Part shown: piece by piece, positions 1 to 40,039 of the stretch
Layout of the letters: the number at the start of each line of letters is the position of its first letter
Position numbering within the stretch: the first letter of the stretch is position 1
NCBI GenBank assembly: GCA_031291075.1
Contig: JARLJS010000110.1
Coordinates: 1 to 40,039 of the forward strand
DNA: 40,039 nucleotides
From: Nevskia sp.
GTDB lineage: Bacteria > Pseudomonadota > Gammaproteobacteria > Nevskiales > Nevskiaceae
Direction of reading: 5' to 3'
Notes under the pieces: model-generated
What the model was told of the DNA's origin: nothing
Database searches by the model: none
What the model saw: only the letters and a program-made list of their open reading frames with translations
Position numbers and translations under genes: made by a program

Positions 1-422
1 CGGCAGCTTACATAGCAGGACAGGTGTCTGCGCAGCCCGGAATTCAGGGCTCGCAGGCGGCTAAACCCTTCAAAAATCGGCCATCCACCACGCTAGGCCG
101 CATCTTCGTCTCATAATCAACGGCCAATTCGGTCGTAAATCAGAGGCTCCCTAGAGCATTTTCTCTTTAGGTGCACACATCTTCCCCTCTCCCGCTTGCG
201 GGAGAGGGTGGCCCGCAGGGCCGGGAGAGGGGCTTTGCGTCCGGCCAAAAGCCCCTCTCCCCTACCCCTCTCCCGCACGCGGGAGAGGGGAACAACATGT
301 ATGCATCTAAACTAAAGATGCTCTAGGGCTGATGCAGATCCGGTTACGCGAGGGTATGCGGAAACGACGGTAGACGAAACTTCTGCACCGCCCCGCAACG
401 AGCGCGGCGGAAGCCGCCGCAA
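1..422. other. Intergenic region downstream of hrpA
   Basis: Apart from the repeat element at 151-326 I see no supported gene here. A minus-strand reading of about 31 codons inside 33-131 is bounded by stops and has no convincing start, so I leave it as non-coding or an unrecognised remnant. No tRNA-like cloverleaf is visible. Confidence 0.5.
151..326. repeat. MITE-like intergenic element with 30-bp inverted ends
   Basis: The 30 bases at 151-180 and the reverse complement of 297-326 match at 24 of 30 positions. Both ends begin CTAGAGCAT. Between them lie two near-identical GC-rich hairpins: CCCTCTCCCGC at 185-195 with its complement at 198-208, and CCCCTCTCCCGC at 265-276 with its complement at 279-290. 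The element has no open reading frame. CTCTCCC-rich palindromes are common between genes in Xanthomonadales. The terminal repeats suggest a non-autonomous mobile element, but I cannot name a family or see a clear target-site duplication. Confidence 0.6.
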
Positions 423-3400
423 TCAGGCAGCCAGCGCGGCCTGGACCTTGGCGGCGGTGGGGGCGCCGTTGGCGCGCAGCTCCTGGGCGAACAGGGCGAT
501 GCGCCATTCCTCGATCAGCCAGCGGGCGGGGTGGAAGGGGTTTGGCAGGCGCGGGAGGAGTGCCGCGATCTGGCGCTGCGATTCGAGGTCGCGCTGGGGC
601 TTGTGGGGGAGGCGGTCGAGGCGTACGGCGGCGGCCTTCAAATACACCGCGATGCGCGGCCAGATTTCGTCGGGGATCGTGCCGGCGAAACCCTCGGCGA
701 ACAGGCTTTGCAATTGGGCACGGATGTCGGCCGCGGCTTCCGGCCAGGATTTGGCGGAGGCATCGAGGCGCTTGCGCAGCTCCATCGCGGTGTTGAGCCA
801 GTTGCAGACGTCGTCGAGGCGGGCGGCGGCCTCGCGGCCGAATTCGGCGCGGTGTTCTAGCGCGTTGCGGAAGGCAGCCTCGTCGCGGATCGCCGCCGGA
901 TTCCAGGTGCTGCGCGCGGCGCGTTCGGCTACGCGCAAGGCGAGGCCGTCGGCGTTGAGGCCGGTCTGCGCCAGGGCGATACCGAGCCGGCTGCGCGCGG
1001 TTTTCGACAGGTCGCGCAGGCGATCGGCGACCCGGGACAACAGCAGGGCCTGCACGCCGGCGGCATGGGCCGCGTGCGCGGCCGCGGCCGATTCGAACAG
1101 GCACAGCGAGATGCCGTCGGCCGTGGCCTGCAGGGCGGGGTAGGCGGGTGCACCGCCCACGCCGACCCGCTCCGGCAGTGTGCCGAAGTCCCAGTCGGCT
1201 ACGCGCTCGCGGGTCCAGCGGCGCGACTCGCTGTCGTCGGCGGCGCGACGGCCGAGTTCCTCGCGTGCGCTGCCGGCGTGACGGTCCTGCAGCTCGGCCA
1301 GGGTGCCGGCCTGGTCGAGCGGAGAACCGTGGGCATCCTCCAGCACCAGCCGCGGCAGCAGGTGCGCTTCCAGCTTGTCGGGCGCGAAATCGCCAGGCGC
1401 GAGCGCGATACCGAGCATGGCGTGGAAGCGTGCGCAGATCGCGGCCAGCAGTTCGCCTTCGTCCGCTTTGGCGCTGGCGGCGATGGCGTTGGCGTAGTCG
1501 GCGGCGGGCGTGCAGTGGCGGCGGAGGTGCATCGGCAGGGTGCGGATCAGCGCCTCGATCTTGGCCGGCAGCAGGCCCGGCACCAGCCAGTCGAAGCGCG
1601 CCGCCGGCAGCGCGAACAGGCGCGCCATCGGGATATGGAAGGTGACGCCATCGGCGGCGTCGCCGGGGTTGTGAGAGTAGCTCAGGCGGATGCGGGTGCC
1701 GGCGAGGTCGAGGTGGTCCGGGAACAGGCGCGCGACGTCGGGATCGGCGCCGGGCTTGAGTGCGTCGGCTTCGCGCATCAGCAGTGGCGCCGGCGCGCCA
1801 GGCTTGCCGGTGGCGCCGATGCGCCGCAGCCAGTTCTTCAGGCCGGCGGTGGTGCAGATGTCGGCGGGCAGGCGCGCGTCGTAGAACGCGCATAGCCGCT
1901 CTTCGTCGGCCAGCAGGTCGGGCCGGCGCAGGCGGGCCTCCTTGTCGCGCACGCTGTCGAGCAGGGCCTGGTTGCGTTCCAGGAACGGCGGCGGGTTGGG
2001 CATGTCGCCGCGCACCAGCGCCTCGCGGATGAAGATGGCGCGTGCCGCCGCCGGTTCGTCGGAGCCGTAGTGCCGCGCCCGCCGCAGCACCTGCATGCCG
2101 AACAGCGTGATGGTCTCCAGCGCGCTCACCTCGCCGCGTTGCGGGTTCCATTCCGGGTGCTGCAGCGTGCTCTTCACCAAATGCGGCGCCACCTCGGCCA
2201 GCCAGGCCGGCTCGATGGCGGCGTTGACGCGGGCGAACAGCTGGCTGGTCTGGGCAAGCTGCGCGCACACGATCCACGGCGGCGGCTTCTTCGCCAGCGC
2301 CGAGCCCGGGAAGATGCGGAAGCGCCGGCCGCGTGGTCCGACGAACTCGGGTGCCTCCGGCTGCTTCTGGCCGATGTGGTCGATCAGGCCGGCCAGCAAG
2401 GCCTTGTGCAGCGGGGCATACAGCGTATCCAGCGGCGTGGGTGCAGCATTCGCCTCGGCCTTGCCCAGCAGGTCGGCGATCTGGCGGTACACGCTCTCCC
2501 ATTCCTCCATCCGCAGGTAGGAGACGAAGTGTTCCTTGCACAGCCGGCGGAGCTGGCGGTTGGAGGACGCCTCCGACCACTCGCGCCAGCGCCGCCACAG
2601 ATTGAGCAGGGTGAGGAAGTCGGACTTGGCATGGCGCCACTCGGCGTGCCGCGCACGCGCGGCTTCCTGCGCGTCCGGCGGCACTTCGTGCGGGTCCTGC
2701 ACCGACAGCGCGGCGGCCAGCACGTACACCTCGTCGCGGCAGGGCGTATCGCGGCCGGCGAGGGCCATGCGGGCGATGCGCGGGTCGAGCGGCAGGCGGC
2801 CCAGCTCGCGGCCGAGCGGGGTGAGGCGCTTGTCCTCGTCAAGCGCGCCGAGGGTCTGCAGCAGGCGGTAGCCCTCGGCGACGTGGCGGCCTTCGGGAGG
2901 GTCGAGCCAGGGGAAGTCGCCGATCTCGCCGAGGCCGAGCGCGGCCATCTGCAGGATCACGCCGGCCAGGTTGGCGCGCAGGATCTCGGGATCGCTGAAG
3001 GGTGGCCGCTGCGCGAAGTCCTCTTCCGCGTACAGCCGCAGCGCGACGCCGGGGCCGACGCGGCCGCAGCGGCCGGAGCGCTGGTTGGCGGCGGCCTGCG
3101 CGATCGGCTCGATGTGGAGCTGCTGCACGCCCTGGCGCGGGGCGTAGCGGTTGATGCGGGCGGTGCCGGTGTCGACCACGTAGCGGATGCCGGGCACGGT
3201 GATGGAGGTCTCGGCCACGTTGGTGGCGAGCACGATGCGCGGGGCGCCACGCGAGGAGAACACGCGGTCCTGCTTCTCCGCCGGCAGGCGCGAGTAGAGC
3301 GGCAGCACCTCGGCGCGCGGAAAGCGGCCGGGCAAGGAGCGGGCGAGGTCGTTGATCTCGCGCTCGCCGGGCAGGAATACCAGGGTGTCGCCAGGCCGCT

Positions 3401-4244
3401 CGCGCCACAGGTCCTCGACTGCGCTGCCGACCTGCTGCTCCAGGTCGCCCTCCTCGTCCGGCGGGCGGTAGCGCAGCTCCACCGGGTAGGTGCGGCCTTC
3501 CACCAGGAACACCGGCGCGGCGAAGTGGCGTGCGAACTTGTCCGGGTCGAGCGTGGCGGAGGTCACGATCAGCTTGAGGTCCGGCCGCCGCGGCAGCAGG
3601 CGCTTGAGCCAGCCGAGCAGGAAGTCGATGTTGAGGCTGCGCTCGTGCGCCTCGTCGATGATGATGGTGTCGTAGGCGAGCAGGCTGCGGTCGCGTTGCA
3701 GCTCGGCCAGCAGGATGCCGTCGGTCATCAGCTTGACCAGCGAGCGCTCCGACACACGGCGGTCGAAGCGCGTTTCGTAGCCCACCAGCTCGCCCACCCG
3801 CGAGTCCAACTCGGACGCGATGCGGTTGGCCACGCTGCGCGCGGCCAGCCGCCGCGGTTGGGTGTGCCCGATCAGCCCGCGCGCACCGCGTCCCAGCTCC
3901 AGGCACAGTTTGGGCAGCTGCGTGGTCTTGCCCGAACCGGTCTCGCCGCAGACCACCACCACCTGGTGGTCGCGGATCGCCTGCAGCAGCTCGGCTTTGG
4001 CCTGCACCACCGGCAGCTCGGCCGGATAGGCGATCGCCTGCGGCAGCAAGCGGGAGCGGTTCTCCGCCGCCAGCAGGGCCTGCTGCACGTCGCGTTCGAA
4101 GCGCGCGGTATCGAAGCCGGTGTGCCGCTGCGCGCCTGCGAGCTGCCGTCCCAGGCGCGCGGCGTCGCGCAGAAGCAGGCGTTCGCGCACCAAATCGAAA
4201 CTGGCTTGGAGGGCGGGGACTTGCGGGGAGGGAGAGGGTGTCAC
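423..4244 (-). CDS. hrpA: ATP-dependent RNA helicase HrpA (DEAH box)
   Basis: This 1273-residue protein is a DEAH-box RNA helicase of the HrpA family, which acts on mRNA and stalled ribosomes in the cytoplasm. The Walker A motif GETGSGKT lies at about residues 100-107 and the DEAH box at 197-200, followed by SAT (motif III) and the QRSGRCGRVGPG motif VI. The helicase-associated HA2/OB-fold region and the long C-terminal DUF3418 region follow. The length is normal for proteobacterial HrpA (about 1300). The start is a GTG; the N-terminus (ALQxxxxxxxxRLLLRD) lines up with the beginning of known HrpA proteins, so a later start is unlikely. No good Shine-Dalgarno sequence is visible. The gene stands alone, with the repeat element downstream. 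Confidence 0.95.
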   Translation of the reverse strand: MTPSPSPQVPALQASFDLVRERLLLRDAARLGRQLAGAQRHTGFDTARFERDVQQALLAAENRSRLLPQAIAYPAELPVVQAKAELLQAIRDHQVVVVCGETGSGKTTQLPKLCLELGRGARGLIGHTQPRRLAARSVANRIASELDSRVGELVGYETRFDRRVSERSLVKLMTDGILLAELQRDRSLLAYDTIIIDEAHERSLNIDFLLGWLKRLLPRRPDLKLIVTSATLDPDKFARHFAAPVFLVEGRTYPVELRYRPPDEEGDLEQQVGSAVEDLWRERPGDTLVFLPGEREINDLARSLPGRFPRAEVLPLYSRLPAEKQDRVFSSRGAPRIVLATNVAETSITVPGIRYVVDTGTARINRYAPRQGVQQLHIEPIAQAAANQRSGRCGRVGPGVALRLYAEEDFAQRPPFSDPEILRANLAGVILQMAALGLGEIGDFPWLDPPEGRHVAEGYRLLQTLGALDEDKRLTPLGRELGRLPLDPRIARMALAGRDTPCRDEVYVLAAALSVQDPHEVPPDAQEAARARHAEWRHAKSDFLTLLNLWRRWREWSEASSNRQLRRLCKEHFVSYLRMEEWESVYRQIADLLGKAEANAAPTPLDTLYAPLHKALLAGLIDHIGQKQPEAPEFVGPRGRRFRIFPGSALAKKPPPWIVCAQLAQTSQLFARVNAAIEPAWLAEVAPHLVKSTLQHPEWNPQRGEVSALETITLFGMQVLRRARHYGSDEPAAARAIFIREALVRGDMPNPPPFLERNQALLDSVRDKEARLRRPDLLADEERLCAFYDARLPADICTTAGLKNWLRRIGATGKPGAPAPLLMREADALKPGADPDVARLFPDHLDLAGTRIRLSYSHNPGDAADGVTFHIPMARLFALPAARFDWLVPGLLPAKIEALIRTLPMHLRRHCTPAADYANAIAASAKADEGELLAAICARFHAMLGIALAPGDFAPDKLEAHLLPRLVLEDAHGSPLDQAGTLAELQDRHAGSAREELGRRAADDSESRRWTRERVADWDFGTLPERVGVGGAPAYPALQATADGISLCLFESAAAAHAAHAAGVQALLLSRVADRLRDLSKTARSRLGIALAQTGLNADGLALRVAERAARSTWNPAAIRDEAAFRNALEHRAEFGREAAARLDDVCNWLNTAMELRKRLDASAKSWPEAAADIRAQLQSLFAEGFAGTIPDEIWPRIAVYLKAAAVRLDRLPHKPQRDLESQRQIAALLPRLPNPFHPARWLIEEWRIALFAQELRANGAPTAAKVQAALAA

Positions 4245-4291
4245 GGCCGGGTTGGGATTACGCGGGCGCTATGATACCCGCGAATCGTATC

Positions 4292-4333
4292 CAAAAAAAA
4301 AGAAGCCGGCCGGCATTCCGGCCGGCCGGCTTC
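4292..4333 (-). terminator. Rho-independent terminator of the phosphoesterase gene
   Basis: A perfect 13-bp GC-rich stem (GAAGCCGGCCGGC at 4302-4314 paired with 4321-4333, six-base loop) is followed, in minus-strand direction, by a run of about nine T residues (plus-strand A run 4292-4301). It lies 30 bp past the stop codon of the gene ending at 4363 and insulates it from hrpA. Confidence 0.9.
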
Positions 4334-4362
4334 TTCAAATTCCGCCCTTGGGCGGAGCAGCC

Positions 4363-6144
4363 TCAGGAGTGCGGCGTCTGCGTGAAGTCGAACAGGTTCA
4401 TCAGGTCGCCGATCGACGGACCGTTGATCGGTTGGTATGGGTTGGCCTTGGTGCTCAGCGGATCAGGCAGGTTGTCGCGGCTGCGCGCCGAGATCTTGCC
4501 CAGCTTCCAGTTGGCTTCGATGAACTTCAACATCGAGACGTGATCGTAGTACGTGTGGTCCACGTAGCCGGTCTTCGACCAGGGGGAGACGGCGATGAAG
4601 GGGATGCGGGTGCCGTCGCCGAAGAAGTCGACCGCCTGGATGTAGCCTGAGTCGTAGTAGCCGCCGCCCTCGTCGGTGGTGATGAAGATGGCGGTGGAGG
4701 CCCACAGCTCCGGATTGGCCTTGACCTGGGCGATCAGGTCCTGGATGAACAGCTCGTACAGGTCGGTGGTCGAGTCGGCCGGGTGTCCCGCCAACGCCTC
4801 GAACGGACGCACGAAGGACACCGCCGGCAGCGTGCCGTTCTTCACGTCGTTGAGGAAGGCGCCGTAGTTCTGCAGGTTCTGCGCCTGGGCCGTGGTCTCG
4901 ATGCTGGTGTAGGCCGTCAGCGGATCGCAGATGCCGCAGTACGAGTGGAATGCCAGCGGAATGCCGTCGACCGCGTTGGCGAAGGTGGTCGGGTCGTCGC
5001 CGCGGTCCGCCGCGTAGTATTTCCACGACAGGCCGGACGAGGTCATCAGGTCGGCGATGGTGGGATTGGTCTGCGGCGGCAGGGTGAACTGGTCGGAGCC
5101 GAGCTGGCCGGTGGTGCCGTCCTGCTTCCAGTACAGGTTGTAGTTGTTGACCAGGTAGTAGTGTCCGGCCACGCAGTTCGGGTTGGTCACGCGCTGGCGC
5201 TGCAGCTCGCGCAGCACGCTGGCCACACCGGGCTGGCCCGGGTCGGCGCAATTCACGTACGAACCGCCGCTGTAGCCGTCCTGCGTGTAGTAGTTGTTGG
5301 TGCCCGGATACGGCGTGGGATTCTCGATCTGGTTGGCGTAAGGAACGCCGGCGGTGCCATCGAGGTTGGTGAAGAAGGCCGCATCCGCGGAGACGATCGC
5401 CTGGAAGTTGGCGCCGGTGCCGCCCATGATCGCCTGGTGGTAGTTGTCGCCGATCGCGTAGTTGTCGGCCAGCGACTTGAAGATGGCCGCGTCGCCGGTC
5501 TGGCTGGCGCCGTGCGCGTCGACGTAGGGATTCATGTTGTAGAAGCCCATCGAGATCGCGCCTTCCATGGGATTGAAGCCGCCGGCCGGAGGGAGCGCGC
5601 CGTTCGAGCCGGTGCCGATGGTTTCCTCCACCCAGGCGAACTTGTCGTGGCGGCCGCCGTCGACGTCCTGCCACATCTGGAAGAAGCGGTGTACCGGGTC
5701 GCCGGTGTAGGCCGCGTAGGGCACGTACCAGCTGATCTGGAAGGGGCCGTTCGGCATGTTGTTGGGGAAGCGGCCATCCGGAACACCCTGCGGCAGCCCG
5801 ATGCCATAGGTGGTGTACGGCTGCGGCAGCACCGCGTAGCTGCCGGTCGACAGCGTCTCCGCGTGGTACTGCCACACGTCGAGCCCTATGTTCTGGCGGG
5901 CGAGGGCGAAGTGGGGACCGGGTGAGCCGTCGGCTTTGACGATGCCCTTGCTGAGCAGGTTGGAGATGGTCTGGCCGGACTTCGGCTGATAGGTGCCGAA
6001 CAGGTTGTCGAAAGTGTGGTTCTCGCCGACGACGATGATCACGTGCTGAATCGGGGTGACCGGCGCCGGTGCGGTCTGGCCGGCTTGCGCCGACAGCATG
6101 ACCAGCGACGCCGCTGCAACGGTGAGGCGTGATGAGAATTTCAT
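4363..6144 (-). CDS. Secreted phosphoesterase / phospholipase C-acid phosphatase family
   Basis: The 593-residue protein belongs to the phosphoesterase family that includes bacterial phospholipase C and acid phosphatase AcpA (PF04185). It should hydrolyse phosphomonoesters or phospholipid head groups outside the cytoplasm. A Sec signal peptide is visible (MKFSSRL, then a hydrophobic stretch, cleavage near SAQAGQ). The early motif VVGENHTFDNLFGTY carries the metal/nucleophile region, and ITTDEGGGYYDSG the C-terminal metal-binding Asp/Glu. I chose the ATG at 6144 because GAAGGA sits six bases upstream and the signal peptide begins there; a longer reading adds 29 unlikely residues. The gene is monocistronic, with its own terminator. 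Phosphatase versus phospholipase specificity cannot be told from sequence. Confidence 0.88.
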   Translation of the reverse strand: MKFSSRLTVAAASLVMLSAQAGQTAPAPVTPIQHVIIVVGENHTFDNLFGTYQPKSGQTISNLLSKGIVKADGSPGPHFALARQNIGLDVWQYHAETLSTGSYAVLPQPYTTYGIGLPQGVPDGRFPNNMPNGPFQISWYVPYAAYTGDPVHRFFQMWQDVDGGRHDKFAWVEETIGTGSNGALPPAGGFNPMEGAISMGFYNMNPYVDAHGASQTGDAAIFKSLADNYAIGDNYHQAIMGGTGANFQAIVSADAAFFTNLDGTAGVPYANQIENPTPYPGTNNYYTQDGYSGGSYVNCADPGQPGVASVLRELQRQRVTNPNCVAGHYYLVNNYNLYWKQDGTTGQLGSDQFTLPPQTNPTIADLMTSSGLSWKYYAADRGDDPTTFANAVDGIPLAFHSYCGICDPLTAYTSIETTAQAQNLQNYGAFLNDVKNGTLPAVSFVRPFEALAGHPADSTTDLYELFIQDLIAQVKANPELWASTAIFITTDEGGGYYDSGYIQAVDFFGDGTRIPFIAVSPWSKTGYVDHTYYDHVSMLKFIEANWKLGKISARSRDNLPDPLSTKANPYQPINGPSIGDLMNLFDFTQTPHS

Positions 6145-6400
6145 AGCATGTCCTTCACGTGCGGGATGGTGATGCGACCGTGGCTGGGCCGCGCCCTTCC
6201 GAGTGCGCATGCCCGCGCCGTCGGCGTCCATGCCGGGACCGCTCCTGCGCGCTCCGGTCTGCTTTAGCGCCTGGGCACTCTATGGCGCGCGTGTTGACCT
6301 TTGATGAACGGGCGCAAGTTCACGCGCGGTTCGTTTTTGCGCGTGTGTGCGGCTGGCGGTGCGGGACGTGTGACGGTGCGCGTTGCGCGCACTGTGCGCC

Positions 6401-7837
6401 TTAGCGCGCGGCGCTGTCCGCGGCCGGCACGCCCCCGCCCAGCGCCAGCATCAACTGCACCGCGTCCTGGCTGCGCTGCGCCTGCGCCTTGAGATAGCCG
6501 AGCTGCGCCTGCTGGCGCAGGCGCTCGGCGTCGATCACCTGCAGGATGCCGGAATTGCCGACGGCATAGCTCTCGCGGGTGAGCGCCAGGCTGGCCTCGG
6601 CGCTGTCGAGCGCCTTGCGCTGGGCGGCGAGCTGTTCGGCGTCGTGGTCGAGGGCGGTGAGGGCGTCGGCGACCTGGCCGAAGGCCTGCAGCACGGTCTG
6701 CTCGTAGCTGGCGAGGGCCGCCTGCCGCGCGTCCTCGGCGCCGCGGCGCTCGGCGCGCAGGGTGCCGCCGTCGAACAGCGGGGCGGTGAGCCCGCCGGCC
6801 AGGCCCCAGGCGGTGCTGGCGGCGTCGAAGAGGTGGCCGGGCGAGGTGGACTGCTGGCCGGCGGAAGCGGTCAGCGTGATCTGCGGATAGAGTTTGGACG
6901 TGGCCACGCCGACGGCGGCGGTGGCAGCGTGGAGCTGCGCCTCGGCGGCGAGGATGTCGGGGCGGCGGTGGGCCAGCTCGGACGGCAGGCTCAGCGGCAG
7001 GGTCAGCGGCGGCTGCAGGGTGGCGAGCTCGAACTCCGGCGCCGTCCAGTCGGCGGGCGCATGGCCGGCCAGCACGGCAAGGGCGTGGCGTGCGGCGGCG
7101 AGCTGCTGGTGCAGCGGCGGCAGCAGGGTTTCGTCGCCGGCGAGCTGGCTCTGCGCGGCGAGCAGATCGACGCGGGTGGCGGAGCCGGCCTGCAGGGCGG
7201 TCTGGACCAGCTCGACGTTCTTCTGGTCGTCCGCCAGCAGGTCCTGCAGGGCGGCGATCTGCGCGCGTGCCGAGGCGATCGCCAGCGCCTGTTGCGCCAC
7301 GCCGTCGCTGAGGCTGAGCTGCGCGGCGCGGAGCTGGTACTGCTGGTAGTCCGCCAGCGCGGCCTGCTGCTCCACCGCGCGCTGCAGGCCGCCGGTGTAG
7401 TCGAACACATAGCTGACGCTGGGGCCGAAGGCGTAGTAACTGAAGGCGGGGTACACCAGTGGGCCGCTGAACTCCGCACCGTACTTCTGCCGGCCGATAC
7501 CGGCGTCGGCGTCGATCCGGGGATACAGCGCGCCGCCGCTGGCGGTCACCGCTTCGTGCGCCTGCGCCAGCGTGGCCCGCGCGGCGGCTAGGCTGCGGTT
7601 GCCGGACAGCACTTGCTCCATGGAGGAATCCAGCGCGGGCGATTGGAACAGGGTCCACCATTGGGCCGCCGGGTCCTGGCCGAGCGCGAGCTGCCCGCCA
7701 GCCTGGTCCAGCGCGGGATGCGCTTCGCTGGCGTAGGCCCCGGCCGCGGGCGGCTGCGGCCGGCTGAAGTCCGGGCCGACGCTGCAGGCGGCGAGGAGCA
7801 GGCTGGCGCCCAGAGCGGCCCTATTCGACGGCGACAT
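6401..7837 (-). CDS. Outer membrane efflux lipoprotein, NodT/OprM type
   Basis: This 478-residue protein is the TolC-like outer membrane channel of a tripartite efflux pump. It begins with a short lipoprotein signal peptide and lipobox (LLAACS), followed by the typical VGPDFSRP sequence of the NodT/OprM family. Two outer membrane efflux repeats rich in Ala/Gln coiled-coil helices follow (for example LDSAEASLALTRESYAVG). The ATG at 7837 is chosen because it starts the signal peptide; it overlaps the end of the MFS transporter gene by 17 bp, so translation is probably coupled. It is the last gene of the marR-emrA-emrB operon. A 7-bp stem (6376-6392) lies just past the stop but lacks a T run. 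Confidence 0.9.
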   Translation of the reverse strand: MSPSNRAALGASLLLAACSVGPDFSRPQPPAAGAYASEAHPALDQAGGQLALGQDPAAQWWTLFQSPALDSSMEQVLSGNRSLAAARATLAQAHEAVTASGGALYPRIDADAGIGRQKYGAEFSGPLVYPAFSYYAFGPSVSYVFDYTGGLQRAVEQQAALADYQQYQLRAAQLSLSDGVAQQALAIASARAQIAALQDLLADDQKNVELVQTALQAGSATRVDLLAAQSQLAGDETLLPPLHQQLAAARHALAVLAGHAPADWTAPEFELATLQPPLTLPLSLPSELAHRRPDILAAEAQLHAATAAVGVATSKLYPQITLTASAGQQSTSPGHLFDAASTAWGLAGGLTAPLFDGGTLRAERRGAEDARQAALASYEQTVLQAFGQVADALTALDHDAEQLAAQRKALDSAEASLALTRESYAVGNSGILQVIDAERLRQQAQLGYLKAQAQRSQDAVQLMLALGGGVPAADSAAR

Positions 7838-9350
7838 GCGGGGTGTCCTGCAGCGCACCGCGGGGTGTCACGCGCACCAGCAGCAGCAGCGGCATGGCGA
7901 CCAGCGTGAGGATGAACATGAGCCAGAAGTCGTCGAGGTAGGCGACCATCGCGGCCTGGGCATTGATGGCGGCGTCGAGTGCGGCGCGGCCGGCGTGGCC
8001 GGCGAGCTGCGTCGCCAGCTGCGGATGGCGCGCGGCGAGATTGTAGGGATTGATGTGCTGGACCAGGGTGGAGTGCACCACTTGGGTGTTGCTGGTGAGC
8101 AGGGCCTGCACCGCCGAGATGCCGACGCTGCTGCCGATGTTGCGGGTGAGGCTGAACAGCGCCGAGCCCTCGTTGCGCAGCTGCGGCGGCAGGGTGGCGA
8201 AGGTCAGCGCCGCCATCGGCACGTAGGCGATGCCGGTGCCCATGCCCTGCAGCACGCCGGCCCAGAACACCGGCTCCCCGTTCATCTGTGCGTCGAATTG
8301 CGTCATCTGCCACGACGACACGGCGATGAGGACGAAGCCGGCGCCGATGATGATGCGCGCGTCCAGGCGTCCCACCAGGCGTCCCACCACCAGCATCGCC
8401 ACCAGCGAGCCCAGGCTGCGTGGTGCGGTGAGCAGGCCGGCGTCGTACACCGGGTAGTTCATCAGGTCCTGCAGCATCGAGGGCAGCAGCGCCAGGGTGG
8501 CGAACAGCACGATGCCGACCACGAAGATGAAGATGTTGCCGGTGAGGAAGTTGCGGTCCTTGAACAGCGAGGGCCGGATGAAGGGTTGCCGGCTGGTGGC
8601 GGAATGCACCAGGAACAGGTAGAAGGCGAGGCCGGCCACGGTGGCCTCGACGATGATCTCGGTGGAGGCGAACCAGTCCTTCAGCGAGCCGCGGTCCAGC
8701 ATGAGCTGCAGCCCGCCCACCGCGATGCTGAGCAGGGCGAAGCCGGGGAAGTCGAAGCGCGAGCGGCGCCTGTCGCCATCCGGCATATAGGCGGCCACGC
8801 CCAGGAAAGCCAGCACGCCCAGCGGCACGTTGATATAGAACACCCAGCGCCAGCTGTAGTGGTCGGTGAGCCAGCCGCCCAGGATGGGCCCGAGCATCGG
8901 TCCCAGCAGCACGCCCTGGCCCCAGGCCGCCATTGCCCGGCCATGCTGCGCCGGCGGATTGATGTCGAACAGGACTGCCTGTGACATCGGCACCAGCGCC
9001 GCGCCCGCCAGGCCCTGCAGCAGGCGGAACAGCACGATCTGCGGCAGCGTCTGCGCCATGCCGCACAGCATCGAGGCGACGGTGAAGCCGACGATGGAGA
9101 ACAGGAACAGGCGCTTGCGGCCGATCTGCCCGGCGAGCCAGCCGGTGAGTGGCGTCATGATGGCCGCGGCGACGATGTACGAGGTCAGCACCCAGCTCAT
9201 CTGGTCCTGGGTGGCGGACAGCGTACCCTGCATGCGCGGCAGTGCCACGTTGGCGATGGTGTTGTCCAGCGTCTGTAGGATCGAGGCGAACATCACCGTC
9301 ACGGTGATCATGCCCCGGTTCAGTTGCGGCCGCGCCGCGGCCTCGCTCAT
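7821..9350 (-). CDS. MFS drug:H+ antiporter, DHA2/EmrB family
   Basis: The 509-residue inner membrane protein is a 14-helix major facilitator of the EmrB/QacA (DHA2) family, which expels drugs using the proton gradient. The first helix contains the family signature LDNTIANVALP, followed by WVLTSYIVAAAIMTPLTGWLAGQIGRKRLF (helices 2-3 with the loop 2/3 motif), and motif C-like glycines near GPILGGWLTDHYSWRWVFYINVP. The ATG at 9350 overlaps the TGA of the upstream adaptor gene in an ATGA arrangement, and the natural start MSEAAARPQLNRG fits the family. It works with the HlyD-type adaptor and the outer membrane channel on either side. Confidence 0.92.
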   Translation of the reverse strand: MSEAAARPQLNRGMITVTVMFASILQTLDNTIANVALPRMQGTLSATQDQMSWVLTSYIVAAAIMTPLTGWLAGQIGRKRLFLFSIVGFTVASMLCGMAQTLPQIVLFRLLQGLAGAALVPMSQAVLFDINPPAQHGRAMAAWGQGVLLGPMLGPILGGWLTDHYSWRWVFYINVPLGVLAFLGVAAYMPDGDRRRSRFDFPGFALLSIAVGGLQLMLDRGSLKDWFASTEIIVEATVAGLAFYLFLVHSATSRQPFIRPSLFKDRNFLTGNIFIFVVGIVLFATLALLPSMLQDLMNYPVYDAGLLTAPRSLGSLVAMLVVGRLVGRLDARIIIGAGFVLIAVSSWQMTQFDAQMNGEPVFWAGVLQGMGTGIAYVPMAALTFATLPPQLRNEGSALFSLTRNIGSSVGISAVQALLTSNTQVVHSTLVQHINPYNLAARHPQLATQLAGHAGRAALDAAINAQAAMVAYLDDFWLMFILTLVAMPLLLLVRVTPRGALQDTPHVAVE

Positions 9351-10435
9351 GGCGCGGCCGAGCCTCCGAACAGCCGGCGCCGATGGCCGGTATCGACCTC
9401 CACCGTGGCGCTGAGGCCGGCTTGCAGCGGCAGGTCGGCGTCGGCACCGTCCAGCTCCAGCCGGACCGGCAGGCGCTGCACCACCTTCACCCAGTTGCCG
9501 GTGGCGTTCTCCGGCGGCAGCGCCGAGAACTGTGCGCCGGTGCCGGGCGACAGGCTCGCCACGTGGGCTTTGAGGGTGCGGCCCGGATAGCGGTCGATCC
9601 TCACCGTGGCGGACTGCCCCGGCCGCATGTGGGCGAGCTGGTCCTCCTTGAAGTTCGCCTCCAGCCACACGTCGCGGCTGGAGATCAGCGCGAACACCGG
9701 GTTGGCGGCGTTGATGTAGTCGCCCACCTGGAGCTGCTCCACCTGGGCGACGATGCCGTCATCCGCTGCATGGATCGAGGTGTAGGAGAGGTTCAATTCG
9801 GCGCGGTCCAGCTCGGCCTGCGCCTGCTGCACCGCCGGGTGCCGGTCGGGGTCGAGGTCCGGATTGCCGCCCAGCATGGCCAGCACGCTGGCGAGCTGCT
9901 GCTGCGACGAGGCGAGCTGCTGGCGCGCGGCATCGCGGGCGTGCTGGGCCTGGTCGAACTGCGCCTGTGAGGCGATGCCGGACGCCAGCAGCCGCTGCTG
10001 CCGCTGGTACTCCTTCTGCTGGTAGGCCAGCGCGTCCTGGGCCGAGCGCTGCGCCGCCAGCTGCTGACGGTAGGTGGACTTGCCGGCGATGATCTGCAGC
10101 CGCGCCAGGCCGAGCTTGGCCTGCGCTTCCGCCACCGCGATCTCGAACGGCCGGGGATCGAGGCGGAACAGCAGGTCGCCGCGGCGCACGTGCTGGTTGT
10201 CGCGCACCAGGATTTCGGTGACGCGGCCGGCGACGTTGCTGCTGATCGAGGACTGGGCGGCGCGTATGTAGGCGTCGTCGGTGGACATGTAGCGTCCGCC
10301 GGCAAGCCAGAACCACAGCGCGCCGATTGCCACCACCGCCACGCCCAGGATCATCAGCGGCAGGCGCAGGCGTTCGCCCAGGCCGAGCTCGTTGCGGGCC
10401 GGGGTGCCGGCCACGGCGCTGCCGGCGGCGTTCAT
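9347..10435 (-). CDS. HlyD/EmrA-type membrane fusion protein
   Basis: This 362-residue periplasmic adaptor links the EmrB-like transporter to the outer membrane channel. It has one N-terminal membrane helix (about residues 26-48), then the EmrA signature STDDAYIRAAQSSISSNVAGRV and a biotinyl-lipoyl half (VRRGDLLFRLDPRPFEIAV). A long Gln/Ala-rich coiled-coil hairpin follows, then the second lipoyl half (SIHAADDGIVAQVEQLQVGDYI) and a beta-barrel domain. The start ATG at 10435 overlaps the marR stop codon (ATGA), and its own stop overlaps the emrB-like start. Confidence 0.92.
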   Translation of the reverse strand: MNAAGSAVAGTPARNELGLGERLRLPLMILGVAVVAIGALWFWLAGGRYMSTDDAYIRAAQSSISSNVAGRVTEILVRDNQHVRRGDLLFRLDPRPFEIAVAEAQAKLGLARLQIIAGKSTYRQQLAAQRSAQDALAYQQKEYQRQQRLLASGIASQAQFDQAQHARDAARQQLASSQQQLASVLAMLGGNPDLDPDRHPAVQQAQAELDRAELNLSYTSIHAADDGIVAQVEQLQVGDYINAANPVFALISSRDVWLEANFKEDQLAHMRPGQSATVRIDRYPGRTLKAHVASLSPGTGAQFSALPPENATGNWVKVVQRLPVRLELDGADADLPLQAGLSATVEVDTGHRRRLFGGSAAP

Positions 10436-10926
10436 GACACCGCTCCTGCGCGCTTGCGGCGCGGCGTAGCGCGGGCGCGCGGCATCTCCGCCGTGCCCGG
10501 TACCAGCGCGTCGAGGTTGGCGTGGATGCGCTCCAGCAACTGCATCAGCTGCTGCCCATCGGCGTCCGACAGGCCGGCCAGCGCTTCCGCGCGGGCGCGG
10601 TCGGCGATGCGCCACATGCGCCGCAGCAGCGGCGCTGCCGTGGGCGTGAGATGGAGCCGGCGCGCCCGGCGATCGGCCGGATCCGGCCGGCGCTCGACCC
10701 AGCCGTCGCCCTCCATGCGGTCGAGCAGGCGCATCAGGGTCATGGGGTCGGTGTCGGTGAGGTAGGCCAGCCGCACCTGGGTGATGCCCTGGTTGCGCTG
10801 CAGGTAGCCGAGCACCTTGCATTGCTCCAGCGTCAGGTTGAGGTCGACCGCGTGCCGCTGGAAATTGAGCGACGACAGGCGCGACACGTCCTTCATCAGG
10901 AAACCGAAATTGCCCAGGCGGTCCAT
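10432..10926 (-). CDS. MarR/EmrR-family transcriptional regulator
   Basis: The 164-residue protein has the MarR winged-helix fold. The helix-turn-helix lies around LTLEQCKVLGYLQRNQGITQVRLAYLT, and the wing has the typical DRMEGDGWVERRPDPADRRARRLHLT pattern (D-x-R-A-R/K). It is the first gene of an efflux operon with coupled coding regions, the classical position for an EmrR-type repressor that is released by the pump's substrates. The AT-rich palindrome just upstream (10954-10974) is the likely binding site for autorepression. The C-terminus is basic (RATPRRKRAG), which is uncommon and may add DNA contacts. Confidence 0.92.
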   Translation of the reverse strand: MDRLGNFGFLMKDVSRLSSLNFQRHAVDLNLTLEQCKVLGYLQRNQGITQVRLAYLTDTDPMTLMRLLDRMEGDGWVERRPDPADRRARRLHLTPTAAPLLRRMWRIADRARAEALAGLSDADGQQLMQLLERIHANLDALVPGTAEMPRARATPRRKRAGAVS

Positions 10927-10941
10927 GCGGCGGGCACAGAT

Positions 10942-10974
10942 ATGATAACAGGCAATATCATATCACATGATATT
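10942..10974 (-). promoter_or_regulatory. Probable MarR operator and promoter of the efflux operon
   Basis: AATATCAT at 10954-10961 and ATGATATT at 10967-10974 form a perfect 8-bp inverted repeat with a 5-bp spacer. An overlapping second dyad pairs ATGATA (10942-10947) with TATCAT (10956-10961). The site is AT-rich in a GC-rich genome and sits 16-48 bp in front of the marR start, where the promoter should lie. MarR proteins bind palindromes of this kind. Confidence 0.65.
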
Positions 10975-11066
10975 AAGTGGCCACAGGCCGCCGACGGATG
11001 GGGTGGCTGCTTGCGGTGACCGGCGGCAGCCCGGGACAGGCGGGTGCTGCGGCCTGGCGGCTCCGT

Positions 11067-11750
11067 CTACTTCGCGCCGGCCAGTTCCCGTTCCACCAAG
11101 TAGCGCACCAGCTCGATGGTCTGCGCATAGCCGCCGGCCGAGTTCGGCGTGAGGCGGTACTTGCCGTTGACGATGAGGGTGGGCGTGCTGGCGACCTGGT
11201 CGGCGAGCATCTGCGCGTCGGAGCGCCGGATCAGCGAGTCGACGGCGAATGAGTTGGCGGTGGCGAGGAAGTCCTGTTTCTTCACGCCGTAGCGGGTGTA
11301 GAAGTTCGCCACATCCGCGATGGTGGGCTGCTTGTCCTGCGGCAGCGGGTGCCCGGTGGTCTTGTCGAAGGTGGCCAGGCTGCCGCTGCCCCAGATGGCG
11401 TCGTACATGGCGTCGTGGCTCTGCTCGGCGACGTTGAGGGTCTGCGCGGCCAGGAAGGCGCGCTGGAACACCGGCCAGTCCTCCGGCGGGTTGAAGCCGG
11501 CCGGCAGGTAGGCCATGCGCGCCTGCGGCGGCAGGGCGGCTTTGAGTTGGTTCAGGGTCGGCTCGAATAGGTTGCAAGCCGGGCAGGCGTAGGAGAACAC
11601 CTCCAGCACCTCGACCTTGCCGGCGGTTGATGTGGGCTGCGCCGGCTCGAGGCGGAAATAGTGCGTTCCCTCCACCCAGCGCGAGACGTTATCGGCGTGG
11701 GCGGCGCTGCAGCAGGCGAGCAGGGCAAGGCAGATCAGGCGCTTGAGCAT
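11067..11750 (-). CDS. dsbA: Thiol:disulfide interchange protein DsbA
   Basis: This 227-residue periplasmic oxidoreductase introduces disulfide bonds into secreted proteins. It has a Sec signal peptide ending near SAAHA, the thioredoxin-fold active site C56-P-A-C59 (within VFSYACPACN), a helical insertion, and the cis-proline loop at STPTLIVNG. Xanthomonadales often carry two DsbA genes; this could be either paralogue. GGAGAG lies just upstream of the ATG. The gene appears to be monocistronic. Confidence 0.92.
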   Translation of the reverse strand: MLKRLICLALLACCSAAHADNVSRWVEGTHYFRLEPAQPTSTAGKVEVLEVFSYACPACNLFEPTLNQLKAALPPQARMAYLPAGFNPPEDWPVFQRAFLAAQTLNVAEQSHDAMYDAIWGSGSLATFDKTTGHPLPQDKQPTIADVANFYTRYGVKKQDFLATANSFAVDSLIRRSDAQMLADQVASTPTLIVNGKYRLTPNSAGGYAQTIELVRYLVERELAGAK

Positions 11751-11826
11751 GGTGCTCTCCGGGCGGTGGGCTCGATTGGACTGCCGGATCCGAGCGGTGT
11801 TCCCGCGCGCGGCCGATCATTACGGC

Positions 11827-11919
11827 ATGGATGGTGATGGCGCCAAGGCCGAAGAGCTGTTGCGCCAGGCGGAGCATGAGCTGCACGATGCGGTGGAATC
11901 CGCCAAGGCGGCGAAGTAA
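11827..11919 (+). CDS. Possible small protein, 30 residues
   Basis: A short reading frame encodes a highly charged, helical peptide (ELLRQAEHELHDAVESAKAAK at its end) with the third-position GC bias of real genes here. It lies between two leftward genes. An in-frame GTG at 11797 would add ten residues. No clear Shine-Dalgarno sequence or promoter is seen, so it may be chance or a remnant. Confidence 0.25.
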   Translation: MDGDGAKAEELLRQAEHELHDAVESAKAAK

Positions 11920-11959
11920 GGATCGCAGGCGCGGGGCAGACATCCCGCACCCGGCGGGG

Positions 11960-12505
11960 TCAGTACGTCACCGTCGCCGTCACGGTGGTCTGGTAGGTGT
12001 CCGGTACCGGCGTGGTCTGCACCGGTACCTGGCCGTAGACGTTGATCGCCTGCGCGCCGCCGTTACCGGTGCCGCTCACCGTGTTGGTGCCGACGGTGTT
12101 GCCCCACACGGTGCCGTGGCCGGAATCGGAATAGAGCTGGAAGCTCATGGTCGTGCTGGTATTGCCTGTCGTGGTGCCGGCCATCAGGCGCGTGCTGACG
12201 GTCGAGCCGGTGACGGTGCCGGCGTCGAGGCCCACGTTGTACGGCGTGGTGTTCGAGCAGGTCACGTTGACGGTGGTGGAGCCGTTGACGGCAGAGGTCA
12301 GCAGGCCCACGCTGCTGCCGAAGTTAAGAGTGGATGCGCTGATGCTGCAACTGGATGTCAGCGTCACCTGCACCAGGAAGGTGGTGGTGGTGGTGCTGGC
12401 CGCGGCGTCGAAGGACAGACCGGCGAGCGCCAGAAACGCTGCCACGCCGGCGCGCGAAGCCAGCCGGGATGACAGGCGGCTGCCGGTCGGCTTGCTCTGC
12501 TTCAT
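11960..12505 (-). CDS. Spore coat U domain protein (SCPU), secreted
   Basis: The 181-residue protein has a signal peptide (cleaved near FDAAAS) followed by one SCPU/FanG domain (PF05229), an all-beta, pilin-like fold. Its motifs are TFLVQVTLTSSCSISASTLNFG, a second cysteine in NVTCSNTTPYNVGLDAG, and the closing DTYQTTVTATVTY. SCPU proteins are normally subunits of archaic chaperone-usher surface structures. Here no chaperone or usher gene is next to it, so partners must be elsewhere or the protein acts alone. The ATG at 12505 has GGGAG seven bases upstream; the in-frame GTG at 12511 is too close to that site. Confidence 0.88.
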   Translation of the reverse strand: MKQSKPTGSRLSSRLASRAGVAAFLALAGLSFDAAASTTTTTFLVQVTLTSSCSISASTLNFGSSVGLLTSAVNGSTTVNVTCSNTTPYNVGLDAGTVTGSTVSTRLMAGTTTGNTSTTMSFQLYSDSGHGTVWGNTVGTNTVSGTGNGGAQAINVYGQVPVQTTPVPDTYQTTVTATVTY

Positions 12506-12511
12506 GCGCAC

Positions 12512-12812
12512 ACTCCCTATGCATATTTCCTTGCCATGCTTGCCGAATCGTACAAGAGCGATGGGGTGGTGGAACCCGCCGGCGGACGGCTGGCGTTTTC
12601 CGGTGGAGAACCGGCGGCGCGGCGATCGCCAGCGGTATGGCGTGACGGACGGGTGGCGGCGCGCGCGGCGGCTTGTCCGCCGGCGGCGACCGGCGGTCGT
12701 GGAGTGCGTGAAATTTATATACTTGTCGCCAACGCGGTGTCCCCCGAAAGGGCAGAATCATCACCGCGCCGACGCGGTGGTCGCGGCAGAACAGTGCTCG
12801 CATGGGGGTGCG
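12512..12812. other. Divergent intergenic region
   Basis: This 301-bp region separates the SCPU gene from the rightward hypothetical gene. It contains a TATACT -10-like hexamer (12718-12723) without a clear -35, and a 7-bp inverted repeat CACCGCG/CGCGGTG (12762-12779) lying 33 bp before the rightward start codon. I find no supported coding sequence in it. Confidence 0.4.
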
Positions 12813-13277
12813 ATGTCGATGCTCGATATTTTTGGACGGCAGCAGACCGGTGAGAACATCACCGAACTGCGCTATCTCAGGCCGGATGGCAAGCGCTGCA
12901 TCACGCGCCTGCAAGCCGGCGGCGTCAAGGGGCTGGGTACCCAGTTCCAGAGCACGTCGGATCCGTTGTGGATCACCTCCTGCGAGGGCGCGCCGCGGCA
13001 GTGGCTCGCCTACATGGGGCTCGACAAGCGCTGGTGGTGGAGCCGGGTCCGCGCCGAGTTCGACGACCACTCCAAGCTGTACGTCTTCTCGTTCGAGCAC
13101 CGCGGCCCCGGCGAATCCGCCGACGCCGGTCCGGAAAACCTGGGGCAGAGCAAGAACCGGCTGGAGCTGAAGCGCATCGGCTTCCACGGCACCGACGGCG
13201 AAAGCCGCTACTACGCCACCATCGGCACTGCGGCGCTGGCGCAGACGCCGAGCTTCGAGGTGGTGAAGCTTACCTGA
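12813..13277 (+). CDS. Hypothetical protein, 154 residues
   Basis: I do not recognise a family. The predicted cytoplasmic protein has no signal peptide or membrane segment. It is aromatic-rich, with a striking KRWWWSRVRAEFDDHSK stretch, and the first half reads like a beta-rich fold (ITELRYLRPDGKRCITRLQ). It ends SFEVVKLT. The ATG at 12813 follows a GGGGGTG sequence. Its stop codon overlaps the stop of the leftward glycosyltransferase gene, the coding regions sharing 8 bp tail to tail. GC-rich codon use indicates a real gene. Confidence 0.65.
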   Translation: MSMLDIFGRQQTGENITELRYLRPDGKRCITRLQAGGVKGLGTQFQSTSDPLWITSCEGAPRQWLAYMGLDKRWWWSRVRAEFDDHSKLYVFSFEHRGPGESADAGPENLGQSKNRLELKRIGFHGTDGESRYYATIGTAALAQTPSFEVVKLT

Positions 13278-14760
13278 GCGCCGGACCGGCCGCTGTTCCG
13301 GGGGTGGCTTCCGCCGCGGCTGGGGCGAGCAGCACTTCGTAACCGCCGATCAGCCGCACCGGCTGGTAGTGCGCCAACAGATCGGCCATGGTGCCTACCG
13401 GCAGGCGTGGCTCGGCCAGGCTGTTCTTCTCGATCAGGATGTAGGCGTATTGCCGCCGGTCGACGCGCTCGCTGAACACGTTGCTGGACAGCCGCTCCAG
13501 GGCGATCTTCTGGCCGTAATTGAAGAAGTCGATCTCCATCGGTTTGCCCGCCCAGTAGCAGATCGCCAGGGTCTCGCAGGCCACGTCGCCCTGCACCTTG
13601 GACAGCTCGGTATTGAGGGCCACCAGCTCCTGCGAGTGGTTGATGGTGCCGGCGCGGACCAGGTAGGGGTTGGTGCGGTAGGCGAGGACGCCGTAGGCGG
13701 CGAAGGGCAGCACCAGCAGCAGCGCGGCAGCGGATCCCAGGGCGGGGGCGGCGGGCAGCCGCGCCAGCATCGGCTCCAGCGCCACCAGCAGGGCCACCGC
13801 GCCGAGTGCTACGGCGGTGATCAGGTCGAACGCGACGTTGTAGTTGACGCCGGAGCCGGACATCATCCAGAACGCCACCGGCGCCGACCACAGCAGGTAG
13901 GCCGCCACCAGCAGGCCCTGCGGGCGCCGCCACAGCAGCATGGCCGCCGTCAGCGTCGCCAGCAGGTAAGGCAGCAGGTAGGGCAGCAGCGGGGCGGCCA
14001 TGCCGATCGAGCGATCCAGCGATGCCAGCCTGGCGTGATGCAGCACACTGTCCACCAGCGCCTGGCCCCATGCCGCGTACACCAGTGCCAGCGCCACTGC
14101 GCCGACCACCACTGCCGCCGCCAGGAAACGGCCCAGGCGCCGCCGGTCCCATACCAGCGCCCAGGTGCACAGCGCCAGCGGCAGCGAGATCACGTTGTGC
14201 TTGACCAGGCCGGCCGCGGCGATCAGCGCCGCCGCCAGCAGCATCCGCCCGAAGCGGCCGGAGCCGGTCAGGAATACCACGGCGCCGGAGCTGACCAGGG
14301 CGTGCGACAGGAACTGCGGATCGTCGATGAAGAAATAGCTCGGCTTGACCGCGTAGGTGCCGAGCAGGAAGGCGCCGGCCCCGATGGCGGCCAGCGGCCG
14401 CGCCGCGCCCAGCCAGCGGCCGAGCAGGAATACGTTGCCGGCGGTGACCAGCGCCGACAGCAGGGCGGTGAGCCGTCCGGCTACCACGTTGTCGCCGATC
14501 AGCCGGCCGACGGCGCCGACGATATAGAACGACAGCGGCGGGTAGTTGTTGGTGAACATCGCGTCCGGCGGCGGGTACAGCAGGCCGCCGTGGATCGCGA
14601 TGTCCGCCAGATAGGCGTTCCAGCCCTCGTTGTAGTTGAACGACACGTGGAGCGGGATCAGGTATACCGGCACCGCGACCAGCGCCGCGAATTCGATCAG
14701 CAGCAGCAGCGCCAGGGCGCGCTGTGCGCGGGAAGTCGCGCCGGCGGGGAGCATGGACAT
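13270..14760 (-). CDS. Polytopic membrane glycosyltransferase (GT39/GtrC-like)
   Basis: The 496-residue protein has about ten or more membrane helices and begins with a first helix (LALLLLIEFAALVAVPVYLI) followed by a periplasmic loop HVSFNYNEGWNAYLADIAIHGG. An acidic first loop of this type is characteristic of GT-C glycosyltransferases that use polyprenyl-phosphate sugars. A soluble C-terminal part follows. It lies 11 bp downstream of the GtrB-GtrA fusion gene, which would make and flip the lipid-linked sugar; this protein is then the likely transferase that attaches the sugar to a surface glycan or protein. The acceptor cannot be predicted. The start is the ATG at 14760. Confidence 0.75.
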   Translation of the reverse strand: MSMLPAGATSRAQRALALLLLIEFAALVAVPVYLIPLHVSFNYNEGWNAYLADIAIHGGLLYPPPDAMFTNNYPPLSFYIVGAVGRLIGDNVVAGRLTALLSALVTAGNVFLLGRWLGAARPLAAIGAGAFLLGTYAVKPSYFFIDDPQFLSHALVSSGAVVFLTGSGRFGRMLLAAALIAAAGLVKHNVISLPLALCTWALVWDRRRLGRFLAAAVVVGAVALALVYAAWGQALVDSVLHHARLASLDRSIGMAAPLLPYLLPYLLATLTAAMLLWRRPQGLLVAAYLLWSAPVAFWMMSGSGVNYNVAFDLITAVALGAVALLVALEPMLARLPAAPALGSAAALLLVLPFAAYGVLAYRTNPYLVRAGTINHSQELVALNTELSKVQGDVACETLAICYWAGKPMEIDFFNYGQKIALERLSSNVFSERVDRRQYAYILIEKNSLAEPRLPVGTMADLLAHYQPVRLIGGYEVLLAPAAAEATPGTAAGPALR

Positions 14761-14771
14761 GCGGGGATCCG

Positions 14772-15917
14772 TTATTTGCGTTTCCAGACGAAGTTGGCGG
14801 TGGCGGCGTAGTTCCACACCGCGCTGATGGCGATGCCGGCGACGCCCGCAACCCACCAGCGGTAGTGGTGCTCGAAGATCGCGCCGGCCACGCCGACGTT
14901 GGCCGCCGCGCCGATGCCGCAGGCGGCATAGAACCACAGCAGGCCGCGCAGGGCGCGCAGGCCCTTGAGGCGGCGGTCGCGGTAAGTGAGCAGGTTGTTG
15001 AGGAGGAAGTTGGCGGTCATCGCCACCAGGGTGGCGGCGCCCTGCGACCAGTCGAACGGCAGCCCCAGTCCGTGCAGCGCCGCCGTCAGCACCGCCATGT
15101 GGATCAGCACGCCGGCGGCGCCGATGATGGAGAACGACAGGAAGCGCACCGGGACGTAGCGGCCCACCAGCTTGTCCAGCAGCAGCAGCAGGTAATCCCA
15201 CAGCGCGGTGGAGTCGAGCTTGGATTCGCCGGCGGCGCGGTTGCGGAAGCGGTAGGGGATCTCGCGGAAGACGAGCGGACGCGGCGAGGAGGCGAACAGA
15301 TCGAGCAGGATCTTGAAGCCGATGGCCGAAGTATTGCGCACCGCCTGCATGAACACCGTGCGCGGCAGCATGAAGTACCCGCTCATCGGGTCCTTGAGCG
15401 CGGCCGGCGCGACGATGTGACTGAGCCGCGTGGCGAGGCGGCTCATGGTGGCGCGCGCTCCCGCCCAGTCGGCCTCGCCGCCCTCGACGTAGCGGCTGCC
15501 CACCACGATGTCCACGCCGCCCTGGCGCAGCGTCGCCAGCATGGCGGGCAGGGTGCGCTCGTCGTGCTGCAGGTCGGCGTCCATTACCGCCACGTATTGT
15601 GCCGACGAGGCGAGGATGCCCTCGACGCAGGCCGAGGACAGGCCACGCCGGCCGATGCGCTGCACGCAGCGCACGCGGGTGTCTGCGCACGCCAGTTCGC
15701 GCACGGCGTCGGCGGTGCCGTCCGGCGAGTCGTCGTCGACGAAGATCACCTCCCAGGCGATACCGGCCAGCGCCGCGGCGAGCCGCCGCACCAGTTCGGC
15801 CACGTTGCCGCGCTCATTGAAGGTCGGCACCACCACCGACAGCTCGGCCGCGCCGGCTGCGTGCGCGTCGGCGCCCGCGGCGATGGCGGGAGTCCCCGTC
15901 GTATCGGTGTCGTTCAT
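14772..15917 (-). CDS. GtrB-like GT2 glycosyltransferase fused to a GtrA flippase domain
   Basis: The first ~240 of 381 residues form a GT2 domain of the dolichol/undecaprenyl-phosphate sugar synthase type (LSVVVPTFNERGN, FVDDDSPDGT, MDADLQHDERTLP, KDPMSGYFMLPR, YRFRNRAAGESKL). It transfers a nucleotide-sugar residue to a polyprenyl phosphate at the inner membrane. The last ~130 residues form a GtrA domain with four helices (RFLSFSIIGAAGVLIHM, NFLLNNLLTYRDRR, NYAATANFVWKRK), thought to flip the product. With the next gene this makes a compact gtr-type system for glycan decoration, with GtrB and GtrA on one chain. Confidence 0.9.
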   Translation of the reverse strand: MNDTDTTGTPAIAAGADAHAAGAAELSVVVPTFNERGNVAELVRRLAAALAGIAWEVIFVDDDSPDGTADAVRELACADTRVRCVQRIGRRGLSSACVEGILASSAQYVAVMDADLQHDERTLPAMLATLRQGGVDIVVGSRYVEGGEADWAGARATMSRLATRLSHIVAPAALKDPMSGYFMLPRTVFMQAVRNTSAIGFKILLDLFASSPRPLVFREIPYRFRNRAAGESKLDSTALWDYLLLLLDKLVGRYVPVRFLSFSIIGAAGVLIHMAVLTAALHGLGLPFDWSQGAATLVAMTANFLLNNLLTYRDRRLKGLRALRGLLWFYAACGIGAAANVGVAGAIFEHHYRWWVAGVAGIAISAVWNYAATANFVWKRK

Positions 15918-16160
15918 GGGTCTGTCGGTCGCCGACGCCGGGCGGCCCCGGACGCCGCCTTCGGTTTTGCGCTCTGGTTGGATGTTAGCGGCAGGCTGGG
16001 GCGATTCTACACATGCCGGCGGATTTGCACTCCGCGCGCGTGGGCCGGCGGCGCCGCTACGGGCAGCGGGCCAGCGTGCTGCGGGAGGTCAGGCAGGTCT
16101 GGTCGCGCCGCACGCAACTGCGCCGGCATCGGGTCACGGCGACTCCGCGCGGCCGCGCGC

Positions 16161-16883
16161 TCAGTGCACCAACGCCGAGACGAAGTGCCCGTTGTTGTCG
16201 TCGGCCAGGATGTCGATCATCGCCGGCGTGGCGTTGGTGCCGGAACCGCTGGCCGGAATGTAGTACGACAGGCCGGAGTAGTTGATGCTGGTCGCGCCGC
16301 AGACCTGGGTGAAGGTCTCGCTGTAGGCGTTGAAGTTGGGATCGACCAGGCTGAAGAAACCGTTGTAGGTGCAGCCGGTCGTGTCGCTGCCGCTGACCGC
16401 GCCGCTCGCCTGGATGGTGAGGGTGAGGCTGTAGCCGGTGGTGCTGAGGCTCCAGTTACCCGCCAGCGTGGGCAGCGAGGAACTGTAGAGATAGATGTTG
16501 TCGAAGTTGAGCGACAGGTTCTGCGTGTCCTGGCCCTGGGCGGCGAGCGTGGCGCTCAGGCCGGGTTGGGTGACCTGGCCCGACAGCGAGCCGGAGAAGG
16601 TGGTGTGGTTGCCGGGGAAGGCGAGGAAGCTGCCGTACAGCGAATCACCCGAGGTACCGAGGCTCAGGCGGTAGTAGTCGCCGTTGGTCACCAGCATGCG
16701 GCCGTCGCCGTTCTCGTCGATGACCGCGACCGCCGGCAGCGACTTCTGGGTGGTGGTGTCGGTGGCCGAGCCCTCGTAGATACCGGACGGGTCGGCATCG
16801 CAGAAGTCGCAATGATTGCTGCCGCAGCCGGCCAGCACAAGCGCGGCCAAGGAAACCGCGGGTGCGGCAAATCTGGCGTTCAT
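16161..16883 (-). CDS. Putative lipoprotein, 240 residues
   Basis: I do not recognise a named family. A lipoprotein signal peptide is clear (lipobox VLAGC, cysteine at about residue 20). The mature part is rich in Ser, Thr, Gly and Asn and predicted to be beta-stranded (GIYEGSATDTTTQ, SGSLSGQVTQPGLSATL, GNWSLSTTGYSLTLT). It contains further cysteines (NHCDFCD, TGCTYNG, TQVCGAT) that could form disulfides. GGGGGAG lies six bases before the ATG. Likely located on the outer membrane or in the periplasm. Confidence 0.7.
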   Translation of the reverse strand: MNARFAAPAVSLAALVLAGCGSNHCDFCDADPSGIYEGSATDTTTQKSLPAVAVIDENGDGRMLVTNGDYYRLSLGTSGDSLYGSFLAFPGNHTTFSGSLSGQVTQPGLSATLAAQGQDTQNLSLNFDNIYLYSSSLPTLAGNWSLSTTGYSLTLTIQASGAVSGSDTTGCTYNGFFSLVDPNFNAYSETFTQVCGATSINYSGLSYYIPASGSGTNATPAMIDILADDNNGHFVSALVH

Positions 16884-16977
16884 ATATATCTCCCCCTATT
16901 GTGCCTATGCCGCTGAAATTAAGCCGGTCAAGCTGAACCCAGTCTGAACGGTGCCTGCACCGCGCGGCGGCCGCGCT

Positions 16978-17790
16978 TCAGCGCCGCGGCGCGCGGGCAG
17001 CCAGCTCGGTGCGGATCTCACGCAGCTTGGTCTTGACCGCGGTGGCATTGTCCGGCCCCATGCGGATCAGCATCTTCTGACCGGCGGAAAGGGATTCCAG
17101 TTCCGGGTCGGCGTAGCGGTACAGCACGTTGGGCTGCACCAGCCGCACCGGGCCGGTGACCGCGGGCGTGGCGAGCAGGTGGTCGATCACCTCCACCAGG
17201 CGGTCGTTGAAGTAGCCGTCCGGGTAGCCAAGCTCGACGTAGGCCTGCTGGAACAGCGGGTAGAAATGGGCGTAGACCGCCACCAGCCGACGGGCGTCGA
17301 GCGCCTGGGCGAAGCGCACGTAGGGGACGTAGCGGGCGTAGTTGCCGGGGTCGATGCTGCGGTCGCCTTCGCTGCCGCTGACTGCGAACCTGCCCGGCAC
17401 CGGGCGGAACGCCCGCAACCCCGCGGACACCTTGTCGCGCGGGAGGTTGTCGATGGTGGCGACGACGTGGCGCACCAGGCCCTGCAACTCGAAGAACTGT
17501 TCCAGGGATTGCCGGCCGAACAGCTCTGCCAGGGCGTTGTCGATCTCGTTGTCGGAGTCGTCCAGCGCCGGCAGCGGCTTGGCCGGAACCTGGGGCGCCG
17601 CAGGCGGTTCCACCATCGGGTAACGCGGCGTCGCCGCGGCCGCGGGAGCGGGCGGCGGCGCCTGCTGCGCCGGCACCGGTCCGGGTAGCTGCTGCATCGC
17701 GGGCTCGCGTTGCAGGTGCAGGTACCAGGCGATGCCGGCCACGCCAGCCACCACCAGCACCACCAGAATCGGCCAGATCGAGTTCTTCAT
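16978..17790 (-). CDS. DUF3014 domain protein, membrane anchored
   Basis: The 270-residue protein has one N-terminal membrane helix (IWPILVVLVVAGVAGIAWYLHL), a Pro/Ala-rich linker (residues ~35-75), and a periplasmic DUF3014 domain whose core reads ELFGRQSLEQFFELQGLVRHVVATIDNLPR. DUF3014 proteins are common in Xanthomonadales and pseudomonads and have no known biochemical role. A compact GC hairpin (16962-16976) abuts the stop codon but has no T run. Confidence 0.85.
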   Translation of the reverse strand: MKNSIWPILVVLVVAGVAGIAWYLHLQREPAMQQLPGPVPAQQAPPPAPAAAATPRYPMVEPPAAPQVPAKPLPALDDSDNEIDNALAELFGRQSLEQFFELQGLVRHVVATIDNLPRDKVSAGLRAFRPVPGRFAVSGSEGDRSIDPGNYARYVPYVRFAQALDARRLVAVYAHFYPLFQQAYVELGYPDGYFNDRLVEVIDHLLATPAVTGPVRLVQPNVLYRYADPELESLSAGQKMLIRMGPDNATAVKTKLREIRTELAARAPRR

Positions 17791-17880
17791 GCGCCAGGCT
17801 CCGTGCAGGTCCGCTGCTCCTCCCCGCCAGGGAGAGGAGGGCAGTCTACTGCGCTTCGACCGCGGAATTGCGGCGTCGGC

Positions 17881-18378
17881 TCAGCTTTCGGCTTTCTTGG
17901 GGAAGTCGTAGCGCTGCAGGGTGCCCGCGCCGGGGTTCAGCTCGTTCCAGGTCGGGATCTCGAAGCGCAGGGTCGCCACCGCGCAGGTCGGCAGTTCCGC
18001 GAAAGGGCAGCGCGCCAGCATCAGGCTCAGCTCGGTCAGGCCCGGATTGTGGCCGAACAGCAGGACATGGTGGTCGGCGTCGTCGAGCTGCCGCGCCACC
18101 TCCAGCAGGGTGCCGCGGCTGGCTTCGTAGATGCGCGGCTCGACCCGGATGTCGGCGTGACGGATGTCGAGCGCGTCAGCGAAGGCGTGGGCGGTGGTGA
18201 TGGCGCGCAGCGCGGGGCTGGACACCAGACGCAGCGGCCGCTCCAGCTCCGCGACGAGCTTGCGCGCCATCGCCGATGCATCGCGCCGGCCGCGCGCATT
18301 GAGCGGCCGTTCGAAGTCGGACAGTTCTTCGTAGTCCCAGGATGACTTGGCGTGGCGGACCAGGGTGAGGCGGCGCAT
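17881..18378 (-). CDS. sixA: SixA-like phosphohistidine phosphatase
   Basis: The 165-residue protein belongs to the histidine phosphatase superfamily. It opens with the catalytic RHA motif (LTLVRHAKSSW), has the second phosphate-binding Arg in VSSPALRAITTA, and the second His in LLFGHNPGLTEL. The family removes phosphate from His residues of phosphorelay proteins in Escherichia coli, though many relatives have other substrates. Cytoplasmic, likely monocistronic. Overlap or coupling with neighbours is absent. Confidence 0.85.
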   Translation of the reverse strand: MRRLTLVRHAKSSWDYEELSDFERPLNARGRRDASAMARKLVAELERPLRLVSSPALRAITTAHAFADALDIRHADIRVEPRIYEASRGTLLEVARQLDDADHHVLLFGHNPGLTELSLMLARCPFAELPTCAVATLRFEIPTWNELNPGAGTLQRYDFPKKAES

Positions 18379-18472
18379 GGCGGCGGCGGTATGGCGGCGA
18401 CGGTATGGCTGCGGGCCGGAAGTTTAACCCATAATTCCGCCGCTGCAGCGCGGGCTGGAACGGGGCGGCCGC

Positions 18473-19219
18473 TCAGGGAATATGGAAGTCGTGCGCCGGC
18501 CGGGCGATGCGGATCGCCGTCTTCAGGTACACGTCGAAACGCAGCTGGGTGGAGCGCAGCGACATGGAGGGCTCCATGCCGGCCAGCCAGGGCGCCTTGG
18601 GTGCCCGTTTCACCACCACGCGCTGGCGGGCGCAGGCCAGGGCCGGCTCCAGCAGCTGGTCGGCGTCCTCGTCGCCGCCGGTGAGATCGCGCAGGATCTG
18701 CATCTCCTTGGCGGGCAGCGCGGACTTGCCGTCGTCCGGGTACATCGGGTCGAGATACACCACGTCCCAGTGGCAGCCGGAGGCGAACACCGCGCGCGCC
18801 TCGGCTTCGATGATATCGATGCGTTGCGCCACCGCCCGGGTCTGGGCATCGGCGAAGGCGCGCTCGTGGGCGTTGCGCAGCAGCGCGGCCACGGCCGGGT
18901 TGCGCTCGACCAGCGATACCGCGGCGCCGAACGCGGCCAGCGTGTAGCCGTCGCGGCCGAGGCCGGCGTTGGCGTCGAGCAGGTGCAGGGCCTGGCCCTT
19001 GTGCAGGCCCGCCGCGCGGGCCAGCGGCTGGCGCCGGCCGGCGGCGATGCGCCGGCGCAGCTCGTCCCCGTTCCAGTCGGCGCAGATGGCGCCGTAGTTG
19101 CGGCGGTGCAGGGCGCGCAGCTCGAGGCGGTCGCCGTGCTCCTCCAGCGCAAACGAACAGCCCCGGGCCTCTCGGTCCGGGGCTATGGGGTGCAACGCCT
19201 GGGAAGCGGTCTTAGCCAA
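18473..19219 (-). CDS. rsmJ: 16S rRNA (guanine1516-N2)-methyltransferase RsmJ
   Basis: This 248-residue cytoplasmic enzyme methylates G1516 of 16S rRNA with S-adenosylmethionine. It shows the RsmJ signature LLDANAGLGRDGYTLAAFGAAVSLVERNP for cofactor binding, VVYLDPMYPDD as the catalytic D-P-M-Y motif, and the C-terminal RSTQLRFDVYL. The size matches the family (about 250). Its start overlaps the SCP2 gene by 8 bp, so the two are translated from one message initiated at the promoter 19554-19582. Confidence 0.93.
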   Translation of the reverse strand: MAKTASQALHPIAPDREARGCSFALEEHGDRLELRALHRRNYGAICADWNGDELRRRIAAGRRQPLARAAGLHKGQALHLLDANAGLGRDGYTLAAFGAAVSLVERNPAVAALLRNAHERAFADAQTRAVAQRIDIIEAEARAVFASGCHWDVVYLDPMYPDDGKSALPAKEMQILRDLTGGDEDADQLLEPALACARQRVVVKRAPKAPWLAGMEPSMSLRSTQLRFDVYLKTAIRIARPAHDFHIP

Positions 19220-19529
19220 GTTTCGCCGGGTCGAACAGGCCGCCGATGCGCTGTGCCAGCATCAGGTCGCCGTCGAGCTGCAGCTTGCCGGTCATGAACG
19301 CGGTCATGCCGTTGAGCTCGCCCTTCATCAGCGCGACGAGGTCGTCGTCTTCCATGGTGAGGGTGACGTCCGGCGTCGGCGCGCTGCCGGCGTTGATGGT
19401 GCAGGCGCCGCCCTTGATGGTGGCGTAATGCGGCTGGGAGGTGTTGAACTGGATCACCGCATCGGTGCCGGCAGCGGCGTCGGCGTTGAGGGCGGCGGGC
19501 AGTTTGTTCAGCAGGTCGGTAACGCTCAT
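19212..19529 (-). CDS. SCP2 sterol-binding domain protein
   Basis: The 105-residue protein consists of a single SCP2 domain, a small lipid- or acyl-binding fold (AVIQFNTSQPHYATIKGGACTINAG, PDVTLTMEDDDLVALMKGELNGMTAFMTGKLQLDGDLMLAQRI). Free-standing SCP2 proteins are common in proteobacteria, and their ligand is unknown. The ATG at 19529 is preceded by GGAG at a spacing of six. It is the first gene of a two-gene message with rsmJ. Confidence 0.9.
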   Translation of the reverse strand: MSVTDLLNKLPAALNADAAAGTDAVIQFNTSQPHYATIKGGACTINAGSAPTPDVTLTMEDDDLVALMKGELNGMTAFMTGKLQLDGDLMLAQRIGGLFDPAKLG

Positions 19530-19553
19530 GGAAGTCTCCAAAATGGGACCTGA

Positions 19554-19582
19554 ATCGTAACCCCGGGGGGTGGCCAAGGCAA
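19554..19582 (-). promoter_or_regulatory. Sigma-70 promoter of SCP2-rsmJ
   Basis: On the minus strand TTGCCT (plus 19577-19582) and TACGAT (plus 19554-19559) are separated by exactly 17 bp and lie 25-53 bp before the SCP2 start codon. This matches a housekeeping -35/-10 pair. Confidence 0.6.
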
Positions 19583-19623
19583 CGCCGGCCGCCGCTTTTG
19601 GTAAAGCAGGTTACCGATATCCT

Positions 19624-19893
19624 TCAGCCGCTGTCGCGCAAGACCTCGCGCAACCGCTCCGCCGCGGCCGGTGCCAGCAGCACCGGATTGACCGAGCTGC
19701 GGTAGAGCCGTCCCTGCGCGTGCAGGTGCGCCGCCAGCGCGGCGTGACGGGTATGGTCGAGTACCACGAAGTCGCGTTCCTCCTCGAGCCGCGGCAGCAG
19801 GCGTTTGAAGGCGCGGAAGGCGGTGCCCTTGATCGCGCCCAGCTCGGCGTCCAGCTCGCGCAGGCTGAGCCAGCCGGCCCAGGGTTCGCTCAT
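19624..19893 (-). CDS. Hypothetical protein, 89 residues
   Basis: This small cytoplasmic protein begins MSEPWAGWLSLRELDAELG and ends in a helical segment (LAPAAAERLREVLRDSG). The central KGTAFRAFKRLLPRLEEERDF looks like a helix-turn-helix, so a DNA-binding role is possible but unproven. I believe similar short proteins occur in other Xanthomonadales but know no function. It sits 10 bp downstream of the thioesterase pair in the same direction and is probably co-transcribed with it. Confidence 0.7.
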   Translation of the reverse strand: MSEPWAGWLSLRELDAELGAIKGTAFRAFKRLLPRLEEERDFVVLDHTRHAALAAHLHAQGRLYRSSVNPVLLAPAAAERLREVLRDSG

Positions 19894-19903
19894 GCGGGCT
19901 CGC

Positions 19904-20371
19904 TCAGGCGTCGGCGGGGGCCGCCTCTCCGTCGGGGGCGGCCAGCAGGAAGTGGGCGCGAGCCACCGCCACCGGCCTGGCGGGATCGCTCTGCCAGCAG
20001 CGCACCTGCACCTGCGCCACGCGCCGGCCCAGGCGTTCGACCGAGCAGCTCGCATAGGAGTCCTCGGCATGGGCCGAGCGCAGGTAGTCGATGGAAAAGT
20101 CGACGCTCTTGGGCACCCGCTGCTCGTCCAGCACCAGCAGCAGGTGCAGCATCGCGGCGGTTTCCGCGAACGCGGCCACCACGCCGCCGTGCAGCGCGGG
20201 CAGCGAGGAATTGCCGATCAGCGAGGGCCGGAACGGCAGCTTCAGCACCGGCGCGGACGAGTCGACCGATTCGATGCGCAGGCCCAGGTAGGCGGCGTAA
20301 GGCACCACCTCCAGCAGGGCGCTGCCGTCGCGCTGCTCCCGCACCCGGCGGCGGGCTTCCTCCAGGTTCAT
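19904..20371 (-). CDS. PaaI-type hotdog thioesterase
   Basis: The 155-residue protein has the hotdog fold of the PaaI acyl-CoA thioesterase family. The catalytic region reads LPALHGGVVAAFAETAAMLHLL (HGG followed by the acidic helix), then SVDFSIDYLRSAHAEDSYASCSVERLGRRVAQVQVRC. It should hydrolyse a CoA thioester in the cytoplasm; the substrate cannot be told. Its ATG overlaps the stop codon of a second, related thioesterase gene (ATGA), so the two may form a hetero-oligomer or act in sequence. Confidence 0.85.
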   Translation of the reverse strand: MNLEEARRRVREQRDGSALLEVVPYAAYLGLRIESVDSSAPVLKLPFRPSLIGNSSLPALHGGVVAAFAETAAMLHLLLVLDEQRVPKSVDFSIDYLRSAHAEDSYASCSVERLGRRVAQVQVRCWQSDPARPVAVARAHFLLAAPDGEAAPADA

Positions 20372-20832
20372 CGCAGCACTCCTTCCAGGCCGGCCTTGTG
20401 CGCGCCGTGGCCGGTGCGCATGAAGGCGGCCAGGGCCGCCGCCACCGGCGCGGCGGGATCTTCCTGCCACACGCTGGCGCGCAGGAAAGCGATCTGCCCG
20501 GTCAGGCGGTAGCATTCGGCGCGGCAGCGCAGATCCGGGCCCGGCCGCGAGGGGCGCAGGTAGTCCACCCGCAGGTCCAGTGTGGCGACCCGCGCGGGGC
20601 AGCCGATATGGGCCAGCAACGCCACGCCGCACAACGAGTCGATCAGGGTGGTGACCACCCCGGTGTGGATCAGTCCGCGCTCGGTGTCGCCGAGGAATTC
20701 CGGCCGGTAGGGCAGGCGCCCTTCCGCGCCCTCGCCGTCGATCCGGGTCAGTTCGATGCCGAGGTCGCGTGAGTGCGGCACCGAGGGGCCAAAGCCCTTG
20801 CGCAGGGCGTCGTAGAAGATCTGGGCGGACAA
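20368..20832 (-). CDS. PaaI-type hotdog thioesterase (second copy)
   Basis: This 154-residue hotdog protein shows FLGDTERGLIHTGVVTTLIDSLCGVALL, in which the usual HGG is HTG, and ATLDLRVDYLRPSRPGPDLRCRAECYRLTGQIAFLRASVWQ. No ATG lies near the domain start. I chose TTG at 20832 (SAQIFYDALRKG follows) because GAAGG is about ten bases upstream and more upstream readings run into the LpxH gene. A TATAAAAT sequence on the minus strand just upstream could be a -10 box. It is coupled to the next thioesterase by ATGA. Confidence 0.8.
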   Translation of the reverse strand: MSAQIFYDALRKGFGPSVPHSRDLGIELTRIDGEGAEGRLPYRPEFLGDTERGLIHTGVVTTLIDSLCGVALLAHIGCPARVATLDLRVDYLRPSRPGPDLRCRAECYRLTGQIAFLRASVWQEDPAAPVAAALAAFMRTGHGAHKAGLEGVLR

Positions 20833-20869
20833 GTCGGCACTGCCTTCGGTTCGGGTCTGAGTCCGGATT

Positions 20870-21585
20870 TTATACAGTCTGCCGCCGCCAGCCCTGCGCC
20901 TCGCAGACGAGGTACTCCATGTGCAATGGGCGCCAGTCGGCGAGGACGATGCGCCGGCAGGCGCGGCCGCCGATGTGGTAGTCGTGCTCGGCCGGCCGGT
21001 GGGTGTGGCCATGGATGATGCGGGTGACGCCGTAGCGGGCGAAGGCATTCCGCACCGCGTCGGCGTTCACGTCCATGATCGATTCGGGCTTGTGGCTCTT
21101 GTCCACCTCGCTGCGACTGCGCGCGGTCCCGGCCACCCGCCGCCGCGCACCCTCCGGCAACAGCCCGAACAGGCGCTGCACCAACGGGTTGCGGGAGAAG
21201 CGGCGCCAGCGCAGGTAGGCACGGTCGTCGGTGCAGTACAGGTCGCCGTGTGACAGCAGGGTGGGCTCGCCGGCGAGATCGACCTGCAGCGGGTCGGGCA
21301 GCAGTTCCAGACCCGCCGCCGCCGCGAAGCGTGCGCCGGCCAGGAAATCGCGGTTGCCGTGCATGTAACGGACGCGCACCCCGGTCTGGGCCAGCCGCTG
21401 CAGCGCGGCGACTTCTGCGTCGTAGTCGCGCAGTCCGGCGTCGTCGCCGATCCAGTATTCGAACAGGTCGCCGAGGATGTAGACCGTCTCCGCCTGGCGG
21501 GCCGGGCCTTGCAGGAAACGCGCAAAGCCCTCGCGCAGCGGCGAAGGCCCGATCGGCAGGTGCAGATCGGACAGCAGCAGCGCGC

Positions 21586-21589
<4 letters not shown>
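20870..21589 (-). CDS. lpxH: UDP-2,3-diacylglucosamine diphosphatase LpxH
   Basis: This 239-residue peripheral inner membrane enzyme cleaves UDP-2,3-diacylglucosamine to lipid X in lipid A synthesis. The metallophosphoesterase motifs are all present: SDLHL, GDLFEYWIGDD, GNRDF, HGDLYCTDD and GHTHRP. The length matches the family (about 240). Its start overlaps the dusA stop codon in an ATGA arrangement, an adjacency I infer to be simple operon packing. Confidence 0.95.
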
Positions 21590-22605
<1,016 letters not shown>

Positions 22606-22678
22606 CGGTCTTCCTGGGCAGGGGGAGGGATGGCGACAGCGGAATTTCGCCTTGATCCCTGCCTATTTTAGTGGCTAT

Positions 22679-24070
22679 TCAGTCCTGGCCGGACAAGTCC
22701 TGGCCGCCGGCCTCGTACTTGCCGAGCTTGTGCCACAGCGAGCGGACGCTGATCTTGAGCTGCGCAGCCGCCTTGGTCTTGTTGCCGCCGGAGCGGCGCA
22801 GCGCCTCCGCGATCAGGCGTGCTTCGACGGCATCGACCGCCCGGTTGAGGTCGAGGTCGGCGGATCCGGTCGCCGGCTTCGCCTCCACCAGCTGCGGCTG
22901 AGGTTGCCATTCGACCGGCAGGTGCTGCACGTCAATGGTCCCGCCGCGGCTCAGCACGGCGGCGCGTTCAATCACGTTCTTCAGCTCACGCACGTTGCCG
23001 GGCCAGTCGTAGCGCTCCAGCACGTCGAGGGCCTGCGGGCTGATGCCGCGCGCGGCCAGGCCGCTCCGCCCCAGCTCGCCGACGAAATGCTGCGCCAGCC
23101 CGGCGATGTCCTCGCGCCGCTGCCGCAGCGGTGGCAGCTCGATCGAAAAGACGTTGATCCGGTAGTAGAGATCCTCGCGCAGCTTGCCTTCCGTGATGGC
23201 CCGCCGTGGCGCGAGGTTGGTGGCGGCGATGACGCGGACGTCGAGCGGGATGGCGGTATTGCTGCCGAGCCGCTCGACCACTTCCTCCTGCAGCACGCGC
23301 AACAGCTTGGGCTGCAGGGCGATCGGCATCTCCGCCAGCTCGTCGAGGAACAGGGTGCCGCCGCTGGCAAGCTCGAACTTGCCGATGCGGTCCTTGGCGG
23401 CGCCGGTGAAGGCGCCCTTGTCGTAGCCGAACAGTTCACTCTCCATCATCTCGGCCGGGATGGCGGCGCAGTTCACAGCGACGAACAGGCGGTCGCGCCG
23501 CGGCGAGGCCTGGTGGATGGCGCGGGCGACCAGTTCCTTGCCGGTTCCGGTTTCCCCGGTGATCATCACGGCGGTCTTGTTCGGCGCCACCAGCTGCACC
23601 TTCTCGTACACGCCTTGCATGGCGCTGCCGCCGACCAGTCCGCCCCAACCCTTGTCCAGCTCGGCGCGCAGGAAGGCGTTCTGCTGCCGCATCCGTTCCG
23701 AGGTGAACACGCGGTCGATGGCCAGCTTGAGCGTGTCGATATCGAACGGGCGCAGGATATAGTCGTTGGCCCCATTCCTCATCGCCGCCACCGCGCTCTC
23801 GATGCTGCCGTGCGCAGTGACGATGATGAAGGGGATGTCGTTGCCGGTTTGGCGCAAACGCTCCAGCAGCGCCGCGCCGTCGATGCCGGCCATGCGCAGG
23901 TCGCTGATCACCAGGTCGAAGGAAGACTCCTGGATCCGCTCCAGCGCCTGCTCGCCGCTTTCGGCGACGCCGACGCGGTGCCCCATGCGCTGCAGCATGA
24001 TCTCCAGCACGCGGCGCATTTTTTCTTCATCGTCGACAACGAGGATCTTGTGGCCGCTGGAGGAGGTCAT
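22679..24070 (-). CDS. NtrC-family sigma-54-dependent response regulator
   Basis: The 463-residue protein has a receiver domain (about 8-120, phosphoacceptor D57 in VISDLRM), a sigma-54 AAA+ domain and a Fis-type DNA-binding domain. The AAA+ part has Walker A GETGTGKE, the sigma-54 contact loop GAFTGA within GYDKGAFTGA, and FLDELAEMP for Walker B. The C-terminal helix-turn-helix reads NKTKAAAQLKISVRSLWHKL. The conserved receiver lysine is replaced by Arg: R107 in YILRPF instead of the usual KPF. Its start overlaps the kinase stop codon (ATGA). It should activate sigma-54 promoters in answer to the neighbouring kinase. Confidence 0.95.
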   Translation of the reverse strand: MTSSSGHKILVVDDEEKMRRVLEIMLQRMGHRVGVAESGEQALERIQESSFDLVISDLRMAGIDGAALLERLRQTGNDIPFIIVTAHGSIESAVAAMRNGANDYILRPFDIDTLKLAIDRVFTSERMRQQNAFLRAELDKGWGGLVGGSAMQGVYEKVQLVAPNKTAVMITGETGTGKELVARAIHQASPRRDRLFVAVNCAAIPAEMMESELFGYDKGAFTGAAKDRIGKFELASGGTLFLDELAEMPIALQPKLLRVLQEEVVERLGSNTAIPLDVRVIAATNLAPRRAITEGKLREDLYYRINVFSIELPPLRQRREDIAGLAQHFVGELGRSGLAARGISPQALDVLERYDWPGNVRELKNVIERAAVLSRGGTIDVQHLPVEWQPQPQLVEAKPATGSADLDLNRAVDAVEARLIAEALRRSGGNKTKAAAQLKISVRSLWHKLGKYEAGGQDLSGQD

Positions 24071-25836
24071 GGTGTGATGCTGCGGGGCAGCAGGATGGAA
24101 AACAGGGCTCCGCCCCAGCGGCTTTCGCCGATGGAGATATCGCCGTGGTGGGCCAGCACGATCTGCTTGACCACGGAAAGGCCGAGACCGAGACCACCGG
24201 GGCGTTTGCTGACGAACGGTTCGAACACCTGGAAGCGTTCCTGCTCGGGGATGCCGGGGCCGCTGTCGCCGACTTCGAGCCGCACGGCATCGCCGTCGCC
24301 GCGGCATTCTACGCCGACGCGGCCGCCAGCGGGCAGCAACTGCATGGCGTTGAGCAGCAGGTTCAGCACCACCTGGGTCAGCTGTTCCTCGTCGCAGTCG
24401 ATGGCGAGATCGCCGTGGGCTTCGCCTTCTGCGATGGTGACCCCCTTCCTGGTCGCCTGCGGCGCCAACATCGCCACGCAATGGTGCACGATGCCGCGCA
24501 GGTCGCGACGGGCGAATACCGGAGGATGGGGGCGGGCGCTGTCGAGCACGCCCGCAACCAGCCGGTTGATACGCTCGGTTTCGCTTTCGATGTAGCCAAC
24601 CAGCTCGCGGCCTTCGGAGCTGAGCTCCGGTTCCTGCCGCAAGACCTGGGCCGACGACCGCAGGATGCCGAGCGGCGTGCGGATCTCGTGCGCCATGGTG
24701 GCGGCGATCTCCCCGGCCACTGCGAGCTTGGAGGCGCGGAAGAAATCCTGACGTGAGCGGTCGAGATCCTGCACGGTCCTGATGAAAGCGCTGGTCAGTT
24801 CCCCGACTTCACCGCGCATGATGGGCGGTGCCGGCGGCAGCGCATGGTCGCTGGCGAAACGGCGCGTGAAGGTGGTGAGGAGCGCGATGGGCTGCGCGAT
24901 CCTGGCCGCGACGAGCACGGCGAAACCCGCGGTCAGCAGCAGGGTGACGAGCAGCAGGCCGATGAAGATCCAGCGCATGCGCTGCACGATGACCAGGGCG
25001 GAGGCGCTCGGCTGCAGCACCAGGGTGGTCCAGCCCAGCCCGGGGAAGTGCTCGAAGCCGCGCGACCGGTTGAAGCCGATCATCGTGTCACCAGCCCCCG
25101 GCAGCTCCGCCGCCCGTTCGGCTGCGCCGCTGGCCTGGCCGGTGGGAAGCTGCCAGTCCGCGGGCGGGCCGGCGCCGGGGATGCCCCGGCTGCGCAGCCC
25201 GCTGGAGGCGGCGATGCCGCGCTCGCGATCGTCGAGCAGTACCGCTGCGCGGTCGCCGCCGGATATGCCGTCCAGGATGCGGTCGATCTGGCCCCAGTCG
25301 AACAGCAGCACCAGCTCTCCCAGCGGGCTGCCGTCGGCGGCGGAAGTGATGGCGGCGCGGATCGGCAGCACCCGCTGGCCGTCGGCGGGATCGGCACGTG
25401 GCGCGTCCAGCGTGACCGTGCCGTTAGGCATGGTCACGTTGAGCCAAGGCCGGGCAGGCGGGGAGGACTTGCCGATCAGGCGGGGATTGCTGCTGGCGAC
25501 GATGCGCCCGGCCGCGTCGCTGCAGTAGACGTCGTCGTAAATGCTGCCGTAGGAGGTCTTGACCTCGGCGAGGAACTGCGACAGTCGTTTGTCGACGTCG
25601 CCGACGCGGATGTCCTGCATGACCTCCAGGCGGCTCCAGCCGAGGCCGTTCTGCAGACGCTCGAACAGCAGGTGATCGACGTCGATGGACGCGCGGGTCG
25701 CCTGCGCTTCGAGACTCGTTTCGATCTCGCGGCGGAGCGCGTCGCGCGTCTGTACGAAGGCAAGATAGGTGAGAATGATGCTGGGCGTCAGGCCGACCAA
25801 CAGAAACGCCCCTAACAGGGTTCTTCGAATCGTCAC
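24067..25836 (-). CDS. Membrane sensor histidine kinase
   Basis: The 589-residue inner membrane kinase has a first membrane helix at residues 7-27 and a large periplasmic sensor region (about 28-275) resembling a double Cache domain (YGSIYDDVYCSDAAGRIVASSNPRLIG). A second helix (about WIFIGLLLVTLLLTAGFAVLVAARI), HAMP, HisKA with H383 in TMAHEIRTPLG, and an ATPase domain (NLLLNAMQLLP, GDSGPGIPE, GGLGLGLSV) follow. The start is GTG at 25836, and no upstream in-frame start exists. The porin gene starts only 8 bp away in the other direction. It forms a two-component system with the next gene. Confidence 0.93.
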   Translation of the reverse strand: MTIRRTLLGAFLLVGLTPSIILTYLAFVQTRDALRREIETSLEAQATRASIDVDHLLFERLQNGLGWSRLEVMQDIRVGDVDKRLSQFLAEVKTSYGSIYDDVYCSDAAGRIVASSNPRLIGKSSPPARPWLNVTMPNGTVTLDAPRADPADGQRVLPIRAAITSAADGSPLGELVLLFDWGQIDRILDGISGGDRAAVLLDDRERGIAASSGLRSRGIPGAGPPADWQLPTGQASGAAERAAELPGAGDTMIGFNRSRGFEHFPGLGWTTLVLQPSASALVIVQRMRWIFIGLLLVTLLLTAGFAVLVAARIAQPIALLTTFTRRFASDHALPPAPPIMRGEVGELTSAFIRTVQDLDRSRQDFFRASKLAVAGEIAATMAHEIRTPLGILRSSAQVLRQEPELSSEGRELVGYIESETERINRLVAGVLDSARPHPPVFARRDLRGIVHHCVAMLAPQATRKGVTIAEGEAHGDLAIDCDEEQLTQVVLNLLLNAMQLLPAGGRVGVECRGDGDAVRLEVGDSGPGIPEQERFQVFEPFVSKRPGGLGLGLSVVKQIVLAHHGDISIGESRWGGALFSILLPRSITP

Positions 25837-25844
25837 GCCGATAT

Positions 25845-26927
25845 ATGAACAGAAAAGCGAAGTGCGGGATAGTGCCGCGGGTTGAGCCTGTCCGCCCGCA
25901 TGGGCGGCGCTGCGCGGCCGGGTTGGCCGCTCTGCTGTGGTCCGTCGCGCCGGTGGTTGCGGCGGATTCCACCGGCGATGGCGGCTACGAGCTGGGCAAG
26001 GGCTGGCAGGTACCTCGCACCGACCTCTATCTGGGCGGCTACGCCAGCAGCGACCTGGGCAAGGAGGAAAGCCAGCCCTGGAGCCTCGATGTGAGCCACC
26101 TGAGCCTGTTCCTGTGGTGGCAGGGAGACTCGCGTTTCAGGTTCTTCTCGGAGACGGATCTCGAAAACGCCGTGACGGTTCAGCCGCGCCGCACCTCGTC
26201 GGACGGCGCCTACCTCGCGCTCGAGCGGCTGTATGCGGACTGGACCCAGTCGGACGCGGTGAACATCAGGGTCGGCAAGTTCCTCACTCCTGTCGGCCGC
26301 TGGAACCTGATCCACGCGGCTCCCCTGGTGTGGACGACGTCACGGCCGCTGATCACCGACACCCCGTTCCCGACCAATGCCACCGGGGCCATGCTTTACG
26401 GCACGCTGACCGGGATCGGCGCGGGACTGGACTACTCGGTGTACGGCTCGATCGGCAGGGAACTGCGCCCCGATCCGCATCTCGACACCTTCAACGAGGC
26501 CTACGGGGCGCATCTCTCCTATCCGTTCCTGCGCTCGCTGCAGGTGGGCCTGTCGTTCGTCAACTTCGACCAGGTGCACGAGCCAGGAGAGCGTCAGAAC
26601 CTGGTCGGGGTGGATGCCTGCTGGTCGCAGGGCGGCTACGAACTGTCCACCGAGCTGGGTTGGCGGTTTTCCTATGACGGCAGCAAGTTCGACGCGAAGG
26701 GCGGCTTTGTGCAGGGCGTGGCGCCGGTGGGTGGCAGGTTCTACGCGGTGGGTCGTTACGAATACTTCCACCAGCCCGGCGACGAACCCGGTGTCAGCCT
26801 GTGGCTGGTGGGGCTCGACTACCGCTGGAGCCACGCGCTGATCCTCAAGACCGAGTTCAGCAAGGCGGTGGACAACCGGCTGCAAGTGCCTGAGGGCTTC
26901 CTGGCTTCGGTAGCGGTGCTGTTCTGA
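25845..26927 (+). CDS. Porin-like outer membrane beta-barrel protein
   Basis: The 360-residue protein carries a signal peptide (hydrophobic AAGLAALLWSVAPVVAA, cleaved near residue 40), many short amphipathic strands (YLGGYASSD, SHLSLFLWWQGD, FRFFSETDLENAV, VNIRVGKFLTPVGRWN) and a C-terminal Phe (SVAVLF) as in outer membrane barrels. The RVGKFLTPVGRWN motif is typical of phosphate- or anion-selective porin-like families. The ATG at 25845 gives an unusually long basic n-region; GTG at 25872 would give a more usual signal peptide. It is followed 14 bp later by a PstS-like gene. Confidence 0.8.
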   Translation: MNRKAKCGIVPRVEPVRPHGRRCAAGLAALLWSVAPVVAADSTGDGGYELGKGWQVPRTDLYLGGYASSDLGKEESQPWSLDVSHLSLFLWWQGDSRFRFFSETDLENAVTVQPRRTSSDGAYLALERLYADWTQSDAVNIRVGKFLTPVGRWNLIHAAPLVWTTSRPLITDTPFPTNATGAMLYGTLTGIGAGLDYSVYGSIGRELRPDPHLDTFNEAYGAHLSYPFLRSLQVGLSFVNFDQVHEPGERQNLVGVDACWSQGGYELSTELGWRFSYDGSKFDAKGGFVQGVAPVGGRFYAVGRYEYFHQPGDEPGVSLWLVGLDYRWSHALILKTEFSKAVDNRLQVPEGFLASVAVLF

Positions 26928-26941
26928 GCCGGCGCGGCGCG

Positions 26942-27427
26942 ATGCGACTTCGTACTGCCTTGCTCCGGGCCGCCGCGGGTGCGGTCTGCCTGTGGCCGAT
27001 CGCGGTGGCGGCGGACAGCGATGCCATGGCGGTCATCGTTGCCGTTGATTCGCGGCATCGGGTAGAGTCGCGCGACCAGCTTGCCGAAATCTACCGGCGC
27101 CGCAAGCAGTTCTGGAGCGACGGTCAGCGGATCGACCCGGTCAACCTCCCGGCCGCCGATCCGCTGCGGCGCCGGTTCTCGCTGGCGGTGATGGGAGCGC
27201 TGCCGGAACAGCTCGAAGCGTTCTGGAACGAGATGTACTTCCACGGCGTGTTGCCGCCGCAGGTGCTCAAGTCGGTCGAGGCGGTGTTGCGCATCGTGGC
27301 CACCACGCCCGGTGCGATTGGCTACATCCCGCTGTGCGCGGCGGACAAGCGCGTGGCGATCGCGCTGGCGATCGATTCCGCTGGTGCGGCGGTGGATAAG
27401 GAACCGGGCGCGGTCTGTCCACACTGA
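26942..27427 (+). CDS. PstS-like periplasmic phosphate-binding domain protein
   Basis: The 161-residue protein has a Sec signal peptide (cleaved near AVAADS) and a short substrate-binding-like domain as found in PstS relatives (RDQLAEIYRRRKQFWSDGQRIDPVNLPAADPLRRRFSLAVMG, VATTPGAIGYIPL). It is about half the length of a true PstS and no ABC transporter genes are near, so a binding or sensing role is likelier than import. It follows the porin gene and lies opposite the sensor kinase, which suggests that it could present a ligand to that kinase. This is inference. Confidence 0.78.
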   Translation: MRLRTALLRAAAGAVCLWPIAVAADSDAMAVIVAVDSRHRVESRDQLAEIYRRRKQFWSDGQRIDPVNLPAADPLRRRFSLAVMGALPEQLEAFWNEMYFHGVLPPQVLKSVEAVLRIVATTPGAIGYIPLCAADKRVAIALAIDSAGAAVDKEPGAVCPH

Positions 27428-27707
27428 AGCATCGACCGCGGCTGTGTGTCGGTTCGCTTCGTATACGGATTTTGCACGATTGTGCGTTGTGTGCAGGTTC
27501 CGCCTGCTTTCGCGGTATTGCCGTGAGCTTGGCCCGCAGTCAAATAGTTACATGAAATCAAACCCTTGTGCCAGACACGTGCAAAAGGTGGCGCCGGGCA
27601 CGGAGGTTGCGCTGCTGGTTGTGGACGGCGAGTGCCGGCCGGTGCCCGGTAACCCCTTGGGGAGGCGGGGCGCATTATAATTCTTCATGGAGAGGAGGAG
27701 AGAACAC
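27428..27707 (+). promoter_or_regulatory. Leader region of the small protein gene, with -10 and possible sigma-54 sites
   Basis: This region of 280 bp has no gene. It contains a perfect TATAAT (27676-27681) 27 bp before the small-protein start, without a good -35. About 70 bp further upstream GGCAC (27597-27601) and TTGC (27607-27610) stand with GG and GC ten bases apart, the spacing of sigma-54 promoters. The flanking consensus bases are not all matched. Confidence 0.35.
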
Positions 27708-27896
27708 ATGGCAATCAATCCCGCGGGAATGGGCGGCATCATGCCCCCGGTGCAGCTTCCCCCGGTTGCTTCGGCACCGGCCGGAAACGACAGTGACGGC
27801 GACCAGGACGGCAGCCCGCCGGTCACGGCCGCGCGAGGCGCCTCGCTCAATTTCGCCGGGCAGACGGTCGGCGCCAACGTCGACGTCTCGGCGTGA
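27708..27896 (+). CDS. Small Pro/Gly/Asp-rich hypothetical protein, 62 residues
   Basis: The protein starts MAINPAGMGGIMPPVQLPPV, has an acidic middle (GNDSDGDQDGS) and ends GQTVGANVDVSA. No membrane segment or signal peptide is evident, and composition predicts disorder. A very good ribosome site (GGAGGAGAG) precedes the ATG. I recall no named family, though short Ser/Pro/Asp-rich proteins of this design occur in related genera. It lies 92 bp before the GT9 gene in the same direction. Confidence 0.65.
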   Translation: MAINPAGMGGIMPPVQLPPVASAPAGNDSDGDQDGSPPVTAARGASLNFAGQTVGANVDVSA

Positions 27897-27988
27897 AGGG
27901 GCTGGCGGCCGCGATGGCTGCTGGCGGCCGCCGCCCTGAGACCGCCCAGGCGGGGCACCTTCGATAGGGCGCAATACTCCGCAAAGCC

Positions 27989-29113
27989 ATGTCACTGTCG
28001 AATCTACGTTCGCCGTCCGCCGCCCCGCGGCATATCGTCGTCGCCAATCCGCATCATCTTGGCGACGCGCTGATGATGTTCCCACTCGCCGGCGCGCTGC
28101 GCCGGCGGTGGCCGCAGGCGGCGATCAGCTTTGCCGGCCTGCCGTACGTGGAGCCGCTGGTCCGCGCCTGCGAGTTCTTCGACGACTTCATCGACAGCCG
28201 CGACATCGTCGCCGACCCGTCGTTGCTGAAGCGCCGGCAGGTCGACGTGTTCCTCAACCCCTTTCCCGACGACGAGCTGGCGTACGCGGCGTGGGCGGCG
28301 GGCACGCCGGTCCGCATCGGCAATCTGTTGCGCCGCAGCGCGCGTTACTGCAACCGCTTTGTCGCTTACAACAGCACACTCAAGGGGCACGTGCTGGACT
28401 TTTACGGCCGGCATCTGCGGCCACTCGGAATCGATGGTGTCGACACCCGTGCCGAGCCGCGCGAGCTGCACGGCCTGACCCGGGTGCAGCGGCTGGGGCC
28501 GCGCTGGGCGCCGCTGCTGGGGCCGGACCGGATCAATCTGATCGTCCATCCCAAGACTGGCGGGCAGGCGCGCGAATGGCCGCTGGCTTCCTGGCTCAGC
28601 CTGGTCCGGGCGCTGGCGGACCATGGCACCTTCCGCTTGTTCGTCACCGGCACTGCGGCGGAACGCGAACTGGTGCATGCCGAATGCCCGGATCTGCTTT
28701 CGGGCCGCCATGTCCATGACATGATGGGGCGGCTCGAGCTTGACGAGTTCCTGGCCCTGGTCAACGCGGCCGACGGCCTGCTGGGTTGCAGCACGGGCCC
28801 GTTGCACATCGCCGCCGCGCTGGATCGTCATGCGCTGGGCATCTACCCGGCCGGGCGCGGCATCGACCCGGTGTGCTGGGCGCCAGTTGGCCGCCGCGTC
28901 CATATCCTCCGCGCCGACGGCAACTGCCATCCGGGCCGCGGTGCCTGCCCGCGCGCGAAAGGTCCGCCTTGTTCATGCACCTCGGCGCTCACGCCGGACC
29001 GCGTACTGTGGGAACTGGTGGTGCCGGCGCTGTGTGCGCAACCACGCGCCGTATTCCGCCGCCACCTGGGCGACGAGCCCGCACCCCTGGCGCCCGCACT
29101 CGCCCGCAGCTGA
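27989..29113 (+). CDS. Glycosyltransferase family 9 (heptosyltransferase-like)
   Basis: The 374-residue protein has the GT9 fold of LPS core heptosyltransferases: N-terminal IVVANPHHLGDALMMFPLAGAL, the middle INLIVHPKTGGQAREWPLASW, and the sugar-binding MMGRLELDEFLALVNAADGLLGCSTGPLHIAAAL. A cysteine-rich segment near the C-terminus (CHPGRGACPRAKGPPCSC) is unusual. It lacks a membrane segment and should work at the cytoplasmic face of the inner membrane. The donor and acceptor are unknown; being outside an LPS cluster it may serve another glycan. Confidence 0.88.
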   Translation: MSLSNLRSPSAAPRHIVVANPHHLGDALMMFPLAGALRRRWPQAAISFAGLPYVEPLVRACEFFDDFIDSRDIVADPSLLKRRQVDVFLNPFPDDELAYAAWAAGTPVRIGNLLRRSARYCNRFVAYNSTLKGHVLDFYGRHLRPLGIDGVDTRAEPRELHGLTRVQRLGPRWAPLLGPDRINLIVHPKTGGQAREWPLASWLSLVRALADHGTFRLFVTGTAAERELVHAECPDLLSGRHVHDMMGRLELDEFLALVNAADGLLGCSTGPLHIAAALDRHALGIYPAGRGIDPVCWAPVGRRVHILRADGNCHPGRGACPRAKGPPCSCTSALTPDRVLWELVVPALCAQPRAVFRRHLGDEPAPLAPALARS

Positions 29114-29126
29114 AGCGCGGCATCCC

Positions 29127-30086
29127 ATGCAAGCGCTCGCCGAAAGCCATCGCCCGGGGCAGCGGACCGTGCCGTGTGCGGATGCTCCATCCGACCTGTG
29201 GTCCGACTGGCTCCTGCACCGCCGCCACGGCGGCGATCCGGCATACGGCGAGGCGGTCCGTCGGGCGGTGGAGCGCTATGCGGACCGGGTTCTGGACGGG
29301 GCCCGCCTGCGGCCGGACATGGTCCTGGCCGACGTCGGAGCCGGCGAGGGGCTGATCGCCTTCCGCGCCATCGACCGCCTGGGGCCGTCGCTCCGCGTCA
29401 TCCTTACCGACGTGTCGCAGCCCATGCTGCGTCATGCGGAGGACACGGCGTCGCGCCTGTCGGTGCGGTCCCAGTGCAGGTTCCTCCGCTGCGGCGCCGA
29501 GCGGCTCGAAGGCATCGAGGACGCCTCGGTCGACGTCGTCGCGACCCGTTCCGTGCTCGCCTACGTCGCCGACAAGCAAGCCGCCCTCGCCGAATTCCGC
29601 CGCGTGCTGTAGCCGGGCGGCCGCATCTCCATCGCCGAGCCGATCCTGCAGGACGAGGCATTCGCCGCGCGCGCCTTGAAAGCCGTCATCGACGCCAGGC
29701 CGGCGCAGGTCCGCGATCGCTTCATGCCGCTGCTGCAGCGCTGGAAGGCCGCCCAGTTTCCGGATACCGAGCAGGGCATTGCGCGCAGCCCGATCGCCAA
29801 CTACTCGGAGCGCGACCTGGTCCGCTTCGCCCTGGAAGCCGGGTATGCGGACATTCACCTGGAACTGCACATCGACGTGCAGCCGACCGCCATCAAGTCG
29901 TGGGAGGTGTTCGTCGATCATTCGCCGCATCCCTGGGCTCCGCCGCTCAGGGCCATCCTGGCGGAACGGTTCACCGCGGACGAGCGGGCATTGTTCGAGC
30001 GGGTCGTGCGCCCGACGGTCGAAAGCGGCGGAGGTCTCGCGACCGATCGCATGGCCTATCTGACGGCGACCAAGTCGGCTGCGTGA
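29127..30086 (+). pseudogene. Class I SAM methyltransferase interrupted by in-frame TAG
   Basis: The reading frame encodes a class I S-adenosylmethionine methyltransferase: VLADVGAGEGLIAF (motif I), VILTDVSQPML (motif II) and an ASVDVVATRSVLAYV segment. After EFRRVL a TAG stop stands at 29610-29612 exactly where relatives have Lys/Arg in VLKPGG. The same frame then continues without shift through PGGRISIAEP to a normal TGA at 30084-30086, another 157 codons. A single base change (for example AAG to TAG) explains this. The truncated product would lack half of the protein, so it is probably non-functional, unless a suppressor reads the stop or the base call is wrong. Confidence 0.85.
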
Positions 30087-30096
30087 ACCGCCGCGT

Positions 30097-30729
30097 TCAG
30101 AATTTCCGGGAGAATCCTGCGAACGCTCCGCCCGGCAGCAGGTAGAACACGAAGGGGCTGTTGCGCTGGTATTCGTAGGCGCCCACGCCGAAGCCGAGCA
30201 GGGCGCCGGCGAGCACGTCCGTCTGCCAGTGCTCCTGCGCCTTGACGCGGGCCACCATTTCGTAGGCCGGCAGCAGGGCCAGGCTTGCCACCCACGGATC
30301 GTCCTTGACGTACTGCAGAATGAACGGCGTCACCGCGGCCGTGGTCGCAGTGACGTGCAGGCTCGGAAAGCTGCCCTTGGCGCCGGAAAACCAGTGCCCC
30401 GGATCGGTCGTGTCGGAAGGCGATCTGCGTCCCGTGATGTACTGCAGCGCCTCGGCGGAAACGCCGCCGATGGCAATGCTCTCGCCGCTTTCCCAGCAGG
30501 TGCGGCCGAGCGGGTCCTGCGTCCCCTCCCATAAGGCGCAGCCGGCGCTGGCGAGCGCCAAAGCCACCGGCACAGCGTCCTGGGCGGCGTAGATGCCCCC
30601 GGTGTTGCGGCTCAGGCGATGGTCGATGAAGTTTCCGTCGGCGGAAGCCGGACCAGCGGTCAGCGCGGCGGTTGCAGCGCAGAGAAGCGAGAGGCGCCGC
30701 GCGGCGTTTGGGAAAGCTGTTTGCAACAC
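30097..30729 (-). CDS. PAP2-family phosphatase, exported
   Basis: The 210-residue protein has a signal peptide (ATAALTAGPASA) and the PAP2 acid phosphatase core: YITGRRSPSD (motif 1), KGSFPSLHVTAT (motif 2) and RVKAQEHWQTDVLAGALLG (motif 3, with the catalytic His). It likely dephosphorylates lipid or sugar phosphates in the periplasm or membrane. The start is GTG at 30729 with a strong AAAGGAG site six bases upstream. It is 46 bp downstream of apbE and may be the last gene of the thioredoxin-DUF4266-DUF3570-apbE operon. Confidence 0.88.
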   Translation of the reverse strand: MLQTAFPNAARRLSLLCAATAALTAGPASADGNFIDHRLSRNTGGIYAAQDAVPVALALASAGCALWEGTQDPLGRTCWESGESIAIGGVSAEALQYITGRRSPSDTTDPGHWFSGAKGSFPSLHVTATTAAVTPFILQYVKDDPWVASLALLPAYEMVARVKAQEHWQTDVLAGALLGFGVGAYEYQRNSPFVFYLLPGGAFAGFSRKF

Positions 30730-30775
30730 CGAAATCTCCTTTTTGGGTGAACGTGAATGACGGTCATGCCGCAGG

Positions 30776-31663
30776 TCATGTTACGACGTGGAAATCCACC
30801 TGCTGCGAACGTAGCCAGTCGCCTGCGTCGGCGCCGTACAGGATTGCGATGGTGGTCAGAGCGCCGGCCTCGCTGCAGCTCGCGCCGGCCACAGTCACGC
30901 TGCGCGGGGCCTGCGGCGGCGGCCAGCCGGTCCTGGGATCGATCACGTGGCCGTAGCGGCGGCCGCCGAGCGTGATGTAGCGGTGGTGGTCGCCGCTGGT
31001 GGCGACCGCGCCGCGCGTCAGCCGAATCAGCGGGGTGGCGGTCCGGTCCACGCCGCTGTCGATGCCGATCCTCCAGCAGCTGCCGTCGCTGCGCGCCCTG
31101 TTGGCGGCAAGATCGCCGCCCAGGTTCACCAGCGCGGGCCTGGACGTTGCCTGCGACAACAAGGCCAGCGCGCGGTCGACCGCGTACTCCTTGCCGACGC
31201 CGCCGAAGTCCAGTTCCATCCCCGGCAGCATGCGCAGCGCCGGCGCCTGCCAGACGACGCGGTGCCAGCCGATGTGGGGGAGAAGCGCCTCCACCGCCGC
31301 GGGGTCCGGGACAGTTGCGCCTTCCCTGAACGACCACACGCGCCGCAGGAGTCCGGCAGTCAGGTCAAAGCGTCCTTCGCTGCCGGCGTGCAGCTGGGCC
31401 GCGAACTCGATCAGTCCCGCGGTCTCCTCGTCGACCTCGATCGTCTGTCCGGCGGCGCTGTTGATGGCATCGACGATGTTGCCCGCCTGGTAGCGGCTCC
31501 ATTTCGCCTGGATGCGCCAGCATTCGCGCGCGGCGAGCAGCCCCAGTTCGGCCAACTCGTTCTCGTCCGCCCCGTCCACCAGGACCTCGCACGGCGACGC
31601 CATGGCCTGGAAACGGGCGGCGAGGCCGCCGTCGGCCAGGTGTTCGACGCGCACCGTCTGCAT
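30776..31663 (-). CDS. apbE: FAD:protein FMN transferase ApbE
   Basis: The 295-residue enzyme transfers FMN from FAD to a Thr/Ser of target proteins. Family motifs are visible: FQAMASPCEVLV at the start, QAKWSRYQAGNIVDAINSAAG, the flavin/metal site LDFGGVGKEYAVDRAL, and GHVIDPRTGWPP. Unlike most ApbE proteins it has no signal peptide or lipobox; the reading frame opens directly into the domain, and the start lies only 3 bp after the DUF3570 stop. The likely substrate is the DUF3570 protein encoded just before it, which carries a matching acceptor motif. Confidence 0.93.
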   Translation of the reverse strand: MQTVRVEHLADGGLAARFQAMASPCEVLVDGADENELAELGLLAARECWRIQAKWSRYQAGNIVDAINSAAGQTIEVDEETAGLIEFAAQLHAGSEGRFDLTAGLLRRVWSFREGATVPDPAAVEALLPHIGWHRVVWQAPALRMLPGMELDFGGVGKEYAVDRALALLSQATSRPALVNLGGDLAANRARSDGSCWRIGIDSGVDRTATPLIRLTRGAVATSGDHHRYITLGGRRYGHVIDPRTGWPPPQAPRSVTVAGASCSEAGALTTIAILYGADAGDWLRSQQVDFHVVT

Positions 31664-31666
31664 GGT

Positions 31667-32986
31667 TCAGCGGAAACCGAGGCTGAAGATCAGCCAGCCG
31701 GCGCTCAGCGACGGGGCCACGTCGTACCGGGCAAGTGCGTTGCCCGCGACCGGCGGCAGCCCCTCGACCTTGCCGAGCTGCCGGTAGTATTCCGCGCGCA
31801 CGCTCCAGTCGTGACCGGCCCAATGCCGGTCGCCGTACTCCAGCCCGCCGGTATACGCGGTGAAGGCGCCGAGGCGCTGGTCCGCGCTGGCGAAGCGCGT
31901 GCCGGCCACCTGGCCCTGGTCGAGGGCGGCGTGGAAGAAGTCTGCCGCGCTCTGGCGATAGCCGCGCAGGTGCGGTTCGAGGTAGCCACGTTCGCCGGCG
32001 ATGTAGGCGCGGTAACTCAACTCCACCGTGTGGGAGCGGATGCCCCAGGTGTCGATCATGTAGCGATAGGATGCGTCGAACACGTCCGTGCCCATCGCGC
32101 GTGCCTTGTAGTGGGTATACAGCGAATTCTTCAAGCGGCTGCCCGGGCGTGACTCGTAGACGTAGTACAGCGGCGCGGCAGTGGCGTCGACCACCGAGAG
32201 GATCTTGTAGGGGTCGTTCAGGTATCCGTTCGAATGGCTCAGCGAGTAGTTCACCTGGACCAGGGACCGCGGCGACACCAGCTGGGTCACGCCGACCACC
32301 ATGTCCTGCACCAGCTTGAGCTTGCTGCTGGGGCCGTTGGCGATCGAGCCGACCATCTGCGACAACGGCGTGTTGACCCCGCCGACCGGGCTGATGAAGT
32401 CGCTCGAGAAGTTCAGTCCGGCGCCGAGCGTGGTGTTGCCCTGGTTGAAGTCGCGCGACCAGTGCCCACCGACGCCGATCGACGTGTAGTCATCCTCGAC
32501 GGACAGGGCCGTGGACAGATCCATATGCTGCTTCGCGGCAGGGGCGAAGCTGTAGTCGATCTCCAGAGCCCCGCGCAGATTTTCGAAATTCGGGTCCTTC
32601 GGCAGCTCGTACGCCGCTGTCGTATAGGTGCTATTGACGCCGGACGAGGATGACGAGCCGGAGGAGCCGGACGTACTGTGCGGCTGGAAGAACGTCTGGG
32701 GCTTGGAATAAGGGGCGGCGCCGTTGGGCGTCGCACCGCTCAGGGCGTCGACCGTGACGGTGGCCGCGAGCGTGCGGCTTTCGTCCAGGTGCAGGCTGGC
32801 ATTCACCTTGGGCTCGAACACCTTCACCCGTCCCGCCCCTTCGGCGTACAGCAAGGTAGAGGTATCGAAGGTCCAGTCGCTGCCGTCGTCCGCGTGGGCC
32901 GTCGCCGCCGAGCTGGCGCCGAGCAGCGACAGCGCCGCTGCCGCGAACCTGTTGCGGCGTTGTGGTCCGTTTAGTTGCATCCGCAT
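31667..32986 (-). CDS. DUF3570 protein with a flavinylation motif
   Basis: The 439-residue exported protein has a signal peptide (cleaved near TAHADD) and a repetitive beta-strand pattern to the C-terminus, suggesting an outer membrane barrel. A Ser/Gly linker (residues ~106-115) interrupts the first part. Residues 80-86 read D-A-L-S-G-A-T, which fits the motif at which ApbE attaches FMN to Thr. The DUF3570 family is otherwise of unknown function. The start overlaps the DUF4266 gene; ATG at 32986 and at 32980 are both possible after GGAGG, the second having the better spacing. Confidence 0.88.
   Translation of the reverse strand: MRMQLNGPQRRNRFAAAALSLLGASSAATAHADDGSDWTFDTSTLLYAEGAGRVKVFEPKVNASLHLDESRTLAATVTVDALSGATPNGAAPYSKPQTFFQPHSTSGSSGSSSSSGVNSTYTTAAYELPKDPNFENLRGALEIDYSFAPAAKQHMDLSTALSVEDDYTSIGVGGHWSRDFNQGNTTLGAGLNFSSDFISPVGGVNTPLSQMVGSIANGPSSKLKLVQDMVVGVTQLVSPRSLVQVNYSLSHSNGYLNDPYKILSVVDATAAPLYYVYESRPGSRLKNSLYTHYKARAMGTDVFDASYRYMIDTWGIRSHTVELSYRAYIAGERGYLEPHLRGYRQSAADFFHAALDQGQVAGTRFASADQRLGAFTAYTGGLEYGDRHWAGHDWSVRAEYYRQLGKVEGLPPVAGNALARYDVAPSLSAGWLIFSLGFR
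32729..32749 (-). other. Codons for the D-A-L-S-G-A-T flavinylation motif
   Basis: These seven codons of the DUF3570 gene encode a sequence matching the D-x-x-S/T-G-A-T pattern recognised by ApbE in Nqr/Rnf subunits and FMN-binding proteins; the final Thr (residue 86) would carry FMN. It lies within an extracytoplasmic strand region. Confidence 0.6.
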
Positions 32987-33183
32987 CCGCCTCCGCCGAA
33001 GCCGCGGCCGCCGCTGCTGGCCTCCTTGCTGAAATAGATGTGGTCTTCCAGGCCTGCCTGCAGCGGGTTGGATGCCGGCTGCATGTCGGGCCGGGCCAGG
33101 ATGTCGTGCTGCCAGGGCTTCACCGCCACGCAGCCGGGAAGCACCGACAGCGCCGCGAGTACAGCGATCGAACGAAAGTTCAT
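32971..33183 (-). CDS. DUF4266 lipoprotein with Gly/Cys-rich tail
   Basis: This 70-residue lipoprotein has a short signal peptide with lipobox VLPGC (Cys18), then the DUF4266 core VKPWQHDILARPDMQPASNPLQAGLEDHIYFSKEASSGG. It ends in a glycine/cysteine tail (GFGGGGCGCN). Its start overlaps the thioredoxin gene stop (ATGA), and its end overlaps the DUF3570 start. As I know these families, DUF4266 and DUF3570 genes commonly travel together with apbE; the role is unknown. The two tail cysteines could bind a metal or be substrates of the thioredoxin. Confidence 0.9.
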   Translation of the reverse strand: MNFRSIAVLAALSVLPGCVAVKPWQHDILARPDMQPASNPLQAGLEDHIYFSKEASSGGRGFGGGGCGCN

Positions 33184-33695
33184 GGGATCAGGGCGCGAGC
33201 TGTGGGGGGTGTCGGAGAATCGACGATGTTGCGGATCACGGCTTCGTAGTCGGTGGCCTTGCTGCCAAAGAAGCCGCTGTGCTGGTGGATGACGCGGCCG
33301 TCCGCGCTGAGGATCACCGTGCTCGGCATGCCGTCGATGTGGTATTGCTCGGCGATGCTTCCGGCGGGGTCGTAGACCACCGCAAAGTCGGCCGGATGGC
33401 GGGTGAGGAACGCCTTCGCCGCCGTGGTGTCGGCGTCAACGTTCACCGCGACGATGGCCATGCGGTTGCCGTACCGCGTCTGCATCGCGTTCAGCCACGG
33501 AAACGATTCGGCGCAGGGTCCGCACCATGAGGCCCAGAAGTCCACGTAGACGACCTTGCCGGCGTAGGCCTGCAGCGGACCGGCCAGCGAAACATTGGCG
33601 GCGTGGGCGGATGCCGCCCCCAGGGCGAGAATGATGGAGAGCGCGGAGCCGATCCACGGCGGCGCGGTCCAGCGTTGCGGCAAGCGGTGGTTCAT
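33180..33695 (-). CDS. TlpA-like periplasmic thioredoxin
   Basis: The 171-residue protein has an N-terminal membrane/signal segment (IGSALSIILALGAASAHA) and a TlpA/ResA-type thioredoxin domain with active site C58-G-P-C61 (WASWCGPC), an AIVAVNVDAD strand and the cis-proline loop GMPSTVILS. It should reduce disulfides in the periplasm. A longer reading extends upstream to 34298 but is low-complexity and unlike protein, so the ATG at 33695 is used. No Shine-Dalgarno sequence is seen; a foldable leader lies just upstream. First gene of the DUF4266-DUF3570-apbE operon. Confidence 0.9.
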   Translation of the reverse strand: MNHRLPQRWTAPPWIGSALSIILALGAASAHAANVSLAGPLQAYAGKVVYVDFWASWCGPCAESFPWLNAMQTRYGNRMAIVAVNVDADTTAAKAFLTRHPADFAVVYDPAGSIAEQYHIDGMPSTVILSADGRVIHQHSGFFGSKATDYEAVIRNIVDSPTPPTARALIP

Positions 33696-33719
33696 GGGTT
33701 GCGATCGACGCCTGGCAGG

Positions 33720-33770
33720 CGGCCAGCCTTTCGCCGCGGATGCGAAAGTCGCGACCGCGACGGCTGGCCG
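33720..33770 (-). ncRNA. Candidate three-way-junction leader RNA
   Basis: The sequence can fold with every helix perfectly paired. P1 pairs 33720-33728 with 33762-33770 (9 bp), P2 pairs 33729-33734 with 33742-33747 (6 bp, 7-base loop), and P3 pairs 33748-33752 with 33757-33761 (5 bp, 4-base loop). No base is left unpaired at the junction. It ends 25 bp before the thioredoxin start codon, in its 5' leader. Because there are no G-U pairs the strand is inferred from context. Its identity as a riboswitch or attenuator is not established. Confidence 0.4.
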
Positions 33771-34021
33771 ACCGATGGGTGACCGGGGAGACCCCGGGGT
33801 ATATCCGAGCCTTAGAGCAACAGCCGTGCCGCGGCGTCTCCGAGGCTGCGGCCGGCACGGATCATCCTGGATTGATTGGGAAAAGAGTTGATCCTGCCCG
33901 CCGTGGCGCAGTCGGTGCGACGGACCGGCTCGGCGCAACAAGCGGACAGTCGGCAAGAACCGTATACGCGATCTGCCGGCCATAGGATCCATCCCGTCGC
34001 GCATGGTGGTAGCGCATGGTG

Positions 34022-34069
34022 TCGGATCAAACTGGTATCGGAGTAAGCCGGTGTCGGAGCAAGCGTTGG
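34022..34069 (+). repeat. Three degenerate 16-bp tandem units
   Basis: The units start at 34022, 34038 and 34054 and share TCGGA followed by a CAA/TAA-type centre and a G-rich end. A separate 10-base direct repeat, GCGCATGGTG, occurs at 33999 and 34012 just before. No coding sequence overlaps them. Confidence 0.4.
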
Positions 34070-34343
34070 GCGGCGGTGCCCGCCGAAGGGGGCACAGGGC
34101 CATCGATGCGGTGCAGGGAAGCGGAGACGGCGGGATGCAGTGGCGGCGAAGCTGCGAGCGGGCGTCCTCCATCGGAATCCGGACGTGCCCGGCAGTCGAG
34201 CCCCCGGCTGGGCGACTCGTAAGGCCTTCGCGCGCGGCGGCTGCGTGTATCCCCGCCGACTCCAGCCAGCGCGGGTGCCGACCTGGACCCCCATGCACAC
34301 CGCACCAGCTAGGCTCAAACTACTCCTGCGGCCGTGTAAGGTA

Positions 34344-34357
34344 TTTGACGCAGGTCA
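34344..34357 (+). promoter_or_regulatory. FNR/Dnr-type box before the VOC gene
   Basis: TTGAC at 34344-34348 and GTCAA at 34353-34357 form a perfect dyad with a 4-bp spacer (GCAG). This is the arrangement bound by FNR/Anr/Dnr regulators (TTGAT-N4-ATCAA and variants). It is centred 50 bp before the start codon of the VOC protein. Confidence 0.6.
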
Positions 34358-34400
34358 ATGCGTTCGCGGCATTCGTTGCGGCGCAACCGGGGAGTGATGA

Positions 34401-34982
34401 ATGAGCACAGTACGACAAGCCCTGCAAGACCTCGGTCACATCCGCCAGCTCGGCTACGTGGTGAGCGACCTCGATGCCGCGGTGCGGGGCTGGGGCGCCG
34501 GCCTGGGTGTGGGGCCGTGGCTGGTCATCCGCAACGTGCCGCTGGCCTGCGTGTACCGCGGTGCGCCGAGCCGTCCGATGGTCGACATCGCCCTGGCCTA
34601 CCGCGGGGGAATGCAGATCGAGCTGATCCGGCAGACCGATGCGGCACCGTCGCCCTACCGGCCCTTCATCGAGCGCGGGCAGTACGGGTTGCACCACACG
34701 GCGTACCTGTGCGAACGCATGCAGGACAGCGTGGAAGCGCTGCAGGCGGCCGGCCTGACGCTGGTGTGCGACATCAACATGCCCACCGGTGGACGCTACG
34801 TCTACTTCGAGTCGCCGGTGCCGGGCGAGCAAAGCCTGGTCGAGCTGCTGGAGGCCACGCCTGCGATGCGGCAGATGTTCGAGCAGGGCATCGCCGCGGC
34901 GGCCGCCTGGGATGGCGGCGGCGTGCCGACAGTGATGGATTTCGCGGCGCTGGCCGCCGCCGACCCGAGGCGGCCACGGTAG
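34401..34982 (+). CDS. VOC-superfamily protein (glyoxalase fold)
   Basis: The 193-residue cytoplasmic protein has two beta-alpha-beta-beta-beta units of the vicinal oxygen chelate fold: HIRQLGYVVSDLDAAVRGWGAGLGVGPW (first metal-site strand), MQIELIRQTD, then GLHHTAYLCERMQDSVEALQAAGL and YVYFESPVPGEQSLVELLEAT. Candidate metal ligands are H13, E70-ish, H106-107 and E148-ish. The substrate is unknown. GGAG precedes the ATG. The FNR/Dnr-type box upstream and nnrS downstream suggest expression under low oxygen or nitrosative stress. Confidence 0.85.
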   Translation: MSTVRQALQDLGHIRQLGYVVSDLDAAVRGWGAGLGVGPWLVIRNVPLACVYRGAPSRPMVDIALAYRGGMQIELIRQTDAAPSPYRPFIERGQYGLHHTAYLCERMQDSVEALQAAGLTLVCDINMPTGGRYVYFESPVPGEQSLVELLEATPAMRQMFEQGIAAAAAWDGGGVPTVMDFAALAAADPRRPR

Positions 34983-35011
34983 CCGGCGGCTTCGGCGGCC
35001 AGTCCGGCGGA

Positions 35012-35025
35012 TTGATCCAGGTCAA
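35012..35025 (+). promoter_or_regulatory. FNR/Dnr-type box before nnrS
   Basis: TTGAT (35012-35016) and GTCAA (35021-35025) are separated by CCAG, the FNR/Anr/Dnr pattern with one base off the consensus. Centred about 41 bp before 35060, it would suit a class II activator site if transcription begins there; TAAAAG at 35048-35053 could be the -10. Confidence 0.65.
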
Positions 35026-35050
35026 CACCGGCCGGGCCGGGCCCTGCTAA

Positions 35051-35073
35051 AAGATGTATATTATGTGCATCTA
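35051..35073 (+). promoter_or_regulatory. NsrR-like operator before nnrS
   Basis: Half-sites AAGATGTATAT and ATGTGCATCTA flank one central T. The first half and the complement of the second share 8 of 11 bases including the AGATG core. This is the 11-1-11 layout of NsrR operators (consensus AAGATGCATTT). It overlaps the expected transcription start, as for a repressor that nitric oxide inactivates. Confidence 0.6.
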
Positions 35074-35093
35074 AATGCCGGAGGACCTCACCC

Positions 35094-36299
35094 GTGTCGA
35101 ATCAGGTCAGGATCGAGACTGTCCGCCTCGCCGCAGACGCCCGGCGGCCGCAGCCGCTGCCGGTGCTGCGGCTGGGCTTCCGCCCGTTCTACTGGTGCGC
35201 GGCCTTGTTCGCCGCCGTGGCGGTGCCGCTGTGGGTAGGGCGCTACCTGGGCGGTCCGGTGCCGGCGCCACGGGCGTTTCCGGAATATTTCTGGCATGCC
35301 CATGAGATGGTGTTCGGTTTCGCCCTGGCGGTGGTGGTGGGGTTCCTGTTCACCGCGGTGCGCAACTGGACCGGGGTGGACACGCCGACCGGGAGCCATC
35401 TGGCCGAACTGGTGCTGCTGTGGGCCATTGCCCGCGTGCTGGCCTGGACCGGGCCGCTGTTGCCGGCGGCGCTCGCCAGCGTGGGCTTCATCGTCTGTGC
35501 TGCCGCGGCGTTGGGGCGGGTGTTGTACCGCGCCCGCAACCGGCGCAACTACTTCGTGGCGGCGCTGCTGCTGGCCTTTGCGCTGCTCGACGCGCTGTTC
35601 TTCGCCGCCGCCGGGGGCACGCTGCCGTTGCCGCCGCTGGTGCCCATCCGCCTGGCGATCCTGCTGCTGGTGTTCCTGGTCACGGTGATCGGCGGGCGCG
35701 TCATCCCGATGTTTACGCAGAACGCCACCGGCGTGCCGATCGCCCGCAGCGCCGTCCTCGACCGCGCCGCGCCGGGCCTGCTGCTGGCGGCGATCGCCGG
35801 GCAGGCCTTGGTGCTGCCGCCGGCGGTGGAAGCGGGGCTGTGCTTCGCGGCGGCGGCGGTGCATGGTGTGCGCCTCCTGTCCTGGCGGCCGTGGCTGGCG
35901 CGCAGCCGGCCGATCCTGTGGGTGCTGCACCTCGCCTACGCCTGGATCCCGCTGGGTCTGTTCCTGCTGGGGCTGGCGCAGCTCGGGCGCTTCCCGCCGA
36001 TCCTGGCTCTGCACGCCCTCACCGTCGGCGCCATGGGCGGCATGATCGCCGGCATGATCACACGCACCGCGCTCGGTCATACCGGCCGGCCGCTGCAGGC
36101 CGGTTACGCCGGGACCGTGTTCTATGTGCTGATGCTGCTGGCCGCCCTGGTGCGCGTGCTCGGTTCCGCGCTGTTCCCCGCCGGGCATGCCTTGTGGCTG
36201 GCGCTGTCCGCCGTGTGCTGGTGCAGCGCTTTCGCGGTCTACCTGATCGCGTACACACCGGTGTTGTGGCGGCCGCGCGCGGACGGCCTGCCGGGCTGA
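35094..36299 (+). CDS. nnrS: NnrS-family heme/copper membrane protein
   Basis: The 401-residue inner membrane protein has about twelve helices and the NnrS signature at the start (LPVLRLGFRPFYWCAALFAA, EYFWHAHEMVFGFALAVVVGFLFTAVRNWTG) and later VTVIGGRVIPMFTQNATG and LHALTVGAMGGMIAGMITRTALGHTGR, with the conserved histidines thought to bind heme and copper. NnrS protects against nitric oxide and is typically under NO-responsive regulators. The start is GTG at 35094 after GGAGG; both an FNR/Dnr box and an NsrR-like site lie upstream, consistent with that regulation. Confidence 0.93.
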   Translation: MSNQVRIETVRLAADARRPQPLPVLRLGFRPFYWCAALFAAVAVPLWVGRYLGGPVPAPRAFPEYFWHAHEMVFGFALAVVVGFLFTAVRNWTGVDTPTGSHLAELVLLWAIARVLAWTGPLLPAALASVGFIVCAAAALGRVLYRARNRRNYFVAALLLAFALLDALFFAAAGGTLPLPPLVPIRLAILLLVFLVTVIGGRVIPMFTQNATGVPIARSAVLDRAAPGLLLAAIAGQALVLPPAVEAGLCFAAAAVHGVRLLSWRPWLARSRPILWVLHLAYAWIPLGLFLLGLAQLGRFPPILALHALTVGAMGGMIAGMITRTALGHTGRPLQAGYAGTVFYVLMLLAALVRVLGSALFPAGHALWLALSAVCWCSAFAVYLIAYTPVLWRPRADGLPG

Positions 36300-36320
36300 C
36301 GGCGGTTACCGGCCGGGCGC

Positions 36321-37088
36321 TTACTGCTCGGAGTAGTTCCGCATCAGGCCGCCGTCCACGTACAACGTGGCGGCGGTGATGTAGTCGGCGTCCGGCGAGG
36401 CCAGAAAGGCCACCAGGCCGGCCACGTCATCCGGCGTGCCCAGGCGCTTGAGCGGGATGTTCTGCTGCAGCCGCTGCAGCAGTTGCGGGTCGTTCAGCAG
36501 CTTGGTGTTGATCGGCGTGGCGATGGCGCCGGGGGCGACATTGTTGACGGTGATGCCGTGCGGCGCCAGCTCCACCGCCAGGTTGCGCATCAGCATCTTC
36601 AGCGCGCCCTTGCTGGCACAGTACGGCGAGAAGTTGGGGAAGGGCAGCTCCTCGTGCACCGAACTGATGTTGATCACCCGGCCGGGACGGCCGTCGTCGA
36701 TCAGGTGCTTGGCGAAGGCCTGGGTGGTGAAGAACGCGCCGCGCAGGTTGACGTCCAGCACCAGGTCGTAGTCCTCCTCGGTCACCTCCAGGAACGGCGC
36801 GTGACGCTCGACGCCGGCGTTGTTGACCAGGATGTCGATGCGGCCCATCTGGGCGATGCCGTCGGCGATGATGTGGCGGTCGTTGTCCGACTGCCCGATG
36901 TCGCCTGAGACCACGCAGCCCCGGCGGCCCAGGGCCTTGATCTCGGCCAGGGTTTCCTGGGCCCGGCTGTCGTCGGCACGGTCGTCGACGATGATGTCGG
37001 CACCCTCCTTCGCCAGCCGCACCGCGATGCCGCGGCCGATGCCCTGGCCGCTCCCCGTGATCAGCGCCACCTTGCCTTCGAGTTTCAT
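36321..37088 (-). CDS. Short-chain dehydrogenase/reductase (glucose 1-dehydrogenase-like)
   Basis: The 255-residue cytoplasmic oxidoreductase shows the classical SDR motifs TGSGQGIG (cofactor loop), NNAG, and the catalytic Ser/Tyr/Lys around ISSVHEELPFPNFSPYCASKG. It ends with the substrate loop and YVDGGLMRNYSEQ. VDDRADDSRAQ after the second strand carries acidic residues in the specificity position, favouring NAD. Closest by feel to glucose 1-dehydrogenase and 3-oxoacyl-ACP reductase relatives; the substrate is uncertain. GGGAG lies before the ATG. A perfect palindrome is found 44-66 bp upstream. Confidence 0.88.
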   Translation of the reverse strand: MKLEGKVALITGSGQGIGRGIAVRLAKEGADIIVDDRADDSRAQETLAEIKALGRRGCVVSGDIGQSDNDRHIIADGIAQMGRIDILVNNAGVERHAPFLEVTEEDYDLVLDVNLRGAFFTTQAFAKHLIDDGRPGRVINISSVHEELPFPNFSPYCASKGALKMLMRNLAVELAPHGITVNNVAPGAIATPINTKLLNDPQLLQRLQQNIPLKRLGTPDDVAGLVAFLASPDADYITAATLYVDGGLMRNYSEQ

Positions 37089-37131
37089 GACCGGCTCCCT
37101 GAGTATTCGCCGTTGGGGTGCGCCGAAGCGC

Positions 37132-37154
37132 GCTTGCACCGTGCCGGTGCAAGC
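37132..37154 (-). promoter_or_regulatory. Perfect 10-bp inverted repeat upstream of the SDR gene
   Basis: GCTTGCACCG (37132-37141) and CGGTGCAAGC (37145-37154) are exact complements around TGC. Its position 44-66 bp before the SDR start codon suits an operator for an unlinked repressor. It could also fold as an RNA hairpin; no T run follows on either strand, so termination is unlikely. Confidence 0.5.
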
Positions 37155-37232
37155 CCGGCGCGGGTGAGCCATTCCTCCACCGTAACATGACGCAGCCGCG
37201 CGGGCTGCGCAAGCCCGCCGCTGGACCGGCGC

Positions 37233-37622
37233 TCAGATCAACGCCATGCGCCTCAGCGCGCCAAAGATGAGATAGCACCCCATGGCCACAATGAACACCC
37301 CAAAGCTGAGCCGGAGCTGCGGCCCCGACAGGTGGTTGGCGGCCACGGCGCCGACCCAGCCGCCCACGAACATCGCGGCCGCCACGACCAGCGCGGTCTT
37401 CAGGTCCACGTTGCCGTGGCGGTGATACTCCAGCACCGCCGCCAGCCCGATCGGCGGCAACAGGATCGCCAGGCTGGTGCCGGTAGCCGCATGCTGCGAC
37501 ATGCCGGCCAGGTACACCAGCCCCGGCACGATAATGACGCCGCCGCCGATGCCGAACAGGCCGGAGGACACGCCGGCGGCGAGGCCGATCGTCAGCAGGA
37601 TCGCGATGGAGGCGAGGCTCAT
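37233..37622 (-). CDS. TSUP (TauE/SafE) transporter, half-size
   Basis: The 129-residue inner membrane protein has four helices (the GLAAGVSSGLFGIGGGVIIVPGL motif of the family at the N-terminus, then HAATGTSLAILLPPIGLAAVLEY). It covers one of the two repeats of full TSUP sulfite/organosulfur exporters, so it probably works as a dimer. AGGAG lies nine bases before the ATG. It is divergent from the lipoprotein gene with a 74-bp gap. A 7-bp stem (37191-37209) lies past its stop. Confidence 0.87.
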   Translation of the reverse strand: MSLASIAILLTIGLAAGVSSGLFGIGGGVIIVPGLVYLAGMSQHAATGTSLAILLPPIGLAAVLEYHRHGNVDLKTALVVAAAMFVGGWVGAVAANHLSGPQLRLSFGVFIVAMGCYLIFGALRRMALI

Positions 37623-37696
37623 TGGTGTTTTCTCCTGGTTTGCGGTATCAGTGGGCGGTGAGCCGGTCCGTCGAGAGACCGGTGGGGGAGAATCTG

Positions 37697-38041
37697 ATGA
37701 TACGGATTGGGTTCGGTCTTGCGGCGGCGCTGCTGGTGGCGGCCTGCAGCAAGGAGCACGGCCGGCCGACGCCGACGCCGCAGGATGCGCAGCTCATTGC
37801 GCAGCAGGAGGAACGCCTCAAGGCGGCTCTCAAGGTGCCGGACAGCGCCAAATTCAAGGACGTTTTCGTGTCGCAGGTCAGCGGCGACAAGGAGGTCTGT
37901 GGCCGGCTCGACGCCCTCAACAGCTTCGGCGCCCGCACCGGCTACCAGCGCTTCATCATGGGCGACGCCGCCAACGTCCTGGAAAGCGACTACGGCAGCG
38001 CGAAGATGAACGAGAGCTGGAAGCAGTATTGCGAGCGCTGA
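37697..38041 (+). CDS. Small putative lipoprotein, 114 residues
   Basis: A lipobox is visible early (LLVAAC, Cys16). The mature part is charged and helical (AQLIAQQEERLKAALKVPDSAKFKDVFVSQ), with further cysteines in KEVCGRLDALNSFG and KQYCER. GGGGGAG precedes the ATG. I do not recognise a named family; similar short periplasmic lipoproteins are frequent in Xanthomonadales. Confidence 0.7.
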   Translation: MIRIGFGLAAALLVAACSKEHGRPTPTPQDAQLIAQQEERLKAALKVPDSAKFKDVFVSQVSGDKEVCGRLDALNSFGARTGYQRFIMGDAANVLESDYGSAKMNESWKQYCER

Positions 38042-38105
38042 AGGCCTGTAGTGTTGATATTGTGGACCTCTTTCAAGCTCAAGAACGTCGCCAAAACCAG
38101 TTAAA

Positions 38106-38756
38106 ATGGAACATAGAAAAAAATCTCATTACGCCGTCAGCACTGACATAGTGGTTTTCACCATCAGGGACGGTGCGCTTCACGTTCTTCTCATCGAACG
38201 AAATGGCGATCCATATAAGGGCTTCTGGGCACTCCCCGGTGGGTTCTTAGAGCCAGACGAAGATCTCGAAGCCTGCGCATGTCGGGAGTTGCTAGAAGAA
38301 ACTGGCGTTTCCTGCCGTTACCTGGAACAGTTTCATGCTTTTGGTGCCATCAACCGCGACCCACGTGAGCGGGTAATCACAGTTGCATATTTCGCAGTGA
38401 CTTACGCAGACATCGCATTGAAAGCCTCATCCGACGCTGCAAACGCAATTTGGTGGCCGATCACTAGGTTGCCAACCCTCGCATTTGATCACGGCGACAT
38501 CATTTTGTCTGCCCGGCATCAGCTGACGGCCAAGCTTGACCATTCCAACATTGTCATTCAATTTCTACGAGAGCAGTTCACCATGCGCGATGTACAAATC
38601 GCTTATGAAACAATCGTTGGTGCGCCTCAGTCCGACCACAAGTTCGATGAACAGCTATTGAAAATGATGACTTCCGGTGAATTGGCGAAGAGCGGCGAAC
38701 TTTTAGCGGAAGATGGAAGTGTGTCCGACACCGTCTACCGGCTAAGTCAGCAGTAG
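38106..38756 (+). CDS. NUDIX hydrolase with C-terminal winged-helix-like region
   Basis: The 216-residue cytoplasmic protein has a NUDIX domain (about 12-140) with the box G-x5-E-x7-R-E-L-L-E-E-T-G in the GGFLEPDEDLEACACRELLEETGV region, preceded by WALPGG. The last ~75 residues (HSNIVIQFLREQFTMRDVQIAYETIVG and on) resemble the DNA-binding winged helix of NrtR-type NUDIX proteins. It may cleave or sense an NAD-related nucleotide. Codon use is AT-richer than in the genes before it. It faces a SLOG-family gene tail to tail, 48 bp apart. The ATG has no clear ribosome site. Confidence 0.85.
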   Translation: MEHRKKSHYAVSTDIVVFTIRDGALHVLLIERNGDPYKGFWALPGGFLEPDEDLEACACRELLEETGVSCRYLEQFHAFGAINRDPRERVITVAYFAVTYADIALKASSDAANAIWWPITRLPTLAFDHGDIILSARHQLTAKLDHSNIVIQFLREQFTMRDVQIAYETIVGAPQSDHKFDEQLLKMMTSGELAKSGELLAEDGSVSDTVYRLSQQ

Positions 38757-38804
38757 ATCATCTGATTCTTTGTACGCTATTTGCTCACGCTAATTTCGTG
38801 GTTC

Positions 38805-39585
38805 TCAGAAAGCACTAAGCTCTAGGATTTTAGCGACGATCTGAACATCGCTCATCTCGTTCTCTCGAAGTACTAAGAGGTTGAAATCATTTTCCATCTT
38901 TGCGATGCCGCGCCTAGGCGTCCTCTTTGCCGTATCGATGCAAACGACTTTTTTCCCCTGCACTAGAGCGCGCCGCGCCGTGTCGGTTGTCGCACTATCA
39001 ACATTGCACTCAAATGCAATAAATAAATCGGACAAACCGCTAATGAGACGGTCTCTTGCCAGCAGCCTTTCTTGGAACTCCTCCATACCGAAGGCACAAT
39101 GTGTAGAGTACTCCGAGATGAAGCCGCCACGCTTTAAGATCTGACGTTCAATTAAGTTATTGTGCCATTCATGCCCTCCAAAGCCCATATCCACAGGATT
39201 GGCGAGAACGGCGAAAGTTGCACCACCAGGCACCTCTACTGCGGCGAGGTGCGCAGCTAAATCAACCCCAGGGACTCCGCCGGACATAACGGTAATCCTC
39301 TTTCTGGCCAATTCACGGGTAATTCTAGAAACGAGGCAAAATGTTTCGACAGTGGGGGGACCGAGTGCCTCCGATGGCTACGACGGGGCCATGGAAGTTT
39401 GGTTGTTGCCCCTTTATATATATGTACTCCGGCAAGTACAGGTCTGCTGCCGAGTAAACTTGTTTCCGTTTAGTCCATTTATGTATAAATTCTGGAAATT
39501 GTCCGTTGAGCTTGTTTAGCTCCAAAGTCGTTAGCTTTGCTGTCCGAATGCTGCTTGTTGGGTACTCATAGGTAGAGAAACTCAT
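38805..39585 (-). pseudogene. DprA/Smf-like SLOG protein, frameshifted
   Basis: Two adjacent readings join into one protein of about 259 residues. The first part (MSFSTYEYPTSS to VVAIGGTRSP) resembles the start of the DprA Rossmann domain. The second (ITRELARKRITVMSGGVPGVDLAAH, GGFISEYSTHCAFGMEEFQERLLARDRLISGLSDLFIAFE) carries the SGG-x-G-x-D and R-x-R-L-I-S-G-L-S motifs. They are separated by one extra base in a run of six C (plus-strand G run 39354-39359); five would restore the frame. The ATG at 39585 overlaps the upstream stop (ATGA). It may be a sequencing slip, a phase-variable site or decay. The family is found both in DNA processing and in nucleotide-signalling defence. Confidence 0.8.
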
Positions 39586-39900
39586 GAATTTTGCTTGCAC
39601 ACCGACAATGCCAATACCTCCGGTGAAACCCCAATCGCTAGATCATATGGATTATTTTCGTTGTCGTGCATCTTGCTGATGCGATGAGTTTGATAAATGC
39701 CACAGACTCCTATGCTTATTGGCTTATCAACATTTGATACGGCTAAATTCTCGGCGATGCCGTTGACGTCCGTACGACCTTGTAAAATTACGCCATTTTG
39801 TTCCATCACACGGACCAGAATACCCGGAACCACCTTTTCGCCATTAACAAATCGGCCATCACCATAGATGTCTTCGTAAACCTTGACCTTTAAGTAATAG
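39582..39900 (-). pseudogene. 3' fragment of a gene truncated by an IS630 element
   Basis: About 105 codons remain of a reading frame whose 5' part is replaced by the IS end. The peptide (YYLKVKVYEDIYGDGRFVNGEKVVPGILVRV, VILQGRTDVNGIAENLAV) has the look of a beta-sandwich, Cna-B-like or carboxypeptidase-regulatory-like domain. The frame can be read into the IS from a TTG at 39980, but there it is out of phase with, and thus a shadow of, the transposase. The stop overlaps the start of the SLOG gene (ATGA), so the two belonged to one operon before the insertion. Confidence 0.65.
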
Positions 39901-40039
39901 CTAGTGTCCTGAGTTAGAAGTTCGTTGACAAAAGCGTTTGATTGAAGCCAGGATGTCGTCGGCGGACTTTGTCCAAGCAAACGGTCGCGGATTTTTGTTG
40001 TAGGTCTCCAGGTAGTGGCGAATCGCCGTTTCCAGGGCC
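39901..40039 (-). CDS. IS630-family transposase, C-terminal end (cut by window edge)
   Basis: The last 45 residues are read (ALETAIRHYLETYNKNPRPFAW, then TKSADDILASIKRF) before TAG at 39901-39903. The helix with NKNPRPFAWTKSADDIL is characteristic of the C-terminus of IS630-family transposases, whose DDE catalytic domain must lie outside the window. The codon usage is GC-richer than the host sequence beside it. Confidence 0.82.
   Translation of the reverse strand, partial: ALETAIRHYLETYNKNPRPFAWTKSADDILASIKRFCQRTSNSGH
39902..40039. mobile_element. IS630-family insertion sequence, one end
   Basis: The element runs off the window. Its inner border is placed at TA (39902-39903) next to GTGTCCTGAGTTAGAAG, which resembles an IS630-type terminal repeat; the family inserts at TA. 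The transposase stop codon overlaps this end. The other end cannot be seen, so the border is provisional. Confidence 0.65.

Follow-up and report, generated by a model that had tools for sequence, protein, structure and literature searches.

A predicted flavin-bearing DUF3570 barrel of Nevskia sp. and its partner ApbE without a recognisable export signal

The DUF3570 protein encoded in a 40,039-nt stretch of Nevskia sp. DNA (GCA_031291075.1, contig JARLJS010000110.1, positions 1-40,039; hereafter the window) very probably carries a covalently attached flavin, judging from its sequence. No export signal can be recognised on the ApbE encoded directly behind it, an indication that flavin attachment takes place in the cytoplasm. 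Taken as a whole, we think it probable, though far from certain, that FMN is loaded onto DUF3570 in the cytoplasm before Sec export and that the barrel then works in a thiol/flavin redox chain. The genes lie adjacent on the minus strand in the order TlpA-like, DUF4266, DUF3570 and ApbE, with overlaps of 4 nt (TlpA-like/DUF4266) and 16 nt (DUF4266/DUF3570) and with the apbE ATG 3 nt behind the stop codon of DUF3570; this spacing and the motif listed below, both pointed out in an earlier reading of the sequence alone (the sequence-only reading), were confirmed.

33695-33180, minus strand: TlpA/ResA-like thioredoxin-fold protein with CGPC and an N-terminal signal sequence (Redoxin PF08534, E 1.6e-20; Thioredoxin_8)
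33183-32971, minus strand: DUF4266 small lipoprotein with the C-terminal end GGGGCGCN (PF14086, E 4.4e-22)
32986-31667, minus strand: DUF3570 protein, signal-like N-terminus and predicted 16-strand outer-membrane beta-barrel (PF12094, E 9.3e-100)
32749-32729, minus strand: D80-A-L-S-G-A-T86, predicted ApbE flavinylation site with T86 as predicted acceptor (motif definition and conservation)
31663-30776, minus strand: ApbE (FAD:protein FMN transferase) without recognisable signal peptide (PF02424, E 4.7e-61)
31189-31187, minus strand: ApbE Glu159, giving K-E-Y where most ApbEs have K-G-Y (alignment)
30865-30863, minus strand: ApbE Gly267, replacing the conserved active-site Asp (D283 of E. coli in our reading of the alignment)

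This is the known ApbE-DUF3570-DUF4266-thioredoxin kind of operon, described as 'DsbD systems' by Meheust et al. 2021 (PMC8238504), who report that a Chlorobium luteolum DUF3570 is covalently flavinylated by its ApbE, that flavinylation is abolished only when both serine sites are changed, and that most of the protein is found in the pellet of lysed cells. Because that work described both family and cluster, the idea of a flavinylated DUF3570 is not a discovery, and the window protein adds one member to a flavoprotein family already in print. The published and window operons share the same four kinds of protein, adjacent genes, the D-x-x-[ST]-G-A-[ST] motif and a DUF4266 ending in CxC. However, two sites are reported there and one is found here, and the window thioredoxin is of the Redoxin/Thioredoxin_8 type, with PF13899 absent from its matches (its ResA-type NCBIfam matches all fall below cut-off). 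DsbD is likewise absent from the window operon, the single DsbD_TM match of the genome lying on contig C95, but DsbD marks only a subset of the published clusters, with DUF3570 in 227 of 285 clusters that have it and a further 316 clusters reported without it (PMC8238504). A PAP2 gene at 30729-30097 was rejected as a conserved operon member, as its only matches among the loci examined were copies of the window.

The flavinylation motif and the barrel model

The window DUF3570 matches PF12094 over positions 3-425 of 427 (334.8 bits against a cut-off of 25), and D80-A-L-S-G-A-T86 fits the seven-residue ApbE motif D-x-x-[ST]-G-A-[ST] as a review gives it (PMC12052999). Of the 206 stop-to-stop frames in the window that reach 100 aa or more, only that of DUF3570 bears the motif, and the pattern arose in 0.9% of 20,000 shuffles of the protein. 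The sequence-only reading had proposed a flavoprotein whose motif should be conserved across DUF3570 homologues, and it is: of 122 unique proteins one (L006) is cut short and without the motif columns, and in the 121 aligned the acceptor column 86 is always S or T, column 83 is S or T in 120, column 84 is G in 114 and column 85 is A in 111, while 113 have D and 8 have E in column 80. A chance origin of the motif is untenable given this conservation. Class A is over-represented in the sample, because loci L112-L191 are the 80 retained, out of 429 relatives, for their similarity to the window protein. The flavoprotein proposal is further supported by the flavinylated homologue of C. luteolum (PMC8238504) and by a stable neighbourhood: among the 84 DUF3570 loci with full flanks, DUF4266 lies within 2.5 kb in all 84, a thioredoxin-like gene in 80 and apbE in 68. 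The C-terminal C-G-C is present in 110 of 111 unique DUF4266 homologues, and a lipobox pattern in 85 of them.

The same reading had asked whether the site is conserved only beside apbE, and this was contradicted, as 10 of the 16 loci without apbE within 2.5 kb keep [ST]GA[ST]. In the other 6 the G is gone, leaving SSAS or SNAS, a loss seen in none of the apbE-adjacent copies with a readable site. From the 2.5 kb flanks, DUF3570 copies of a third class (class C) had seemed to lack an ApbE, but 6 of the 9 have an ordinary ApbE on their own strand, 6-18 kb upstream; five of these six ApbEs have a hydrophobic N-terminus, so that periplasmic flavinylation may occur there. By the criterion of two [ST]GA[ST] motifs (Meheust 2021), the window protein has site 1 only, the second place being absent or degenerate in relatives of its class, while the other DUF3570 of the same genome (contig C274) has both. 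A search for DUF3570 on plasmids with the window protein gave no match.

The N-terminus of DUF3570 is signal-like with a moderate hydropathy of 1.77, and Tat export was rejected, with a twin-arginine-like pattern in 1 of 121 N-termini. PDB sequence relatives were limited to two chance-level matches (E 0.5 and 0.65). The AlphaFold2 model is a 16-strand outer-membrane barrel (pLDDT 88.3, pTM 0.85) whose best Foldseek matches are FadL, the PelBC complex, Cir, OmpG, PfeA and OprD, the top ones being outer-membrane barrel entries, and it thus favours the outer-membrane location that had been suggested as a possibility. The motif falls in the model at the end of strand 3 (residues 72-87), before a long loop (88-129), and the flavin site would presumably lie at this long-loop end, on the outer side. 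That T86 points into the barrel lumen was not adopted as a reading, as the side-chain alternation holds to residue 79 and is then broken by the conserved Leu82.

The model also places in long loops D258, P259, K261, R280, P281, D369 and R371, invariant in 66 DUF3570 sequences, and the nearly invariant S367. If these form something like a binding site, the barrel could instead be an outer-membrane enzyme or importer that uses the flavin on a substrate of its own, while TlpA and DUF4266 would reduce the barrel or help it mature. That the four-gene operon holds no membrane electron-transfer protein, and that the window DUF3570 has no cysteine on which TlpA could act, would agree with such a role. 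However, a CGC-ended DUF4266 accompanies DUF3570 at all 84 loci and DUF3570 is frequent in the published DsbD clusters (PMC8238504), and we regard the enzyme or importer as rather unlikely. With DUF4266 so constant and DUF3570 free of cysteine, a redox relay fits better than help in folding.

Active site of the DUF3570-linked ApbEs

The window ApbE matches PF02424 with 207.1 bits against a cut-off of 25.6. It shares this family and the active-site Ser and His with its PDB relatives, the ApbE/Ftp proteins of E. coli, V. cholerae, L. monocytogenes and T. maritima, but where these have, in the alignments, an active-site Asp and A-K-G-[YF], A-A-G-Y or G-E-G-Y, the window ApbE has Gly and G-K-E-Y; it also differs from them in having no recognisable signal. 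Both changes, Asp to Gly and K-G-Y to K-E-Y, are found in 92 of 92 readable DUF3570-linked ApbEs (of 96, one is unreadable at both places and three at the second), while the triad's Ser and His are retained in all 94 that can be read there, as in the window.

A review counts the Asp in the conserved ApbE triad (PMC12052999), and in E. coli ApbE the active-site Asp binds metal 1 (PMC4767422); by our own reading these would be the same residue. Its loss could mean an altered activity, and if transferase activity had been lost or changed outright, the DUF3570 motif would have to be kept for another reason, such as barrel structure. We hold this to be very improbable. The Glu of the linked ApbEs is at the position adjacent to that of metal-2 ligand E169 of E. 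coli, which may allow another way of holding the metal; the acceptor of the DUF3570 motif is always S or T, with the motif G lost only in copies without apbE within 2.5 kb; and the C. luteolum DUF3570-ApbE pair, whatever its residue type, is reported as active (PMC8238504). These E/G-type ApbEs offer a testable subfamily with an altered active site.

Apparent lack of export signals and the probable place of flavinylation

The reading frame of the window ApbE starts a single codon upstream of the ATG, and its conserved core is reached by about residue 18, with a highest 12-residue hydropathy ahead of it of 0.51. By hydropathy, a crude proxy for a signal peptide, we found neither export signal nor lipobox, as the segment ahead of the core is too short and lacks a hydrophobic stretch. 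This is at odds with the earlier picture of the operon as a wholly extracytoplasmic system. ApbEs are typically secreted and membrane-anchored according to the review (PMC12052999), which also describes a cytoplasmic ApbE of Klebsiella pneumoniae; that enzyme, like the window ApbE, has no signal peptide, but its substrate is a soluble cytoplasmic fumarate reductase, whereas the presumed substrate here is an exported barrel. A lack of signal peptide on the ApbE partner of DUF3570 was not found in print in the literature searched.

With a hydrophobic N-terminus defined as a hydropathy of at least 1.8, a count of unique genes with a wider profile gave 2 of 96 DUF3570-linked ApbEs against 45 of 71 unlinked ones, and the two linked exceptions (L119 and L134) seem not to be signal-peptide-like. 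A first count had given 2 of 113 against 22 of 31, with linked frames partly redundant (cut copies, overlapping loci) and many unlinked ApbEs dropped by the profile filter. The unlinked ApbEs above the threshold comprise 44 of 58 outside the genus of the window and 1 of 13 inside it. Signal-less unlinked ApbEs are thus not rare, since 26 of 71 fell below the threshold in the recount (14 of 58 outside the genus, doubtful starts of the L277 type included, and 12 of 13 inside); among them are six of E/G type that have no DUF3570 next to them, as well as short ones whose neighbours are exported FMN_bind proteins (L230-L233, L011).

The E/G type follows DUF3570 through genomes and in the tree. Among 348 genomes, 16 have both DUF3570 and this ApbE type, 5 the ApbE type only, 10 DUF3570 only and 317 neither (Fisher p 6e-17, relatedness ignored); two scans with the same settings were taken to cover the same genomes, and all 26 DUF3570 genomes are common to both. 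DUF3570-linked ApbEs fall on one side of a branch (100 of 143 rows, SH-aLRT 97) in a quick tree that was built without bootstrap, carries a long-branch warning and has 10 linked rows mislabelled 'x'.

Flavinylation in the periplasm would require either that the DUF3570-linked ApbE is exported by an unrecognised route or that another, exported ApbE acts. The usual secretion of ApbEs (PMC12052999), the signal-bearing majority of unlinked ApbEs outside the genus and the 16 of 84 DUF3570 loci without apbE within 2.5 kb all speak for it. However, the genome of the window (96.9% complete) has three ApbEs by PF02424, none of which reaches the hydropathy threshold, the signal-less type tracks DUF3570 by neighbourhood, tree and genomes, and a genome whose second DUF3570 has no apbE neighbour holds an E/G-type ApbE elsewhere (L218). 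Periplasmic flavinylation of the window protein therefore appears unlikely to us.

The neighbours of the three ApbEs of this genome are the window DUF3570, the second, two-site DUF3570 and an FMN_bind protein, substrates that all appear to be exported. In the genus, one of 23 ApbEs (L253) reaches the threshold, through a stretch that is already the beginning of the core, so that all 23 readable ApbEs seem, from sequence, to be signal-less; the count covers seven of the eight DUF3570-bearing genomes and, from the eighth (G009), the linked copy L006 only, leaves out five other genomes of the genus and a partial match (G007 C364), and includes one copy cut at the C-terminus (G007 C525). Cytoplasmic flavinylation may for this reason be the only mode in the genus.

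Proposed route of flavin and electrons

We infer the place and time of flavinylation, the electron path and its acceptor as follows. The signal-less ApbE would act in the cytoplasm, where FAD is made, transferring FMN to T86 of the unfolded DUF3570 precursor. Sec would then export the FMN-bearing chain and the Bam machinery would fold it as a 16-strand barrel, which places the flavin where strand 3 ends on the outer side. The single DsbD found in the genome would be the probable source of reducing equivalents, which the TlpA-like thioredoxin and then the CGC tail of DUF4266 would hand on to the flavin; the flavin would in turn reduce an outside acceptor, perhaps ferric iron. Electron carrying by DUF3570 and the roles of TlpA and DUF4266 are likewise inferred. 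Against this proposal, we know of no case in which an FMN-bearing chain passes through Sec.

The broader claim, that an ApbE subfamily lacking a signal and having a remodelled active site is dedicated to flavinylating exported barrels in the cytoplasm and that FMN crosses the membrane on an unfolded Sec substrate, is put forward tentatively, as somewhat short of an even prospect. If the window ApbE acts in the cytoplasm, an outer-membrane protein can receive its covalent flavin ahead of export, contrary to the common view that places the flavinylation of exported flavoproteins in the periplasm. It would also bear on how FAD reaches periplasmic ApbEs, a supply that the review ties to membrane anchoring (PMC12052999). 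FMN that crossed the inner membrane on a Sec substrate would leave no need to export FAD.

More speculatively, if the flavin lies at the barrel's outer mouth and the Gly-rich CGC tail of the DUF4266 lipoprotein extends to it, the two would form a haem-free electron path across the outer membrane. Mtr-type outer-membrane cytochrome conduits carry electrons outside through a barrel by means of haems. The proposed job is the same in both, electrons moving outward across the outer membrane through a barrel, but flavin and thiols would take the place of haems here, and conduction by the window protein is a proposal.

Predicted flavinylation site and gene neighbourhood of DUF3570

The TlpA-like, DUF4266, DUF3570 and ApbE genes were confirmed on the minus strand at the positions reported by the sequence-only reading, with overlapping gene ends and a 3-nt gap between the DUF3570 gene and apbE. 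The D80-A-L-S-G-A-T86 motif of DUF3570 was also confirmed (32749-32729, minus strand) and matches D-x-x-[ST]-G-A-[ST], described in a review as the minimal, seven-residue ApbE site (PMC12052999). The central inference of that reading, that DUF3570 is a flavoprotein, was right but already known, because Meheust et al. 2021 (PMC8238504) showed by in-gel fluorescence that the C. luteolum DUF3570 is flavinylated by its ApbE. The interpretation is supported and its main part is already in print. In a full-text literature search, DUF3570 was found nowhere but in Meheust et al. 2021, and likewise DUF4266; the term is absent from PMC11334425, which surveyed flavinylated structures more recently.

The survey covered 122 unique DUF3570 proteins, drawn from the window itself, from genomes of the same phylum and from 80 named loci; neighbourhoods were counted at the 84 loci whose flanks each reach 2.5 kb or more (full-flank loci). 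All 84 of these loci have a DUF4266 gene within 2.5 kb of DUF3570; 80 have a Trx-like gene and 68 an ApbE gene within that distance. The proteins sort into three classes by their sites (predicted ApbE flavinylation motifs; site 1 is the one present in the window protein).

Classes of DUF3570 proteins
Class A (includes the window protein): a single site, D-x-[LV]-[ST]-G-[AS]-[ST], with P/A-N/S-G next in most cases
Class B (includes the second copy of the window's genome, contig C274): two sites, SGAS-PW and SGA[ST]-I, in most proteins spaced by ~20 residues
Class C: site 1 often S-S-A-S or S-N-A-S

The site 1 columns are nearly invariant in the alignment. The idea that conservation of the site depends on an adjacent apbE held in part: among full-flank loci its Gly is lost (SSAS, SNAS) in six, all without apbE within 2.5 kb, but the acceptor was always kept, and the other 10 full-flank loci without apbE in that range retain [ST]GA[ST]. 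The Gly is also lost (TAAS) at a short-flank locus, L063, where no apbE was seen.

Some class A proteins (loci L003, L002) carry a degenerate second site, P-G-A-T, at the place of the class B S-G-A-[ST]. In a Zhongshania MAG (L155:4261-8531) the Trx-DUF4266-DUF3570 trio is tandemly duplicated upstream of a single apbE. Class C DUF3570-DUF4266-Trx genes lie inside a larger cluster at L237 and L240, also L234, L235, L238 and L239; the L237 cluster includes SH3 and OMP_b-brl proteins and a match to the hydrazine synthase alpha middle domain. In six genomes with class C clusters, an ordinary ApbE lies 6-18 kb upstream.

Predicted structure of DUF3570

An AlphaFold2 model of the window DUF3570, built from an alignment of 66 sequences, has 16 long strands (pLDDT 88.3, pTM 0.85). 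Foldseek comparison of the model with the PDB gave the outer-membrane barrels FadL, PelBC, Cir, OmpG, PfeA and OprD, with TM by query length of 0.20-0.45 among the 50 matches listed; a PDB sequence search found no solved structure among DUF3570 sequence relatives. Turns are 2-5 residues on one side of the model, and several long loops lie on the opposite side. The long loops of outer-membrane barrels usually face outside, and those of DUF3570 would therefore do so. In the model the motif lies at the end of strand 72-87, on the long-loop side.

The window DUF3570 N-terminus is signal-like with a moderate hydropathy of 1.77 (family median 1.78), compared with 2.20 for Trx-like proteins of the same loci. 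This segment (window residues 14-25 and homologues) is unusually conserved (L-A-x-A-T-C-x-L-L-G) and only moderately hydrophobic; 72 of 122 rows have Cys at the column of window Leu19.

Linked ApbEs: N-termini and active-site residues

In the window ApbE, the open frame extends just one codon ahead of the ATG and the conserved core begins at residue ~18, which leaves no space for a signal peptide. An ApbE N-terminus was scored as hydrophobic when a 12-residue stretch ahead of the core had a hydropathy of 1.8 or more. On unique genes, this threshold was reached by 2 of 96 linked ApbEs (those neighbouring a DUF3570 gene) versus 45 of 71 unlinked ones; a cruder earlier count gave 2/113 versus 22/31. 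Because only 1 of 13 unlinked ApbEs inside the window's genus reached it, compared with 44 of 58 outside, we conclude that the signal-less state is typical both of this genus and of ApbEs partnered with DUF3570. None of the three ApbEs found in the window's genome reached the threshold, and each lies beside a different predicted substrate. These substrates appear to be exported, judging from the N-termini of this DUF3570 and of an FMN_bind neighbour, the latter clearly signal-like by eye.

Another type of short ApbE that appears signal-less, with core start ...PLLGT..., occurs at L230-L233 and L011 (G000 C69:101320-102361), where it immediately follows an exported FMN_bind-like protein bearing an I-S-G-A-T site; exported substrates other than DUF3570 can thus also have a signal-less ApbE as neighbour.

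The conserved ApbE triad is Asp-Ser-His (PMC12052999), and D283 of E. coli Ftp, which binds metal 1 (PMC4767422), would be its Asp by our reading of the alignment. All 92 linked ApbEs readable at both places have Gly for this Asp and Glu after the Lys of K-G-Y (E/G, or KEY type); of the other genes among the 96, three show the Glu with the second place unread and one is unread at both. The 71 unlinked ApbEs comprise 62 G/D, three G/E and six E/G. Among the last, L218 comes from the genome in which the second DUF3570 lacks an apbE neighbour, and the other five come from genomes without DUF3570. As none of these six reached the hydropathy threshold, the E/G residues and the signal-less state go together. 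The E. coli metal-2 ligand, E169 (PMC4767422), aligns one position ahead of the new Glu, which makes it plausible that a metal ligand has moved in E/G ApbEs.

In a quick tree, one branch (SH-aLRT 97) has the linked and the six other E/G ApbEs together on the same side, which holds 100 of the 143 rows. When 348 same-phylum genomes were searched with the window ApbE, scores showed a gap (at least 169 bits, next 118), above which lay 21 genomes, 16 of them with DUF3570. Ten genomes had DUF3570 and no ApbE above the gap: six hold class C copies only (G027, G035, G185, G308, G332, G334), three have a diverged linked ApbE with K-E (G054, G118, G228), and one (G021) has no linked ApbE within the short stretch covered.

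At L267:1465-2646, a KEY-type ApbE from a genome that lacks any DUF3570 match adjoins a CxxCH protein whose sequence resembles that of an exported outer-membrane cytochrome barrel; profile and motif scans found no Pfam match and no ApbE motif in this protein.

Proposed route of flavinylation and electron transfer

That a signal-less ApbE has an exported barrel as its substrate would be most simply explained if FMN were put on DUF3570 in the cytoplasm, ahead of export. Such a route agrees with the published co-expression, where DUF3570 was flavinylated although most of it was in the pellet of lysed cells (PMC8238504), and with the small size of the ApbE recognition motif (PMC12052999). A search of the running text of open PMC papers did not turn up a cytoplasmic, residue-swapped ApbE; Figure 4 of PMC8238504, outside that text, indicates which proteins are secreted. 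Following Meheust et al., electrons may pass from DsbD to TlpA, the DUF4266 C-G-C, FMN and an outside acceptor; the window's genome has one DsbD match, on a different contig (C95). The C-terminal C-G-C is present in 110 of 111 DUF4266 proteins and is preceded by a Gly-rich stretch, which suggests a flexible thiol end.
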